Shown: piece by piece, positions 1 to 64,000 of the stretch
Numbering within the stretch: the stretch's first letter is position 1
Layout: the number at the start of each line of letters is the position of its first letter
NCBI RefSeq assembly: GCF_900111765.1
Contig: NZ_FOIB01000009.1
Span: 310,001 to 374,000 of the forward strand
Source of the DNA: Myxococcus fulvus
GTDB taxonomy: Bacteria; Myxococcota; Myxococcia; Myxococcales; Myxococcaceae
Reading direction: 5' to 3'
Length of the DNA: 64,000 nucleotides
Notes under the pieces: model-generated
Databases searched by the model: none
Told to the model about the DNA's origin: nothing
What the model saw: the letters and a program-made list of their open reading frames with translations, nothing else
Program-made: the position numbers and the translations under genes

Positions 1-1038
1 TGGGTGGGCACGGCGGTGCTCGGCCTGTTCGTCGTCGGCGGCCTGTGGCGGCTGGGCACGCGCGATGACGTGCGCCAGCTCCAGAACGCGCCCGCGCACC
101 TCGTCTCCGACCAGCGCGAACTGGGGCGCCTGCTCGGCCTGCCCAGCCCCGCCCAGTTCTTCCTGGTGGGCGGCGACGACTCGGAGCAGGTGCTGGAGCG
201 GGAGGCCGCGCTCAAGGCGAAGCTGGACCCGCTCGTCACGCAGAAGGTGCTCTCGGGCTACCGCGCGGTGTCGGACTGGCTGCCCAGTCGGGTGCAGCAG
301 CGCGCGGACGCGGAGCTGAGCGCGCGCGCTGAAGCCCAGGCGGTGGCCGCGGTGGCCGAGGCCACGGGCGAGGCTCCCACGCGCGCCCGCTTCGCCGACG
401 ACGTGCTCACCCCCGAGCGGCTGTTGGCCAGCCCCGCCTCGGCCGCCATCCGCCAGCAGTGGCTGGGACGACTGGGCGACAGCCACTTCAGCATCGTCAT
501 GCTGCGCGGGCTCAATGACCCGTCCGTGCTGCCGCGCGTGGCCGAGGTCGCGCAGGGCCTGGAGGGCGTGCGCTGGGTGGACAAGACGCGGGAGATCTCC
601 AGCCTGCTGGAGCGCTACCGCCGGCTGATGGGCGGGCTCATCGTGCTGGGCTACCTGGCGGTGCTGATGCTGCTGGTCGCGCGCTTCCGACGACAGGCAT
701 GGCGGGCGTGGGTGCCCACGGTGCTGGGGACGCTGGTGACGCTGGCCTGCTTCGGCTGGGTCGGCGAGCCGCTCCAGCTCTTCACGGTGCTCGGCCTCAT
801 GCTCCTGCTGGGCATGGGGGTGGACTACGGCATCTTCATGTTGGAGCACCCCGGGGACAACTCCGCCTGGCTCGCGGTGGCGCTGGCGGGCGTGAGCACC
901 CTGCTCTCCTTCGGACTCCTGGGACTCTCCGCCACGCCGGCGCTGCGCTCCTTCGGACTCACCATGTTGTTGGGCGAAGTCACCATCTGGGTGCTGACGC
1001 CCTGTTGCAGACTGCCATCAGGCAAGGACGTATCGTGA
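1..1038 (+). CDS. MMPL/RND-family exporter, C-terminal part (5' end outside window)
   Basis: The reading frame is open from base 1, so this is the last 345 or so residues of a larger protein. A first hydrophobic segment at the window edge is followed by about 190 soluble residues (periplasmic loop type). Then comes a block of closely spaced membrane helices from about residue 210, including a GMGVDYGIF segment typical of transmembrane helix 4 of MMPL/RND transporters. Aryl-polyene clusters carry one such transporter, thought to move the lipid-linked polyene to the outer membrane. The stop overlaps the GTG start of the next gene (GTGA), so the two are translationally coupled. The family call is good; the cargo is inferred from the neighbours. 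Confidence 0.8.
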   Translation, partial: WVGTAVLGLFVVGGLWRLGTRDDVRQLQNAPAHLVSDQRELGRLLGLPSPAQFFLVGGDDSEQVLEREAALKAKLDPLVTQKVLSGYRAVSDWLPSRVQQRADAELSARAEAQAVAAVAEATGEAPTRARFADDVLTPERLLASPASAAIRQQWLGRLGDSHFSIVMLRGLNDPSVLPRVAEVAQGLEGVRWVDKTREISSLLERYRRLMGGLIVLGYLAVLMLLVARFRRQAWRAWVPTVLGTLVTLACFGWVGEPLQLFTVLGLMLLLGMGVDYGIFMLEHPGDNSAWLAVALAGVSTLLSFGLLGLSATPALRSFGLTMLLGEVTIWVLTPCCRLPSGKDVS

Positions 1039-2264
1039 AGATCGAAAAAACGGAAGTCGTCATCATCGGGGCGGGTCCGTCGGGTTCAGTGGCGGCGGGC
1101 ATCCTGCGCAAACAAGGCCGTCAGGTGTTGATCCTGGAGCGCGAGGAATTCCCCCGCTTCTCCATCGGAGAGAGCCTGTTGCCGCAGAGCATGCAGTACA
1201 TCGAGGAAGCGGGGATGATCCGCGACGTCGTGGAGGCGGGCTTCCAGTACAAGAACGGCGCGGCCTTCGTGCGCGGCGACAAGTACACGGACTTCGACTT
1301 CCGCGAGAAGTCCTCCCAGGGCTGGGGCACCACGTACCAGGTGCAGCGCGCGCACTTCGACCACGTGCTGGCGCTCGCCGCCGAGCGCATGGGCGCCACG
1401 TTGCGCTTCCGCCACACCGTGGAGTCCGTGGACGTCTCCGGCCCCACGCCGGAGCTGACGGCGCGCGGCCCCGACGGTGAGCCGTACCGCGTCCAGGCCC
1501 GCTTCCTGCTCGACGCCAGCGGCTTCGGCCGCGTGCTGCCCCGCCTCCTGTCGCTGGAGACGCCGTCCGACTTCCCGGTGCGCGGCGCGCTCTTCACGCA
1601 CGTGGAGGACCGCGTCGCGCCGGGCACGTTCGACCGCACCAAGATTCGCATCACCGTGCACCCCCAGCACGTGCACGTCTGGTACTGGACCATCCCCTTC
1701 TCCAACGGACGCTGCTCGCTGGGCGTGGTGGCCAAGCGCGAGTACCTGGAGCAGTTCAAGGGCACGGAGACGGAGCGGCTCAAGGCCATCGTCGCGGAGG
1801 ATCCGTCGCTGTCCGGGCTCTTGAAGGACGCCGTCTGGGACACGCCCGCGCGCGCCATCACCGGCTACGCGGCCAACGTGAAGTCACTGTGGGGCAACGG
1901 CTTCGCGCTGCTCGGCAACGCGGGCGAGTTCCTGGACCCCGTCTTCTCCTCCGGCGTCACCATCGCGGTGAAGTCCGCGAGTCTGGCGGCGAAGTGCATC
2001 GCCCGGGAGTTCGCGGGCGAGAAGGTCGACTGGGAGGCCGACTACGCGGTGCCCCTCAAGGGCGGCGTGGACACGTTCCGCACCTTCGTCGAGTCCTGGT
2101 ACCAGGGCGGCTTCCAGGACGTCATCTTCCACCCCAACGCCTCGCCCGAGGTGCGCAAGATGATCTCCGCCATCCTCGCCGGCTACGCGTGGGACAAGGA
2201 GAACCCCTTCGTGGCCGACAGCAAGCGCCGGCTCGGCGTGCTCGAGAAGCTGTGCGCGGCCTGA
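1035..2264 (+). CDS. FAD-dependent oxidoreductase, tryptophan-halogenase-like
   Basis: A 409-residue flavoprotein. The N-terminus has a Rossmann dinucleotide motif (GAGPSGS, about residues 11-17), followed by the ESLLP segment common in geranylgeranyl-reductase/halogenase-type flavoproteins. Residues 216-221 read WYWTIP, which fits the WxWxIP signature of flavin-dependent halogenases. A second FAD-contact region (GNAGEFLDPVFSSG) lies near residue 295. The GTG start at 1035 overlaps the previous stop by 4 bases. Proteins of this kind are regular members of aryl-polyene and flexirubin-type clusters. Whether it halogenates the pigment or only hydroxylates/reduces is not visible. Family certain, reaction uncertain. 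Confidence 0.85.
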   Translation: MKIEKTEVVIIGAGPSGSVAAGILRKQGRQVLILEREEFPRFSIGESLLPQSMQYIEEAGMIRDVVEAGFQYKNGAAFVRGDKYTDFDFREKSSQGWGTTYQVQRAHFDHVLALAAERMGATLRFRHTVESVDVSGPTPELTARGPDGEPYRVQARFLLDASGFGRVLPRLLSLETPSDFPVRGALFTHVEDRVAPGTFDRTKIRITVHPQHVHVWYWTIPFSNGRCSLGVVAKREYLEQFKGTETERLKAIVAEDPSLSGLLKDAVWDTPARAITGYAANVKSLWGNGFALLGNAGEFLDPVFSSGVTIAVKSASLAAKCIAREFAGEKVDWEADYAVPLKGGVDTFRTFVESWYQGGFQDVIFHPNASPEVRKMISAILAGYAWDKENPFVADSKRRLGVLEKLCAA

Positions 2265-2818
2265 TCGCCACCATCGCCCTGGTGGGGCTCGCCTCCTGCG
2301 TCACCCCGGCCCCGCGCCGGGGCGCGCCGGAGGTGGCCTTGCCCGCGCTCGCCCTGACGCCGGCCTCGCTTGGCGCCAGCGTCAGCCTGACGCAGCGGCT
2401 GAGCTTCGCCCACGAGATGGATCCAGGCGGACCGCGCTCGCTGGAGGCCCTGCTGGAGGTCGACCCGGCGGCGCTGCGCCTGGCCGGCTTCGCGCTCGGC
2501 CAGCGGGTCTTCACCATGGAATGGGACGGCGAGCGACTGGAGGAGCAGCGGGACGCGCGGGTGCCCGAGCAGTTCCAGTCGCGGACGGTGCTGCGCGACA
2601 TCCAGCTGGTCTACTGGCCCGCCCCCGCGGTGCGGGATGCGCTCCCGCCAGGATGGACGCTCGAGGACGCCCCGGGCCAGCGAGTCTTACGGTATGGAGA
2701 CAAGGAGTGGATGTCGGTGCGCTATGGTGGAGAGCCCCGCTGGAAGGGCCGCGCGGAGCTGGTCAACGCGGCGGAACACTACCGGCTGACCATCGACTCC
2801 CAACCCACGGAGGAGTGA
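2252..2818 (+). CDS. DUF3261-type lipoprotein of aryl-polyene clusters
   Basis: A 188-residue predicted lipoprotein. A GTG start at 2252, inside the end of the flavoprotein gene, gives a short hydrophobic signal ending in the lipobox LASC, so the mature protein would be anchored by Cys16. The rest is beta-rich, with segments (QRVFTMEWDG, LVYWP) that match the DUF3261 type seen in aryl-polyene loci, where it is thought to help localise the polyene lipid in the outer membrane. It overlaps its upstream neighbour by 13 bases and ends 4 bases before the ketosynthase. The family call rests on length, lipobox and context. Confidence 0.72.
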   Translation: MRGLIATIALVGLASCVTPAPRRGAPEVALPALALTPASLGASVSLTQRLSFAHEMDPGGPRSLEALLEVDPAALRLAGFALGQRVFTMEWDGERLEEQRDARVPEQFQSRTVLRDIQLVYWPAPAVRDALPPGWTLEDAPGQRVLRYGDKEWMSVRYGGEPRWKGRAELVNAAEHYRLTIDSQPTEE

Positions 2819-2822
2819 GCCC

Positions 2823-4001
2823 GTGACGCCGCCCGTCTTCCTCAATCACCTCGGCGTGGTGTGCGCCCTGGGCCATGGCACCACGGAGGTGGCCCAGGCC
2901 CTCTTCGGAGAGCAGCCGACGGGCGTGGCCCCCAGCCCCGACTTCGCCTCCCGCGTGCTGCACGTGGGGCACGTCACCTCGGCGCTCGCGTCCACGGACG
3001 CGCTGCCGGTGCACCTGCGAAGCCGCAACAACGCGCTCTTGCTCACCGCGCTCGCCCAGGTGCGTCCCGCCGTGGACGAGGCCCTGCGGCGATATGGACC
3101 GGAGCGCGTGGCCGTGGTCCTGGGCACCAGCACCTCCGGCATCGGCGAGAGCGAGGCCGCCATCAAGGCCCGCGAGGCCACGGGCGAGTTGCCCGCGCAC
3201 TTCGACGTGCGGCAGCAGGAGCTGGGCTCGCCCGCACTGGCGCTCAACCACGTGCTCGGGGTGAAGGGGCCCTCGTTCGTCATCTCCACCGCGTGCTCGT
3301 CCAGCGCCAAGGCCCTGGCCACCGCGGCCCGGCTTCTTCGCTCGGGCATCGCGGACGCGGTCATCACCGGCGGCGCGGACGCGCTGTGCGCCTTCACCGT
3401 GGCGGGCTTTGCCTCGCTCGACTCGGTGAGCGAGGCGCGGTGCAACCCGATGAGCGTGCACCGCCGGGGCATCAACATCGGAGAAGGCGCGGCGCTGTTC
3501 CTGATGACGCGCGAGCCGGGGCCGGTGCGGCTCGCGGGCTGGGGCGAGTCCTCGGACGCGCACCACCTCTCCGCGCCCGAGCCCGGCGGACGAGGCGCCC
3601 TGGTCGCCATGCGCACGGCGCTGGAGCGCGCGGGCGTGACGGCGGCCGACGTGGGCTACGTCAACCTCCACGGCACGGCGACGCCACAGAACGACGCCAT
3701 GGAGAGCCGCGCGGTGGCCTCGCTGTTGGGGCAGGCCGTGCCGTGCAGCTCCACCAAGCCGCTCACCGGCCACACGCTGGGAGCCGCGGGCGCGCTGGAG
3801 GCGGCCCTGTGCTGGCTGACGCTCACGGATGCTCACGGGCGGCTTCCTCCCCACTGGTGGGACGGCGAGGCGGACCCGGAGCTGCCCGCGCTGGCGCTGG
3901 TGAAGCCGGGGACGGCGCTGGGGCGTCCGCCGCGCTATGTCCTGAGCAACTCCTTCGCCTTCGGCGGCAGCAACGCCGCACTCCTCCTGGGGACGGCCTG
4001 A
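2823..4001 (+). CDS. Beta-ketoacyl-ACP synthase (KAS I/II type)
   Basis: A 392-residue condensing enzyme with GTG start. The Cys-His-His triad is complete: the active-site Cys in STACSSS near residue 160, His in HGTAT near 280 and His in GHTLG near 316. A NSFAFGGSN glycine-rich end closes the thiolase fold. It is a full-length KAS enzyme, so it should catalyse decarboxylative condensation of malonyl-ACP. Aryl-polyene clusters carry two or more such enzymes that act iteratively on a 4-hydroxybenzoyl-type starter. The next gene begins on the last base of its stop codon (TGATG), which argues for a tightly coupled operon. Confidence 0.9.
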   Translation: MTPPVFLNHLGVVCALGHGTTEVAQALFGEQPTGVAPSPDFASRVLHVGHVTSALASTDALPVHLRSRNNALLLTALAQVRPAVDEALRRYGPERVAVVLGTSTSGIGESEAAIKAREATGELPAHFDVRQQELGSPALALNHVLGVKGPSFVISTACSSSAKALATAARLLRSGIADAVITGGADALCAFTVAGFASLDSVSEARCNPMSVHRRGINIGEGAALFLMTREPGPVRLAGWGESSDAHHLSAPEPGGRGALVAMRTALERAGVTAADVGYVNLHGTATPQNDAMESRAVASLLGQAVPCSSTKPLTGHTLGAAGALEAALCWLTLTDAHGRLPPHWWDGEADPELPALALVKPGTALGRPPRYVLSNSFAFGGSNAALLLGTA

Positions 4002-4465
4002 TGCGCATGCCCATTGCCTTCGACATCTCGGAGATTGTCCCCCACGCCGACCGCATGCGGCTGATAGACAGGGCGGTGGAAGGCGACGAGGAGGGCCTGG
4101 TGGCCGAGGTGACGCTGCGCGAGGACTGCCTCTTCCAGGAAGGGGGCGAGGTGGGCGGCTGGGTGGGCATCGAGTTCATGGCCCAGGCCATCGCCGCGTA
4201 CGCCGGCTGGCGGCAGCGGCTGCAGGGACAGCCCCAGCGGATGGGCTTCCTGCTGGGCACGCGCAAATACGAGTGCAGCCGCCCGTCGTTCAAGGTGGGC
4301 GAGCACCTTCGCATCGAGGTCCGCCGACAATTCTGGACGGACGAGGGCATGAGCCAGTTCGACTGCACCCTGGGCGTGGGCGGGGAGACGGTGGCCACGG
4401 CGGCGCTGACGGTGTTCCAGCCGCCGGCCTCGGTGGACCTGACGAAGGTGGGCAAGGATGAGTGA
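4001..4465 (+). CDS. Hotdog-fold 3-hydroxyacyl-ACP dehydratase-like protein
   Basis: A 154-residue single hotdog domain. The N-terminal stretch (IVPHADRMRLIDR) carries the conserved His and the RxxxIDR feature of FabZ/ApeP-type dehydratases, and the central helix region (VGIEFMAQAIAAYAG) is the hotdog helix. In an aryl-polyene pathway this would remove water from the 3-hydroxyacyl intermediate made by the ketoreductase encoded next, producing the conjugated double bonds. It overlaps the ketosynthase by 1 base and the ketoreductase by 8 bases. Family good; the precise substrate is inferred from context. Confidence 0.85.
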   Translation: MRMPIAFDISEIVPHADRMRLIDRAVEGDEEGLVAEVTLREDCLFQEGGEVGGWVGIEFMAQAIAAYAGWRQRLQGQPQRMGFLLGTRKYECSRPSFKVGEHLRIEVRRQFWTDEGMSQFDCTLGVGGETVATAALTVFQPPASVDLTKVGKDE

Positions 4466-5189
4466 GAAGACGGTACTGGTGACGGGCTCCAGCCGGGGCA
4501 TCGGCCGCGCCATCGCCCTGCGGCTGGCGCGCGACGGCTTCGACGTCGTGGTGCACTGCCGCTCCAAGGTGGAGGAGGCGGAGGCGGTGGCCACGGGCGT
4601 GCGCGAGCTGGACCGTGCCGCGCGCGTGCTGCGCTTCGACGTGGCCGACCGCGCCGACACGGAGAAGGTGCTGCTCGCGGACATCGAGGCCCACGGTTGC
4701 TACTACGGCGTGGTGTGCAACGCGGGCATCGCCCGGGACAACGCCTTCCCCGCCATGCCCGCGGAGGACTGGGACGCGGTCATCCACACCAACCTGGACG
4801 CGTTCTACAACGTGCTCAACCCGCTGAGCATGCCGCTGGTGCGCAGGCGCAAGCCCGGGCGCATCGTCACGCTGTCCTCCGTGTCCGGCCTCATGGGCAA
4901 CCGGGGCCAGGTGAACTACAGCGCGGCGAAGGCGGGCATCATCGGCGCGACGAAGGCGCTGGCGGTGGAGCTGGCCAGCCGTGGCATCACCGTCAACTGC
5001 GTGGCGCCGGGCCTCATCGACACGGAGATGGTGGAGCCGCACATCGTCGAGGAGGCGCTGAAGATGATTCCGGCGAAGCGGCTGGGCAGGCCCGAGGAGG
5101 TCGCCGCCGCGGTGAGCTTCCTGATGAGCGAGGACGCCGCGTATGTCACGCGGCAGGTCATCTCCGTGAATGGAGGGCTGCTGGGATGA
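4458..5189 (+). CDS. 3-oxoacyl-ACP reductase (FabG-type SDR)
   Basis: A 243-residue short-chain dehydrogenase. It has the cofactor motif TGSSRGIG at residues 8-15, the NAG motif (CNAGIARDN), and the catalytic Ser-Tyr-Lys set (TLSSVSG, then YSAAK). The C-terminus (VISVNGGLLG) is the usual FabG ending. An NADPH-dependent ketoreductase is needed between the ketosynthase and dehydratase steps, and its position between hotdog and second ketosynthase fits that. The stop forms an ATGA overlap with the next gene. A locus-specific paralogue of housekeeping fabG is the most likely identity. Confidence 0.92.
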   Translation: MSEKTVLVTGSSRGIGRAIALRLARDGFDVVVHCRSKVEEAEAVATGVRELDRAARVLRFDVADRADTEKVLLADIEAHGCYYGVVCNAGIARDNAFPAMPAEDWDAVIHTNLDAFYNVLNPLSMPLVRRRKPGRIVTLSSVSGLMGNRGQVNYSAAKAGIIGATKALAVELASRGITVNCVAPGLIDTEMVEPHIVEEALKMIPAKRLGRPEEVAAAVSFLMSEDAAYVTRQVISVNGGLLG

Positions 5190-6424
5190 AGCGGGTCGTC
5201 GTCACGGGCGTGGGCGCGCTGAGCCCCCTGGGCCATGACTGGCCGCAGGTGGAGGCCCGGCTCAAGTCGCTGCGCAATGCCGTGCAGGTCATCGAGGACT
5301 GGAAGCAGTACGAGGGGCTCAACACGCAGGTGGGCGCGCCCACCGCGCCGTTCGAGCTGCCGCCGCAGACGTACTCACGCAAGACGATGCGCGGCATGGG
5401 CCGGGTGGCGCTCCTGGCCACGCGCGCCAGTGAGCTGGCACTCGTCGACGCGGGGCTCCTCGGCGACGCGCTGCTCTCCAGCGGGAAGATGGGCGTGTCG
5501 TACGGCTCGTCCACCGGCTCGCCGCCGAGCATCGGTGACTTCGGCCGGATGCTGATGAACAAGAGCACCGAGGGCATCACCGCCACGTCCTACGTGCGCT
5601 CCATGTCCCATACGGCCGCCGTGAACATCGGCGTCTTCTTCGGGCTCACCGGGCGCATCATCACCACGTCCAGCGCGTGCACGTCTGGCAGCCAGGGCAT
5701 CGGCTACGCGTACGAGGCCATCAAGATGGGCCGGCAGGTGGCCATGCTCGCCGGAGGCGCCGAGGAGCTGGATGCCACCGGCGCCGCCGTGTTCGACACC
5801 CTGTTCGCCACCAGCACGAAGAGCAACGGCACGCCAGAGCTGACGCCCCGCCCCTTCCACGCCCAGCGCGACGGCCTGGTGCTCGGCGAGGGTGCGTGCA
5901 CGCTGGTGCTGGAGGAGCTGGAGCACGCGCGGGCCCGGGGCGCGCGCATCTACGCGGAGCTCATCGGCTACGGGACGAACAGCGACGGGCGCCACATCAC
6001 CCAGCCGCACTCGGAGACCATGGCCGTGGCGATGCGGCTGGCCCTGGAGGACGCGGGCGTGGAGCCGGGCGCGGTGGCCTACGTCAACGCGCACGGCACC
6101 GCCACCGACACGGGCGACGTGGCGGAGAGCGTGGCGACGAACCAGGTCTTCGGCGAGCGGATGCCCATCTCGTCCCTCAAGAGCTACATGGGACACACGC
6201 TGGGCGCCTGCGGCGCGCTGGAGGCGTGGATGACGGTGGAGATGATGCGCTCGGAGTGGTTCGCCCCCACGCTCCACCTGGACGAGGCGTCGGTGGACCC
6301 CCGCTGCGCCCCGCTGGACTACGTGACGGGAAATGGCCGAAGGATCCAGGCCGACGTCGTCATGTCGAACAACTTCGCCTTCGGTGGCATCAACACCTCG
6401 TTGATCTTCCGCCGGTGGCAGTGA
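5186..6424 (+). CDS. Beta-ketoacyl-ACP synthase II (FabF type)
   Basis: A 412-residue condensing enzyme starting at the ATG of an ATGA overlap with the reductase gene. The catalytic Cys lies in TSSACTSGSQ (about residue 165), with the two His in HGTATDTGD and GHTLGACGA, so it is intact and not a chain-length-factor-like inactive partner by these residues. The start (VVVTGVGALSPLG) is the standard KAS II N-terminus. Together with the 2823-4001 enzyme it forms the condensing pair of the pathway. Only an 11-base gap separates it from the next gene. Confidence 0.9.
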   Translation: MKRVVVTGVGALSPLGHDWPQVEARLKSLRNAVQVIEDWKQYEGLNTQVGAPTAPFELPPQTYSRKTMRGMGRVALLATRASELALVDAGLLGDALLSSGKMGVSYGSSTGSPPSIGDFGRMLMNKSTEGITATSYVRSMSHTAAVNIGVFFGLTGRIITTSSACTSGSQGIGYAYEAIKMGRQVAMLAGGAEELDATGAAVFDTLFATSTKSNGTPELTPRPFHAQRDGLVLGEGACTLVLEELEHARARGARIYAELIGYGTNSDGRHITQPHSETMAVAMRLALEDAGVEPGAVAYVNAHGTATDTGDVAESVATNQVFGERMPISSLKSYMGHTLGACGALEAWMTVEMMRSEWFAPTLHLDEASVDPRCAPLDYVTGNGRRIQADVVMSNNFAFGGINTSLIFRRWQ

Positions 6425-6435
6425 CGGAGAACTCC

Positions 6436-6879
6436 ATGAAGAAGGCAATGCTGCTGTCGCTGCTCGCGCTCACCGTCTCCACCCCGGCCCTGGCGCGCGA
6501 CACCGTGGTCATGATTCCGCTCAAGGAAGTCCTGGCGATGCCCCAGGCCCAGGAGAAGCTGGACGGCACGGTGCGCTTCTACCTGGCCGGCGCGAAGACG
6601 CCCGACATCGTCAAGGAGTTCGGCGAGGACGTCACCAACAAGAAGACCAACGGCATCAACAAGTCCGACGAGGAGGGCTGCAAGTGGGCCACCCTCTCCG
6701 CGCTCATCGCCCTCCAGGAGGGCGCCAAGAAGCGCGGCGCCAACGCCGTGGTCGGCATCGTCAGCTACTACAAGAAGAACGAGCTGCAGCACGCGACCGA
6801 AATCGAGTGCCACGCCGGCACCTTCGCCATCGGCGTCGCCCTCAAGGGCACGTACGCGAAGGTCGCGGGCAAGAAGTAG
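6436..6879 (+). CDS. Small secreted protein of aryl-polyene clusters (often mislabelled excinuclease ATPase subunit)
   Basis: A 147-residue protein with a clear signal peptide (MKKAMLLSLLALTVSTPALA) and a mature part of about 125 residues. It contains KRGANAVVGIVSYYKKNE and two Cys residues (EEGCKW, EIECHAG) that could form a disulfide. Databases often name this family excinuclease ATPase subunit, but no ATPase motif is present here. It follows the ketosynthase by 11 bases with a GGAGA ribosome site, and the same family closes aryl-polyene loci in Gammaproteobacteria such as Vibrio. Role unknown; probably periplasmic. Confidence 0.75.
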   Translation: MKKAMLLSLLALTVSTPALARDTVVMIPLKEVLAMPQAQEKLDGTVRFYLAGAKTPDIVKEFGEDVTNKKTNGINKSDEEGCKWATLSALIALQEGAKKRGANAVVGIVSYYKKNELQHATEIECHAGTFAIGVALKGTYAKVAGKK

Positions 6880-6981
6880 CGCCTTTCCACAGGGGTCCCC
6901 GACCACCCCATGGGTTTGGTTTGAGCCCCGGCTAAGTCGTAATTCGCGAGGAGCGGGAGGCCTGGATTAGGCTCCCGCGTC

Positions 6982-8754
6982 GTGACGCCCTACACCATGT
7001 TGCATCTGGCATTGGCCGGCGCCTTCCTGGTGCTCGCGCTGGTGCATCTGGCGACGTGGGGGGCGGTCCGCTCCCAGCGGGTGCAGCTGTGGCTGGCCAC
7101 GAGCTTCCTGGGCTTCGCGGCGCTGAGCTTCTCCACCGGCGTGACGAGCCACGAGGCGGGGCGGCTGTTCATCGACACGCGGCCCTGGTTGCTACTGGGG
7201 GCGTTGATGGCCATCCCCCTGCCCTACACGCTGCTGCGGGTGCTGTGGGCGCTGTTGGACCTGCCGCTCACGCCCTGGCGCAAGGTGTTGGTGGCGCTGG
7301 CGGTGGCCTTCGGTGGGCTGCGCATCGTGGACGTGCTGGGCTCGGTGCTCTCGAGCGCGAGCGTGCGGATGACTCCGGCGGAGCTGGGCCAGGCGACCTC
7401 CAGCCTGGGGCTGCCCATGTTCTGGCTGCTCGCCTTCACGGTGGGCGGGACGTGGGCGGTGGAGGCGCTGCGGGCGCTCAAGCGGCGCGGCGCCATGGCG
7501 GTGGCGGTGCTGTTCGCCGCGCTGTGCGCGCTCGGCATCCTGGGGCGGGAGCTGGCGGTGGACCTGGGGTGGACGGAGGGGCCGTCCTTCACCACGCTGG
7601 TGGGGATTCCCTTCCTGATGCTGGCGACGACGGCGCTCGCCATCCTCACCGCGCGCTCGCTGCGGGGCGCGGACCTGGGCACGGGCATCCACCGCTACCG
7701 GCGGCTCTCGCGGTTGGGGCGTGGCGGGATGGGCGAGGTGTGGCTCGCGGTGCGCACGGGGCGGGCGGGGTTCCACCGGCTGGTGGTGCTCAAGCGGATG
7801 GTCGACGAGGGCGGCGAGGACCTCGCGGTGCGGCTGCAGCGCTTCATCGGCGAGGCGCGCACCGCGGCGCGGCTGCATCACCCGAACATCGTCTCCGTGC
7901 ATGACCTGGGACAGGTCGACGGCGCGTGGTTCATCGTCATGGAGTACCTGAGCGGGGTGAATGCGCTGAAGCTCGCGCGGCTGGTGCGGCGCGGGGGCGT
8001 GGTGCCGCTCGAGGTGGTGGTGGAGGTCTGCGTGCAGTCCCTGCGGGGGCTCGCGTACGCGCACGAGCGCGGCGTCATCCACCGGGACATCAGCGCGGAC
8101 AACCTGGTGGTGACGTTCGACGGCGTGGTGAAGGTGGTGGACTTCGGCATCGCGCATGGGCTGGGCGCGCCGCAGGAGAAGTCCGTGTCCACCGCGTCCG
8201 TGCCCGCGCTGAGCCACCTCACCCAGGAAGGGGATGTCATCGGCAAGGTCGCGTACATGCCGCCCGAGCGGAGGGCGGGAGCCCCGGCGACGGTGTCCGG
8301 GGATGTGTATGCGCTCGGCTGTGTGCTGCATGAGCTGCTGTGGGGTGAGCTGCCGGGCATCGGCATGAGCCTCCAGCAGCGCGCGCTCTGGGATGGGCCC
8401 GAGGCGGCCGAGGTGAACCGGAAGCTGCGGGGCATCGTCGACCGGGCGCTGCACCCCATGCCCGCGCGGCGCTTCGAGGATGCGCGGCAGATGGAGCTGG
8501 CGCTGGAGGCGCTGAGACACGCGCTGCCGCCGGTGAACCTGGCGCGGTGGCTGCGCGAGAACTTCGCGGAGAAGTACGCGCATGAGCGCGCGCTGGCGGA
8601 GCTGAGCGACCCGACGCCCGAGCAGGTGCAGGCGCTCGAGTCACACACGCCCGTGGCGGCTCCGGTGGAGCTCATCCCCACCCAGCTCGTGGCGCCCGTG
8701 GAGGCCGCCCCCACGGAGCTCCAGGCCACGCGCAAGCTGCGCGCACCGATCTGA
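6982..8754 (+). CDS. Ser/Thr protein kinase with N-terminal multi-helix membrane sensor
   Basis: 590 residues. About the first 225 hold six or seven hydrophobic helices, so the sensor is a membrane bundle, an unusual place because most myxobacterial Hanks kinases carry their membrane helix after the kinase domain. The kinase domain (about 232-500) has the glycine loop GRGGMGEVW, the ATP-anchoring Lys in VVLKRM, HRDISADN for catalysis, DFG for metal, and an APE-like YMPPERRAG. A short tail rich in Pro, Val and Thr follows. It starts about 100 bases after the polyene cluster on the same strand. Catalytic residues look complete; the signal sensed is unknown. Confidence 0.88.
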   Translation: MTPYTMLHLALAGAFLVLALVHLATWGAVRSQRVQLWLATSFLGFAALSFSTGVTSHEAGRLFIDTRPWLLLGALMAIPLPYTLLRVLWALLDLPLTPWRKVLVALAVAFGGLRIVDVLGSVLSSASVRMTPAELGQATSSLGLPMFWLLAFTVGGTWAVEALRALKRRGAMAVAVLFAALCALGILGRELAVDLGWTEGPSFTTLVGIPFLMLATTALAILTARSLRGADLGTGIHRYRRLSRLGRGGMGEVWLAVRTGRAGFHRLVVLKRMVDEGGEDLAVRLQRFIGEARTAARLHHPNIVSVHDLGQVDGAWFIVMEYLSGVNALKLARLVRRGGVVPLEVVVEVCVQSLRGLAYAHERGVIHRDISADNLVVTFDGVVKVVDFGIAHGLGAPQEKSVSTASVPALSHLTQEGDVIGKVAYMPPERRAGAPATVSGDVYALGCVLHELLWGELPGIGMSLQQRALWDGPEAAEVNRKLRGIVDRALHPMPARRFEDARQMELALEALRHALPPVNLARWLRENFAEKYAHERALAELSDPTPEQVQALESHTPVAAPVELIPTQLVAPVEAAPTELQATRKLRAPI

Positions 8755-8769
8755 AGTGTCGCGGGGGCC

Positions 8770-9582
8770 CTACGACTCGGGGCGCTCCAGCACCGAGTAG
8801 ATCCACCCCTCCCCTGAACGCACCACGGAGGCGGGAGCGCCACTGAACCCGGAGGCCCAGGCCGACGCGGCCGACAGCGCGGCGAGGAGCGCATCGAGCG
8901 CGTCGCCATCCGCATCGGACACCAGGGTGAGCTGGTCGCTGGTGGAGATGACCAGCCCCGTGGACTCACGGACACGTCGGAGGATGTCGCGCCGGCGCTC
9001 GTCGAAGTCTCGCCCCTTGTACGTCTTCGGCAAGCCCAGCCAGCGGACGACCTCGGCGGGGAGCACCTCCACCGCCGCCGGCCCGGGGTGCGTGCTCCAC
9101 GGAGGAACGGCCCCGTGCCAGCCCTCGAGCGCACGCAGGCCCCAGTACGTCTGTCTGAACATGCGCAGGTTCGTGGGCGCGAACGGCGCCGAGCACCTCA
9201 CGTCCGTGACGCGCTTCTTCTCCGGCCCCACCGCGTCCCGGAACGCTTCAGCCGAGGCATGGGCATCTCTCACCGCCGAGCCCAGCCGCGCGGGCCCCGT
9301 CACGGGCAGCCCCAGGCGCTGGAGCTGGCTCGCCTCCAGGCTGAAGCAGAAGTCGAGCCCGGCCACCTCGGCGCCCTGGGACGACAACCAGGGCCCCAGC
9401 CCCTCCGCCACCGCGAGCGCGCCTCCGGAGGAGAACGGACGCAGGAGCGACACGAGCCGCCCGCGTCCCGCCTCGAACTCCACGGTGGCGGCCCAGACCT
9501 TCCGGTGGGCGTGGACCGCGCCACTCCAGTCCACTCCCACCGCGCGCCCCTGCCGCGGGAGCCACATGCGGCGCGACGTCAC
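8770..9582 (-). CDS. DUF429-family protein
   Basis: A 270-residue soluble protein. An N-terminal VGVDWSGA motif is typical of DUF429 proteins with an RNase-H-like fold, and acidic residues recur (GLDFCFSLEA, DADGDALDAL near the C-terminus) that could bind metal in such a fold. The GTG start at 9582 is preceded by GGGAG at good spacing; an internal ATG five codons later is possible. It is convergent with the kinase gene, 15 bases apart. The molecular function of the family is not established. Confidence 0.72.
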   Translation of the reverse strand: MTSRRMWLPRQGRAVGVDWSGAVHAHRKVWAATVEFEAGRGRLVSLLRPFSSGGALAVAEGLGPWLSSQGAEVAGLDFCFSLEASQLQRLGLPVTGPARLGSAVRDAHASAEAFRDAVGPEKKRVTDVRCSAPFAPTNLRMFRQTYWGLRALEGWHGAVPPWSTHPGPAAVEVLPAEVVRWLGLPKTYKGRDFDERRRDILRRVRESTGLVISTSDQLTLVSDADGDALDALLAALSAASAWASGFSGAPASVVRSGEGWIYSVLERPES

Positions 9583-9618
9583 GATCCGAAGCTCCCGAGC
9601 ACGCTCACCCCAAGGGCC

Positions 9619-10029
9619 TCAGAAGTAGAGCCACCGCGCGCCCGTGGGCGAGCTCGAGGACGCCGAGCACAACAGCGCATCCGCGAAGCCACCGCCACTG
9701 CAGCACGCCATCTGCGTCCCAATCTGACTGCGGAAACAGGACTGGTTCGCGTACTGACTGCACGCGGGCAGACCCGAGCAGGCGGACGCGGAGCACGCGG
9801 TGAACACGCCATCACACGTGACGCCCTGCCCGTCCGTGCCCGAGCACGTCGTCCCCGAACACGACACGGACGTGGAGCCCGGACACGACACGGTGCAGAC
9901 GGCGAACTGGGAATGCGTCGCGCCCTCGTCGGCCGGCGCCGGGACGAGCGGCTCCATGACCTCCGCGCCACCACAGCCCACGAGGACCGAACCGAACCAC
10001 AAGGCCAACATGACTCCAGACGGCTTCAT
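9619..10029 (-). CDS. Small Cys-rich lipoprotein
   Basis: 136 residues. The signal sequence ends in LVGC, so the protein is predicted to be lipidated at Cys19. The mature region has about a dozen Cys spread over 90 residues in short Ser/Thr/Gly-rich spacers (CPGSTSVSCSGTTCSGTDGQG), which suggests several disulfides and exposure at the cell surface or in the periplasm. No known domain is recognised. It lies downstream of the TetR gene on the same strand with a 98-base gap. A myxobacterial surface lipoprotein of unknown role is the safest description. Confidence 0.65.
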   Translation of the reverse strand: MKPSGVMLALWFGSVLVGCGGAEVMEPLVPAPADEGATHSQFAVCTVSCPGSTSVSCSGTTCSGTDGQGVTCDGVFTACSASACSGLPACSQYANQSCFRSQIGTQMACCSGGGFADALLCSASSSSPTGARWLYF

Positions 10030-10127
10030 GCGCGTACCCCCGGATGGATGGACAACCCATCCACTCTAGGTGGGCTCGCCCGGAGTTTTCGCTGCGCGTC
10101 GCGGCAGGGAGTGCCCGAACCGACAGG

Positions 10128-10721
10128 TCACGTCGACGGCTCCCGAGCTCCCACCTTCAACCCGCGGAGCACCAGCTCGAGCATCTCCGAGAGCGCCGCG
10201 CGCTGACGGGCGCCCTCCACCGAGGTGAGGAGCATGCCCGTGATGCCGTGGAGCCCGGCCAACAACCCCATCGCGACGCTCCGGGGCTCACGCACGGCGA
10301 AGGCCCCCTGCGCCTTCCCCTCGACGATGATGGACTCCAGCAGCGCGAGCTCCCGCGCCCGGTCCTCCCGGAGGAACGGTTCGGCGACGGGGATGAACTC
10401 CAGCATCATGGTTTCAGGGAGCGAGAGCGTCCGCGTGACGCGCGTGAGCTGCGCCTCGCGCACCTCGATGAACGTGCGCAGCTTCGCCTCTGGAGTCGCC
10501 GCCCTGCGCACCGCGGCCTCCAGGTGGACGAGCACCGCGCCCCGGTTCCGGTCGATGACGGCGCCGAGCAGGGCCTCCTTGCTCTCGAAGTGGAGGTAGA
10601 CGGTCCCCTTGCCGATGCCCGCGCGCTTCGCGATGTCCTCGATGGAGGTCTTCTTGAAGCCGAGCCGGGAGAAGCTGTCCGTGGCGGCGTCGAGAATCGC
10701 GGTGCGGTGCTCGGAGCTCAT
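10128..10721 (-). CDS. TetR-family transcriptional regulator
   Basis: About 197 residues from the ATG at 10721 (an ATG nine codons upstream is also possible). The N-terminal HTH is textbook TetR: AILDAATDSFSRLGF, then SIEDIAKRAGIGKGTVY and FESKEALL. The remaining 140 residues are an all-helical ligand domain. TetR repressors usually control an adjacent gene; here the candidates are the lipoprotein gene downstream or an unlinked transporter, and nothing in the sequence decides. No operator palindrome was identified upstream. Confidence 0.9.
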   Translation of the reverse strand: MSSEHRTAILDAATDSFSRLGFKKTSIEDIAKRAGIGKGTVYLHFESKEALLGAVIDRNRGAVLVHLEAAVRRAATPEAKLRTFIEVREAQLTRVTRTLSLPETMMLEFIPVAEPFLREDRARELALLESIIVEGKAQGAFAVREPRSVAMGLLAGLHGITGMLLTSVEGARQRAALSEMLELVLRGLKVGAREPST

Positions 10722-10822
10722 GCCCCGAGGGTAGACCGGAGGACCCATCCCCCCAAGCGATACGAAGGTCCCCGCGCCACTCGCACGGCCGGCCGCCCGG
10801 AGACGACCGGCGAGCGAGGGCC

Positions 10823-11302
10823 TCAGCGCTGGCTGTAGCGGTCGCAGGTGGCCAGGTACTCGTCGCTCGACATGTCGAGCGCGGCCACGCGGTACTGCTT
10901 GCCCTTGGGCTTCTTCAGCGTGGTCTTGATGACCACGAACTTCCCGATGGGGATGCCCATGTAGGACTGGTCGAGGTAGGTGTTCTCCTCGATGTGCTCC
11001 CAGGCGATGTGCACGCCATCCGCGAAGTGGATGCCGTCATGGCCGATGGTGAGCCCGGGCTGGTCCAGCCTGCCCATGGGCTTGATGCAATTGACCAGCA
11101 TCACCAGACAGCCGAACAGGATGAGCCCGGCGATGGCGAGCACGGCGGCGCCCTTGTCACGCGCGGCGAACGCGAGGTAGCCGAAGAACGCCGTGGCCAC
11201 CACCCAGATGACGGTGCCGACGATGAGCTTCGTGCGCGAGTAGTAGAAATGCTGCGGCTGGTTCGACTTCGCCTTCGACTGAGCGGATCGGTAGAGTTCC
11301 AT
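10823..11302 (-). CDS. Membrane protein with two helices and a small C-terminal domain, unknown function
   Basis: 159 residues. After a short basic N-terminus there are two adjacent hydrophobic helices (about 28-50 and 54-72), then a cytoplasmic-type domain with an IHFADGVHIAWEHIEE segment. The neighbouring gene at 11339-12040 has the same layout and a matching segment (LIFKKQLIAWEDIES), so the two look like members of one PH-like membrane family. They are separated by 36 bases and probably co-transcribed, with this gene second. No function can be assigned. Confidence 0.65.
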   Translation of the reverse strand: MELYRSAQSKAKSNQPQHFYYSRTKLIVGTVIWVVATAFFGYLAFAARDKGAAVLAIAGLILFGCLVMLVNCIKPMGRLDQPGLTIGHDGIHFADGVHIAWEHIEENTYLDQSYMGIPIGKFVVIKTTLKKPKGKQYRVAALDMSSDEYLATCDRYSQR

Positions 11303-11338
11303 GATGTGCTGCCTGACTGTGGGGTGAGGAAGAGAAGC

Positions 11339-12040
11339 TCAGCCGGCGAGCCGGTCTGAGAGGTAGGAGAACAGGACGGGCGCGTTGACGAGCTTCTCCT
11401 CGTCGATCTTGCGCAGCCGGCCGTTCGCGAGGATGTGCAGCTCCCGCGTGGAGACACCCTGCTCGAAGTCGTCCTGCAGCCGCAGTGACTCGATGTCCTC
11501 CCAGGCGATGAGCTGCTTCTTGAAGATCAGCCCGTCGGCGCAGACCGACACCGGGCCGAAGCGCACCTGCTCACCGCGAGCCACCTGACGACGGATGGCG
11601 GGCAGGAGCATGGAGATGACCTGCTGGGTGACCACGGCCTCCAGCTCGTCCGAGTCACTCCACAGGTGCAGCCGCAGCCGGTACTTGCTGCCACGGTGCG
11701 CGAGGATGAGGCACTCGTTGTTGTGCTCGCGCACGATGCTCGTCATGTCGCGCCACAGGACGGACGTCTTGCCCACGTGGATGCCTCGGGCGTCCAGCTC
11801 CAGCGAGCTCGGGGAGAGCAGCCAGACGAACAGGTCGCCCGCGCGCCAGAGAATCAGATAGAGCCCGCAGGGGATGCCGAGCAGCGCGAAGACGAAGCCC
11901 GTCTGACTGCGCACCATCCCCTTCACCATGTCCGCGGGCAGCAGATGGATGCCCGAGGGCGTGAGCACCATCGCGAGCGCGAAGTAGATGAGGACGAGTC
12001 CCCCCGCCAGCCAGTACAGGCGGTGCGTGGGGAAGACCAA
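11339..12040 (-). CDS. Membrane protein with tandem PH-like domains, unknown function
   Basis: 233 residues with an apparent TTG start. Hydrophobic helices lie at about 8-26 and 47-66. The rest has two beta-rich repeats: one around ELDARGIHVGKTSVLWRDM and one around VCADGLIFKKQLIAWEDIES. This pattern of strand, Gly-Ile, then W-x-D/E-I is common to bacterial PH-like membrane domains. It is the first gene of a likely pair with 10823-11302. The gene lies upstream of, and divergent from, the sigma-54 region at 12375. Start codon uncertain. Confidence 0.6.
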   Translation of the reverse strand: MVFPTHRLYWLAGGLVLIYFALAMVLTPSGIHLLPADMVKGMVRSQTGFVFALLGIPCGLYLILWRAGDLFVWLLSPSSLELDARGIHVGKTSVLWRDMTSIVREHNNECLILAHRGSKYRLRLHLWSDSDELEAVVTQQVISMLLPAIRRQVARGEQVRFGPVSVCADGLIFKKQLIAWEDIESLRLQDDFEQGVSTRELHILANGRLRKIDEEKLVNAPVLFSYLSDRLAG

Positions 12041-12232
12041 TGAGTGTGAGTACTTCAGGGGACGACTCCCAGCGGGCCGGCCGGGGCACGAGCCTCAGCG
12101 AACGTTCGGTCACCTATAAAGGAGTGCGGGCGATTTTTCGACTCTGAAACACTCGCCACCTCACGCTGGAGCCACGCTTTCCGCGCCAGTCCTGTTGAAC
12201 GCGTGAGGAGCCCCAGCGCGACTCCGCCCGCC

Positions 12233-12249
12233 GTCTCACACGGTGAGAC
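12233..12249. promoter_or_regulatory. Inverted repeat, candidate enhancer site in the 403-base intergenic region 12041-12443
   Basis: GTCTCAC and GTGAGAC form a perfect 7-base inverted repeat around ACG. A second, looser pair (TCACCC and GGGTGA) follows directly at 12250-12274, and GGACATG occurs twice near 12293-12311. The site is about 125-140 bases upstream of the sigma-54-type element at 12375, a usual distance for an activator binding site. The activator encoded at 13263 is the obvious candidate to bind it. No gene is seen in the rest of 12041-12443. Confidence 0.4.
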
Positions 12250-12374
12250 TCACCCACCGCGAATGTGCGGGTGACTCCAGGGGGCTCTGTCCAGGACATG
12301 CCGTGGACATGTCGCGGACACACGCCGCCAAGGTCCGCGTGTCGTCGTGTCCTCGCGGGAACGCGCCCACTGCG

Positions 12375-12390
12375 TGGCACATGTCCTGCT
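12375..12390 (+). promoter_or_regulatory. Sigma-54-type promoter element
   Basis: TGGCACATGTCCTGCT matches the sigma-54 consensus TGGCAC-N5-TTGCW at ten of eleven defined positions, with GG and GC separated by exactly 10 bases. It lies 54 bases upstream of the ATG at 12444, and a GGAGAGAG ribosome site lies between them. The best match of the three elements found in 12375-15761. Confidence 0.6.
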
Positions 12391-12443
12391 CTCGACAGGC
12401 TCGGCGTGAGCGACACGCCGGTCCCCAAATCCTGGAGAGAGCA

Positions 12444-13172
12444 ATGGCTTCCTATCAATGGAACGACGGCCGCATCCTGACGTTGAACCCCGGCGACACC
12501 GCGAAATGCCAGGGTGAGCTCAATCAGCAGCAGCTCTACGCGCTCTTCTTCTACAACAGCGCGCAGAACGACACGGGGGCCACGCTCAACGTGGTGTGGA
12601 GCAACAGCCAGCCCCCGGTGCAGGTGCATGTCCCGGGGACCGCGGGGAGGCTGGGTCTGGCGTCGCTGCTCTTCGTGTCTGGCAATGACACGAACAGCGT
12701 CTCGCTGTCGATGGGCCAGAACCAGCCGGGCGCCCAGGTGCAGTGCTTCATTGGCAGCGTCAAGATGCCCACCAACACCGCGGGCATCAACAACACGCCA
12801 CTGGAGGCGGATGGGCAGCTGCACCCGTTCAATGCCTTCACGCGGTACTTCGCCGTGCCCCAGTCCCACTGGTACCAGGGACAGCTGCAGAGCAACGTCA
12901 ACCAGTTCATCTCCGTCCAGTTCACGCAGCAATCGGCGCTCGTCAACGTCGTGAACTGCCTGGTGGACCCCTCGCCCACCCTGTTCTACGCGGGCCCCAC
13001 CGCGCCCTCGCAGGTCAAGGTGAACCCCGTCCAGAGCCAGACGCTGCAGTGGAACTTCCAGGGCAACGGCGGCCAGACGGTGTGGATCAACGCCGACAGC
13101 ATCCAGAACTCGCAGTCGGCCTCCATCTCGCTGCTGTCCCTCGCCTCGCTCTACGCGGCGCACCAGCCTTAG
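12444..13172 (+). CDS. Unrecognised beta-rich protein under a sigma-54-type promoter
   Basis: 242 residues, no signal peptide, no membrane helix. The start is the ATG after GGAGAGAG; longer open frames upstream are not needed. The protein is very rich in Gln, Asn, Ser and Val with alternating polar/hydrophobic stretches, as in beta-sandwich or lectin-like folds. It contains a central PFNAFTRYFAVPQSHWYQG and a Ser-rich C-terminus. Codon use is like its neighbours. The following gene, 90 bases on, encodes a sigma-54 activator. Possibly a developmental or extracellular structural protein, but I do not recognise the family and assign no function. Confidence 0.75.
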   Translation: MASYQWNDGRILTLNPGDTAKCQGELNQQQLYALFFYNSAQNDTGATLNVVWSNSQPPVQVHVPGTAGRLGLASLLFVSGNDTNSVSLSMGQNQPGAQVQCFIGSVKMPTNTAGINNTPLEADGQLHPFNAFTRYFAVPQSHWYQGQLQSNVNQFISVQFTQQSALVNVVNCLVDPSPTLFYAGPTAPSQVKVNPVQSQTLQWNFQGNGGQTVWINADSIQNSQSASISLLSLASLYAAHQP

Positions 13173-13262
13173 CATCCGCCGACGTGCCTCGCGGGGGTGG
13201 GCCCTGGCATGACACGCCTCGCTCCGCTCCCGCGCCTGGGAAGCCGGCTACAATGACATCCC

Positions 13263-14873
13263 GTGTCCCGGCCCCCTCCCGTCTCCCCTCCATCGCCCCA
13301 GGTGTTGGCCGACGTCTCCACGGCCGCGGAGCCTCCACGCCGCGCGTCCGAGGCCGCCTCCCACCCGGTGGCGGTGCTGACGCTCGTCGCCCACCCACAC
13401 CTGGCCCGCGTGGGTGAGCGGCTCGTGCTCGAGGACCTGCTCGCGGGTCAGGAGTGGGTCCTCTCGCGCAATGCCCCGGACTTCACGCCCGCCTCCAGCG
13501 CCTTCGGCGCGCCGCTGGGGGATCCGTTCCTGAGCCGCAAGCCCTTCCTCCGGTTCAACCGGACGGACGCGGGGATTCGCGTGAGCGTGGGGCCCGAAGG
13601 GAAGTGCACGTCGGACGGCCTGCCGCTGGGGGACGCTCGGGAGTGGAGCCTGGAGGAGGTCAGGGCGGGCATCCCCCTGGAGCTGGCCGGGCGGCTCGCC
13701 CTGCTGCTGCACCTGTCCGACCCCAAGTCCACCTCCGCGCGCTCGTTGCCAGGCATGGTGGGCGAGAGCGTGGGATTGCGCAGGGTGCGCAAGGACATCG
13801 AGCGTGTCGCGGACCTGGACTTGAGTGTCCTCATCCGAGGCGAGACGGGCACCGGAAAGGAATTGGTCGCGCAGGCGCTCCATCAGCAGAGCCCGCGCGC
13901 GAAGAAGCCCTTCCTGAGCATCAACCTGGGCGCCATCCCCAAGGAGCTCGCGGCAGCCGAGTTGTTCGGCGCGGCGAAGGGTGCCTTCACCGGAGCGCAT
14001 CAGGCCCGCGACGGTTTCTTCCGCGCGGCACAGGGTGGCACCCTCTTCCTGGATGAAATCGGAGAGGCTTCCGCCGAAATCCAGGTCATGCTCCTGAGAG
14101 TCCTGGAGACAGGCGAGCTGTTCCCCGTGGGCGCCAGCACGCCGGTCCGCGCGGATGTGAGGCTGGTGGCCGCCACGGACGCGGACCTGGACACCCACAT
14201 CCGCGATGGCCGCTTCAAGGCCCCGCTGCTCCACCGGCTCGCGGGCTATGAAATCCAGTTGCCGCCGCTGCGCGAGCGCCGTGAGGACATCGCCCCGTTG
14301 TTCCTCCACTTCGCCCGTGAGGCCTTGGAGTCCATCGGGGAGTCGCATCGACTGACACCGGGCGACCCCTACCAGGAGCCCTGGCTGCCGCCTGCGCTCG
14401 CCATCCGGTTGCTGCGCCATTCCTGGCCTGGGAACATCCGCCAGCTGCGCAACGTGGCCCGGCAGCTCGTCGTCGGCAGTCGGGGACAACCCCGGCTGGA
14501 GCTCGGACCGCGGCTCGCACAGGAGCTGGAGCCCCCCCTGCCCCGCGCGCGCCCTCCTGCCCCCGAGTCGCCCGACGCCGAGCCCGTGGCGCGACGCAAG
14601 TCCACCGACGTGACGGAGCCGGAGCTGCTTGAGGCCCTGCGCGCGCAAGACTGGGACGTCAAGCGCGCCGCGGACCACCTGGGCATCCCCCGCTCGTCCA
14701 TCTACAACCTCATCGAGCGCAGTCCTGTCATCCGGCTCGCCGGAGACTTGAGCGTGGAGGAACTCACCCGCTGCTTCCATGAGTGCCAGGGCGACCTGGA
14801 CGCCATGGTCCGCCGCCTGGAAGTGTCCCGCCGCGCGCTCAGCCGTCGCATCAAGGAACTGGGGCTCGGCTGA
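13263..14873 (+). CDS. Sigma-54-dependent transcriptional activator with FHA-like N-terminus and two C-terminal HTH units
   Basis: 536 residues, GTG start (exact start uncertain). Residues 40-150 look like a degenerate FHA domain (WVLSRNAP, PFLSRKPFLRFN), the phosphothreonine-binding sensor common in myxobacterial activators. The AAA+ domain (about 160-400) has Walker A GETGTGKE, the sigma-54 contact loop GAFTGA, Walker B LFLDEIGE and the arginine-finger region. The C-terminus carries a Fis-type HTH (DVKRAADHLGIPRSSIYNL) and then a second similar unit (LDAMVRRLEVSRRALSRRI). One HTH is normal. It sits between two sigma-54-type elements (12375 and 14884) and probably controls both flanking transcription units. 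Confidence 0.92.
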   Translation: MSRPPPVSPPSPQVLADVSTAAEPPRRASEAASHPVAVLTLVAHPHLARVGERLVLEDLLAGQEWVLSRNAPDFTPASSAFGAPLGDPFLSRKPFLRFNRTDAGIRVSVGPEGKCTSDGLPLGDAREWSLEEVRAGIPLELAGRLALLLHLSDPKSTSARSLPGMVGESVGLRRVRKDIERVADLDLSVLIRGETGTGKELVAQALHQQSPRAKKPFLSINLGAIPKELAAAELFGAAKGAFTGAHQARDGFFRAAQGGTLFLDEIGEASAEIQVMLLRVLETGELFPVGASTPVRADVRLVAATDADLDTHIRDGRFKAPLLHRLAGYEIQLPPLRERREDIAPLFLHFAREALESIGESHRLTPGDPYQEPWLPPALAIRLLRHSWPGNIRQLRNVARQLVVGSRGQPRLELGPRLAQELEPPLPRARPPAPESPDAEPVARRKSTDVTEPELLEALRAQDWDVKRAADHLGIPRSSIYNLIERSPVIRLAGDLSVEELTRCFHECQGDLDAMVRRLEVSRRALSRRIKELGLG

Positions 14874-14883
14874 CCCGACGACG

Positions 14884-14899
14884 GGGCCCGTGGATTGCA
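14884..14899 (+). promoter_or_regulatory. Sigma-54-type promoter element upstream of the first small paralogue
   Basis: GG at 14885-14886 and GC at 14897-14898 are 10 bases apart, and the -12 box reads TTGCA. The -24 box (GGGCCC) is weaker than consensus. The GC is 36 bases before the ATG at 14934, with GGAGG between. The same arrangement recurs at 15746, with nearly identical bases. Confidence 0.5.
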
Positions 14900-14933
14900 A
14901 TCACATCGAGCCTCTCTCGAAGTGGAGGTTCGA

Positions 14934-15296
14934 ATGAGCACCGCCCCCCTCGGCGACATTCCCCAGCGTTCCACCAACAACGAAGACACCCTCGAAGCCG
15001 TGCCGGATGGCTGGTGCTTCAATGGCAGACCCTTCAGCTGTGGTGCGACCATCGACATCGGACCTGGCGACACGATCGATCTCGAGGCCGCCCCTTCGCT
15101 CCTGCACCCCGCCTTCTATCTCGACGGCAGGCTTGTCCAAGGGGCCATCAGGCCGTCCAGCGGTCATCACTCCATCGAATGCAGGTACACGGAGAACGGA
15201 GGCGAGACCGCCGGAGACATCACGGGGACGCTCAATGTCGGGACCGGCACGGAGGACTCCCGCCAGCCATCGCACTCGGAATGGAGCCAGGCATGA
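14934..15296 (+). CDS. Small tandem paralogue 1 with GTLNVGTGTED motif
   Basis: 120 residues, starting after GTGGAGG at the ATG of 14934. No signal peptide. It has an early DGWCFNG segment and a late GDITGTLNVGTGTED, both shared with the two genes that follow. Between them the chain is beta-like (IDIGPGDTIDLEA, PAFYLDGRLVQG). A short polar tail ends the protein. The stop overlaps the next start as ATGA. No known family is recognised. Linkage to a sigma-54 element and to the activator upstream suggests regulated, possibly developmental, expression. Confidence 0.75.
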   Translation: MSTAPLGDIPQRSTNNEDTLEAVPDGWCFNGRPFSCGATIDIGPGDTIDLEAAPSLLHPAFYLDGRLVQGAIRPSSGHHSIECRYTENGGETAGDITGTLNVGTGTEDSRQPSHSEWSQA

Positions 15297-15799
15297 GCAA
15301 CAAACCCCCACCGCCGGACCAGGAGTTCATCATCACGGCCACGCGCAAAGGATGGCGCCTCAACGGTGCGGGCTGCGAGGAATCCATCACGATCGCGATG
15401 GACGCTAGACAGAGGGTCAGGTTCGAGATCGAACCCGAGCCCAAGCCCGCCCCGAGCACACGCCCCGACTACATCTTGATTGGACGCGCCAGATCGCGTT
15501 CGCGCTTCCGAGTCCCCGTCGTCTTGAACACCTTCCTTCCCGAAGCCCTGCCCGCTGGGAAGTACCACCTCGTCTATCTCTTCCGGGAGGGGCCTTTGGG
15601 GGGAGAGTTGAGCGGAACGCTGAACGTCGGAACAGGCGCGGAGGAGGACGACGGGCTCCTGAATCAACCCCCAGACAGAGGCCACCACGAGCGCGCAACA
15701 ATAAGGGCAAGCACCAAGCCTCTTGAGCTGGCAGGTGTCGAAGAAGGGCCCAGGGATTGCAAATCCTGGGCATCTCTCTCGCAGCGGAGGAATGCATGA
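15293..15799 (+). CDS. Small tandem paralogue 2, with a C-terminal extension
   Basis: 168 residues from the ATG at 15293 (ATG at 15281 is in frame too). It shares KGWRLNG near the start and GELSGTLNVGTGAE at residues 104-117 with its neighbours. Unlike them it continues for about 50 residues after the motif. That extension runs through the sequence that forms the sigma-54-type element of the third gene, and a TGA in another frame occurs just after the motif, so the long tail may be secondary. ATGA overlaps at both ends couple it to the flanking genes. Confidence 0.7.
   Translation: MSNKPPPPDQEFIITATRKGWRLNGAGCEESITIAMDARQRVRFEIEPEPKPAPSTRPDYILIGRARSRSRFRVPVVLNTFLPEALPAGKYHLVYLFREGPLGGELSGTLNVGTGAEEDDGLLNQPPDRGHHERATIRASTKPLELAGVEEGPRDCKSWASLSQRRNA
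15746..15761 (+). promoter_or_regulatory. Sigma-54-type promoter element upstream of the third small paralogue
   Basis: GG at 15747-15748 and GC at 15759-15760 lie 10 bases apart, with TTGCA at -12. The element lies inside the 3' part of the second paralogue. The GC is 36 bases before the ATG at 15796, the same distance as in the element at 14884, and the bases between (CTCTCTCG, then GGAGG/GGAGGA) also match. The promoter seems to have been duplicated with the gene. Confidence 0.5.
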
Positions 15800-16182
15800 G
15801 CATCTCACCCCATCAGGGACAAGACTCGACGCATGATGAACTCGACGTCATCAAGGCCACACGGTGCGGATGGACCCTCAACGGGCACCTGGTCAAGGAC
15901 AACATCATCAACGTCCCAGCGGGCATCACCAACGTGCTCCTGTTCGAGACCGCTCCCGACCTCGTGGACCCTTCCATCCATCTGCGGACGACGGGCGCTC
16001 CGCCGCGTCTGCCCATCGACCTTTTCGTCCCGACGGACGTGCCCATCCACGACTTCCTGCCCGCGGGGCAATACATCCTCATCTGCCGGTTTCGTGACAT
16101 CCTGGCTGGCGACATCAACGGGACGTTGAACGTCGGAACAGGGACCGAGGATCCCCGCGGCGACGCCAACGTCAGCGTGTAA
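15796..16182 (+). CDS. Small tandem paralogue 3 with GTLNVGTGTED motif
   Basis: 128 residues from the ATG of an ATGA overlap, preceded by GCGGAGGA. CGWTLNG near residue 24 and GDINGTLNVGTGTED near residue 107 match paralogues 1 and 2, and the region between is again beta-like, with FLPAGQYILICRF resembling the equivalent LPAGKYHLVYLF in paralogue 2. No signal peptide, no membrane segment. The 3' end overlaps the convergent kinase gene by 11 bases. Unknown family; paralogy with its two neighbours is clear. Confidence 0.75.
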   Translation: MSISPHQGQDSTHDELDVIKATRCGWTLNGHLVKDNIINVPAGITNVLLFETAPDLVDPSIHLRTTGAPPRLPIDLFVPTDVPIHDFLPAGQYILICRFRDILAGDINGTLNVGTGTEDPRGDANVSV

Positions 16183-19100
16183 GCGTGGCGCCCGGAGTCT
16201 CCCGTCCGTTCGACCAACGTGGGGCAAGATTCGGGTTGCGGGAGAGCGCCAGATTCAACGCCTCCCGCGCCTGAAGCCGCTCCCTCCGGGCGTCCTCGCT
16301 CCCTCCTGACGTGAGCTCCGCTCGCGCCAGGAGCAGCCCCGCGCGGTGGGCCTGCGCGTTGGCCCATCCGGGCCTCGCCGCCAGCGCCTCGTCCACACGG
16401 ACGAGACCGCGCTCCAGGAGGACCTTCGCGTCCGCGCCCCGCCCGGCGCTCCACGCCGCCCAATCCAGACAGAGCCGGACGAAGGCCAACCGGAAGTCAT
16501 GGCGCTCGGGCGCGAGCTTCAGGGCCTCATCGAACGCTCGCGCCGAGGCCTCGAAGTCCTCGTCCGCCCCCTGCCCCTTCGATGCGCCCCAGCGCGCACG
16601 GACCGCGAGCAGCTCCCCCTGTCCGCTCCAGGCCTCCGCCAGCCGGGGGTTGTGCTTCAGGGCCTTCTGGAGCGCTTCCTCGGCGCGCTTCAACGCAGGG
16701 CCCGGATCCCTGCCTCGCGCCAGGTCCTCCGCGGCCCCGAGCGCCTCGCTGGTGCCCAGGTTGGACCAGGGTTGGGCGTGCTCCGGCGCCAGCGCCACGG
16801 CCTGCTGATAGGCCTCCAGCGCCGCGCGGAGGCTCACGCCCGGGTCCTTCCCCGCCTCGCGCAGGTGCAGGGTCCGCACGGCGTGCACCTCGCCCAGGTT
16901 GTTGAGCGCTGGGAGCCACTTGGGCGCCACCTCGAGCGCCTTCTCATAGCTCGCCTGGGCCTGGGCCAGCAGCGGCTCCGAGGACTCGCCGCGCTCCCAC
17001 GCATCCTCCGCCTGACGACGGAGCACCCTCCCCACGCCGTTGTGGAGATGCGGCAGTCGCGGATTGATGCCCAAACCCTGGCGATACAACTCGAGCGCCG
17101 CGTTCAGCTCCGGCTCCGGGTCTCCGCCCGAGTTCCGTCGGCGCGCGGCCAGGAGGATGTGGGCCTCGCCTCCATAGAAGAACGTCACCACATGTCTGGG
17201 GTTGATGCGGCGGGCCTCCGCCAGCGCATCGCGCGCCCGGGCCAGGTCCGCCTCCTGCTCCGCGCCATGCAACCCCTCCGCGCGGGTGATGTATGCGATT
17301 CCCAGGTTGATGTACGGCTCGGGCAGCCGAGGGTCGAGCGCGATGGCCTCGCGATAGGCCTCCATGGCCTTCCCACGGGCCTCCCGCGAGGACAGCCCCG
17401 CCAGCTCCTCGTACTCCGCCCATTCCTTGTGGAGCAGCCCCCGCTGGTTGTGGAACCCGTGGTCCCGTTGCTCGGGAGCGATTCCCTCCAGCATCGCCAG
17501 GGCCTCGCGGAAGCGCTCGCGCGGGTCGCCGCCGTGCTCACGGCGGGACTGTCCCCACTGGAGCAGGACATTGGCCAGCTCGAGCCGGGCCTCGGGCCGC
17601 TGGGGTGCGAGCGCCAGCGCGGTCCGCAGGCGCTCGGAGGACTTCTGGAGCAGCACCTCCAGGTCCACGCCATGGCGGCCCCGGTCCTCCGCCCAGCGAC
17701 GGTGGAAGCGCGCCTCCAGGACGAGCGACTCGTAGTCCTCGGGTGAGGCGGCCAGCGCCCGCGCGACGGAGGCGAGCCCCCGCTCATAGGCGGGCCCCAC
17801 ATCGCCCTTGTCATACAGCTCCATCAACAGCACCGCGTACTCGAGCCCGGCCAGGGCGCGATGCGACGCGGGAAGACTCTCCGCGATGGCGATGGCCCGG
17901 GAGTAGGCGCCGCGAGCGGCCTCGAAGTCGCGCAGCGCCTCCTCACGCGCACCGGAGGTCCCCTTGCGAGTCGCGCGGGCCACCAGGATGTCCCCGCGCA
18001 ACATCGGCGCCTCGTGGAGCCAGGGCTGCTGGGTGCCCAGCGTGTCCAGCAGGCCGAGGGCCTCTTCCAGACGCCCCTCGTAGAAGGCCAGCAGGGCCGT
18101 GCCGTACTCGGGAGCGAGCCCCTCCGCGCCCTGGCTCTGGCGCAGGTACGCGAGCGCCGGGGCTCGGTAGTCGCGCTCCAGGTCACTCAGGCGCGCCTGT
18201 CGTTGCTCGGGAGAGCGCAGGCGCTCGGCCTCGAGCAGGTGTGCCCGGTAGAGCTGCCCCATCACCAGGGCCAGGGACTGGGCCACGCGGGGCTCTCGGA
18301 AGTCCGCGCTCCACGCGGACTCCAGGGAGCGGCGGGCCTGGGCGATGTCGCCCAGCGCGAGGGCACCTCGTCCCAGCGCGTAGTGTCCGGGGCCCCGCGC
18401 GCTCGGCCCACCGGTGTCGATCTCAGCGGCGAGCAAGTCCATCCGCTCGCGCAGCCGGCGCTGGTCCTCGCGCGTATCGTGCAGCGGGGCGAGCGCGGAG
18501 TAGCGCGCCAGGGCCTCGATGCGCTCCACCTGCTCGGTGAAGCGGCGGGCCAGGCGCTCACGCACCGAGGCCTCATGGCGGGTCAGGGCCACCTGCCCGA
18601 GCGCGCTCGCGACGACCAGCAGCATGGCGGCGACCACGGCCACGCGGCGCCAGTGTTTGCGCAATCGCTTGCGGAGCTGGTAGCCGGCGCCCCGGTGCGC
18701 GCGCACGGGCTCGCCCGCGAGATAGCGCTCCAGGTCCTCGGCGAGCGCGCGCGCCGAGTCGTAGCGAGCGGAGCGGTCCTTCTCCAGACACTTGAGGGTG
18801 ATGGCCTCCAGGTCCTCGGGGATGGCCTTGTCCAGCATCCGGGGTGGCCGAGGCTCCGCGGTGCGCAGTTGCTCCAGCACCTCCAGGGCCGTCTGCCCCT
18901 CGAACGGAGCATGCCCGGTGAGGAGGAAGTAGAGGCTGGCGCCCAGGCTGTAGACATCCGCGCGGCGGTCCAGCGAGGCGTGCTCACCACGGGCCTGCTC
19001 GGGGGCCATGTAGTGGGGCGTGCCCAGCAGCGTCCCATCCAGGGTGGTGCTCGCGGACCAGTCACGGGCGAGGCCGAAGTCCATGACATAGGGCTTCAGC

Positions 19101-19807
19101 GTGCCGTCATCGGCGCGCTCCACCATGATGTTGGAGGGCTTCAGGTCGCGATGGATGAGGCCCACGCGGTGCGCCTCGTGCACGCCGAGCGCGGCATCCC
19201 GGAGCACCATCACCCGCTGCTCCAGGCGCAGTGACGGCGCGAGCGCGCCGAGCGGCTGGCCGTCGATGAACCGCATGGCGATGAAGACCTTGTTCTGGAC
19301 CTCGCCGACCTCGTAGACCTCGCAGACGCGCTCGTGACTCACGCGGGCCTGGGCGCGGGCCTCCGCGATGAAGCGGCGCGTGAGCCATGACGACTCGTCG
19401 CGGACGAACTTGAGCGCCACCTGGCGCCGCAGGCGCGGGTCCCACGCGAGGAACACGCGCCCCATGCCGCCCTGCCCCAGGAGTCGGACGGGCTGGTAGC
19501 GGTCCCACCCGGGAACGGGGAAGTCCTCGGGCGCTATCGCGCTCCGTGCCTCGACGGGAGGCGGCACCGTGACGGTGTCGTCGGGAGAAGGGCCCGCTGT
19601 GGGGCTCGGAGCCGCGTGACTGGACAGGTCCTGACGCAGCGCCGCGAGCGTGTCCGCGGAGAGCCGTCCACGCTCCAGCAGGAGCTGGAGGGGGCGCTTC
19701 CCCATCCGGAGCGCCTCCTCGCGAATCGCAGCCACTTCGTCCCGGGTGAGCATGCCTTCAGCCAGCGCCACTCCGAGCAACGGCTCATCACCATCCTGGA
19801 CAGCCAT
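16172..19807 (-). CDS. Large Ser/Thr protein kinase with TPR repeats
   Basis: 1211 residues. An N-terminal 80-residue helical region precedes a Hanks kinase domain (about 100-370): GQGGMGRVF, catalytic Lys in VALKFV, HRDLKPSN, DFG and MAPEQA, all intact. One membrane helix follows at about 390-410 (RRVAVVAAMLLVVASALG). The C-terminal 800 residues are helical TPR-type repeats, visible as recurring A-x3-Y/G-x-A-L-x-P units such as EKALEVAPKWLPALNNLGEV. Such proteins are common in myxobacteria, where the TPR part probably scaffolds partners outside or beneath the membrane. Single gene, convergent with the paralogue cluster. Confidence 0.92.
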   Translation of the reverse strand: MAVQDGDEPLLGVALAEGMLTRDEVAAIREEALRMGKRPLQLLLERGRLSADTLAALRQDLSSHAAPSPTAGPSPDDTVTVPPPVEARSAIAPEDFPVPGWDRYQPVRLLGQGGMGRVFLAWDPRLRRQVALKFVRDESSWLTRRFIAEARAQARVSHERVCEVYEVGEVQNKVFIAMRFIDGQPLGALAPSLRLEQRVMVLRDAALGVHEAHRVGLIHRDLKPSNIMVERADDGTLKPYVMDFGLARDWSASTTLDGTLLGTPHYMAPEQARGEHASLDRRADVYSLGASLYFLLTGHAPFEGQTALEVLEQLRTAEPRPPRMLDKAIPEDLEAITLKCLEKDRSARYDSARALAEDLERYLAGEPVRAHRGAGYQLRKRLRKHWRRVAVVAAMLLVVASALGQVALTRHEASVRERLARRFTEQVERIEALARYSALAPLHDTREDQRRLRERMDLLAAEIDTGGPSARGPGHYALGRGALALGDIAQARRSLESAWSADFREPRVAQSLALVMGQLYRAHLLEAERLRSPEQRQARLSDLERDYRAPALAYLRQSQGAEGLAPEYGTALLAFYEGRLEEALGLLDTLGTQQPWLHEAPMLRGDILVARATRKGTSGAREEALRDFEAARGAYSRAIAIAESLPASHRALAGLEYAVLLMELYDKGDVGPAYERGLASVARALAASPEDYESLVLEARFHRRWAEDRGRHGVDLEVLLQKSSERLRTALALAPQRPEARLELANVLLQWGQSRREHGGDPRERFREALAMLEGIAPEQRDHGFHNQRGLLHKEWAEYEELAGLSSREARGKAMEAYREAIALDPRLPEPYINLGIAYITRAEGLHGAEQEADLARARDALAEARRINPRHVVTFFYGGEAHILLAARRRNSGGDPEPELNAALELYRQGLGINPRLPHLHNGVGRVLRRQAEDAWERGESSEPLLAQAQASYEKALEVAPKWLPALNNLGEVHAVRTLHLREAGKDPGVSLRAALEAYQQAVALAPEHAQPWSNLGTSEALGAAEDLARGRDPGPALKRAEEALQKALKHNPRLAEAWSGQGELLAVRARWGASKGQGADEDFEASARAFDEALKLAPERHDFRLAFVRLCLDWAAWSAGRGADAKVLLERGLVRVDEALAARPGWANAQAHRAGLLLARAELTSGGSEDARRERLQAREALNLALSRNPNLAPRWSNGRETPGATLTR

Positions 19808-20038
19808 GGGACCCCGCGGTCAGGAACAGGCAACACGGCTCCCTAGCATGTCCTGACGGGGTGAGACCGGGGAGCGGGTCACGAACGACATACCGCCCCC
19901 GCCATCCCTCGCCACCGCGTTCACTCCTGGACCACGAGGCCTTCAATGACGCTCGGCGAGAGGTGCCCACGAAGTGGGCATGACACCCGCGCACAGGCCT
20001 CATGCCCATCGACACACACGCGAAACACCCAGAGATGC

Positions 20039-20367
20039 TCAGTCGGTGTACAGACAGTAACCACTGTGAAGGTCGGGGCGATTGGGCCCCACATAGACAC
20101 CGCCGTTCGAGCAGGTCTTGTTCGTGGTGCAGAACGTGTACAACGCCGTCCCGCGAGAGTCGGTGAGGCAGACCCCGCCATGGAGGTCCGCCCGATTGGG
20201 CCCGGCGTAGACCCAGCCGGATCCGCAGTTCTTGTTCAGCGTGTAGCGAGAGATGAGTCGGCACTGGGGGCCAGAATAGAGGCAGATCCCTCACTGGCAG
20301 CCAGGAACAGCACAGACAGCATCGACAGATGCACGAGCATGCAGGCCTTCCAAAGAGAGAAGCGCAT
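20039..20367 (-). pseudogene. Secreted repeat protein gene broken by a frameshift
   Basis: From the ATG at 20367 the frame gives a convincing signal peptide (MRFSLWKACMLVHLSM and onward to LFLAASEG), then stops early. The mature part continues in another frame to the TGA at 20039. It reads GICLYSGPQC and then two repeats of the form C-x2-GxVYxGPNRxDLHxGxCL, with six or more Cys. The total length (329 bases) is not a multiple of three, and the second frame has no start codon. Either a real one-base indel or a sequencing error near GAGGGATC. The rest of 19808-20476 shows no gene. Confidence 0.6.
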
Positions 20368-20476
20368 TCCAGGCAAGAACTCCAAGACAACCAGCCCAAA
20401 TCAACACCCCCAGTGAATGGACTGAAGACAACCCAGTCCCGGGTCGGGTCGACCCTCTTCGCAACGCGTCCCTTCC

Positions 20477-21889
20477 TCACTGCCTGCGCAGCTCGTTCAT
20501 GCCAAACAGGGACACGCGGCCATCCGGGATGAGCGACACCTTGTACACGTAGGTGTCGGTGCCGAAGTCCACCAGGTACGTGTAGACACGGTCATCGCCC
20601 ACCACCTCCCTCTGGGCGAGCCGCAGCTTCCCCGTGGGCCCCAGCGTCTTCAGGCGCTCCGCGAAGTGCGGCAGCGCCTGCGAGGCGAGCCACGGCGGCG
20701 CGTAGGCGAACCGGGCCTCGTCCACCTTCCCCGCCCTCACCTCCTCGAGGAACGCCGTGAGCTGGGCGGTGACCTGCGGCTCGGTGTCCTCGATGGCGAC
20801 GAGCTTCGGCGGGCCGAGCGCGGGGTTGACGATGGCGGCGATGCCCTCGGTGAACCGCCCGGGGCTGGCCTGCGCCGTGTTCGCCAGCACGATGATGGAC
20901 AGCGAGTCCCCCACGTAGTGGGAGTAGTTGGCACGGAAGCCCTGCCACGCGCCACCGTGCTGGTGCAGTGGCTTGCCATTGCGCTCCAGGAGCTGCCAGC
21001 CGAACCCATAGGGATGCGTGGCGCCGCTGTTGAGCCGCACGGGTGAGAGGATTTCGCGCCAGCTCTCCTCGCTCAAGAGAGCGCGCTTCCGCACGGCGGT
21101 GTCCCACGCCAGCATGTCCTTCACGGAGAAGTAGAGCGCCCCGTCTCCCGTCGTGTTGAGCGACGGGGACACCCAGGTCTGGTGCTTCGGGGCGCCCTTC
21201 ACCAACTGATAGCCGGACGAGCGGTGGGGGATGATGTCGGCCTCGCTGATGCCGCGCGCCGTCTTCATGCCCGCGGGCTTGAAGACCTTCGCGTCCAGGA
21301 CCTCGACATACGACGTGCCCGTGACGCGATTCACCAGCAGGCCCAGCAGGACATAGCCGGAGTTGCTGTAGCTGAAGCGCAGGCCCGCCGGGAACTCCAG
21401 GGGCAGCGTGTAGATGAACCGGGCGAACTCCTCGTCCGTGTAGTCCTTGCGCTCGTCGAGCTTTCCCTCCAGGTCCTGGATGCCGGACGTGTGCGTCAAC
21501 AGGTGGCGCACGGTGATGGCCGCCCAGGACGCGGGGGCGTCCGGGAAGTGCTTCGAGATGGGGTCCGACAAGGACACCTTGCCCGCCTCCACCTGCGCCA
21601 TCACCGCCATCGCGGTGAACATCTTCCCCACCGAGCCCGACTGGAAGAGCGTGTCCGTCCCCACGGGGACACGGTGCTCCAGGTCGGCGGAGCCGTACCC
21701 CTTCGCGAGCACGACGCGCCCCTTGTGCACCACGCCCACCGCGAGCCCCACCACGCCCTGGCGCTTCTGCTCCGCCTGGACGAACGCGTCGATGCGCCCG
21801 CTCAGCGAGCCCTGCGCCAGCGCGGGCCCAGCGACAAGACCTCCGAGGAAGATGCCGATGACCACGAGGGACCACGAACGACCTTGCAT
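20477..21889 (-). CDS. Serine hydrolase, class C beta-lactamase/PBP family
   Basis: 470 residues from the ATG at 21889 (GGGAG upstream; a longer in-frame start lacks one). A signal peptide (LVVIGIFLGGLVAGPALAQ) predicts export. The three active-site motifs are visible: SVGK (nucleophile Ser and Lys, near residue 76), YSN near 168, and HGG near 318. A C-terminal domain of about 120 residues follows. The family covers beta-lactamase class C, D-alanyl-D-alanine peptidases and esterases, and substrate cannot be read from motifs. It stands alone, so it is not obviously an antibiotic-inducible ampC. Confidence 0.9.
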   Translation of the reverse strand: MQGRSWSLVVIGIFLGGLVAGPALAQGSLSGRIDAFVQAEQKRQGVVGLAVGVVHKGRVVLAKGYGSADLEHRVPVGTDTLFQSGSVGKMFTAMAVMAQVEAGKVSLSDPISKHFPDAPASWAAITVRHLLTHTSGIQDLEGKLDERKDYTDEEFARFIYTLPLEFPAGLRFSYSNSGYVLLGLLVNRVTGTSYVEVLDAKVFKPAGMKTARGISEADIIPHRSSGYQLVKGAPKHQTWVSPSLNTTGDGALYFSVKDMLAWDTAVRKRALLSEESWREILSPVRLNSGATHPYGFGWQLLERNGKPLHQHGGAWQGFRANYSHYVGDSLSIIVLANTAQASPGRFTEGIAAIVNPALGPPKLVAIEDTEPQVTAQLTAFLEEVRAGKVDEARFAYAPPWLASQALPHFAERLKTLGPTGKLRLAQREVVGDDRVYTYLVDFGTDTYVYKVSLIPDGRVSLFGMNELRRQ

Positions 21890-21987
21890 GAGAGCTCCCA
21901 CCACGCGCGAAGGACCCGCGGGAGGATAGCCCCAACTCACGGGTCGGTCGTCCGATGGCGCTCACAGACGCCTTGATTCCGACTCCC

Positions 21988-22572
21988 TCAGAACCGGCCG
22001 CCCAGCCCCAACATCATGCCTCCCTGGCTTGCCGACACCAGGGGTTGAATCTGGACGTCCGAGGGGGCCGGGGGCGCGCTGTTGGCGGCATGAGACAGCT
22101 CGTAGCCCACGAAGGACCCCAGGAGAGAGCCCGCCAGCGCGACTCCAGCCCCCGCGCCCAACCCTGCGCCGAGAAGCGTTCCACTCCATGTCCCCTTCCC
22201 GCCCAGGATACGCGCTCCCCACATGACGCCGATGGGTGCCCCCACGGCGGCGCCCACCAGGAAGCCCGCCGCGGCTTCGTTGAGGCATGCGCCGAGCCCC
22301 GCGTGGGATTGACAGGACCCATTGCCCACGAAGTAGCCAGGGAGTCCCATCGTCAACGAGGTCACGGACATGGCGCCGATCTCCACCGCGATGCGGGCAC
22401 TCGTGCGAAGCGCCGCGAGCGCCGCTGCGTCGGATGACGGGGCCGACTCCGGAAGGGGCACCTCGGGGCCACCGGAACTCTCGCTGGACGCGAGCGCGAG
22501 ACCCGGGGCCAGGAACAGCACTGAGAACAGCAAGGACCCCGTCGACAGGTGTCGGACCGTGATGACATTCAT
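21988..22572 (-). CDS. Exported protein with glycine-rich membrane segments, unknown function
   Basis: 194 residues from the ATG at 22572. The signal peptide is TGSLLFSVLFLAPGLALA-like. The mature part contains several Gly/Ala-rich hydrophobic runs (GAAVGAPIGVMWGARILGG, LLGAGLGAGAGVALAGSLLG) resembling glycine zippers, which would fit an outer-membrane-associated or pore-lining protein. Two Cys (SCQSHAGLGACLN) could pair. The end, MMLGLGGRF, has a terminal Phe as seen in outer-membrane proteins. No family recognised. Confidence 0.6.
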   Translation of the reverse strand: MNVITVRHLSTGSLLFSVLFLAPGLALASSESSGGPEVPLPESAPSSDAAALAALRTSARIAVEIGAMSVTSLTMGLPGYFVGNGSCQSHAGLGACLNEAAAGFLVGAAVGAPIGVMWGARILGGKGTWSGTLLGAGLGAGAGVALAGSLLGSFVGYELSHAANSAPPAPSDVQIQPLVSASQGGMMLGLGGRF

Positions 22573-22779
22573 GCGCCCGCGCCACTGCAAGCCGGGAACC
22601 CCTCCGCGCACGCGAGGAGTTTCCAGGGGATGCACGGCGCGCCCCCGCGACGAGGCCGCTGTCGTGTGCAGTCCGGTGCACAATCCCGTCCAGGGCGCGA
22701 AGCCCGTTGTGCGGCGCCAGCCCGCCCATTCGAGGCCATCGCGCTCGCGCAGTCGTGGGCGGCTCGTACGGACAGCGCT

Positions 22780-23292
22780 TCAGGACGTCTGCAGGAAGAG
22801 CGTGGCGTAGGTGCCCGGACACTCGAGCGCATACAACTGCTCGTTGCCAGTCGACAGGACCGTGCAGGCGCGGCTCGGCGGCCCCAGGCGTTTGCCCGAG
22901 AAGATGTTGTTCGCGTTGACGCCCTTGGCGAAGGTGCCGAAGAGCGTCTTCCAGCCCTTCTCGGGGACGAACGCATTGAGTTCGAGTCCACGGAGGAGTC
23001 GGGTCCCCTGGGTCCTGTGGACAATCACCGAGGCCACGAAGTGCGCGAAGCTCGGCAGCCGCTCCATCCCGTAGACATCGATGGAGAATGAAGCATCGCC
23101 ATACATGACGATTCCGGCCTGCTTCGCCTCCGTGAGGCCCATGTGGCTGAGGGTCTGCCGTCGCCTTTCGAGGTCGGGAAACGCGTCCAGGATTCCGCCG
23201 CGCTTCGGCAGCACCTCGAAGGTGGCACCGTGGGTGATGTCCAGATGAGGTGCGAGGAGCCCCAGCACCTCATCTCGAAGGGGGTCGTGCAT
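22780..23292 (-). CDS. Hypothetical soluble protein, 170 residues
   Basis: 170 residues, no signal peptide. The N-terminus is polar (DPLRDEVLGLLAPHLDITHG), followed by mixed alpha/beta sequence with ERLPSFAHFVASVIVHRTQG and a C-terminal ECPGTYATLFLQT. Codon usage looks coding. It is flanked by exported proteins on the same strand (32 bases to the next gene), but nothing in the sequence indicates a reaction. I do not recognise the family. Confidence 0.55.
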   Translation of the reverse strand: MHDPLRDEVLGLLAPHLDITHGATFEVLPKRGGILDAFPDLERRRQTLSHMGLTEAKQAGIVMYGDASFSIDVYGMERLPSFAHFVASVIVHRTQGTRLLRGLELNAFVPEKGWKTLFGTFAKGVNANNIFSGKRLGPPSRACTVLSTGNEQLYALECPGTYATLFLQTS

Positions 23293-23324
23293 GGCGGCTC
23301 CAGCCTACACCGGAGCGCCTGCCG

Positions 23325-23693
23325 TTACTGGAGGCACTCCGAGCAGGAGCCGGACAGCCGGGTGTTGGCGATGAAGGCGTTGAAGTCCGCCTGCGAGGTG
23401 ACGACGGCGGAGCCGAAGTCCGCGTAGACAGCCCAGAGCGAGGGCGTGGCCGCGGCGGACTCGAAGGTCCCGCGATAGTAGTCCACCCCATTGTTCGTCT
23501 GGAAGAAGCCCCACCCGTGATTGCGATTCCAGGGCAGGCAGCTGGCATGGGTCACCATGTAGCTTCGCGTGGGATTGCCCCCACGTCCCTTCCACAAGTA
23601 GCACGCGTTCACGGGCGCGGTCTGCGCCTCGGCGTCGGTCATCAGCAGGCTGCAACCCAGGGAAAGGCACATCACGAATCCGCGCATCCGCAT
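23325..23693 (-). CDS. Small secreted protein, unknown function
   Basis: 122 residues with a signal peptide (MRMRGFVMCLSLGCSLLM, cleavage probably near DAEAQ). The mature 100 residues hold four or five Cys (NACYLW, ASCLPW, SGSCSECLQ) and many aromatic residues, typical of a small disulfide-stabilised exported protein. The start is preceded by GGAGATGA at good spacing. It is the upstream gene of a possible unit with 22780-23292. No known domain is recognised. Confidence 0.6.
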   Translation of the reverse strand: MRMRGFVMCLSLGCSLLMTDAEAQTAPVNACYLWKGRGGNPTRSYMVTHASCLPWNRNHGWGFFQTNNGVDYYRGTFESAAATPSLWAVYADFGSAVVTSQADFNAFIANTRLSGSCSECLQ

Positions 23694-24602
23694 CGGTCAT
23701 CTCCAGTCGAGGCCCGCGGTGGTCGGGCGGGGACCATCACTGCAAGCCTCGCGCCTGGAAGCAGCGCCTCCTGGGAGGAGACACACCCGCGCCCCTGCTG
23801 ACGTGTCAATGGAAGCCCATGACGCGTCCGTTGACGTGTCTGCCCCCAAAAGCGCGATGGAGGCTCGAAGCTCCACGCAACCGGTGTCCAGCATGTCACA
23901 ACGGACCCGCCCTCCAGCGTGATTGCAGTCGCCCTCCAAGTCGCCTCTCACATCGCGTTCCAGACAATACATCTCACGAAACATCAACATCGCCACAACT
24001 CCACACTTCGCGACGACATTTCCACGCCGAGCATGATTCCATCACTCCACCGCAAGCCGTTCCTCGGTCCCGAGGAGCATGCCGATGGCAGACAAGGACA
24101 CCCAGCACGAACGAGACGGACGGCTGACGGGGAGATGTATCAGCGAATCAAGACTCCCCGGCCCCGCCACAGCATGGTGGAGCCGGGGCAGCACCTCCGC
24201 ATCCGCCGAAGACGACACTGCCGCGCTCGACAGCGAGCAGTCCGGCACCAGGATGTCTGTCTCAGCACCTGAGAAACAAGGTATTCCTGGAAAGAGGACA
24301 GATGATGCGCTATGAGCTGCTGGCTCCCTCCGAGCCACGCACGCAAGTTGGGCTCCTCGCCGGGTCGTGAAGCGCCCGCCGCGCTCACATGTCCGTCCAG
24401 CCCGGCAAGCTGGAGAGGCGGCGATGTCGGTCGTTGACATGTGTCCATGACACTCGAATGCATTTCGGCTGGAGGCCGGAGGACGTCGGCCATCCATGTA
24501 TTGCGCGGCCATCTGTCGGTCGCGAGAAGTGGTGTCGTTCATTCCACGAGGGGAGAGCGGTCCATTCCGGGCTTCCTCTTGCTTCTCGGGAGGAGTCAAT
24601 CG
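23694..24602. other. About 0.9 kb without a convincing gene
   Basis: Open frames here are short and lack start signals, domain-like sequence or consistent third-position GC. TGACGTGTC occurs twice near 23798 and 23832. The last 15 bases contain the ribosome site GGAGGAG for the lipoprotein gene at 24603. The stretch may hold promoters of both flanking genes, but none could be identified with confidence. Confidence 0.5.
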
Positions 24603-26990
24603 ATGCGAAGTGGTCCTGGTGTGCAGTGGTCGTGGCGGCTCGGCGTGATGCTGGCCCTTCTGCTTTCGGCGTGCGGTGTGGAACCCCTGGAGGAGGCGGG
24701 CGACGGGGCTTTGACGCATGAGCAGTCGGTGTCCTCGCTGACGTGGGACCCGTATGCGGACGCGGTGGCGCCGGGCACCAATGCGGCGGTGCTCAACGCG
24801 AGCGCGTCACTGGGCGCTCCCGACGGGAGGGCGGCGACGCTGCTGGGACTGCTCAACGCGGCGCTGGTCCTGGACCTGGGCCAGGGCGAGGAAGGCACTG
24901 GAGATCTGCGCGTCTATTACCAGGGCCTGTCGCTGGCGCTGGTGGCGCAGGTCGACTTCCTGAAGGCGGATGGGACCTTCATCGGCTCCAGCCCGTTGCA
25001 CCTGGTCGAGCTGGGCCTGGGGACGCATATCGCGGTGGCGACGTATCCGGGGAACGTGCCCTATCGCTACGTGCGCATCAAGGGCGCGCTCGCCGTGTAT
25101 CTGGTGGACGCGGTGGAGACGTCGCTGCGAGTCATCTGTGGGGACGGAGTGATTGGTGGGTCCGAGATATGTGACGACGGCAATCAGCTCTCGGGGGACG
25201 GCTGCAACAGCATCTGCGAGGTGGAGCCGGGATACACCTGCACGGGGCAGCCGAGCATCTGCGACAACAACCGGGCCCCCACCGTCGAGGCGGCTCACGC
25301 GACGACTCCCGAGGACACCGCCGTGAACATCACGCTCACGGCGTCGGACCCGGATGGCGACGCGCTGACGTACGCGTTCACCCTGCCCGGCCATGGAACG
25401 CTCACGGGCACGGGGGCGTCGGTGACGTACACCCCGAACGCGGACTTCAACGGAACGGACACCTTCCAGGTCACGGTCTCCGACGGTCGGAAGCAGGCGA
25501 CGGCCACCGTCACCGTCACCGTGACGCCGGTCAACGACGCGCCCGTGGCGACGTCTTCCTCGGTGACGGTGAGCTACAACACGTCGACGCCCATCACGCT
25601 GGCGGCCACGGACGTGGACGGGGATGTGCTCGGTTTCACGGTGACGGCGCCTCCCGCGAACGGCACCCTGTCCGGGACGGGTGCGCAGCTGCTCTACACC
25701 CCGAACGCGGACTTCCAGGGGACGGACTCGTTCACCTTCACGGCCAGCGACGGCGCGCTGACGTCGAACACGGCCACGGTCAGCATCACCGTCCGGGGGC
25801 CGCCGGTCTGCGGAGACGGCATCGTCGACTCGGGCGAGGTGTGCGATGACGGCAACCGCGCCGCGGGGGACGGCTGTCGAGCGGACTGCCGCGGCGTGGA
25901 GGTGTGCGGAGACGGCCTGGTCGACAGCGCGGCGGGCGAGCAGTGCGATGATGGCGGCACGACGCCTGGGGATGGCTGCGACGCCGATTGCCAGTTGGAC
26001 GCCTTCTCGAACGTTCCTCCCACGCTCATCAGCGGGACGCTGACCTGCACCACGGCCAATTCGAACACGGGCCGCAAGGCCGCGGTGGATGCGCTGGGGC
26101 GCTTCTACGTCGTCATGAACTGTGGTGGCGCGGTCCATGTCAGCGTGAGCCTGGACCGGGGCTTCACCTGGGTGGGCCCGACTCCACTGGGCATCACCAA
26201 CGCGGCGGAGGTCGCGATCGAAGGCGGACCCACGGGGACCGCGTATGTGGCGGCCACCAGCGCGGGAGCGCTGCTGTTCACCCGGACGGTGGACTCGGGA
26301 GCGAGCTGGGAGGCGCCGCGAACGCTCAGCTCCGCGGCCAATCCCACCGTCAGCCTGGATTCGACGGGTGACGCGGTCTACATCGCCGTCTCACGAGGCT
26401 CCGCGGGGGTGCGCGTCCTGCGGAACTTCGCACGCGGCGCGGGCGACTTCAGCGTGACGGACGTGGACCAGAACAATGCCTTCTTCGACGTCCTCGTGGA
26501 CAAGATCAGCGGAGATGTCTTCTCGGTGAGCGACGACCCCTCGTTCCGCATCCGTCGCAGCAGCGACCAGGGGACGACCTTCGGTCCGCAGAGCTCTCCG
26601 CCGGGGCAGGCGTTCTTCTCGGACTGGACGGGCTCCAACGGCTTCATCTACGTCACGGGCACGTTCGGGGATGACAACGTGGACGTCATCCCGGTCTCCG
26701 CGCCGGGGACGAGCACCCAGGTGACAGGGCTCCCCAATGACGTCCCTCCCGGATCCGTCCGTTCGATTGACGCGGACGCGCTGGGCAACGGCTACGTCGT
26801 GTCTCAGCGAGGGACGGGCAACATCCAGTTGGACCGGATGCTCGTGGGGGCCACGGTGATTCAGCCCACGGATGCCAGGACCATCGGGCCGGGCACCGTG
26901 CCCGCCGTCGCGGCGCTCCCGTCGAACGGCGGCGCATTGGTGGCGTATACGAACGGCACCAGCGTCTACGGCTCGGTGGTGGTGTACTGA
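24603..26990 (+). CDS. Large surface lipoprotein with DUF4215 Cys-rich repeats and cadherin-like domains
   Basis: 795 residues from the ATG at 24603 (GGAGGAG upstream). Signal with lipobox LLSAC near residue 24. A first DUF4215-type Cys-rich repeat ([24 protein letters not shown]) lies at about 178-220. Two tandem cadherin-like/Ig repeats ([34 protein letters not shown]) span about 225-400, then two more Cys-rich repeats to about 465. The last 330 residues resemble a beta-propeller/BNR-type fold. These features suggest an adhesive or cell-surface protein. It is convergent with the DUF1552/DUF1592 pair. Confidence 0.85.
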
Positions 26991-26998
26991 GTTTTCAG

Positions 26999-27033
26999 CC
27001 GCGCGCCTCCTGGTTCGAGCGGGAGGCGCGCGG
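26999..27033. terminator. Strong GC hairpin between convergent genes
   Basis: CCGCGCGCCTCC and GGAGGCGCGCGG form a perfect 12-base-pair stem with an 11-base loop. It fills the gap between the stops of two convergent genes. There is no clear T-run after the stem on either strand, so it may act as a stem-only terminator or a transcript end stabiliser. Confidence 0.55.
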
Positions 27034-27044
27034 CGAGCGGAGGC

Positions 27045-28577
27045 TCACGCACGCAGGAAGGGCAACACCTCTCCCGCGGCATTCCAGACGGAGCCGGGAT
27101 AGACAGGCCCGGTGGAGTTCTCGGGCCCGGCCCAATCCGGGACGTCGTCGTACTTGTAGTCGGGGTAGCCCGGGCACCGCGAGGTGTTCTCCCAATCGGA
27201 GCGAGGGATGCCCATGGATTGCAGCACCGTGCCCAGCCACTGGTGCCACAGCAGTCCGAACCAGCGGGGCTCACCGGCGGGGCCCATCCCGGTCTTCTTC
27301 GCCAGGTTGCGGTAGTCGCAGTACTGCCCCGTGCGGAAGAAGCCCTCCGCGCCGCCGAAGGCGACAATCGGCGCGCTGGTGTGGTCGTGGGTGTAGTTGC
27401 CTGACTCCTGTCCCCAGGCCAGCAGGGTGTGGTCCAGCAGCCGGGTGCCGTCACCCATGTCCACCGCCTCCAGCTTGCTCGCCAGGTCCAGGAAGACGCG
27501 GCGGAAGAAGAGGTGGTGCGCCGCGAGCAACGTGCTGTACGCCGGCTCGCTGCTCGCGGCCTGATGGGCAATCTCCTGGTGCCAGTCGCCCGCGTAGGTG
27601 CTGAAGGTCTCCGTCGCGCCGGCCACCACGATGCGCGACACGCCACACGACAGCGCCAGCGTGTACACGTCGTTCCAGAGCTGGTGCGACAGGGACTGCG
27701 ACTCCGGGTCGCGTCCGTACGTGGGCTGCTGGGTGTACTGCCCCGTTGACGTCGTCGGGCGCGTGGGAGTCTGACAGCGCGCCACCGTGGACAGCTTGCG
27801 GTCCAGTTCGGCAAGCCGCTCCATGTGGTCATCCAGCCGGCGGCGGTCCGCGGACGACAGGCGCCGGTTGCCATTGCGCAGGCGTCGGTAGTTCTCCAGC
27901 ACCGCGCCGCTGATGAGCGGTTGGCCTCCGGTGACATCTCCGAACAGGCGGTCGAAGAGGTGCTGGTTGGAGCCATTCACGGTGTCCCCCACCCGCTCCA
28001 CCGGCCCCTGGCGCAGGCGAGGGTCCGAGTGCGCATAGGAGAGCGCCCCCTGGATGATGGCGCGCTCGCGCACGCCCGCCGCGTTCCCATAGAAAGACGG
28101 AGACCAGGCCATGATCTGGTCGATGGTCTGCCGGATGCCGTCCTGCTTCACCTCGTCCGGCGCCTGGTCGCTCGCGGAGAAGTTGCCGAGCGTCCCTCCC
28201 CGGTGGTGGCCGATGTAGAACGGGATGTCCAGGCCGTTGAGCACCCACAGCTTGCTCACCATCGACGCGGTGAGCTCGCTCGACGGAGCGCGCAGCACGG
28301 CCGACAGCCGCGCCTCGCCTCCCGCCACGGTGGCGCTCAGCGTGCCCCGGCGCACGGGATGGCCCGCGTAGGACAAGGACTCCGTCAGCGTGGCGTCCGC
28401 GGGGAACATGTCCCGCTGGAGGATGCCGCCGTGCTCCGTGCGCAGCATGACGAAGCACTTGTGGGACGGCGCCGACTGGGCGCGGGCCGTCGAGGGCAGG
28501 AGGCTGGGGAGGAAGGGCAGGACGAGTCCCGTCCCGCCCAGGCGGAGCATCGTTCGGCGCGAGATGGGGGTGCTCAT
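27045..28577 (-). CDS. DUF1552-family Tat-exported protein
   Basis: 510 residues. The N-terminus MSTPISRRTMLRLGG carries a twin-arginine motif and a hydrophobic stretch ending SLLPSTARA, so it is predicted to be exported folded by Tat. DUF1552 proteins of planctomycetes and myxobacteria have this layout, usually beside a DUF1592-type partner as here, and function is not established. Later segments (LLAWGQESGNYTHDHTSAP and a C-terminal RWFGLLWHQWL) suit an alpha/beta enzyme-like fold. Its start overlaps the stop of the partner by 4 bases (ATGA). Confidence 0.82.
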   Translation of the reverse strand: MSTPISRRTMLRLGGTGLVLPFLPSLLPSTARAQSAPSHKCFVMLRTEHGGILQRDMFPADATLTESLSYAGHPVRRGTLSATVAGGEARLSAVLRAPSSELTASMVSKLWVLNGLDIPFYIGHHRGGTLGNFSASDQAPDEVKQDGIRQTIDQIMAWSPSFYGNAAGVRERAIIQGALSYAHSDPRLRQGPVERVGDTVNGSNQHLFDRLFGDVTGGQPLISGAVLENYRRLRNGNRRLSSADRRRLDDHMERLAELDRKLSTVARCQTPTRPTTSTGQYTQQPTYGRDPESQSLSHQLWNDVYTLALSCGVSRIVVAGATETFSTYAGDWHQEIAHQAASSEPAYSTLLAAHHLFFRRVFLDLASKLEAVDMGDGTRLLDHTLLAWGQESGNYTHDHTSAPIVAFGGAEGFFRTGQYCDYRNLAKKTGMGPAGEPRWFGLLWHQWLGTVLQSMGIPRSDWENTSRCPGYPDYKYDDVPDWAGPENSTGPVYPGSVWNAAGEVLPFLRA

Positions 28578-30325
28578 CGGAAGTCCTTGCGCTGGAACTC
28601 GGGGCGCAGCGCGACGGAGGCCAGCACGGCGCGCAGCGACTGACGGCTCCTCGCCGCCGTGCTCAAGGCCTCCAGGACGGCGCCGTCGGACGCGTCGCTC
28701 TCGGGCCGGGCGAAGGTGTAGCGGAAGTACTGTCGAGCGAAGCACTCCTCGAACTGACCGCTGTCGAGGATGAGCTGGGTGACCTCCGCCGCAGAGGACA
28801 CCGAGCGCGTGTCGCCCGGGACCACGGTGGGCACCGTGTCGGTGCGCACGGGCCGCTCGCCCACCAGTTGGCCGGTGGTGTCGAAGAGGCGCTGCGTGGA
28901 GCGGAAGCGGCCGAGCGCATCGAAGTTCTCGGTGACGAACCCCAGGGGGTTGAGGCGGGTGCGGTGGCAGGAGGGGCAGGAGCCCTGCGTCTCGGTCAGG
29001 CGCTCGACGACTTCGCGGGTGGTGAGCTCGGGCGACAGCTCCACCCGCGTCATCATGGCGTCGGCGGGCGGCGGGGGGATGCTCCCGCACAGGAGCGCGT
29101 TGCGGATGCGGTAGCCCTTGATGATGGGGCGGGTGTTGGCGGAGCCGGTGGCGAGAAAGGCGATGCGCGTCAGCAGACCGGAGCGCTGGGGCTCGGAGAA
29201 GGTGGGAGGCTGCGAGGCGCCATCCCATCTCGGCACACCGTAGAGCGCCGCCAGTTCGTCGCTGCGGGCGAAGGCATGCCGGTCGGTGAGCACGTCCTGC
29301 AGGGTGCCGTCGCGGGAGACCAGCCAGGTGACGAGGTCGGCGACCTCGCCGTTGATGCGCTCGCGGGTGTCGCGCGTCGGGGTGAAGTCACCGCGAAACG
29401 CGTCGAAGATGGGGTCTCCGACGCGCGTGTCGAACTCCTCGAGGTCGTCCAGGCGGAACCACTGGCTGAAGAACTCGCCCAGGGCCTGGTGGGCGCGTGC
29501 GTCACCCATGAGGCGCTCCACCTGCTGGCGATAGCCGGCGTCGGTGAGCAGCGCCCCTGAGTCCGCGGCCTCGGTGAGCAGCTCATCTGGGAGGGTCTGC
29601 CAGAAGTGGTACGACAGCCTCGCGGCCAGCTCGTGTGCCGTCAGCCGGGTCAGGGTGCCCTCCGCGTCGGGCTGGCCGTGCTCGACGAAGTAGAGGAACT
29701 CGGGCGCCGTCAGCATCAGCGCCACCACCTTCTGCACGGCGAGGGGCGAGACGGGGGGCTCGCTCACGGCCTCGCGGTAGAAGGCCACGTCGTCCGCGTC
29801 CAGGGACCGGCGCAGGGCCAGCCGTCCGAACCGGGAGATGAAGTCGACCAGGCAGGTCTCGTCATTGGCCGTGCTGGCGTCCGTGGCACAGGGGCCCAGC
29901 AACAGCCCTCGCCGCGAGGTGTTGCTCCCCAGCAGCTCGCCGACGCGCAGCCCGAGCGAGTACACGGTGTCGATGTGCCCCTGTTGCATGCCCTGGTCCA
30001 TGCGGAAGAAGCCGCCGTGGGACTCGCCGGGGATGGAGACTCGCAGGTCCCTGGGGTAGCTCTGGAGCTGCGACGCCACCGTGCCGTCCTGCAGGACCAC
30101 CTGAGCTTCCGGGGCGCCGAGCGTGCGGGTGAGCACGTCGCGCACCGTGTTCTGGAGCTGGACGGCGGACAGCCGCCGCAAGGGCAGCTCCTCGGGCACC
30201 ACTGGCTGCGGGGGCTCGCCGGGGGGCGGCGGCTGGGAGGGCGGCCCGGTGATGTCACCCTTGCAGGCGCTCAGCAGGGTCGCCGAGACCATGACGAGGG
30301 CGCGTGCGAATCGAAGTCGTCTCAC
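28574..30325 (-). CDS. DUF1592/DUF1588/DUF1585-type lipoprotein
   Basis: 583 residues from the GTG at 30325, which has GGAGGTGCC just upstream. The longer frame to 30640 lacks a ribosome site. The signal ends in a lipobox (LLSAC), then a Pro-rich linker. The domain order fits the DUF1587-1595-1592-1588-1585 series: RRLSAVQLQNTVRDVL at the start, a HELAARLSYHFWQTLPDE block in the middle, and a CPSCHRTRLNPLGF CxxCH-like motif near 455. CxxCH is a haem-binding motif in cytochromes c, and these families are thought to be electron-transfer related. Coupled to the DUF1552 gene. Confidence 0.85.
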   Translation of the reverse strand: MRRLRFARALVMVSATLLSACKGDITGPPSQPPPPGEPPQPVVPEELPLRRLSAVQLQNTVRDVLTRTLGAPEAQVVLQDGTVASQLQSYPRDLRVSIPGESHGGFFRMDQGMQQGHIDTVYSLGLRVGELLGSNTSRRGLLLGPCATDASTANDETCLVDFISRFGRLALRRSLDADDVAFYREAVSEPPVSPLAVQKVVALMLTAPEFLYFVEHGQPDAEGTLTRLTAHELAARLSYHFWQTLPDELLTEAADSGALLTDAGYRQQVERLMGDARAHQALGEFFSQWFRLDDLEEFDTRVGDPIFDAFRGDFTPTRDTRERINGEVADLVTWLVSRDGTLQDVLTDRHAFARSDELAALYGVPRWDGASQPPTFSEPQRSGLLTRIAFLATGSANTRPIIKGYRIRNALLCGSIPPPPADAMMTRVELSPELTTREVVERLTETQGSCPSCHRTRLNPLGFVTENFDALGRFRSTQRLFDTTGQLVGERPVRTDTVPTVVPGDTRSVSSAAEVTQLILDSGQFEECFARQYFRYTFARPESDASDGAVLEALSTAARSRQSLRAVLASVALRPEFQRKDFR

Positions 30326-30518
30326 CTGGCACCTCCACGTGGAACCGCCCACGATGCCATGAGCGAGCCGGGAAAGACCAGATCCAATGGGAGTCCCGAG
30401 GATGCGGGTTACACCGTCGGCGCAGATGGCCAGACAGGACGCTTTCGCCACCAGCCAGAAGGAGGAATCGCTGCATGGTTTTCCGCCCAGACGCGTCTTC
30501 ATCCAGGAGGGTCCACCA

Positions 30519-31094
30519 TGAAGCGAGCGCGACGTTGGCGGGTGATGAGCAGTGCGGCAGCAGGGACGATGCTGGGGCTCATCACCCTTGGGGGCCCCGA
30601 CGGCCCATGGCTCCGGAGCTGAGAATGAGGAGCCCACCATCGCGGAGGCACCTCGATTGCATTTGCTTCAGGTCCAGGCGCCGCTGGATGTGGAGCTCAA
30701 TGACCACCTCCTCTCGATCTGCGTGAACCGCCCGCTCGTCGCGAACTGCGACTATCGGCTGACTGGAAGTTCTGGTGCGGTGCTCGTTCCCCTTCAGGGT
30801 TCGATTTCCATCGCCAGCAGCCTCATCTTCGATGAGCCATCCATCGCACAGCTCAGGTTGGTTCTTTCCTATGCGGGCAATGGCCGTGACGTCACCCAGG
30901 GGAATACGCTCTCAGCGAACATGGCGCAGTTCTGGAACAGCGTCAGCCGTTCGTCTGACAGGCCCACCCATTGCCGGAACAATCAATCTCCGACGATCAT
31001 TGCAGAGCCGTCAACACGCATCTACCGCTTCGGCTCGTTGTACGACGCATTCTCCACAACAATCTCTATGCAGTTCCCGTACTCATCCCCATGA
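30519..31094 (+). pseudogene. Broken exported-protein gene
   Basis: The ATG at 30519 opens a 34-residue signal-peptide-like frame (MKRARRWRVMSSAAAGTMLG), which ends at a TGA near 30621. A second frame, opening at 30552, continues with protein-like sequence (LDVELNDHLLSICVNRPL, then SISIASSLIFDEPSIAQL) to about 30960. Beyond that it reads antisense to the gene at 31022. The two halves look like one gene split by a frameshift near 30600. Degeneration or a sequencing error cannot be told apart here. The rest of 30326-31021 shows no gene. Confidence 0.4.
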
Positions 31095-31405
31095 AAACGA
31101 ACATAGCTCGACTCGCCGACGTGCTTGATTGCCTCCACGAGATTGGGGCTGTTTGTTGAGCAGGAGTACGCCTCACCCTGCGCATTTGTCGCAATGCAAT
31201 AGCCGCTCATCGTGGTGGGCGTGGCAGAGATGCCGCACTTCAATGCCTGATTGTAATCGGACGAATTCCGAGCCGCGCCAATCGCCCCAAAAGCGTACCG
31301 AAGCGCAGTGTCGACATGCACATTCTGGCCATACCTGGCTCCTGCCAGAGATGTTCCGGCGAATGTCAAAATACACACGGCGGCAGCAATGCGGGTTGAA
31401 TTCAT
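31022..31405 (-). CDS. Small exported protein, unknown function
   Basis: 127 residues from the ATG at 31405; GGAGAAG lies 4 bases upstream, which favours this over the ATG four codons earlier. Signal peptide MNSTRIAAAVCILTFAGTSLA. The mature part has Cys in CGISA, GYCIA, YSCST and GNCIE, so two disulfides are plausible. The base composition is less GC-rich than most of the window, as in the whole 31-39 kb region. No family recognised. Confidence 0.6.
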   Translation of the reverse strand: MNSTRIAAAVCILTFAGTSLAGARYGQNVHVDTALRYAFGAIGAARNSSDYNQALKCGISATPTTMSGYCIATNAQGEAYSCSTNSPNLVEAIKHVGESSYVRFHGDEYGNCIEIVVENASYNEPKR

Positions 31406-31541
31406 GGTCTTCTCCATGTGTTCGTGGACCCCAAAAACTCGAAATCAAGCAACTCTTGATCAAGCAGCATTGCTCGTCAAAAAAGACGCCCAATCCCGCC
31501 GGGCACTCCCTGCTCGAAGTCGCGCTCATCCGCATGAATGA

Positions 31542-31751
31542 GGCTTCAAGGGCAACTCGGCCATCGCCGAGCTGAAGGTCCGCGAGTCCGAGCCCCTGCC
31601 AGGTAACGAGTCCCCCAGCCGCGTGGGCGAGACGGTCGACTCCATGGAGAACCTCAGCGACCAGAAGAAGGGCGACGTCTTCATGCGACATACGTGCAAC
31701 ATGCGGCCGGCTCCTGAACGTGCGGTTCGGCACCGGCGAGCGCCCGATTAG
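31542..31751 (+). pseudogene. Coding-like fragment without a start
   Basis: A 69-codon stretch bounded upstream by an in-frame TGA and ending in TAG at 31749 reads as protein-like (GNSAIAELKVRESEPLPGN, GETVDSMENLSDQKKGDVFM). It has no start codon or ribosome site at its beginning. It could be the remains of a gene disrupted by rearrangement. This is the only content seen between 31406 and 31747. Confidence 0.25.
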
Positions 31752-32902
31752 TGGGTGCTGGCCTCGTCGGAGACCTCGACCCCACGGGGTCGCCGAATCC
31801 CCAGCTCGGCCATCGCGCTGCCCGCCTTCTTCATGAGCACGAGCAGCTCGGCCTCCGCTTGCGCCTTGCCGAAGACTCCCTCGCCCCCAAGCCATCGACC
31901 CAGGTCCGTCGCCAGCGCTCTCGCTGAGGGGTAGCGGTCATCCGGCGACCGTTGAAGCAGCTTGAGCAACGTCAATCCCAGCCCCTGCGGCAGTTTCGCC
32001 ATCAACGCCACCAGGTCCGCCTGCGTGTAGGTCGCCGCGCGCCAGATGGCGTCCCCCACCAGGGGATGACAGTCGGCGAGATGCGCCCGCTTGATGGCAC
32101 GCCGGACGCGGACCCGCTGACGCCTCGACAAGGAGTCCTTCACCGCATCCGTCACCTCGTCCGGAGCGTCAAGAAGGTTCTTCCCGGTCGCGAGTTCGAG
32201 CATCACGACACCGAGCGCGAACAAGTCCGAGCGCGCGTCGACCCGCCCCGTCAGAAGCATTTCCGGAGACGAATAGAACGCGTCCCCCTGCGGTCGGTGC
32301 ACCGTCGACGAAACGCGGCCCGGCAAGCTCGATAGGGCGAGACCGAAATCGGCGACCTGCACCCCACCCTTCCAATCAACGAAGAGGGTTCCGAGGTCGA
32401 TGGCTCGGTGGACGATGTTGAGGGGTCTCCCCTGCTCGTCCTTCGCTTCGTGGGCATGCTCCAGCGCCGCGGCAACCTGCGCTCCCAGGTAGAGCACGAA
32501 CAGAGGAGAGAAGGTGTGCCCACACTCCCCTGCGAGCGCCAGCAGCTCCCGCACCGAATGCCCGGACGGGTGCTCCGTGATGACGTACGAAGCGCCTTCA
32601 GCCTTGTGCAGTCCGTGGACACGAAGGATCGCCGGGTGGTCGAGGAACATCGCGAGGCGCACCTGCTCCTCGAGCTTCTGCCTCGCCCTTTTGACGCGCC
32701 TCACATCCTGGCTCGTATGCGCCGCTACGGCCTTGAGCAACACCCGCCCCCGTGGATGGTTGCCCTCCAGCGTCCGGCGCCTCGCGACGAACAGGCTCAG
32801 CCCGTGATGAGCCTCCCCCAAGCTGTCACGGAACTCGTACTTGAAGCCGTCCTTCTCGAAGAGGATCGCGCCCCGTGGAACGCCGAACTCGATTGCCGCC
32901 AT
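31748..32902 (-). CDS. Ser/Thr pseudokinase
   Basis: 384 residues from the ATG at 32902 (GGAGGGAC upstream). Kinase fold order is visible: a Lys in VLLKAV for the N-lobe, VITEHPSG at the hinge, and ADFG for metal. The catalytic loop, though, reads VHRAIDLGTLF. The catalytic Asp of HRD is Ala, and the usual Lys and Asn that follow are Asp and Thr. Loss of these residues predicts little or no phosphotransfer. It lies 160 bases downstream of an intact-looking kinase on the same strand and may serve as its partner or regulator. No membrane helix seen. Confidence 0.85.
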   Translation of the reverse strand: MAAIEFGVPRGAILFEKDGFKYEFRDSLGEAHHGLSLFVARRRTLEGNHPRGRVLLKAVAAHTSQDVRRVKRARQKLEEQVRLAMFLDHPAILRVHGLHKAEGASYVITEHPSGHSVRELLALAGECGHTFSPLFVLYLGAQVAAALEHAHEAKDEQGRPLNIVHRAIDLGTLFVDWKGGVQVADFGLALSSLPGRVSSTVHRPQGDAFYSSPEMLLTGRVDARSDLFALGVVMLELATGKNLLDAPDEVTDAVKDSLSRRQRVRVRRAIKRAHLADCHPLVGDAIWRAATYTQADLVALMAKLPQGLGLTLLKLLQRSPDDRYPSARALATDLGRWLGGEGVFGKAQAEAELLVLMKKAGSAMAELGIRRPRGVEVSDEASTH

Positions 32903-33061
32903 GCGTGTCCCTCCACTTGCGCGAGGCCCGAACGCCACGCGCTGCGGAGGCCATGCTACCCATGAGATGGGACATCGAAGGAAGGCCCTGGTAGGTCTGA
33001 TATCGTCCGTCGACGACTCTGGCGAAATCGACCACCTACCTGTTACGTCCTGCACGCAGAC

Positions 33062-34858
33062 TCAAGGCCATCGGGCTACGACGATGCCGCCATTCCAGTT
33101 CCGCGCTTTCACCCGACCATCCTTGTAGGCCAGCACGGTTCCCTCCACGACGAAGCAGATGGGTTGCTCGTCCTGCCCAGGCAGCTTCACCCGGTCATAC
33201 CGAACGACGAGCGCAGGACCATCCGCCCTCCCCATCTTGTCGGACAGGTAGTAAGCCTTCCCGTAGAAGCGCGTTCCGACAGGCGCGACTTCCCGCTGCC
33301 GATCGTCGTTCATGCCCTTCGGGACGACGCCCACCACATCCCCGCCCGCAGTGAACCAAACTTGATCCCCCTGCCCATGGCGGTCATCGAGGACAAGCGT
33401 GAACCGGTCACCGTAGGTCCAACGAAGGTCTCCCAGCATTGCCTGCTCGGCACCGGTAGGACAGGTGAACGACTCAGGCCGTATCTGGGCACCAGGGCAA
33501 CCCGCCGCCAGCGCCGCGACGAGCGACAACGACGCGCACTCAGCGGCAGCAACGAACTTCTTCGACATGCGGGCTGCGCGGCCCTGGGTTGGCGACTCGG
33601 CCGGCGGGGTCATCACGGTTGAACCTTCCTTCTGTGCAGCGACAAGAGCCAGCCCCGGGGTATCCAAAGAATAGGGGGCCGAGAGTGACATAGCAGGGGG
33701 GCCCATCCTGGGCGGCGAAGAATCTGGAGCGGTGGGAGCACGAGGCACCGAAGCAACGTCCAGCCCCACTGGGGGTTCGCGCTTCGCGGCCGGATAACGC
33801 CACAAGGCAACGCCCACGACGAGAGCCACCGCACCGGCTATCGAGACGCCCCACCTCCCTGCCCAGCGAGAGCGAGCAGTAAGGCCGCCTTGCCACCTGC
33901 GGGGGGCGTACTCCGGAGGCAACGAATCGGCCGCTCCCTCATGCTCGGCAAGAGCGAGCTGACGCTGCTCCGAGGGCGCATGTGCCGGAACGTCGTAGCC
34001 AGGAACCGGGTCGTCGCGGAGTTCCGCCAGTTCACGCCGAAGCGATTCGGTATCAACCGGACGCCGCGACGGGGACCTGGACAGAATGCCCTCGACGAGT
34101 TCGCTCAGCGCCTCGGGGATACGCGCATTCACCAGCCGAGGAGCCGGGGGCGCATAGCGCGGGTCGTTCAGGTCGAAGCGCGCATGAAGCTCCATCGGGC
34201 GAGGGTCGGTCAGCAGTTCGTGCAGCATGACTCCGACCGCGAAGATTTCATCGGCGACCTGAAACGCATAGCGGGCCCGATGCTCGTCCTTGTGCTCTTG
34301 CAGGAACTTGAACTGCTCGGGCGCACGGTAGCGGTCGGTGCCTGGAGGAAGCCCACCGTCCGTCAGCTCTTCGGCGAGCGTGTAGGTCGCACAACTGAAG
34401 TCGATGATGACGGGCTCTCCGTCGCTCTTCCGGACGAGCACGTTGGACAGCTTCAAATCCCGATGCAGCACGCCTCGGCTGTGCATGTACGACAGGGCAC
34501 TGGCTACATTCTCGAAGACACGGATGATTTCGCGAAACGTCGGATGCTTGCGCTCAGCCCACTCCGCGAGCGTCCAGCCGTCCACGTAGTCGAGCGCAAG
34601 GTAGACATTGCCAGTCAACGTGTAGCCATACCCTTGAGGACGGACAACGTTGCGATGCTCCAGCATCAGCAGCGCCGTCAACTCCCTCAATGTCCGGGCA
34701 TGGGTTTGCTTGGAATCACCACTGGCCTCGCGGTGCCGGGCCACCTTGAGCGCCGCACTCTTGCCGTTCTTCTCGCCCAGGAAGACGAATGCAAACCCTC
34801 CACTCCCAAGCTCCCTTGAAACTTGCCATCCATCGATAACCGTTTCGAGGGGAGTCAT
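33062..34858 (-). CDS. Ser/Thr protein kinase with membrane helix and lipoprotein-like C-terminus
   Basis: 598 residues. The kinase domain (about 15-280) has GSGGFAFVF, Lys in ALKVARH, HRDLKLSN and the APE-like RAPEQ. The metal motif is DFS instead of DFG, a change tolerated in some active kinases. A membrane helix follows at about 345-365. From residue 431 the sequence (MSKKFVAAAE, ending in AALAAGC) looks like a complete lipoprotein signal with lipobox, leading into a 145-residue beta-rich domain with Cys pairs. Fused receptor or separate internal gene is undecided. ATGA overlap with the DUF2381 gene. Confidence 0.88.
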   Translation of the reverse strand: MTPLETVIDGWQVSRELGSGGFAFVFLGEKNGKSAALKVARHREASGDSKQTHARTLRELTALLMLEHRNVVRPQGYGYTLTGNVYLALDYVDGWTLAEWAERKHPTFREIIRVFENVASALSYMHSRGVLHRDLKLSNVLVRKSDGEPVIIDFSCATYTLAEELTDGGLPPGTDRYRAPEQFKFLQEHKDEHRARYAFQVADEIFAVGVMLHELLTDPRPMELHARFDLNDPRYAPPAPRLVNARIPEALSELVEGILSRSPSRRPVDTESLRRELAELRDDPVPGYDVPAHAPSEQRQLALAEHEGAADSLPPEYAPRRWQGGLTARSRWAGRWGVSIAGAVALVVGVALWRYPAAKREPPVGLDVASVPRAPTAPDSSPPRMGPPAMSLSAPYSLDTPGLALVAAQKEGSTVMTPPAESPTQGRAARMSKKFVAAAECASLSLVAALAAGCPGAQIRPESFTCPTGAEQAMLGDLRWTYGDRFTLVLDDRHGQGDQVWFTAGGDVVGVVPKGMNDDRQREVAPVGTRFYGKAYYLSDKMGRADGPALVVRYDRVKLPGQDEQPICFVVEGTVLAYKDGRVKARNWNGGIVVARWP

Positions 34859-35724
34859 CGAACCTCCCCTGCACCCGACTTGGGAAAGCGCACGTTCGGA
34901 ATCACGAGGTGCCGGCCGCCATCGCCCCGAACGTCCACGGTGAACACGAGGTTTGCTTTCGGCTCGGGCAGCTCAACGACGGCAAGCACGCGTCCGTCCT
35001 CCCCGGGAAGAATCGCACCTTTCTTTGCTGATACAAGTCGTGCCCGAAGAGGCATGCCCACACGACCGACAAAAGTGGCCTCTCGCGGCGTCCACGCCGG
35101 TCGGTCTGGGCTATTCCAAACGGTCACATCAACCAGTGCCCAGCCCTTACCATTGTAGGAGAAGGTCAGGCTTGAGGAGAGCCCCTGAGCCTCGTCGGCC
35201 ACGTCCTTGACCTTCGAAGCAGTAACGCCGCTGTCGTCCACGAAGCCAAGCAACACGAAGTCCTCCGGCCTCGGCGCTGGCATTGGCGTGTCCGGATGAC
35301 AGGGCGAGTTCAACGACTCGGGCCGCTGCGCATCGATGCGCGAGTCCACTTCCGCTGGGTCGGTCACGAGGACGAAAGCGGCCCGTGCTGGCGAACTGCC
35401 ATCGGCGAAGAAGACGCCCATCTCCTGCCGCTCATCGCCCCGCAGGTCGGCAAGGGGCTGGACGATGACCGACCGCTCCCCTACGTCCAGGACACGGAGC
35501 CGCGTCTCGTCGAAAGTCAGGGAGCTCTTCTGGATGGGCGCGGAGAAGAGGATCACCGTCGAGGTGTCCCCCGCGACACGAATGACGGGGGGAGCCTCGG
35601 AGGAAGAGCGAGCGACAGTCACGGAGCGCTCCCGCCTGACCCGCCCCTTGGGAATGGGCTCAGCCGCGGCGGCAACCCCCGACACGAGAATGAGCGAGAG
35701 CGCCAATCTGAAAGGTTGGAGCAA
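34855..35724 (-). CDS. DUF2381-family exported protein
   Basis: About 289 residues from a TTG at 35724, which follows GGGAGG by 10 bases; a TTG six codons earlier has no such site. The signal peptide ends in VSGVAAAAEP. The body (VTVARSSSEAPPVIRVAG, ATVILFS-like, SSLTFDETRLRVLDVGERSV) fits DUF2381, a family almost confined to myxobacteria and often next to Ser/Thr kinases. Beta-rich, periplasmic or surface. It leads a likely three-gene unit with the kinase and the pseudokinase, so it may carry the signal for them. That role is inference. Confidence 0.82.
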   Translation of the reverse strand: MLQPFRLALSLILVSGVAAAAEPIPKGRVRRERSVTVARSSSEAPPVIRVAGDTSTVILFSAPIQKSSLTFDETRLRVLDVGERSVIVQPLADLRGDERQEMGVFFADGSSPARAAFVLVTDPAEVDSRIDAQRPESLNSPCHPDTPMPAPRPEDFVLLGFVDDSGVTASKVKDVADEAQGLSSSLTFSYNGKGWALVDVTVWNSPDRPAWTPREATFVGRVGMPLRARLVSAKKGAILPGEDGRVLAVVELPEPKANLVFTVDVRGDGGRHLVIPNVRFPKSGAGEVR

Positions 35725-35916
35725 CGGTGCGTGACCTCCCAAATAGGGAGACTACCACCGTGGACGTGCGCGCAGTCGGTCTCTTTCCCACAGACGAAGC
35801 TCTTGTCCCTACCGAGCACACGGTGCGAACCCAAGACGACCTTGGCGCCCTCCCCTCATCGCCGCGAGCCGCGCCCCGGCTCCAACCTCTCCGTGTACGT
35901 GGACGCGGCGCCTGAT

Positions 35917-36933
35917 TCACCGCAGGCGTTGGAGCACCTCATCGAGCGCCTTGTCGGCGGGGACCTGGATGTCGGGGGTGATGCCAACACCCTCCCAGTC
36001 TTTTCCCGTGTCGGGGTCCACGGTCCGGCCCACGGGGAGGACCACGGACAGCGAGTCCCCGAGCGGTTGTGGACAAGCGAAGTGATTGGCTCCCGCCGTG
36101 GGCTCGCCGACCAGGGTCGCGCGCCCCGTGCGCTTGAGGGCCATCGCCAGGTGCTCGGCCGCGGACGCGGTCCGCTTGGAGACGAGGTAGAAGACCCGCG
36201 CGCCAAAGAGGCGTGACTCCGTCGTGTTGGGGTGCACGCGGTGCTCCCGCCGGTGGATTCCCTCGGGCCCCTCGCCCTCGGGCATCATGGCGTCCTCGGG
36301 CGGTCCGCATTCGAGCGCGAGGTTGCGGCGGGGGGTGTCCATGTACGCCAGGAGCGCCTCCTGCTCGAAGAGATAGGACAGCAGGACGTTCATCTCGCGG
36401 GGCCCCCCGCCGCGATGGGTCCGCGCATCGAGGATGAGCGCCTTGGCTGTCGCATGCTCCGTCATGAACTGGTCCACCGCATCGACAGTCCGCTCGTCGC
36501 CAGGAAAGGCATTGATGCGGAGATAGGCGACCCCGTCCGCGAGCCACCGGGCATCCGCGATGGGCTCCAGCCCAGGAGGACCACGAGGGCCCCTGGGGCC
36601 GCCTTCCCTTGGGCCCCTGGGTCTTCCATCGGAGGGAATGACTCGCAGGTGCCCGTCGGCCGAGACGGCCTGGAGGTCCGCCGTCAATCGGCTGGCAAGC
36701 TCGGTCTGGTCCACGTACGCGCGGTAGGCCCCCTGGGCGAGATTGGCCCGCAACATGGCGGCGTACCGCTTGCCGGTCTCGGGATGGACGTAGCCGGCCT
36801 CCAGCATCTCCGCGAGGGTCTCGACAGGTACGGCAAGGACTCCCGAGTCCGGGGCCTGCGCCGCCGTCTTGCATCCCAGTCCCGCCACAGCACTCATCCA
36901 CAGCGCGAGCAGCCACATCACTCCGACTCTCAT
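35917..36933 (-). CDS. S41-family peptidase lipoprotein
   Basis: 338 residues. Signal with lipobox LGC near residue 21. A Gly/Pro/Arg run of about 20 residues (DGRPRGPREGGPRGPR) sits near residue 105 between the N-terminal part and the protease core. The core has DGVAYLRINAF and then the nucleophile region TASAAEHLAMALKRTGRATL followed by VGEPTAGA, the C-terminal-processing/tricorn S41 pattern with Ser in TASAAE. The Lys partner is less clear. Likely a periplasmic tail-specific protease. It stands alone, upstream of an IS66 remnant. Confidence 0.85.
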   Translation of the reverse strand: MRVGVMWLLALWMSAVAGLGCKTAAQAPDSGVLAVPVETLAEMLEAGYVHPETGKRYAAMLRANLAQGAYRAYVDQTELASRLTADLQAVSADGHLRVIPSDGRPRGPREGGPRGPRGPPGLEPIADARWLADGVAYLRINAFPGDERTVDAVDQFMTEHATAKALILDARTHRGGGPREMNVLLSYLFEQEALLAYMDTPRRNLALECGPPEDAMMPEGEGPEGIHRREHRVHPNTTESRLFGARVFYLVSKRTASAAEHLAMALKRTGRATLVGEPTAGANHFACPQPLGDSLSVVLPVGRTVDPDTGKDWEGVGITPDIQVPADKALDEVLQRLR

Positions 36934-37082
36934 GAGTCCTCCTGGACACAGGGACCGGGCTGGCGACGCCCTGGATGGGCGATGTCAGTCGTCGAGCCAC
37001 GACGCGGGGAGGAGAACGTCCGCCACCACGTCGGGCCTGCCCTATGTCGCAGAGGACGCACGAGGCCGGCCGGCGGCATACC

Positions 37083-37298
37083 CATCCGCTGCCCCTGGAC
37101 AACAACGCCGCGGAGTGGACGCTGCGCGCCCTGGTTCTGGGCAAGAAGAACGACCTCTTCGTCGGAAGCGATGGGGCAGGTCAGCCCCTGGCGGGGCTCG
37201 CCTCACTGGTGGACACCTGCGCCAATCCCGAGGCCTACCTCGCCGACGTGCTGATGCGGCTCGGCAGTCACCCCGCGGCTCGTCTGGACGAATTGTGA
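37083..37298 (+). mobile_element. IS66-family transposase remnant (C-terminus)
   Basis: Seventy residues match the last part of IS66 transposases: PLDNNAAEWTLRALVLGKKN, then FVGSDGAGQ and YLADVLMRLGSHPAARLDEL. The full protein is about 500 residues, so only the end remains; no other transposase part is seen nearby. The site lies between the S41 gene and the toxin/immunity pair and marks past insertion in this accessory stretch. Confidence 0.7.
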
Positions 37299-37459
37299 CC
37301 TCACCGCTGGCGACCGTCCCCCGGCTCCGCATGAAAAGCAGTCTCTTGTCATCATGCGCGAACACCGAGACCATCATCCCGTCCCAGTCTCGCCTGAGAT
37401 TCAACGCTCGGCCGAGCAATGCCGCGCAGGCGCAGTCCATCTCGTCAGCATTCCGCCGC

Positions 37460-38068
37460 TCACTCCGCGTCACGCGTCGGGCAGTTGCCGCCACTGGGGC
37501 CCGTCACACGCTCAAACGACACGCCTAGGTTCCCGACTTGTTCGAGCGCGTCCTTGATCTCCTCCGAGACGATGAGCGCAACCAGGAACTTCTTCAGCCG
37601 AAAAACATGGGCTCCCTCAGTCTTCGAGGGGTCGATTCGCAACCCGTAGATCCACCGATACTGCCCCTCAAACTCAGGGATGCTGTCGTCTTCGTCGTCA
37701 TGCTGGATCTCCAGGCATTGAGCTTCATCAATGCAATCAACCGCCTTGGTTGCATTGACGACGAAGAAAGGCTCGGGCTCCCCTTCTACCGACACCGGCA
37801 TCACCTGCACGTCGTCAGGCGCTAGATCCCTGAAGACGCTCGCGACGGCCCCACTCACCAAAGGAGCCTTCTCGATGACGGAGAACACAAACGCGAGCTT
37901 ATCTCCCGGGGTCGAAATCCGAGCCATCATCCCCTCCGGGTTCTCGAGATGGCGGCCGTCCGCGAACATCCAGGGCTCATCGAATGCCTCACCCGACTCC
38001 CGTGTCGGGGTCTCGATGAGCCATTGCGGCACGTCAGCCCGCCGTACCCAGTAGAAATGGCGCTCCAC
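37460..38068 (-). CDS. Imm11-type (DUF1629) immunity protein
   Basis: 202 residues from the GTG at 38068, which has AGGAGG about ten bases upstream; a GTG three codons earlier is too close to it. The start (ERHFYWVRRADVPQWLIET) and the later EGQYRWIYGLRIDPSKTEG block fit Imm11/DUF1629, the family whose named member is MXAN_0049 of Myxococcus xanthus, an immunity protein paired with a nuclease toxin. Cytoplasmic, acidic. It follows the toxin stop by one base, so both are co-translated. It should protect against the neighbouring toxin. Confidence 0.85.
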   Translation of the reverse strand: MERHFYWVRRADVPQWLIETPTRESGEAFDEPWMFADGRHLENPEGMMARISTPGDKLAFVFSVIEKAPLVSGAVASVFRDLAPDDVQVMPVSVEGEPEPFFVVNATKAVDCIDEAQCLEIQHDDEDDSIPEFEGQYRWIYGLRIDPSKTEGAHVFRLKKFLVALIVSEEIKDALEQVGNLGVSFERVTGPSGGNCPTRDAE

Positions 38069-38069
38069 G

Positions 38070-39368
38070 TCACCCACCCTCCTTCACGATGAAACTCCGC
38101 AACGGAGAGCCTGGCGTCAGAAGCTCGTTGGCGATCTTCGCAAGCTCCCGTTCCAGTTTGACCCGACAGGTCTCAGCCGTCCGGCACCGTTCAACGACAC
38201 GCTCCAGACGCTCCGTCACCTCCCGATGATAGCGCTCAGGATGCGGCCCCTCGTGCCCCTTGAGCCGAACCTTGTTCGCGACGTCCTCGAGCGTCATCCC
38301 AGCCTTCTTGAAGATCTTCTCGCACAAGGGCGTCCACGGACCACCTGTCACCTCCGAAATCGGGTTCTTGTTCGTACAGATGTGATGCACAGGCCCCACG
38401 TCGTCGCCAGGGAACCTCCCTTCCCCATACATCGCAAGAGCTGCCGCAGCGCCAGGCGCCAAGGCGACATTCAGCACTCCAGCGGCGGGCATCGCGATTG
38501 AAGTCACACCGCCATTCATGGCCGCATGGAGCGGAAACCCCGCCTCGGCCTGGGCTCGGAGCGCGGCTTGAGAAAAACCCGGGAGTTTGGGGCCCTGTGC
38601 CGCCATCGCGCTCTTTCCACCAAGCGCCGCCATGACGACAAGAACCAAGACACGCGTGCCGTTCGTTCCCAGCACACGTCCGAAGCGATGGCCGATGTCC
38701 TGAAGCGCGATGACGCTCGTCGCCATCTCCGCCTCATCCCACAACTGTACGAAAGCACGCCCAATCTCCCAGACCAGAACCACTCCAAGGTAGGCGACCA
38801 TCGCCGCTGTCAGCGCGACCGCGATGACCTTGGTGATCGGCTCAGGCAGGGACATCGTGAGGAGCACCGTCAGGACGGCGGAGGTCACCATCGCCTTGAG
38901 GACCGTGGGGTTCAGCACCATCCCGACCTCCGCCTCGACGCGCTCCCAGACGGTATCGAGCGCGAAGGACAACGCCATCAACGTCCGGTCCTTGCGCGAG
39001 AACGTCAGCCCCGTTCCGCCCACCAGAGACAAGCACTCGTCACCATCAGGGCAGATCCTCGATGACAGGGACTCTGGTGACGCGCCATCTCCCGAGTCCG
39101 CAAAGCCCTTGGAGGATGCGAGCAGCGTCCTGGACCGCACCCATCCTCGCTGGTCAACTGCATCGGCTTCGCGGAAGGCGACGTCCATCCTCAACTCAAG
39201 GATGAGCCGAGCAAGGGCTGTCTTGAACTCCCCCTCGCTCACGTCGACTGGGGCGACCTCCACGGACTCGTGCAGCACCGGCCTGCCACCCACGTCAACG
39301 TGGACGACACGAGACGTCGCGCACGCACTGGCGAACAGCAGCAACGCGACGGACCACACGATGCGCAT
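38070..39368 (-). CDS. Lipoprotein polymorphic toxin with AHH/HNH-type nuclease end (SitA-like)
   Basis: 432 residues from the ATG at 39368, chosen because it starts a lipoprotein signal with lipobox FASAC. The middle has hydrophobic helices at about 160-200 and 215-240 that may help membrane passage. The C-terminal 110 residues carry HHICTNKNPIS, WTPLCEKIFKKAGMTLED, GHEGPHPERYH, an AHH/HNH-like nuclease pattern with several His. Myxobacterial Sit toxins are lipoproteins passed between cells by TraA/B outer-membrane exchange and kill siblings lacking immunity. The fit is good, but which Sit family is not certain. Confidence 0.8.
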   Translation of the reverse strand: MRIVWSVALLLFASACATSRVVHVDVGGRPVLHESVEVAPVDVSEGEFKTALARLILELRMDVAFREADAVDQRGWVRSRTLLASSKGFADSGDGASPESLSSRICPDGDECLSLVGGTGLTFSRKDRTLMALSFALDTVWERVEAEVGMVLNPTVLKAMVTSAVLTVLLTMSLPEPITKVIAVALTAAMVAYLGVVLVWEIGRAFVQLWDEAEMATSVIALQDIGHRFGRVLGTNGTRVLVLVVMAALGGKSAMAAQGPKLPGFSQAALRAQAEAGFPLHAAMNGGVTSIAMPAAGVLNVALAPGAAAALAMYGEGRFPGDDVGPVHHICTNKNPISEVTGGPWTPLCEKIFKKAGMTLEDVANKVRLKGHEGPHPERYHREVTERLERVVERCRTAETCRVKLERELAKIANELLTPGSPLRSFIVKEGG

Positions 39369-39511
39369 AGAGCCCCCCAGGTGACGCCTCCTGGAAGGAA
39401 GAAGGCACGGCACCGATGGACTGAGGAGCCTATCGGGCGCCCCTGACCGGACGCCGACCTCGTCCACGCCAAGCGCCACGGCCACATGACCCGGAGGCCA
39501 TCAGCTGAAAA

Positions 39512-39546
39512 TGAAAAAGCCCCCAAGTCCTAGGGACTTGGAGGCT
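39512..39546 (-). terminator. Rho-independent terminator of the tRNA-Leu transcript
   Basis: The stem uses about twelve pairs around CCAAGTCC and GGGACTTGG and is followed on the minus strand by TTTTTCATTTT. It sits 10 bases after the tRNA 3' end and closes the gap-pgk-tpiA-secG-tRNA transcription unit. Confidence 0.85.
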
Positions 39547-39555
39547 CTTTCGGGT

Positions 39556-39637
39556 TGCCCAGGGCGGGATTCGAACCCGCACACCTTTCGGCGCCACCCC
39601 CTCAAGATGGTGTGTCTACCAGTTCCACCACCTGGGC
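39556..39637 (-). tRNA. tRNA-Leu (anticodon GAG)
   Basis: An 82-base cloverleaf on the minus strand. The acceptor GCCCAGG pairs with CCTGGGC, the D arm contains GGTAGACA, and the anticodon stem CCATC/GGTGG encloses TTGAGGG with anticodon GAG. A short variable arm follows, then the T arm GCGGGTTCGAATCCCGC. The discriminator is A and CCA is not encoded. It decodes CUC and CUU leucine codons. It is 88 bases downstream of secG and ahead of a terminator. Confidence 0.93.
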
Positions 39638-39725
39638 GTTGCTGCGCGGACCATCTACAGGACCGCTTCGGATCACGCAACGAGATTCTAACCGCTGCGT
39701 GCTCCGATTTGTTTCAACCGGCCCC

Positions 39726-40142
39726 TCAGGGAGCCGGGGTCGGCGCGGGGGCCTGCTGGCCCTCGGCCGGAGCCGCCTCACCGCGCGGCTGCTCCACCGT
39801 CCCAGGGGCCGCCTGCTGACCCGCCGGAGACGACGTCTCACCCGCCGCAGGAGCCGGCGCCGCGGGAGCCGCCGGAGCGGGCGCCGCGATGGAACCACCC
39901 GCCGCCACCGAGGACTTCAGGCCCACGAAGGACAGGCCCAGCGACGTGAAGAAGAACATCGCCGCGCACACGCCGGTGAGCTTGCTCAGGAAGGTCACCG
40001 CGCCACGACCACCGAAGGCACTCGTGGCCGCGCCGCCGCCGAGGGCCGAGCCCATGCCAGCGTCCTTACCCGGCTGCAGCAGGATGACGAAGATCATGAA
40101 CACGCACACGAGGACGTGCACGATCGTGACGAAGGTCAGCAT
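39726..40142 (-). CDS. secG: Preprotein translocase subunit SecG
   Basis: 138 residues. Two hydrophobic helices (about 3-20 and 55-78) flank the conserved linker LLQPGKDAGMGSALGGG, the hallmark of SecG, which assists SecYEG in the inner membrane. A 60-residue Ala/Pro tail follows that E. coli SecG (110 residues) does not have at this length. It lies between tpiA and tRNA-Leu, the usual place for secG in many bacteria. Confidence 0.93.
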   Translation of the reverse strand: MLTFVTIVHVLVCVFMIFVILLQPGKDAGMGSALGGGAATSAFGGRGAVTFLSKLTGVCAAMFFFTSLGLSFVGLKSSVAAGGSIAAPAPAAPAAPAPAAGETSSPAGQQAAPGTVEQPRGEAAPAEGQQAPAPTPAP

Positions 40143-40229
40143 GTGGAGTTTTCCGAACGTTCCGTGAAAAGAGGGCGCACCTTATTGCAGAAAACAGTGC
40201 GCCGATAGCACCAAATCGCGCGCACTACC

Positions 40230-41003
40230 CTACCGGGCCGCCTGGATGATGGCCGCGAAATCGCCGACCTTCAGGCTCGCCCCACCCACCAACGCCCCGT
40301 CCACGTCCGGCTGCCCCAGCAATTCCGCGGCGTTATCCGGCTTCACGCTGCCGCCGTACTGGATGCGCACCTGGGCGGCCGTCTCCTCGCCGTACAGCCG
40401 GCCCACCAGCGCCCGGATGGCCGCGTGGACCTCCTGCGCCTGCGCCGACGTCGCGTTGCGCCCCGTCCCAATCGCCCACACCGGCTCGTACGCCAGCACG
40501 AAGCTGGCCACGTCCTTCGCCTCGAAGCCCTCGAGCCCGCCCCGGACCTGGCGCTCCACCACCTCCAACGTCCGGTTCGCCTCGCGCTCCGCCAGCGTCT
40601 CGCCCACGCAGAGGATGGGCGTCATCTTCGCGGCCAGCACCGCCTTGGCCTTCTTGTTCACCGTCTCGTCCGTCTCGCCGAACAGCTGCCGGCGCTCCGA
40701 GTGCCCCACGATGACGTAGGCACACCCGAGCTCCGCCAGCATCGGCGCGGACACCTCGCCGGTGAACGCACCCGACGACTCCCAGTGGCAGTTCTGCGCC
40801 GCCAGCTGCAACGGCGCGCCTTCCAGCGCCACGTGCACCGCCTGCAGCGCCAGGTACGTCGGCGCCACCACCACCTCCACCACATCCCCCACGGAGGTCA
40901 CCGCCCCCCGCAGCTCACGGACCAGCGCCAGGGCCTCCGGCACCGTCTTGTTCATCTTCCAGTTGCCGGCGACGATCTTCCGACGTCGAGACGAGACGGC
41001 CAT
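40230..41003 (-). CDS. tpiA: Triosephosphate isomerase
   Basis: 257 residues, ATG start. Active-site residues are in place: Lys in GNWKMNK, electrophilic His in VIVGHSERR, catalytic Glu in [12 protein letters not shown], and the phosphate loop VGGASL near the end. Interconverts dihydroxyacetone phosphate and glyceraldehyde 3-phosphate in glycolysis. It is third in the gap-pgk-tpiA-secG operon, 54 bases after pgk. Confidence 0.97.
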
Positions 41004-41057
41004 GTGTCACTCCCCCAGCGCTGTGGATGTGGTGGTGCTGCTTGGGCGCGACGGAGA

Positions 41058-42245
<1,188 letters not shown>

Positions 42246-42272
42246 CTTGGCTCTCCCTGGACCGGAAACGGA

Positions 42273-43283
42273 CTACACGCCCTTCGACACGAGGAACTTC
42301 GCCGTGTCGACCATGCGGTTGGAGAAGCCCCACTCGTTGTCGTACCAGGCCATGACCTTCAGCATGTTGTCGCCCATCACGAAGCAGTTGGTGGAGTCGA
42401 AGATGGCCGAGTGCGGGTTGCCGTTGTAGTCCACCGACACCGTCTGCGCGTCGCTGAACTCCAGGATGCCCTTGAGCGGGCCGGCGGCGGCCGCGCGGTA
42501 GGCCTCCACCACGGCCTCCTGGGTGATCTTCTTCTCGGTGTTCACCGTCAGGTCCACCAGGGACACGTTCGGCGTGGGGACGCGGACGGCCAGGCCGTGC
42601 ATCTTGCCCTTGAGCTGCGGAATCACCTCACCGATGGCCTTCGCGGCGCCGGTGCTGGTGGGAATCATGGAGAGCGCGGCGGCGCGGGCGCGGCGCATGT
42701 CCTCGTGCGTGAGGTCCAGGATGCGCTGGTCGTTGGTGTAGCTGTGCACCGTCGTCATCAGGCCCTTCTCGATGCCGAAGTTGTCCACCAGCACCTTGGC
42801 GATGGGCGCCAGGCAGTTGGTGGTGCACGAGGCGTTGGAGACGATGTGGTGCTTGGACGCGTCGTACTCGCCGTGGTTGATGCCGTAGGCGATGGTCAGG
42901 TCCGGGCCCTTGGCCGGCGCGGAGATGAGGACCTTCTTGGCGCCCGCCTTCAGGTGCTTCTCGGCGCCCTCGCGGCCGGTGAAGCGGCCGGTGCACTCGA
43001 GCACCACGTCCACGTTCAGGCTCTTCCAGGGCAGCGCCGTCGGGTCCTTCTCCGCGGTGACGACGATCTCCTTGCCGTCCACCACGATGCCCTTGTCCGT
43101 CGCCTTCACCTCACCCGGCCACGTGCGGTGCACGGAGTCGTACTTGAACAGGTGCGCCAGGGCGGCGGGCTTGTCCAAATCATTGATGGCGACGATCTCC
43201 AGGTCTTCCTTGCGGCTGAGCGCGGCGCGGAGGATGCAGCGACCGATGCGTCCAAACCCGTTGATGGCGATGCGAGTGGCCAT
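42273..43283 (-). CDS. gap: Glyceraldehyde-3-phosphate dehydrogenase
   Basis: 336 residues. The NAD motif is INGFGRIGR, and the catalytic Cys is in SNASCTTNC with its His partner in the later HSYTNDQ. The C-terminal WYDNEWGFSNRMVDT is the standard ending. First gene of the operon; AAGGAG lies 8 bases before the ATG. The enzyme feeds pgk directly. Type I GAPDH, complete. Confidence 0.97.
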   Translation of the reverse strand: MATRIAINGFGRIGRCILRAALSRKEDLEIVAINDLDKPAALAHLFKYDSVHRTWPGEVKATDKGIVVDGKEIVVTAEKDPTALPWKSLNVDVVLECTGRFTGREGAEKHLKAGAKKVLISAPAKGPDLTIAYGINHGEYDASKHHIVSNASCTTNCLAPIAKVLVDNFGIEKGLMTTVHSYTNDQRILDLTHEDMRRARAAALSMIPTSTGAAKAIGEVIPQLKGKMHGLAVRVPTPNVSLVDLTVNTEKKITQEAVVEAYRAAAAGPLKGILEFSDAQTVSVDYNGNPHSAIFDSTNCFVMGDNMLKVMAWYDNEWGFSNRMVDTAKFLVSKGV

Positions 43284-43386
43284 GTGCGTGTCTCCTTAGA
43301 AGAGGTGGGCGCGAAAGGCGCGCCCACGAACGGTTTTCACGTCAGAAAACGAGGGCCGCCGACCGTAGGCACGCGGCCCCGCTGAG

Positions 43387-46254
43387 TCAACGCTTCACCT
43401 CGCTCGTGCGACGGCGCGCGCGTCGAAGCTGAACAATCACCCCGACCAACAGCCACAGCCCCGCGCCCGTTCCCCCGCCGGCCCCACAGCCACAGCCCGA
43501 GTCGCCGAGCGGATGGTAGAACTGCGGCAGCGCGTCCAGGACGATGGGCTCCGGGGGCTCGGGAGGCTCGGGCTCCTCGGGAGGATGCGGGTCCACTCCG
43601 CGCGGCGCCACGCACCCGCTCAACAGGCCGGGCCCCGTCTCGCCGGAATCCCCGACGGGCGGCGAGCCCGGCGCGGGGAAGCCCGCGCGCACCAGGAACG
43701 CGGACAACAGCCGCGCCCGCGCCGCCCGGTCCACCACCGCCTCGAAGGGGACACCCAGCAGGAGCACCTGCCCCGCCGGCATGGAGAACACGCCCGCCCC
43801 CAGCTCCGTGCCCGAGTACCGCACCACCGCCGAGCCTCCCGAGGCCGGGGTGAGCAAATCGGTGGACCCCACCGGATAGGCGCCCCGGGTGCCGTCGTCC
43901 AGGGCCACGCCCGTCCAATCCGCCAGGAAGTCTCCCGGCACGCCCTCCACGCTCCGAGGCGGCGCGCCGGTCCCCACCGACGCCCGGAGGATGTCCGTGA
44001 GGAAGGCCTTGTCGTCCGAGTCGCCCACCGACAGCGCGGACGCGACCTGGCTGCCCGACAGCATCAGATGTCCACCGCTCATCACATGCGCGCGCAGCGT
44101 GTCCTGTTGCGCGCGCGTCAGTCCGGCGCCGGCCTCGCCACCCCGCCCGGTGAACCAGTCCACCACCCGGTAGCCCGCTCCGACGGACACCAGCCCCGCC
44201 GCCACCGCCCCGCTCGTCGCGCTGTCGAAGGCCACGCCCGACTGGCTCATCGCGTCCCCGTGCCGGCGCACGTAGGTGCCGTCGTTCATCGTCTCCAGGA
44301 GCACTCGCAACGGAGCCTCCAGGTCGTACGCGTCCAGCGCCTCGCCGCACGCCAGCGCGGAGTCCAGCCGCTCGAAGGCATTGACCACCAACGCCGGGGG
44401 CGCGTCCCCCGAGCGCACGCCGACGATGGCGGACGGGAAGCCCTCGCCGCCCGCGCTCACCGCCGCGACCCGGAAGTAGCGCGAGAGGCCCGCCGCCAAC
44501 GGCACGCTCAGGCTCGTCCCCGACACCTCCGTGCCGTCGTCCCAGGCCTGGCCGTCCTCGCTCTGGTAGACGCGGTACGCGGTGGGCGCGTCGCGTCCCT
44601 GCTCGTCCGGGTTCGCCTGGGGCGCGGCCCAGCGCACCTCCACCGTGCCGGCCGAGACGTTGCGCGCCACCACCGCGTCGGGCGCCTCGGGCGGCAGCGT
44701 GACCGCCACGCCGTCCCGCGCGGCGTAGTACTTGATGAGCCCCTGGAGGATGGCGCGCGCGGCGACGCGGCGGAACGCCGGCTCCTTCAGCCGGTTCGAG
44801 TCCGCCACCGCGTCGTGGTAGGCGATCTCCAGCAGCACCGACGGCATCTCCGGGTTGTGCATGGGGTTGACCTCGCCCAGGTTCGCCGAGCGCAGGCTGC
44901 GCACGCGCCACGTCGGGTCGACCTCCCGCTTGAGGTCCGTGCCCAGCTCGTCCAACAGCGCCCGCCCCAGCACGTCGCTGCCGGGAACGCCCTCGAACTG
45001 GAGCGTGCCGTCCACCGGGTTGCGTCCATAGACATAGGCCTCGGTGCCCACCACGTTGCCGGTGGTGGAGGCGTTGGTGTGCCAGGCCACGTACACCGCG
45101 TCCTCACCCTCCTCGTGCAGCCACGCGGCGAAGCGCGCGCGCGCCGTCACGTCCGCGTTGCGCTCGTTGGCGATGGCGTTGGCCCCGGTGGGCGCGTACA
45201 CCGTCAGGGGTGCGCCGCTGAACTGCACGTGGTAGCGCGCGGCCTCCTCGTAGCGGGGACGCGGCAGCGCGGCCATCTGCGCGTCGCCGATGACGCCCGA
45301 GCCTCCTCCGAAGCGCACCGCGTCCACGGACACCGTGGCGCCCTCCTCCGCGTCGTTCATCAGCACCACCGCCGCGCGCTCCGGCCCCGCGTTCGCCTTG
45401 AAGAAGAAGCGGCCCAGCAGCACCCACGTCCCGCCGTGGCGGCGCTGGTTGACGCGGAAGTGGCTCTCGCCGCCCGCGTGGCGCACGACGTAGTGCGCGT
45501 TCTCGGTCCGCGTGGGCGCCGCGCCATACGAGACGTACACGTGGTAGTTGCCGTCCGCGGGCACCACCGGCGCCCACGTGGCCGACGCGGTGGACGCCTG
45601 CGTGGTGAGCAACTCCCGCGTGGTGCCTTGCGTGAACGGCTCGACACCGTTGCCCATGGGGAAGACAGGCGTCGCCCAGCCCTTCTGCTCCGTCGCGCGG
45701 AACAGCCCCGTGTCCCCCGCCTCCGAGTAGCCCGCGCCACCGTCGTCGACGATGACCATGCGCGAGTTCAGGTCCGCCTCGCGCACCGGCACCACCGTGG
45801 CGCCCGCGCCCATCAACATGGGCAACAGGTACTGGTTCACCACCTCGGCGGAGATGAGGTCCTCCACCACCGCCCACGTGTTGGGCCGCTGCGTGGCCCA
45901 GCGCGACAGCGTGGGCGCCCGGTAGAAGCCGTGGCCGGGGCTCAGGTAGATGACCTTCCCGGACAGCGCGCCCGCCCGCGTCCGCGTCTGGGGAACCCCC
46001 GCGAGCGAGGCCTTCGTCGTGCCATCCCGCTGCTCGCGCCGCACCACGGGAGCGTCGGAGGCGCTCAGCTTCCTCGACTCGTGCGCGCGGCGGGTCGGCG
46101 CCGGCAGGTACACCGCGTCCGGGGGCTCCAGGCCACAGGCGCCCACTTCGCCCTCGTGGGTGTGCACGGGGGCCTGGGCGGCGGCGAGGGTGGAGGTCAA
46201 CAGGAGGGCCAGCAGCACGCCACCTGGACGCGCCCGGAAGAAGTCGGTGCTCAT
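43387..46254 (-). CDS. N-acetylmuramoyl-L-alanine amidase with Fn3 and MYXO-CTERM-like tail
   Basis: 955 residues from the ATG at 46254, where a signal peptide begins (GGVLLALLLTSTLAAAQA). Amidase_3-type core: SPGHGF near 100 for the first zinc ligand, VAWHTNAS near 410 for another, and SVLLEIAYHD near 490 with the catalytic Glu. A large insertion of about 200 residues splits the first and second motifs. A fibronectin type III domain follows (VEVRWAAP, RVYQSEDGQ). The last 40 residues (GCGCGAGGG, a membrane helix, then RRARRRT) are MYXO-CTERM-like, a tag for surface sorting by myxosortase. Divergent from dgkA. Confidence 0.85.
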   Translation of the reverse strand: MSTDFFRARPGGVLLALLLTSTLAAAQAPVHTHEGEVGACGLEPPDAVYLPAPTRRAHESRKLSASDAPVVRREQRDGTTKASLAGVPQTRTRAGALSGKVIYLSPGHGFYRAPTLSRWATQRPNTWAVVEDLISAEVVNQYLLPMLMGAGATVVPVREADLNSRMVIVDDGGAGYSEAGDTGLFRATEQKGWATPVFPMGNGVEPFTQGTTRELLTTQASTASATWAPVVPADGNYHVYVSYGAAPTRTENAHYVVRHAGGESHFRVNQRRHGGTWVLLGRFFFKANAGPERAAVVLMNDAEEGATVSVDAVRFGGGSGVIGDAQMAALPRPRYEEAARYHVQFSGAPLTVYAPTGANAIANERNADVTARARFAAWLHEEGEDAVYVAWHTNASTTGNVVGTEAYVYGRNPVDGTLQFEGVPGSDVLGRALLDELGTDLKREVDPTWRVRSLRSANLGEVNPMHNPEMPSVLLEIAYHDAVADSNRLKEPAFRRVAARAILQGLIKYYAARDGVAVTLPPEAPDAVVARNVSAGTVEVRWAAPQANPDEQGRDAPTAYRVYQSEDGQAWDDGTEVSGTSLSVPLAAGLSRYFRVAAVSAGGEGFPSAIVGVRSGDAPPALVVNAFERLDSALACGEALDAYDLEAPLRVLLETMNDGTYVRRHGDAMSQSGVAFDSATSGAVAAGLVSVGAGYRVVDWFTGRGGEAGAGLTRAQQDTLRAHVMSGGHLMLSGSQVASALSVGDSDDKAFLTDILRASVGTGAPPRSVEGVPGDFLADWTGVALDDGTRGAYPVGSTDLLTPASGGSAVVRYSGTELGAGVFSMPAGQVLLLGVPFEAVVDRAARARLLSAFLVRAGFPAPGSPPVGDSGETGPGLLSGCVAPRGVDPHPPEEPEPPEPPEPIVLDALPQFYHPLGDSGCGCGAGGGTGAGLWLLVGVIVQLRRARRRTSEVKR

Positions 46255-46332
46255 GGCCGCCGACCTTACCCATTCACATCTCCACGGCAATCGAACCCGT
46301 GAGTGCTAGCCTGCCCCTCCCTTCAGGTTCCG

Positions 46333-47016
46333 ATGACCGTACCTGCCCGGCCACCTCCCAGCTTCCCTCCCCGTCGCGGCTCGGGGTTCCTCGCCTCGTT
46401 CGGCCATGCCTGGGCGGGCCTCATCCACACCGTCGTCCACCAGCGCAACATGCGCCTGCACCTCATCTCCGCCGTGCTGGTGGGGCTGGTGGGCAGCGGC
46501 ATCCCCCTGGGGCTCGCCGAGAAGGTCACCCTCATCTTCTGCGTCCTGCTCATCTTCTTCGCGGAAATCCTGAACAGCGCGCTGGAGCACCTGGTGGACC
46601 TGGCCGTCCAGCAGTTCGACGAGAAGGCCCGGCTCACCAAGGACGCGGCCGCCGCGGGCGTGCTGGTGCTCGCGCTGGGCACGGTGGTCATCTTCGCGGC
46701 CATCCTCGTGCACAACTGGGAGACGGTTCGCACGAGCACCGACGCCATCGTCCGCCAGGTGGCGCTCGGCCTGCCCTTGACGGCGTGCGTGGTGGTGCTG
46801 GTGCTGCCCCAGCGCCGGCCGGTTGGCGTGGACGTGGGCGCCTTCGTCGCGGGCGGCGTGCTGCTCGCGTTCCTCGCCCAGTACACGGCCAGCACCGTAT
46901 TCACCGCGATGACGGCCGGGCTGCTCTTCGTCGCGGGCTCGGCGGCCTACACCCGCCGACGCGAAGCGGGCTCTCCAGGGGCGCCAGCGGGCGATTCGGC
47001 GGTCAACCGGACATAA
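46333..47016 (+). CDS. dgkA: Diacylglycerol kinase (DgkA type) with extra membrane helices
   Basis: 227 residues from the ATG at 46333. The first 135 hold the DgkA core: NMRLHLISA, three membrane helices, EILNSALEHLVDL with the catalytic Glu, and KARLTKDAAAAGV. E. coli DgkA is about 122 residues. Here a further 90 residues add at least three hydrophobic helices of unknown role. DgkA recycles diacylglycerol from envelope glycan synthesis. The stop codon lies at the start of a terminator serving the opposite strand. Confidence 0.85.
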   Translation: MTVPARPPPSFPPRRGSGFLASFGHAWAGLIHTVVHQRNMRLHLISAVLVGLVGSGIPLGLAEKVTLIFCVLLIFFAEILNSALEHLVDLAVQQFDEKARLTKDAAAAGVLVLALGTVVIFAAILVHNWETVRTSTDAIVRQVALGLPLTACVVVLVLPQRRPVGVDVGAFVAGGVLLAFLAQYTASTVFTAMTAGLLFVAGSAAYTRRREAGSPGAPAGDSAVNRT

Positions 47017-47036
47017 AAAAACCGGCTGACGCCGGT
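47014..47036 (-). terminator. Rho-independent terminator after the small gene at 47124-47327
   Basis: On the minus strand ACCGGC and GCCGGT form a 6-base stem with a 4-base loop, followed by seven T. It lies about 90 bases after the small gene and abuts the dgkA stop codon, so it separates the two convergent units. Confidence 0.8.
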
Positions 47037-47123
47037 CCACCACCACCTCAGGGGGCGGGAGCCCCGGAACCCGTCCGGAGCTCGCTCACCCGCCGAGGGT
47101 CGCTAGGGGTGAGTCTCGCACGC

Positions 47124-47327
47124 TCAGGCGCGCTGACGCCACTCGGAGCCCTGCTCTGGGGACGCAGGCACGGCGACGGCCTTGTCGCCTTCCTTCAGGT
47201 CCGAGGTCACCAGATCGAGCAGCTCCGTGGCGATACCGATGACCTGGTGCGGCGTGTAGCCGCTGGCGCGAAGCTGGTTGAAGAAGGTGCGCGCCAGGAT
47301 CCGGGTGCCCTTTTGATCGGTGCTCAC
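47124..47327 (-). CDS. Small conserved-looking protein, unknown function
   Basis: 67 residues from the GTG at 47327 (reading STDQKGTRILARTFFNQLR). A longer frame to 47438 has a poor, Arg-rich N-terminus. The protein is helical with a SGYTPHQVIGIATELLDLV core and no signal peptide. It has its own terminator and a possible sigma-54-type element upstream. Unknown function; coding is supported by frame and flanking signals. Confidence 0.6.
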   Translation of the reverse strand: MSTDQKGTRILARTFFNQLRASGYTPHQVIGIATELLDLVTSDLKEGDKAVAVPASPEQGSEWRQRA

Positions 47328-47397
47328 AGTCAATGCCTCCAAATTTGGGGGCGGCGCGAACAACGAGGGCCGCCGGCTAATCACTCGAGCCTTGTTC

Positions 47398-47413
47398 TTC
47401 AACCCCCGTGCCA
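47398..47413 (-). promoter_or_regulatory. Possible sigma-54-type element upstream of the small gene
   Basis: TGGCACGGGGGTTGAA on the minus strand keeps the -24 TGGCACG in full and TTG of the -12 box, but the usually invariant GC at -12 is GA. Weak evidence. The rest of 47328-47652 shows no gene or other clear element. Confidence 0.25.
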
Positions 47414-47652
47414 GTCGTTCTCTTCCAAACGGATTCACCAGCAGTTCCCAGGGGTTGAAGAGCCGCGCGGGTCGGCATGGGGTGAATCGGGGTGCGAAGG
47501 AGGCTACGCACCCGGGGGAACCCCCGAGGGAACTGGATGGCCGGGTGCATCACGAGGTACGCACCCGTTCCGCGGCCGCGAGCCCCTCGTGGTTTCAAGT
47601 GCTTGCAATCTTTCAGCGGGGTGGAGCAGAACGCGCCCCCCACCAGGAGCGA

Positions 47653-49254
47653 ATGGCAATGGCGTATCGGGTGAACAACATCGGGCTGTGGCTGGACGAG
47701 CCGGAGGAGCTGCTCGGTCAGCGGGCCGCGGAGAAGCTGGGCGTCACCCGCTCTGATCTGGCCTCCGTGCGGGTGGTGCGCTCCGTGCTGGATGCGCGCA
47801 AGAAGGGCAGCCCGCGCTACATCTACACGCTGGAGGTGGAGATGGCGCCGGGGCGCAAGCCCAAGCAGCTGCCTCCGGATGTGGGCGAGGCGCCGCCGCC
47901 TCCCGAGCCGCTGACGTCGGTGAAGCCGCCCGAGCAGTGGCCCATCATCATCGGCACGGGCCCCGCGGGGCTGTTCGCCGCGCTGGGGCTGCTCGAGCGC
48001 GGCGTGAAGAGCATCCTCATCGAGCGGGGACGCGAGGTGGTGGCGCGGCGCAAGGACGTGGCGAAGCTGATGCGCGACGGCACGTTGGACCCGGAGAGCA
48101 ACATGAACTTCGGGGAGGGCGGCGCCGGCGCGTACACGGACGGCAAGCTGTCCACGCGCATCAACCACCCCATGGTGCGCAAGGTCATCGAGGCCTTCGC
48201 CCGCTACGGCGCGCCGGACGCCATCCTGGTCGAGGGCAAGCCGCACATCGGCTCGGACCTCTTGCCGGGCGCGGTGGCGAAGCTGCGCGAGGAGCTCATC
48301 GCCGGCGGCTGCGAGGTGCACTTCGGCCAGCGCGTGGACGACCTGCTCTACAAGGACGGCCGCATCGCCGGCGTGAAGCTCGCGGACGGGCGCACGCTGG
48401 AGAGCGACCGCGTCATCTTGGCCCCCGGCAACTCCGCGCGCGAGCTGTACGAGCGCTTCGCCGCCGATGGCCGCGTCAGCGTGGAGGCCAAGCCCTTCGC
48501 GCTGGGCTTCCGCGCCGAGCACCCGCAGACGCTCATCAACGGCATCCAGTACGGCAGCGCCGCGAAGAACCCGAAGCTGCCCCCCGCCGACTACAAGCTC
48601 GCGGAGAACCTGGACGTCGATGGCGAGGTGCGCGGCGTCTACTCGTTCTGCATGTGCCCGGGCGGCATCGTGGTGCCCACGCCCACCGAGGACGGGCTGC
48701 AGTGCACCAACGGCATGAGCAACTCGCGCCGCAACGCGCGCTACGCCAACGCGGGCATCGTCGTGTCCGTCTCCGTGGCGGACTTCGAGCGCGAGGGCTT
48801 CCACGGACCGTTGGCTGGCTTGCAGTTCCAGCGGCACTGGGAGCAGAAGGCGTACGAGCTGGGCGGCGGGAAGTTCTTCGCCCCGGCGCAGACCATTCCG
48901 GACTACCTGGCCGGGCGCGTGAAGAAGGACCCGGGTGGCACCAGCTACCGTCCGGGCCTGGCGCACGTGGACCTGAACCGGCTGTTCCCCGAGCGGCTCA
49001 CCACGTCCCTCAAGCAGGCGCTGAAGACCTTCGACCGGAAGATGCGCGGCTTCATCAGCGACGAGGGCAAGCTCATCGGCATCGAGAGCCGCACGTCGTC
49101 CCCCGTGCGAATCACGCGGGGCGAGGATTTGCAGTCGGTGTCCTGCAAGGGCCTGTACCCCGCGGGCGAGGGCTGCGGCTATGCGGGCGGCATCGTCTCG
49201 TCGGCCATTGATGGATTGCGCGTCGCGGAGCAGATTGCCACCGAGCTGGCGTGA
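47653..49254 (+). CDS. FAD-dependent dehydrogenase (COG2509 type)
   Basis: 533 residues from the ATG at 47653 (AGGAG just before; an ATG two codons later is possible). After a 90-residue N-terminal domain comes the FAD motif GTGPAGLFAALGLLERG and a second glycine-rich signature (NFGEGGAGAYTDGKLS) typical of this family of NAD(FAD)-utilising dehydrogenases. A C-terminal GLYPAGEGCGYAGG closes the FAD site. CMCPGG near residue 335 has two Cys that might be redox-active. Cytoplasmic; the substrate is unknown. Followed 33 bases on by a small membrane-protein gene. Confidence 0.85.
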   Translation: MAMAYRVNNIGLWLDEPEELLGQRAAEKLGVTRSDLASVRVVRSVLDARKKGSPRYIYTLEVEMAPGRKPKQLPPDVGEAPPPPEPLTSVKPPEQWPIIIGTGPAGLFAALGLLERGVKSILIERGREVVARRKDVAKLMRDGTLDPESNMNFGEGGAGAYTDGKLSTRINHPMVRKVIEAFARYGAPDAILVEGKPHIGSDLLPGAVAKLREELIAGGCEVHFGQRVDDLLYKDGRIAGVKLADGRTLESDRVILAPGNSARELYERFAADGRVSVEAKPFALGFRAEHPQTLINGIQYGSAAKNPKLPPADYKLAENLDVDGEVRGVYSFCMCPGGIVVPTPTEDGLQCTNGMSNSRRNARYANAGIVVSVSVADFEREGFHGPLAGLQFQRHWEQKAYELGGGKFFAPAQTIPDYLAGRVKKDPGGTSYRPGLAHVDLNRLFPERLTTSLKQALKTFDRKMRGFISDEGKLIGIESRTSSPVRITRGEDLQSVSCKGLYPAGEGCGYAGGIVSSAIDGLRVAEQIATELA

Positions 49255-49287
49255 GCCACGCCAGTCCCCCGAAGAGGGAGCCCTGCC

Positions 49288-49656
49288 ATGCGTTACGTCG
49301 TGCGCACTCCGGATGGTGAGCTGACCTACCCCAGCCTCCTGGACGTGGAGCGCGCCTACGTCCAGGGCCTGGTGGACGCCGACGACGAGGTGCGGGAGGA
49401 GAGCTCCCAGACGTGGCGCAAGGCGGGCAGCCTGCCGGTGCTCGCGCGCGCGAAGTCGCCGGCCTCGGGGCTGGCGGCGCGGGGCCAGTGGCTCACCGTG
49501 GCGGGCGCGGTGCTGGTGGGCGCGCTGGCCCTGTCGCTGGTGCTGCGCGACTCCTGGCACCTGCGCATCGTGGGAATCGTGCTGGCCCTGGTGGTCAGCT
49601 CGCTGCTCACGCGGGTGACGTTCAAGGCCTTCAAGCGGCCTCCGCCCCAGGCCTGA
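49288..49656 (+). CDS. Small protein with two membrane helices
   Basis: 122 residues. The first 60 are soluble (RYVVRTPDGELTYPSLLDVE, similar in tone to GYF-type or DUF4339 domains), then two hydrophobic helices at about 67-88 and 92-110, ending in a basic tail. GGGAG lies 8 bases upstream of the ATG. It may form a short unit with the dehydrogenase upstream. No function known. Confidence 0.6.
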   Translation: MRYVVRTPDGELTYPSLLDVERAYVQGLVDADDEVREESSQTWRKAGSLPVLARAKSPASGLAARGQWLTVAGAVLVGALALSLVLRDSWHLRIVGIVLALVVSSLLTRVTFKAFKRPPPQA

Positions 49657-49769
49657 GGCCCGCCTCCTCCCCTGCTCTCCAGCCGGAGGGCCCGACGCCC
49701 GCCGACATCGGCAAGCGCACGGCCCATCTTGTCCGCTGGAAGTCAGCCACGCGAGAGGGGAGGACGCAC

Positions 49770-50909
49770 TTGCTCAGCACCTATCTGTCCAAAGATGCCG
49801 CCCGCCGTCTGCGCCATGGAGCCCCCTGGCTGCGCCGGGAGGACATCGTCTCCATGGAGGGAACGCCCCAGCCCGGCGAGCCCGTCCAGTTGAGGGACGA
49901 GGACGGCGCGGTGCTCGGGCTGGGGGACGTGGACCTGGAGGCCTCGCTCGCGGTGCGGCGGTTGGGCATGCCGGACGAGGCCGTGGAGGGGCTGATTCCG
50001 CGCCACCTGCGCCGCGCCTTCGAGCGCCGGGGCCGCATGGTGGACGACCCGCGCTTCTGCCGGGTGGTGAACGATGACGGGGACGGGCTGCCCGGCCTCA
50101 TCGTGGACCGGTACGACACCCACTTCGTGGTGCAGACGCTGACGCGCTCCATGGACGCCCGGCACCAGGACATCACCCGCGCGCTGGTGGAGGTGACGGG
50201 GGCCAGCTCCGTGCTGCTGCGCAACGACTCCCCGCGCCGCAAGGCCCTGGGACTGTCCACCCAGCGACCCCATGTCCTCTACGGCACCCCGCCCCGCTGG
50301 TGTCGGCTGTTGGAGCTGGGCGCCAGGTTCACCGTGGACCTCACGTACGGCCAGGGCACGGGCTACGCGTATGACCAGCGGGAGCTGCGCCGCGTGGTGG
50401 GCCGCATGGCCTGGGACGGCCGGGTGCTGGACGCCGCCTGCAACGTGGGCGGGCTCTTCGTGCACGCGGGCCTGCATGGCGCGCGGCACATCCTCGCCTT
50501 CGACTCGGACGCGGACGCGGCGGACCTGGCGCGGGAGAACGCCGAGGCGAACGGGCTGCTCGGGCGCGTGGTGGTGGAGAAGGGCACCGCGCTGCAGGCC
50601 CTGCGCGCGGTGCGGGAGACGTTCGACCTGGTGCTGCTGGACACACTCCGGGTGGCGACCGAGGAGGAGTTCGTGGAGCACCTGCGGTACGCGCTGCGAC
50701 GCACCCGGCATGGGGGCCGGCTGATGGTGGTCGGCTATCACCCACCCCTGGCGTTCGGCGGCTTCGACGAGCTGGTGGCCACCGCGTGCGAGGCGGAGGC
50801 GCGAATGGCCACCCGACTGGCCCGGCCCGGGCTGCCTCCGGACCACCCGACGCTGGTGGGCTCCCCGGGCGCGGAATACCTCGACACGGTGGCGCTGGAG
50901 GTGAGCTGA
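49770..50909 (+). CDS. RlmI-like class I methyltransferase, catalytic motifs altered
   Basis: 379 residues from the TTG at 49770 (GGGGAGG upstream). An N-terminal PUA-type domain (PWLRREDIVSMEG) is followed by the middle domain of RlmI/RlmK (LPGLIVDRYDTHFVVQ) and a Rossmann methyltransferase domain with LDAACNVGGLFVHAG. RlmI methylates 23S rRNA cytosine C5. Here the usual DPP of motif IV reads LLDTLRV, and the Cys-containing motif VI is replaced by VVGYHPP, so activity on rRNA is doubtful. Could be a paralogue with another role. Function uncertain, family clear. Confidence 0.8.
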   Translation: MLSTYLSKDAARRLRHGAPWLRREDIVSMEGTPQPGEPVQLRDEDGAVLGLGDVDLEASLAVRRLGMPDEAVEGLIPRHLRRAFERRGRMVDDPRFCRVVNDDGDGLPGLIVDRYDTHFVVQTLTRSMDARHQDITRALVEVTGASSVLLRNDSPRRKALGLSTQRPHVLYGTPPRWCRLLELGARFTVDLTYGQGTGYAYDQRELRRVVGRMAWDGRVLDAACNVGGLFVHAGLHGARHILAFDSDADAADLARENAEANGLLGRVVVEKGTALQALRAVRETFDLVLLDTLRVATEEEFVEHLRYALRRTRHGGRLMVVGYHPPLAFGGFDELVATACEAEARMATRLARPGLPPDHPTLVGSPGAEYLDTVALEVS

Positions 50910-50959
50910 CGAGGGAAAGCACCGCTCAGCCGTGGGGAATGCTAGTGTCCGCGCCCGCG

Positions 50960-52480
50960 ATGACCAACGAAAACGCCCCCCAGACCGCGACCTCCACCCC
51001 GGCGGATTCCGTCGAGACCGTCCGCAAGGTGTACGCGGCCGACCTGCGTGAGAAGGACCGCGTCCACACCGTCTTCCGCGTCACCAAGAAGGAGAAGGTG
51101 ACGGCCCGCAGCGGCAAGGTGTTCCTGGCCCTGACGCTCGTCGACAAGAGCGGCGAGGTGGACGCGCGCGTGTTCGACAAGGTCGACGCGCTCGAGCCGT
51201 CCTTCCAGTCCGGCGACTTCGTGCTCGTCCAGGGCAACGTCATCCAGTTCCACGGCCGCACGCAGGTGGTGGTGGAGGGCCTGGAGCGCCTGGACCCCGA
51301 GCCCCTGGACCCCAAGGAGTTCGAGCCGCCCCCTGCCCCGCCCGCCGAGGCCAAGGCCTCCCCGGAGGCGAAGCCCGCCGCCGAGCCGCGCGCCGAGAAG
51401 GCCGACAAGGGTGAGAAGAGCGAGAAGAGCGAGCCCCGTCACGACGGCGGCGGTGGCGCCCGGGCCGCGGGCCTCATCCGCGAGCTCATCAACGAGCGCA
51501 TCAACGACCCCTTCGTGAAGCAGCTCCTGATTGCGTTCCTGGACGACCCGCAGGTGTCCGCGGGGCTGCCGGTGGCGCCGGCCGCCAAGGGCATGCATCA
51601 CGCGTGGCGCGGCGGCCTGGCCGAGCACCTGCTGTCGGTGATGCGGCTGACCCTGCGGGTGGCGGACCACTACCCCATGGCGGACCGCGACCTGCTGCTG
51701 GCGGGCGCGTTCCTGCACGACGTGATGAAGGTGGCGGAGATCTCCCCGGACAAGGGCTTCGACTACACCGACGAGGGCAAGCTCGTGGGCCACCTGGTGA
51801 TGACGGCCCAGAAGATCCGCGAGAAGACGCTGTCCATCCCCGGCTTCCCGCCGCTGCTCGAGAACCACCTCACGCACCTGGCCATCTCGCACCACGGGCA
51901 GCTGGAGTACGGCAGCCCCAAGGTGCCGATGACCATCGAGGCGCACATCGTCCACGCGCTCGACTCGCTCGACTCGCGCATCGCCTCGTGGCTGGAGGCC
52001 ATGCAGCGCGACTCGAACGAGAAGTGGACGGACGTGCAGCGCCACTACGACCGTCAGCTCTGGAAGGGCCCCCTGCCCACCGTGCGCGGCCGCGGGCCCG
52101 TCGAGGGTGGCGGCGGTGGTGGCCAAGGCCGCCGCAAGTCGCGCGAGGAGAAGCGCAAGAACCGGGGCGACAAGGCTCCGCAGCAGCAGCAGGCTCCGGC
52201 GCAGGAGGGTGGCGCGCCGGTGGTGGCGCGTGAGGAGCAGCAGCCGCAGCAGCGTCCTCCCCGCCGCGAGCGTCCGCCTCGCGAGGACCGTCCGCCCCGC
52301 GAGGAGCGTCCGCCGCGCGAGGAGCGCGCCCGGGACGAGCAGCGCGCGCCCCGTGAGGAGCGTCCGCCGCGTCCGCCGAGGGATCCGAACAGCCTGCCGA
52401 AGGAGCTGACCTTCAAGCCCTTCAGCGCGCTGACGACGCTCTCGGGCGACAAGAGTGGCGAGGGTTCGTCGGAAAGCTGA
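50960..52480 (+). CDS. YhaM-like 3'-5' exonuclease (OB fold plus HD domain) with Arg/Pro-rich tail
   Basis: 506 residues from the ATG at 50960 (an ATG at 50939 lacks good spacing). Residues 25-105 form an OB-fold (KVFLALTLVDKSGEVDARVF); an Ala/Pro/Lys linker follows. The HD domain begins near 215 (MHHAWRGGLAEH) and contains FLHDVMK, with a second His region LAISHHG. This order matches YhaM exoribonuclease. The last 130 residues are a tail of Gly, Lys/Arg and repeated RPPREER-type units, which suggest RNA or protein binding. Probably in RNA turnover. Confidence 0.85.
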   Translation: MTNENAPQTATSTPADSVETVRKVYAADLREKDRVHTVFRVTKKEKVTARSGKVFLALTLVDKSGEVDARVFDKVDALEPSFQSGDFVLVQGNVIQFHGRTQVVVEGLERLDPEPLDPKEFEPPPAPPAEAKASPEAKPAAEPRAEKADKGEKSEKSEPRHDGGGGARAAGLIRELINERINDPFVKQLLIAFLDDPQVSAGLPVAPAAKGMHHAWRGGLAEHLLSVMRLTLRVADHYPMADRDLLLAGAFLHDVMKVAEISPDKGFDYTDEGKLVGHLVMTAQKIREKTLSIPGFPPLLENHLTHLAISHHGQLEYGSPKVPMTIEAHIVHALDSLDSRIASWLEAMQRDSNEKWTDVQRHYDRQLWKGPLPTVRGRGPVEGGGGGGQGRRKSREEKRKNRGDKAPQQQQAPAQEGGAPVVAREEQQPQQRPPRRERPPREDRPPREERPPREERARDEQRAPREERPPRPPRDPNSLPKELTFKPFSALTTLSGDKSGEGSSES

Positions 52481-52486
52481 GTCGTC

Positions 52487-54442
52487 ATGGCGAAGAAGCT
52501 GGGTGAGCGCCTCATCGAGGCGGGGCTCGTCAACGCCGGGGCCGTGGAGCAGGCCCTGGAGCACCAGAAGATCACCGGCCACAAGCTGGGGGACTGTCTG
52601 GTGGAGCTGGGGCTCCTCCAGGAAGCGGCGCTGCTGCGCTTCCTGGCCGCGGAGTTCCAGACGCGCTTCGTGAGCGCGGACAAGCTGGCCAAGGCGAAGA
52701 TCGCCACCGAGGTGCTCGACAGGCTCCCGGTGCGACTCGCCGAGGCGCAGAACGTGCTGCCCCTGGCGGTGGACCCGGACCGCAAGCTGTTGTCCGTGGT
52801 CGCCGCCGAGCCGCAGAACAAGGCGCTGATGGACGAGATTGCCCTCGTCACGGGCATGTCGGAGGTCTACGCGTACGTGGGCCTGCGCGGCGCCATCGCC
52901 GCGGCCATCCGCAAGCACTACTACGGCGACCCCACCGCGTTCGCCGCGCTGCTCGAGGCCGCGAGCGCGCAGTCCGGCCCCGCCGAGTCCACGTCCCGCA
53001 CCGGCGCGCCGGAGCACAACCGCACGTCCACCAGCAACCGCAGCAGCCTGTCCTTCCGCATGGAGACGGACCCGCGCATGCGGGTGCAGCGTCCCAGCGG
53101 CGGCACGCAGGTGGCCGGTCGTCCGTCCTCCACGCAGCGGCGCGAGCCGGGGGGTCCTCGCGGACTGGTCAGCGACATCGACTACGTGGAGACGCTGGGC
53201 ATCCTCGTGGGGCTGCTGGAGCAGGACCGCCAGCGGCACCGGGGACACTCCGCGCAGTTGGCGCGTCAGGCGGGCATCGTCGGTCAGCGCATGGGAATGC
53301 CCCACAAGGAGCTGGCCGCGCTGTCCATCGCCGCGTACCTGCACGATTTGGGCAAGCCGTCCGAGCGGCACTTCTCGCTCGCGAGCAACGCCATCAACTC
53401 GGAGTGGAAGGCACAGGCCCGCGCCGCGTGCCGCGCGCCCACGAAGTTGTTCGAGACGGTGCACCTGCCCGCGCAGGTCAACACCATCCTCGCGCAGCTG
53501 TATGAAGCCTGGGATGGCTCGGGCACTCCGCAGGGCGCCAAGGGGGAGGAGATCACCCTGGGCGCGCGCATCCTCGCGGCGGTGGACAGCTTCCTGGAGC
53601 TGACCAAGAACCCCGGCAACGCGCTGGGCAAGGCACTGCCCAAGGAGCAGGCCCTGGAGCACCTGCGCACCAACGCAGGCGTGCTCTACGACCCGGTGGT
53701 CGCGGACATCGTCATCCAGTTGCAGAGCGGCGAGCTGCTCCGTCACCGGCTGGAGAGCGAGGGACGGCAGGTGCTCGTGGTGGAGCCGGACGAGACGGCG
53801 CGCGGCGAGCTGCTGGAGGCCGTGCTCAAGCAGGGGCTGGTCGCGCACGCGCTGTCCACGCAGGAGGGCGCGCAGGACGGCCTCGCCCGGCAGGACTGCG
53901 ACGTGCTGGTGGTGAGCCTGCGCTTGGGTCAGCAGGAGGTGCTGGACTTGCTCCAGCAGGCTCGCTCCACGCCGGAGACGGCGGGGCTGCCCATCGCCGT
54001 GGTGGGCGAGCCGGATGCGCCCACGCGCGAGCGGCTGATGATGGGCGGCGCGACGGAGCTGCTGCCTCCCGGGGACAAGTCCCTCATCGCCAAGGCGGTG
54101 CGCGCGCTGCTCGAGGACCGGGTGCTGCACAACGGCCCGGGGCGCGTGGTGCGTGGCAGCTTCGACGAGCTGCCTCCGAAGGAGCTCTTGCGCACGCTGG
54201 GCAGCGCGAGGAAGAGCGGCAAGCTCAACCTGCGTCAGCACACGCTGGAGGGCTCGATGCACCTGGAGAGCGGCCGCGTCGTGTTCGCCTCGTTCGGCGG
54301 ACACACGGGAGAGCCCGCGCTCCAGGCGCTCTTGAAGCTCAAGCAGGCCGACTTCCAGTACGACCCGGACGCGCTGCTGCTGGACGTGCCGCAGATGGAC
54401 CAGGACCTCCAGGCCCTGGCCGGCGGCGTCAGCGCAGGTTGA
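52487..54442 (+). CDS. Multi-domain signalling protein: MshEN-like, HD-GYP-like, receiver-like, PATAN/DUF4388
   Basis: 651 residues, beginning 6 bases after the previous stop. Residues 1-130 resemble the MshEN/GspE N-terminal domain (GERLIEAGLVN), which binds c-di-GMP in some proteins. An HD-GYP-like domain (about 230-420) has YLHDLGKPSE, but the second motif reads LYEAWDGSGTP where HHExxDGxGYP is expected, so both His and the Tyr are missing. A receiver-like region and a C-terminal DUF4388/PATAN-like domain (GSFDELPPKELLRTLG) complete it. The phosphodiesterase is probably impaired; a c-di-GMP sensor role is inferred. Confidence 0.82.
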   Translation: MAKKLGERLIEAGLVNAGAVEQALEHQKITGHKLGDCLVELGLLQEAALLRFLAAEFQTRFVSADKLAKAKIATEVLDRLPVRLAEAQNVLPLAVDPDRKLLSVVAAEPQNKALMDEIALVTGMSEVYAYVGLRGAIAAAIRKHYYGDPTAFAALLEAASAQSGPAESTSRTGAPEHNRTSTSNRSSLSFRMETDPRMRVQRPSGGTQVAGRPSSTQRREPGGPRGLVSDIDYVETLGILVGLLEQDRQRHRGHSAQLARQAGIVGQRMGMPHKELAALSIAAYLHDLGKPSERHFSLASNAINSEWKAQARAACRAPTKLFETVHLPAQVNTILAQLYEAWDGSGTPQGAKGEEITLGARILAAVDSFLELTKNPGNALGKALPKEQALEHLRTNAGVLYDPVVADIVIQLQSGELLRHRLESEGRQVLVVEPDETARGELLEAVLKQGLVAHALSTQEGAQDGLARQDCDVLVVSLRLGQQEVLDLLQQARSTPETAGLPIAVVGEPDAPTRERLMMGGATELLPPGDKSLIAKAVRALLEDRVLHNGPGRVVRGSFDELPPKELLRTLGSARKSGKLNLRQHTLEGSMHLESGRVVFASFGGHTGEPALQALLKLKQADFQYDPDALLLDVPQMDQDLQALAGGVSAG

Positions 54443-55205
54443 GGTTGAAGAGGGCGGCGGCGTTGGCGGTGGTGACCTCGGTCACCGTCTCCAGCGTCAC
54501 GCCCTTGAGCTCCGCCAGCTTCCGCGCCGTCTCCACCACGTGCGAGGGCTCGTTCTTGCGCCCCCGGTGGGGCACGGGCGCCAGGTACGGGCTGTCGGTC
54601 TCCACCATCAGCCTGTCGAGCGGCGCGAAGCGCACCGCGTCCTGCAGCGCCTCCGTCTTCTTGTAGGTGATGACGCCCGAGAGCGAGAGGTAGAAGCCCC
54701 GGTCCAGGTAGCGCCGCGCGGCGTCGGTGTCTCCGGTGAAGCAGTGGATGACGCCCTTGGACACGCCCACCTCGCCGAGAATCGCGTCGCAGTCCTCGTG
54801 CGCGTCACGCACGTGCACCACCAGCGGCTTGCCCAGCTTCACGGCCAGCTCGCACTGGTGTCGGAAGATGCGCGCCTGCGCCTCCCGGGGCGAGTGGTCG
54901 TAGTAGTAGTCCAGGCCGGCCTCGCCGACGGCGCGGACCTCGGGCCGGGCGCAGGTGCGCTCCAGCGTGGCCAGGTCGTCCTCGGTGGCCCGCGCGGCCT
55001 CGTGCGGATGGATGCCGAGCGTGGGCGAGAGGAACTCCGGATGCGCGGCGGCCAGCTCCAGCGCGTTGCCCCACTCGCCGGGGCCGCGGAACTGGCCCAC
55101 GACGATGGCGTGGATGAGGCCCGCGGCGCGCGCGCGCTCCAACACGGGAGCCGCGTCAGCGAAGTCCTTCACTTCCAGGTGGCAGTGCGCATCCACCAGT
55201 CTCAT
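54429..55205 (-). CDS. tatD: TatD-family metal-dependent hydrolase (DNase)
   Basis: 258 residues. The HxH metal motif is VDAHCHLE at residue 4; a metal Glu lies in AVGEAGLDY; His in FRHQCELA and VVHVRDAHED; Asp in VETDSPYLAP. This is the complete TatD metal set. TatD proteins are 3'-5' exonucleases acting on DNA. The ATGA overlap with the HEAT-repeat gene upstream couples them, and its 3' end overlaps the convergent signalling gene by 14 bases. Confidence 0.93.
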   Translation of the reverse strand: MRLVDAHCHLEVKDFADAAPVLERARAAGLIHAIVVGQFRGPGEWGNALELAAAHPEFLSPTLGIHPHEAARATEDDLATLERTCARPEVRAVGEAGLDYYYDHSPREAQARIFRHQCELAVKLGKPLVVHVRDAHEDCDAILGEVGVSKGVIHCFTGDTDAARRYLDRGFYLSLSGVITYKKTEALQDAVRFAPLDRLMVETDSPYLAPVPHRGRKNEPSHVVETARKLAELKGVTLETVTEVTTANAAALFNLNLR

Positions 55206-56176
55206 GTCCCCTCCTGAAACAGGTCGTCCAGTTCCTGCCGTGCCTCGGGTGAGGTGAAGGTGCTCACCGCCGCGCGCACGTGCTCGCGGCCCTCGGGCAC
55301 GCCCAGCCTCCAGAGGCCGTCCGCCGCGTCCAACCGGTCCTCTTCCTGGGCGTTCACGTCCCGCAGCAGCGCGAGCAGCCAGGGCAGGGCCCGCTCGTCA
55401 CCCAGGCGTCCCAGGCCGCGCGCGGCGGCGCCGCGGCAGGAGTCCTTCGGCTCATCGAGGATGGCTTTGAGTCGCTCCAGCGCGCCGGGTGCCTTCACCT
55501 CGCCGAGCAGCTCCACCGCGAGCGCGCGGTCCTGACTCCACTTCTTGCGCGTGCGCTGGAGCAGGTGCGCCGCGCCGTCGGCGTCACCCAGTCGGGCGAG
55601 GACTCCCGCGGCCTGCGTCTTGTCGAAGGCGGGAAGCAGCCAGCGGCCGAACAGGCGCTTCACCGCGGGCAGCGCGCGAGCGTCCTCGAGCTCAGCCAGG
55701 GCGCCCAGGGCACGGAAGCGGAGCAGGTCCGCGTCCAGCGCGTCGATGAGCACCTCGAGCCCCGCGGGGTGCTTGAGGGCGGCGATGCCTCTCGCGGCCT
55801 CGAAGCGCACCTCCGGGACGGAGTCCTCCAGCATGCCCGCGAGCGCACCGCGCAGCTCGGGACGGGCCATGTCCGCCAGTCGGCCCGTGGCCTCCAGGCG
55901 CACCAGCGACTCCTCATCGCGAAGCCGCGAGATGAGCAGCGCGATCGCCTCTTCTTGAGGCAGCACCACGGTGGCCAGCGCGATGCCCGAGCGCTTCACC
56001 TCGGGCTGCGCGTCCGACAGCATCCTCGGCACCACCTCCGTGAACTCGGGCGCGCGCGAGGGCACCTCCGCCGCGAGGTGATGGAGTTGCTCGGCCGCCT
56101 CCGCGCGAAACGCGGGGCGCTTCTCGTTCTCGAGTGCCAGCAAGGCCCGGTCCCGCTCCGCACGCCAATCCGTCAC
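55202..56176 (-). CDS. HEAT-repeat protein
   Basis: 324 residues made of roughly eight HEAT-type helical pairs, for example EESLVRLEATGRLADMARPE and SVPEVRFEAARGIAALKHPA, without a signal peptide or catalytic motif. HEAT arrays bind partner proteins. It is coupled to tatD by a 4-base ATGA overlap and follows metG on the same strand by about 90 bases. Role unknown. Confidence 0.85.
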   Translation of the reverse strand: MTDWRAERDRALLALENEKRPAFRAEAAEQLHHLAAEVPSRAPEFTEVVPRMLSDAQPEVKRSGIALATVVLPQEEAIALLISRLRDEESLVRLEATGRLADMARPELRGALAGMLEDSVPEVRFEAARGIAALKHPAGLEVLIDALDADLLRFRALGALAELEDARALPAVKRLFGRWLLPAFDKTQAAGVLARLGDADGAAHLLQRTRKKWSQDRALAVELLGEVKAPGALERLKAILDEPKDSCRGAAARGLGRLGDERALPWLLALLRDVNAQEEDRLDAADGLWRLGVPEGREHVRAAVSTFTSPEARQELDDLFQEGT

Positions 56177-56267
56177 GTCCCATCACCTCGCTTGCCCGAC
56201 AGCGTCCGCTTCGAGCACCTCGAGCGAACAGGGGCAGGGGGTTCTCACCCTGCCCCGTCCGCGCCGA

Positions 56268-58388
56268 CTACTTCACGTCGCTGCCGGGCGGGACGTTGCC
56301 CGGATCCAACAGGGACAGGTCCTTGCCGCCCGGGCCCGCCGTCAGGAGCATGCCGCGCGACGAGATGCCCTTGAGGCTGCGGGGCTTCAGGTTCGCCACC
56401 ACCACGACGTTGCGCCCCACCAGCGTCTCCGGAGCGAACGCCTCGGCGATGCCCGAGACGATGGTGCGCGGCCCCGTCGCCTCACCCACGTCGACCGTGA
56501 GCTTCAGCAGCTTGTCCGCCTTCGGAACCTTCTCCGCCGCGAGCACCTTGCCCGACTTCAGCACCACCTTGGCGAAGTCCGCGTAGTCGATTTCAGCGGA
56601 CGCCTCCCCGGCTCCCGCGCCCTCCGAGGCCTGCGTGACGGGAGCGGCCTCGGCCGGCTTCTTCTCGGCCTTCTTCTCCTTGCCACCCTCGGCCTTCTTC
56701 ACCTCGGCGGCAGGAGCCGGCGCGCCACCCGCGGGCAGCGAGAGGATGGCGTTGACGCGCTCCTCCTCCAGGCGGGGCAACAGCGGCTCCGGCGTGCCGA
56801 TGGGACGGCTGCGGTCCAGCAGCGGATACTTCGCCCCCTCCAGCGCCTGGAACGTGAGCGGCGGCGCGCCCAGCTGCGCGAACAGCTTCTCGGACAACCT
56901 CGGCGTCACCGGCGCCAGCAGCGCGCCCAGCAGGTACACGACGTCCGCCGCGTCGGAGAGGTCCGCGCGCGCCGCCTCCGCGTCCTTCTTCACCAGCGCC
57001 CACGGCGCCTGCGCCTGCACGAACGCGTTCGCCGCCGACGCGATGTCCGTGATGACGCGGATGGCGTTGCGGTACTCGAGCTTCTCGAACGCCTCGCGCA
57101 CCTCGCCGACCCGGGCCAGCACCGACTCCACCAGCGCACGTCCAGGACCCTCGGCCCGGCCCGGCGCCAGCTTCCCGCCCAGCGGCCCGGCCAGGAGCGA
57201 CAACGCACGGTTGGCCAGGTTGCCCACGTTGTTGACCAGCTCCCCGTTCACCCGCAGACGGAAGTCCTTGAGGTTGAGGTCCAGGTCCTCCACGCCCGCG
57301 CCCAGGTTGGCCGCGTAGAAGTAGCGCAGGTAGCTGGGGTCCAGCTGGGCCAGGTAGTCGCGCGCGGAGACGAAGTTGCCGCGCGTCTTCGACATCTTCT
57401 CGCCGTTGAGCGTCAGGTGCCCGTGGACCTTGATCTCACTCGGCACATGCAGGCCCGCCACGTCCAGCACCGCGGGCCAGAACAGCGCGTGGAAGTAGAC
57501 GATGTCCTTGCCGATGAAGTGGACGATGCGCGCGCCGCTGTCCTTGCTCCAGTAATCCAGCGCGCTCTGCGCCTTGCCCGTCTCCTTCGCCCACTTCTCC
57601 GTCGTGGCGATGTAGCCGATGGGCGCGTCCAGCCAGACGTAGAAGTACTTGTCCGTCTCGCCGGGAATGGCGAACCCGAAGTAGGGACCGTCGCGGCTGA
57701 TGTCCCAGTCCGCGAGCCCCTTCTCGAAGAAGCCCTGCAGCTGCGTCGCGAGCCCCGGGTGGAGGAAGCCCGGCTTGCGCAGGAGCGCCTGGAGGAAGTC
57801 CGCGTGCCGCGACAGCTTGAAGAACAGGTGCGCCGAAGACTTGCGCACCGGCGGCGTGCCACACAGCGAGCAGTGCGGGTCGATGAGGTCCGTGGGGCTG
57901 TACGCCTTGCCACACTTCTCACAGACGTCACCGTACTGGTCCGGCGACTTGCAGTTGGGACAGGTGCCCTTGATGAAGCGGTCCGGCAGGAACCGGCGGT
58001 CCTTCTCGCAGTACGCCTGTTCGACGTCCTTGCGCTCGATGTCCCCCTTCTCCTTCAGCCGCCCGTAGATGAGCTCCGCGTAGTGGCGGTTCTCCGGCGA
58101 GTTGGTGGAGTGGAAGTAGTCGAAGCGCACGTCCAGGTCGTGGAAGTCCTTCTGGTGCTCGTCCTGGAAGCGGGCGATGAACTCCTCGGGCTTGAGCCCG
58201 TGCTTCGCCGCGTTGAGCTCGATGGGCGTGCCGTGCGTGTCGTCCGCGCAGAAGTAGACGACGTCCTTGCCGCATGAGCGGAGGAAGCGCACGTAGATAT
58301 CGGTCTGGATGTACTCGACGGCGTGCCCGAGATGGATGGGGCCGTTCGCGTACGGAAGCGCACTGGTGACGAGGATTCTCTCCGCCAT
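56268..58388 (-). CDS. metG: Methionyl-tRNA synthetase
   Basis: 706 residues. The class I signature HLGH appears near residue 20 (GPIHLGHAVEYIQ), a zinc knuckle with CPNC and CEKC at about 145-165 and a further CSLC, then KMSK near 335 (NGEKMSKTRGNF). The C-terminal 110 residues form a tRNA-binding EMAP-II-like domain (KVVLKSGKVLAAEKVPKADK) joined by an Ala/Lys-rich linker. Charges tRNA-Met. AGGAG is 7 bases before the ATG. Length is normal for the form with the tRNA-binding tail. Confidence 0.97.
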   Translation of the reverse strand: MAERILVTSALPYANGPIHLGHAVEYIQTDIYVRFLRSCGKDVVYFCADDTHGTPIELNAAKHGLKPEEFIARFQDEHQKDFHDLDVRFDYFHSTNSPENRHYAELIYGRLKEKGDIERKDVEQAYCEKDRRFLPDRFIKGTCPNCKSPDQYGDVCEKCGKAYSPTDLIDPHCSLCGTPPVRKSSAHLFFKLSRHADFLQALLRKPGFLHPGLATQLQGFFEKGLADWDISRDGPYFGFAIPGETDKYFYVWLDAPIGYIATTEKWAKETGKAQSALDYWSKDSGARIVHFIGKDIVYFHALFWPAVLDVAGLHVPSEIKVHGHLTLNGEKMSKTRGNFVSARDYLAQLDPSYLRYFYAANLGAGVEDLDLNLKDFRLRVNGELVNNVGNLANRALSLLAGPLGGKLAPGRAEGPGRALVESVLARVGEVREAFEKLEYRNAIRVITDIASAANAFVQAQAPWALVKKDAEAARADLSDAADVVYLLGALLAPVTPRLSEKLFAQLGAPPLTFQALEGAKYPLLDRSRPIGTPEPLLPRLEEERVNAILSLPAGGAPAPAAEVKKAEGGKEKKAEKKPAEAAPVTQASEGAGAGEASAEIDYADFAKVVLKSGKVLAAEKVPKADKLLKLTVDVGEATGPRTIVSGIAEAFAPETLVGRNVVVVANLKPRSLKGISSRGMLLTAGPGGKDLSLLDPGNVPPGSDVK

Positions 58389-58502
58389 GGACTCTCCTGG
58401 GGGCGGCGGACATTAGCCGCTCGGGGGGCCGAGGTCATCGACGGCGTGGGGCCGCGCGCACGAATGCACGACGGAGCCGGGGATGTTATCGACCGGATAC
58501 GA

Positions 58503-59312
58503 ATGTGCACCATCGTCATCCTTCGTCAGGTCCACCCCGAATGGCCGCTGGTGCTCGCGGCCAACCGGGACGAGTTCTACGCACGTCCCACGACGGGCCC
58601 CCAGGTCCTGCTCGAGTCCCCTCGCGCCGTGGGGGGCCGGGACGTGGAGCGCGGCGGGACGTGGATGGGAGTGACTAACGAGGGCCTCTTCGTGGGCCTG
58701 ACCAACCAGCGCGGCGGACAGGGGAAGGGCCCGGCCCCCCGCTCGAGGGGAGAGGTGGTCCTCCAGGCGCTGCGGGCCGCCAGCGTGGAGGGCATCGAGC
58801 GCTACCTGGACACGCTGTCCGGCGAGGACTTCCTCCCCTTCAACCTCCTCTACGGCGACGCCCGGACGCTGCGGGTCGCCTACGCCAGGACCGGCCAGGC
58901 CGAGCTGCGGCGCGAGGACGTCCCTCCGGGCATCCACGTGCTCCCCAATGACGTGCTCGACAGCCCGGAGCTCCCCAAGGTGGCGCGCGCCCGGGTGCTC
59001 GCCCAAGCGCTGCCACACGAGCCCTGGCCAAGGTTCGAAGCCGGCCTCAAGCACCTGCTCGGGGACGACCTGCTGCCCCCGGAGAGCGGGACGCCGCTCC
59101 CCGCTCCCGGTGAGTCGCTGCCCCCGGACTTCCTGCGACGCCTGCAGGCGCTCTGCATCCATACGCCCGCCTACGGCACGCGCTGGTCCTCCATCGTCGC
59201 CCTGGCTCCAGGACGCGTGGGGCATTACCTGGTGTCGCAATCCGCGCCGTGCGAGGGCCCGTGGGAGGACATCACGGCGATGCTCGATGCCCCCCCTCCC
59301 ACGACGCGCTGA
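58503..59312 (+). CDS. NRDE (TANGO2-like) family protein
   Basis: 269 residues. The N-terminus MCTIVILRQVHPEWPL and ANRDEFYARP gives the NRDE motif; the N-terminal Cys (Cys2 after Met) is the likely nucleophile of this Ntn-hydrolase-like family. GGTWMGVTNEGLFVGLTNQR follows as expected. TANGO2/NRDE proteins are linked to haem or acyl handling, but the enzyme reaction is not settled. Divergent from metG; overlaps the convergent cupin gene by 41 bases. Confidence 0.88.
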   Translation: MCTIVILRQVHPEWPLVLAANRDEFYARPTTGPQVLLESPRAVGGRDVERGGTWMGVTNEGLFVGLTNQRGGQGKGPAPRSRGEVVLQALRAASVEGIERYLDTLSGEDFLPFNLLYGDARTLRVAYARTGQAELRREDVPPGIHVLPNDVLDSPELPKVARARVLAQALPHEPWPRFEAGLKHLLGDDLLPPESGTPLPAPGESLPPDFLRRLQALCIHTPAYGTRWSSIVALAPGRVGHYLVSQSAPCEGPWEDITAMLDAPPPTTR

Positions 59313-59823
59313 GCCCACCGCGCCCCTCGCGCAGGCGCGCCAGCAACCGTGAGAGCAGCGGCCACAGGTGCGCTCCCGGCTCGGCGCCGAGCCCCCGCAG
59401 CGCGCGGTGCAGCGCCACGAAGTCCCGCGCCACGTCCGGGTCGTCGAGCACCGCGCCCCCTCCGGGAAAGAGGTCATCGACGAACGGCGGGTCCTCCTCC
59501 TCCCAGGAAGGGCGCGACGGCGGCCTGAGCAAGGCCACCGGCACGAGCATCCCGCACAGCACCCCGGGTCGACCGCTCTCGGCGTGCAGTGCGTGGACCT
59601 CGCCTGGAGGAATCACGACGAGGCTTCCGGGCGGCGCCATCAGCCGGACCCCTCCACAGCACACCTGCTGGACATGCCCCGCATCCAGCGTGAGCTGGAG
59701 GTCGTCATGGACATGCAGGGCCTGCGTGGTGGCGCGGCCACTCACCCGATACAGAACCAGTCCCGGGTATGTGCCGGGTCGCCAGACCTGCGCCGTCGCA
59801 TGCCCGTCCCACTCCGTCACCAT
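59272..59823 (-). CDS. Cupin protein resembling the AraC ligand domain, no HTH
   Basis: 183 residues. The N-terminal 95 residues are an AraC-type cupin (RVSGRATTQALHVHDDLQL, then PPGSLVVIPPGEVHAL, the His-containing cupin motifs). AraC regulators continue with a two-HTH domain; here a short helical end (VALHRALRGLGAEPG) follows instead, and no HTH is found in any frame. It may be a cut-down regulator or a stand-alone cupin. GGGGAG is 7 bases before the ATG. Confidence 0.7.
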   Translation of the reverse strand: MVTEWDGHATAQVWRPGTYPGLVLYRVSGRATTQALHVHDDLQLTLDAGHVQQVCCGGVRLMAPPGSLVVIPPGEVHALHAESGRPGVLCGMLVPVALLRPPSRPSWEEEDPPFVDDLFPGGGAVLDDPDVARDFVALHRALRGLGAEPGAHLWPLLSRLLARLREGRGGLSASWEGGHRASP

Positions 59824-59924
59824 CTCCCGCTCCCCGCGTCGATGTACGGGAAGCTAGACGCCGATGTGGGTTCGAGACATCCAGCCCCCGGGACACGGGC
59901 CGTGTCGTCGAGCCGGCACTCGCC

Positions 59925-60386
59925 TCAGGCCGGACTGGCGGGCGCGGGCTCGCCCACGAGGACGCGTGCCCGGCCGTCCATGGAGAGCTTCACCTCCTCG
60001 ACAGTGCCGAAGCCGGACGCGCGCGCCAGCTCCGCCAGGTGACGCATCCACGGGTTGTAGGGCATCCCGTTGTCCGAGCAGCACGGCACCACGGCGAACG
60101 GCAGCCGATGTCTCGCCGCGTACTCGATGATGACGCGCGTGGCGCCGTCAGGGTGCATGCCCACCACCAGCTCCGCCTCGCACGGCTCCTCCAGCGTGAA
60201 GATGCGCTGGGCGTACGCCACCGGCAGGTGCTTGTGCCGCAAGTCGAAGGTGGTGACGGCGCGGCCCCGCCGCGTCAAAGCCTCGTTGAGGCGCCCCTGC
60301 CCTCCCGCCACGTCGAAGACGCGAGGGGCCACGAAGCGCGACACGATGAAGTCCGCGAAGAGGTCGAAGCGACGCTTGTCCGCCAT
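59925..60386 (-). CDS. Small Rossmann methyltransferase-like protein
   Basis: 153 residues. APRVFDVAGGQGRLNEAL is an SAM-binding motif I and TTFDLRHKH the acidic loop after strand 2. AVVPCCSDNGMPYNPWMRHL resembles the later motif in class I methyltransferases that act on small molecules or nucleic acid. It lacks the C-terminal third of a typical domain. Lies 62 bases downstream of holA on the same strand. Substrate unknown. Confidence 0.72.
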   Translation of the reverse strand: MADKRRFDLFADFIVSRFVAPRVFDVAGGQGRLNEALTRRGRAVTTFDLRHKHLPVAYAQRIFTLEEPCEAELVVGMHPDGATRVIIEYAARHRLPFAVVPCCSDNGMPYNPWMRHLAELARASGFGTVEEVKLSMDGRARVLVGEPAPASPA

Positions 60387-60448
60387 ACGCGGCCTCCTCT
60401 ACCCGAGCCGGACTCCGAGTGCACGTCCCAGTGTGCCCGCCCGCTCGC

Positions 60449-61765
60449 TCAGGCGCCGAGGCACACCGTGGCCAGGAGCCGCTCGATGACCAGCCGCCCG
60501 TTGCCCGAGGACTTCAGCGCCAGGTCCGCCTCCGCGCACGCCACCAGCGCGCCCAGCAGCTCCTTGCGCTCGTAGCCCGCGGCCGCCTTCATGCTGAAGG
60601 TGAGCGCCCACGCGTTGGGCATCTTGCGCTTGGTGCCCTTCAGCTCCGCCTCCAGCTTGGGGAACACCCGGGCCTCCACGTCCTTCGCGGTGCGCGGCGG
60701 CGTGCCTCCCGCGTAGCGCGTCAGCCACTCGTGGCTCTCCAGCAGCGTGCGGACGATGGAGGCCACCGCGCCCAACAGCTGCAGCGCGTGCGTGCCCTGC
60801 CCCATCGCGTCCTCCGCGTAGGACAGCGCGCCACGGAAGTCGCGCTTCTGGAGCGCCTCCGACAGCTCGAAGAACTCCTCCTCGCGCGCGTGGTGCACCA
60901 GCATCACCACGTCGGAGCGCTCGATGGCGGGGCCCTCCGAGTACGTGGCGAGCTTCTCCAGCTCCGACTGCAACAGGCGGATGTTGCCGCCCACGCGCTC
61001 CTTGAGCTCCTCCAGCGCGCCGGGGCCCAGCTTCTTCTTGAAGGGCGCCAGGAACTCCTTGGCGATGTCGGAGAGGTCCAGGTCCTTGTGGCGCGCGGCC
61101 ACCTTGCGCTCGACGACGTGGCCCTTGTCCTGCGCCAGCTTCACCAGCGGGTTCTTCGCGTCCACCTCCGTGGCCGCCATCACCAGCGCGTGCCCCGCCG
61201 GAGCGCCCTTCTGGAGGAGCTCGATGAGCGCGGAGGCGTCACCCTCGGGGGCGCTGATGCGCTCCTCCTTGCAGAAGGCCGCGGCCTCCTTCAGGAACGC
61301 CACGTCCGCCTCGGCGAGGTCGACGTTCAGCTCCTCCTTCCACTGCTCCACCGACGGCGCCCTGGCCGCGGAAGGGTCCAACTGGTCCACGCCCCAGCCC
61401 GCGCGCGCCGCCAGCGCCAGCAGCCGCCGCGCGCCCTCCTTGCGCTTGCCCGCCTTCCACGCCTCGCGAGCCTTGGCCAGCGGATCTCCCCGCCCCTTCT
61501 TCGGCGCGAGGAACTCCGGATCCCTCACCACCACGACCTTGCGGCCGGGGAACAGCGGCATGGTGGCCAGCTCCTGCGCCACCTCGCGCGGGCTGCCCGC
61601 GTCCAGCGTGACGAGGTTGAGCCCCACCGCCGCGTCGGGCACCAGCACCTTGACCAGCTCGTCGGCGCCCTTGCGGACCAGGAACTCCTCGCCCCACAGC
61701 AGGTACAGGGGCGAAAGCTTCCCGGCCTTCACGCCCGCCAGCACGTCATCCAGCTCCGAGCTCAT
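60449..61765 (-). CDS. holA: DNA polymerase III subunit delta
   Basis: 438 residues from the ATG at 61765. The N-terminus (LSPLYLLWGEEFLVRKGADE) is the HolA start, and later blocks (DLSDIAKEFLAPFKKKLG, NIRLLQSELEKLATY, DVVMLVHHAREEEFFELSEA) fit domains II and III. E. coli HolA is 343 residues; the extra 90 or so lie around residues 90-190, rich in Lys, Arg and Ala. HolA opens the beta clamp in the clamp loader. Coupled to holB by an ATGA overlap. Confidence 0.92.
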   Translation of the reverse strand: MSSELDDVLAGVKAGKLSPLYLLWGEEFLVRKGADELVKVLVPDAAVGLNLVTLDAGSPREVAQELATMPLFPGRKVVVVRDPEFLAPKKGRGDPLAKAREAWKAGKRKEGARRLLALAARAGWGVDQLDPSAARAPSVEQWKEELNVDLAEADVAFLKEAAAFCKEERISAPEGDASALIELLQKGAPAGHALVMAATEVDAKNPLVKLAQDKGHVVERKVAARHKDLDLSDIAKEFLAPFKKKLGPGALEELKERVGGNIRLLQSELEKLATYSEGPAIERSDVVMLVHHAREEEFFELSEALQKRDFRGALSYAEDAMGQGTHALQLLGAVASIVRTLLESHEWLTRYAGGTPPRTAKDVEARVFPKLEAELKGTKRKMPNAWALTFSMKAAAGYERKELLGALVACAEADLALKSSGNGRLVIERLLATVCLGA

Positions 61766-62796
61766 CGGGACGTCTCCGTGAACAGGTCGATGAGCATCCG
61801 CTCCAGCTGCAGCCGGGGCGCGCCGTTGCGGGCCACCGCCGCGCGCGCGCCGTCGAGCAACGCATGGCGACGGTGCAGCCACGCATCGGACAGCCGCGCG
61901 CCCACGTCCACCGCCAGCTGGCGCAGGTCGCGGTTCGCCAGCGCGTCCTCGCGGCCCGCCTTGGCCAGGGCCACGTCGCGCGTCCAGAGCGTCAACAGCT
62001 CCAGCGTCGCCTCCGCGTCCTCGCGCGAGCCGCCGTGCTCGTCCGCGAAGCGCAACAGCCCCACCGCGTTGTCGCCGCGCAGGTTCTCGAAGGCCGTCAC
62101 CACGTCCTTGCGGCGGGCCAGCGCCTCCACGTCCAGCGACAGCGCGCGGCCCAGGCTGCCTCCGGCCATGATGGCCGCCAGCTGCGCGGTGTCCGCGTCC
62201 AGCTTGCGCTCGGTGCGCACGCGCTCGGCGACCAGCTCCACCGGCAGCGGGCCGAAGTGCACCTTGCTGCACCGGCTGCGGATGGTGGGCAGCAGCTTGT
62301 CCATGGCGCTGGCCACCAGCACCAGCGTGGTGTCCGCGGGCGGCTCCTCCAGCGTCTTGAGGAACGCGTTCTGCGCCTGCACGTTCATCGCCTGCGCGGA
62401 GACGAGGATGGCCACCTTGCGGCGCGACTCCAGGCCGCGCAGGGCCAGCCGCTCCTGCAGCTGCCGGATCTGCTCCACGCGCAGGTCGCGGCTCGGCGTG
62501 CCCGTGAAGTCCGAGCGCCCCGCGAGGCCTCGCGACACGCGCTCGTCGTCCGGCATCACCCACGTGACGTCCGGGTGGAGGCCGCGCGCCACGCGCGTGC
62601 AGCTGGCGCAGGTGCCGCAGCCCACATTCGGCTGCTCGGGGCAGGTGAGCGCCTGGGCCAGGCCCACGGCCGCTCGCTCCTTGCCCACGCCCTCCGGCCC
62701 CGCGAAGAGATACGCGTGGTGCACCGCGCCGGAGCGAAGTGCCGCCTGAAGTGAATCAATCGCGCGGGGCTGTCCCAGCACCGATGCGAGGGTCAT
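61762..62796 (-). CDS. holB: DNA polymerase III subunit delta prime
   Basis: 344 residues. AYLFAGPEGVGKERAA is a Walker A region typical of HolB/DnaX; four Cys (CPEQ, GCGTCASC) form the zinc site; NAFLKTLEEPPADT and RSRCSKVHFG give the sensor and SRC motifs. Length matches E. coli HolB (334). Delta prime is a structural AAA+ member of the clamp loader. Its stop overlaps the holA start, so the two subunits are made together. Confidence 0.95.
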   Translation of the reverse strand: MTLASVLGQPRAIDSLQAALRSGAVHHAYLFAGPEGVGKERAAVGLAQALTCPEQPNVGCGTCASCTRVARGLHPDVTWVMPDDERVSRGLAGRSDFTGTPSRDLRVEQIRQLQERLALRGLESRRKVAILVSAQAMNVQAQNAFLKTLEEPPADTTLVLVASAMDKLLPTIRSRCSKVHFGPLPVELVAERVRTERKLDADTAQLAAIMAGGSLGRALSLDVEALARRKDVVTAFENLRGDNAVGLLRFADEHGGSREDAEATLELLTLWTRDVALAKAGREDALANRDLRQLAVDVGARLSDAWLHRRHALLDGARAAVARNGAPRLQLERMLIDLFTETSR

Positions 62797-62878
62797 GGCG
62801 CGTGTATCCCCGCTTGCGCGCCACGCGTCAACCGCTGCCTTGACCCTCCCTGTACGCGCAGGAGAGAGTCAGGGGGCC

Positions 62879-64000
62879 TTGCTGCCTTTCCTCCAGAGCA
62901 ATCTGTCCCTGGCCGTCGGCGCGATATTGGCGCTGGTGCTGCTGGGAACCCGGGCCTCCAGCCAGGACGCGGACCTGAAGCGGGACCTCACCGGGGCCCT
63001 GCGGCTGATGGTGATGTTCCTCATCCTGCGCGTGGGCGCCTGGGCGCTGCCCGCCACCACGCCGCCCGGGCCGATGAAGGCGCTGCAGGTCGCCTGGATG
63101 CTGACGTTCGCCTTCGGCGTCATCCGCGCGGGCGTGGGCTTCGGCCTGAAGCTGGCGAGGCTGCGCTCCACGTCGGTGGCGACGCCCAAGATTCTCCGCA
63201 ACGTCATCGACTTCCTGCTCTACACGCTCGCCGCGGTCCCCATCCTCCAGACGCAGCTGGACCTGGACCTGACGGGCCTGGTCGCCACGTCCGCGGTGCT
63301 GTCGGTGGTCATCGGTCTGGCGCTCCAGGAGACGCTGGGCAACCTCTTCGCGGGCCTGTCCTTGCAATTGGACAAGCCCTTCGAGGTCGGCGACTTCGTG
63401 CGCATCGGCGAGCACGTGGGGCGCGTGGCGCAGGTCAACTGGCGCTCCATCCGCATCATGACGTTCCGCCGCGAGCTGGTGACGCTGCCCAACTCCATGG
63501 TGGCCAAGGAGCAGCTCAAGACGTTCAACCAGGACCGCGAGCCGGTGGGCGTGGACACGCAGGTGCGCGCCTCGTACGACACCCCGCCCAACGTGATGAA
63601 GGCGGCCCTGCTGGACGTCGCGCGGGAGATTCCACAGGTGCTCGTGGACCCCGCGCCCATCGCCCGCACGCTCGCGTTCGACGAGCAGTCGGTGCGCTAC
63701 ATGCTGCGCTTCTTCGTGAACGACTTCTCGCTCGCGGACGCGCTCATCGCGGAGGTGCACACGCGGCTGTGGTACCGGCTGCGCAGGGATGGCGTCGAGC
63801 CGCCCGTGCCCCACCGCGTGGTGCGCATGCGCGAGGACGCGGCCCGGCCGGAGCTCCCCGCGCACACGGTGCTGCGCCTCTTGCGCGCGGTGGACCTGTT
63901 CGAGCCCCTGAAGGACGCGGACCTGGAGCGGCTGGGCCAGGAGGTCCACGTGCGCCGCTTCGGCCGCGACGAGCACATCATCCAGGAGGGTGACGACGGC
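62879..64000 (+). CDS. MscS-family mechanosensitive channel with cyclic-nucleotide-binding-like end (3' truncated by window)
   Basis: 374 codons are visible without a stop before the window edge. The first 190 residues have four or five hydrophobic helices (LSLAVGAILALVLLG and others), then the MscS core VVIGLALQETLGNLFAGLSL and LDKPFEVGDFVRIG. The beta domain follows (VNWRSIRIMTFRRELVTLPN). The last 60 residues begin LRAVDLFEPLKDADLERLGQ, the usual start of a cyclic-nucleotide-binding domain. The TTG at 62879 is one choice; a TTG at 62840 is also in frame. A gated ion channel of the inner membrane, possibly nucleotide regulated. Confidence 0.85.
   Translation, partial: MLPFLQSNLSLAVGAILALVLLGTRASSQDADLKRDLTGALRLMVMFLILRVGAWALPATTPPGPMKALQVAWMLTFAFGVIRAGVGFGLKLARLRSTSVATPKILRNVIDFLLYTLAAVPILQTQLDLDLTGLVATSAVLSVVIGLALQETLGNLFAGLSLQLDKPFEVGDFVRIGEHVGRVAQVNWRSIRIMTFRRELVTLPNSMVAKEQLKTFNQDREPVGVDTQVRASYDTPPNVMKAALLDVAREIPQVLVDPAPIARTLAFDEQSVRYMLRFFVNDFSLADALIAEVHTRLWYRLRRDGVEPPVPHRVVRMREDAARPELPAHTVLRLLRAVDLFEPLKDADLERLGQEVHVRRFGRDEHIIQEGDDG

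Follow-up and report, generated by a model that had tools for sequence, protein, structure and literature searches.

Three small genes of Myxococcus fulvus, referred to here as A, B, and C, are likely the output genes of a local cassette formed with a membrane Ser/Thr kinase, a sigma-54 activator, and sigma-54-type promoters, and the motif shared by the ends of their products, GTLNVGTG, is likely the last strand of the protein core. The genes lie in a stretch of 64,000 nucleotides (the window), and the relevant features are collected in Table 1. The gene order, its recurrence in other genomes, the sigma-54-type sites, and the strict C-terminal motif are all read from the sequence, and position and orientation alone are insufficient to prove a shared pathway. 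An earlier note on this DNA had described A, B, and C as a single family of beta-like proteins with either a structural or a sorting constraint on the common ending. The single family, the predicted all-beta body, and the structural constraint are supported and the sorting role is not; the note had overlooked the two regulatory genes on either side, the sigma-54 sites, and the fact that the arrangement recurs.

Table 1. Genes and promoter sites of the cassette, in positions of the window
Feature	Position	Strand	Description
242-residue beta-like protein (12444 gene)	12444..13172	+	adjoins activator; no Pfam match
Sigma-54 activator	13263..14873	+	PF00158 (7.8e-60), PF02954 (8.3e-10); AAA+ with GAFTGA, Fis-type HTH
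Protein A	14934..15296	+	120 aa; GWCFNG, GDITGTLNVGTGTE; relative in G058 at 55.6%
Protein B	15293..15799	+	168 aa; GWRLNG, GELSGTLNVGTGAE; 46-residue tail overlapping the C promoter region
Protein C	15796..16182	+	128 aa; GWTLNG, GDINGTLNVGTGTE; model all-beta, last strand 106-115
Ser/Thr kinase	16172..19807	-	PF00069 (2.3e-38), TPR models; one membrane segment at about 389-409
Sigma-54-type -24/-12 site TGGCACATGTCCTGCT	12375..12390	+	10/12 consensus; upstream of 12444 gene
Sigma-54-type -24/-12 site GGGCCCGTGGATTGCA	14884..14899	+	10/12 consensus; upstream of A
Sigma-54-type -24/-12 site GGGCCCAGGGATTGCA	15746..15761	+	9/12 consensus; upstream of C, within the B tail

The three genes lie where the note had placed them, all on the forward strand, and they are joined by 4-base ATGA overlaps at 15293-15296 and 15796-15799. 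The late C-terminal motif agrees exactly with the claimed pattern in all three proteins, whereas the early GW-x-LNG, which had also been assigned to all three, is present in B and C and reads differently in A (Table 1). A search of the own genome with C returned B (E=1.7e-9) and A (E=1.3e-5), which supports one tandem family and not a chance occurrence of the motif, and it returned no fourth close copy. Third-position G+C supports coding (0.81 in C and about 0.75-0.78 in A), and B is less typical. The frame of B extends about 46 residues beyond GTLNVGTG; this tail (15653-15799) crosses the promoter region of C and resembles read-through after the loss of a stop codon. The overlap of B and C may be a mere result of such a loss. 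As the note had supposed, A, B, and C belong to no established family: no matches were obtained in Pfam or NCBIfam, and a direct family search against PDB profiles gave nothing. A signal peptide-like hydrophobic segment was found in none of the three proteins.

The distribution of this family is narrow. With an A-C profile, relatives were detected in two more genomes of the same genus among 96 genomes of the family and 145 of the order, one of them being Myxococcus qinghaiensis (L064), and the three carriers among the 145 order genomes always have the family at the same locus. In both relatives the gene is single-copy, stands at the same place, and is flanked by the same two genes; on this comparison, the three tandem genes result from expansion at this locus. 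Species genomes scanned with the profile gave pattern matches and no relative, and a search of a plasmid collection gave no match. Among the 96 family genomes, the 12444 gene is restricted to the three that carry A-C, where it is always next to the activator, and it probably belongs to the same regulon as A-C.

The neighbouring activator combines an AAA+ sigma-54 interaction domain, in which KGAFTGA can be read, with a Fis-type DNA-binding domain, and its N-terminal domain is conserved in every cassette. From its appearance, this N-terminal domain was first assumed to be FHA, an identity that was withdrawn as Pfam, PDB, and profile comparison gave no confirmation: a Pfam search with 14 members and a PDB search yielded no match to FHA or anything else, and when the domain profile was compared with that of 30 FHA domains from the own genome, an SRK element aligned (P=0.31). 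Near the N-terminus and ahead of the conserved domain, the activators (13305-13330 in the window; L042-L062) have an invariant ST in D-x-ST-[AT], which is a candidate for phosphorylation by the kinase next to them. The kinase itself has the Hanks-type motifs GQGGMG (GxGxxG), HRDLKPSN (HRD), and DFG, and its TPR repeats stand behind the membrane segment. It is convergent with the small genes and overlaps C tail to tail by 11 bases.

Activators and kinases of these kinds are already known in Myxococcus. Sigma-54 enhancer-binding proteins of Myxococcus, some with an FHA domain, were reportedly described by Jelsbak, Givskov and Kaiser in 2005. The cassette activators resemble such proteins in the AAA+ domain with GAFTGA, the Fis-type HTH, and the Ser/Thr kinase beside them, and they differ from the FHA type in an N-terminal domain that matches no FHA model or profile. 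Similarly, the cassette kinase shares with PknB-type Hanks membrane kinases the kinase domain, a single membrane segment, and a C-terminal part behind it, but this part consists of TPR repeats and not of PASTA repeats.

From the types of genes present, we propose that the membrane Ser/Thr kinase would sense a signal via its TPR part outside the cytoplasm and would control the neighbouring AAA+ activator, with phosphorylation assumed as the means of control. The activator would then open the sigma-54 promoters before A (and possibly B with it) and C, and probably also that before the 12444 gene. The products of A-C would be small beta-sandwich proteins.

The cassette recurs widely in the family. 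Homologues of the kinase TPR part (E<=1e-40) were found in 65 of the 96 family genomes, at 1-6 per genome. In 17 of 20 further sampled loci an activator homologue (56-62% identical) faces the kinase convergently across at least one small gene, and in both relatives of the window locus the activator likewise stands beside the kinase and is convergent with it. Nearly all sampled loci have the order activator, small gene(s), kinase, with the first two pointing towards the third and the kinase towards them; the small genes are referred to below as cargo. The activator N-terminal domain is present in 27 of 27 genomes of the genus, and its copies (1-7) track the numbers of the kinase. Four cassettes occur in the own genome (in the window and at C2, C14, and C10), all fitting the pattern, and the same arrangement is found at named loci of Myxococcus, Pyxidicoccus, Archangium, Hyalangium, and Corallococcus. 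The literature searched, in which coverage of older activator papers was thin, gave no account of such a cassette together with its cargo.

At several Corallococcus loci, other genes are inserted between cargo and activator. Varying genes part cargo and activator from the kinase, or from one another, at L069, L071, L072, L074, L075, L078, L081-L083, and L085, and the inserts include an NAD-dependent epimerase-like gene, a transporter, and a methyltransferase. Since the inserted genes vary, the cassette in Corallococcus is a site of gene turnover.

Promoter sites were scored against TGGCACGN4TTGCW over 12 positions in the stretch before or at the gene start. Sites of at least 10/12 were found for 57% of 75 cargo genes and 2.1% of 654 control stretches of the same loci, and sites of at least 9/12 for 73% and 8.7%, respectively; many of the scored loci are from related species and hence not independent, and the sites nevertheless recur in different cargo types. 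About a quarter of the cargo genes have no clear sigma-54 site. In the window, the block upstream of the 12444 gene is identical in all three genomes that carry this gene, and the two relatives have kept the site before A in its position. Their sites align with those of both A and C, and the alignment continues as far as the ribosome-binding site. Because its own site sits inside the tail of B, C could be transcribed alone.

Cargo proteins form several strongly differing types, and nearly all of the proteins end in G-x-[LIV]-x-V. One type has no signal peptide and the ending G-x-LDVTTDPP; among the rest are lipoproteins with KGNL-x-VVTSG or NGTLEVTGRGED as the ending. This motif had been read from the first 40 proteins, on which its count (40/40, with 1.9 in shuffles) is circular, and it was therefore tested on 40 loci unused before, a count that supersedes the former. 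In 32 of the 40 held-out loci the kinase adjoins a small gene that is on the expected strand and has the G-x-[LIV]-x-V ending, and four of the remaining eight have variant endings (GDLEVTRD at L151 and GTL-x-A or GTM-x-A at three loci). A further cargo type (MSKNQLIL.. / VAKHQLII..) was observed at L166, L178, and L179, with the endings GTLTASKP, GTLIASKP, and GTMVALPP. At four kinase loci (L145, L161, L173, and L177) no cargo gene could be recognised; in two of them, L173 and L177, repeated segments encode VYWEKLSEGPVDGSDRYSAGVPAM-like sequence in a frame of high G+C.

The other cargo types are connected to one another by profile comparisons, in several pairs with E between about 1e-6 and 1e-10. 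A-C share the place of the class, as they lie on the strand of the activator in the interval that separates it from the kinase, and also its ending, as GTLNV fits the C-terminal G-x-[LI]-x-V. Against the wider cargo, hhalign gave P=0.0016 and a probability of 16% and aligned only LPxGxYxL and the last strand. Because this profile link is weak, we call A-C probable, and not proven, members of the wider cargo class; their homology to it, as judged from place, promoter, and short motifs, is suggestive.

The predicted fold agrees with the beta-like body that had been noticed earlier. A low-confidence model of C (4 alignment rows, pLDDT 63, pTM 0.56) shows an all-beta fold of seven strands, the last of which is the motif. 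A fold search with this model gave no match at E<0.001, and pseudoazurin was among the weak matches (probability 0.82, E=0.18). In PDB, the wider cargo profile matched mostly cupredoxins, with auracyanin A as the best match (E=0.0032) and plastocyanins at 0.04-0.2; the sequences of A-C themselves gave no cupredoxin match in PDB. No conserved set of type 1 copper ligands (His, Cys, His, Met) was found in the alignments of A-C or of the wider cargo. In its profile the wider cargo class resembles the cupredoxins (plastocyanin, auracyanin, amicyanin, pseudoazurin), and it differs from them in having no conserved copper site. A model of a second cargo type (L066) was discarded for its pLDDT of 40.

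The small proteins may alternatively be ligands of their own kinase, with the C-terminal strand or an acidic tail docking on the TPR part in a feedback loop, a reading that we hold to be rather unlikely. TPR domains are known to bind C-terminal peptides, which is in its favour. The cargo class is also tightly linked to one kinase family, which docking would explain, and many cargo proteins have lipoprotein signals that would place them on the TPR side of the membrane. However, A, B, C, and the TTDPP type are without a signal peptide and would be on the wrong side unless they are otherwise exported. TPR docking is disfavoured for the window cassette because A-C have no export signal, and the reading of A-C as output genes of the cassette is preferred.

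The cargo differs from its neighbours in its rate of change. Identity between A and its counterpart in G058 is 55.6% (dN 0.37, dS 0.57), whereas in the same comparison it is 94.8% for the activator, 92.7% for the kinase, and 91.3% for the 12444 gene (dN 0.03-0.05, dS 0.19-0.26), and the cargo protein changes about ten times faster than these three. As dS is also raised, A and the G058 gene are maybe not strict orthologues, and positive selection is hence not proven. This contrast in divergence, the varying copy number (3, 1, and 1), and the strong variation of cargo type among cassettes would fit a diversification of the protein bodies for strain or species recognition (kin recognition, predation, or defence), with the cassette as a recognition locus. 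We regard this as distinctly unlikely, since paralogue exchange or mismatched copies explain part of the divergence, as the raised dS indicates, and no toxin, immunity, or delivery signature was seen. A broader proposal, in which kinase-gated sigma-54 cassettes throughout the Myxococcaceae would each carry a diversifying, copper-free, cupredoxin-like ligand or recognition partner of the own kinase, is speculative and, in our judgement, unlikely.

The motif itself is informative at the codon level. Its residues are identical in the three genes and its codons differ synonymously (5/8 between A and B, 5/8 between A and C, and 3/8 between B and C), from which it follows that GTLNVGTG is under protein-level selection and is no recent copy; outside the motif, A, B, and C are only 31-40% identical. 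The structural constraint that had been proposed for it is consistent with residues 106-115 being the last predicted strand in the low-confidence model of C. GTLNVGTG most likely forms the last strand in the core of a predicted beta sandwich, strictly kept while the exposed body diversifies. The earlier note had also suggested a count of paralogues that end alike; three distant ones were found, one in each of the other cassettes, with the endings GGLDVTTD (C2), GNLDVVTK (C14), and GELEVVRD (C10), and their homology to A-C is suggestive only. That the motif is instead a sorting or secretion signal seems very improbable. It is strict, C-terminal, and common to otherwise different proteins, as such a signal might be, but like endings occur in cassette proteins both with and without lipoprotein signals, A-C themselves have no signal segment, the motif is predicted as a strand, and in B it is followed by a 46-residue tail.

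A chance neighbourhood, in which A-C are orphan genes that happen to stand beside a kinase and an activator, is scarcely credible and already disfavoured: their presence in three genomes only speaks for it, but in most cassettes the corresponding position is occupied by a small gene whose product ends similarly, and the promoter signal is strongly enriched.

Ser/Thr kinases and sigma-54 activators reach record numbers in myxobacteria, and to our knowledge most of these have no known partners or outputs. In the cassette, kinase, activator, promoter, and output gene are adjacent and recur as a unit, and the targets of the kinases are therefore testable cassette by cassette. The recurrent cassette points to an undescribed kinase-controlled output system.
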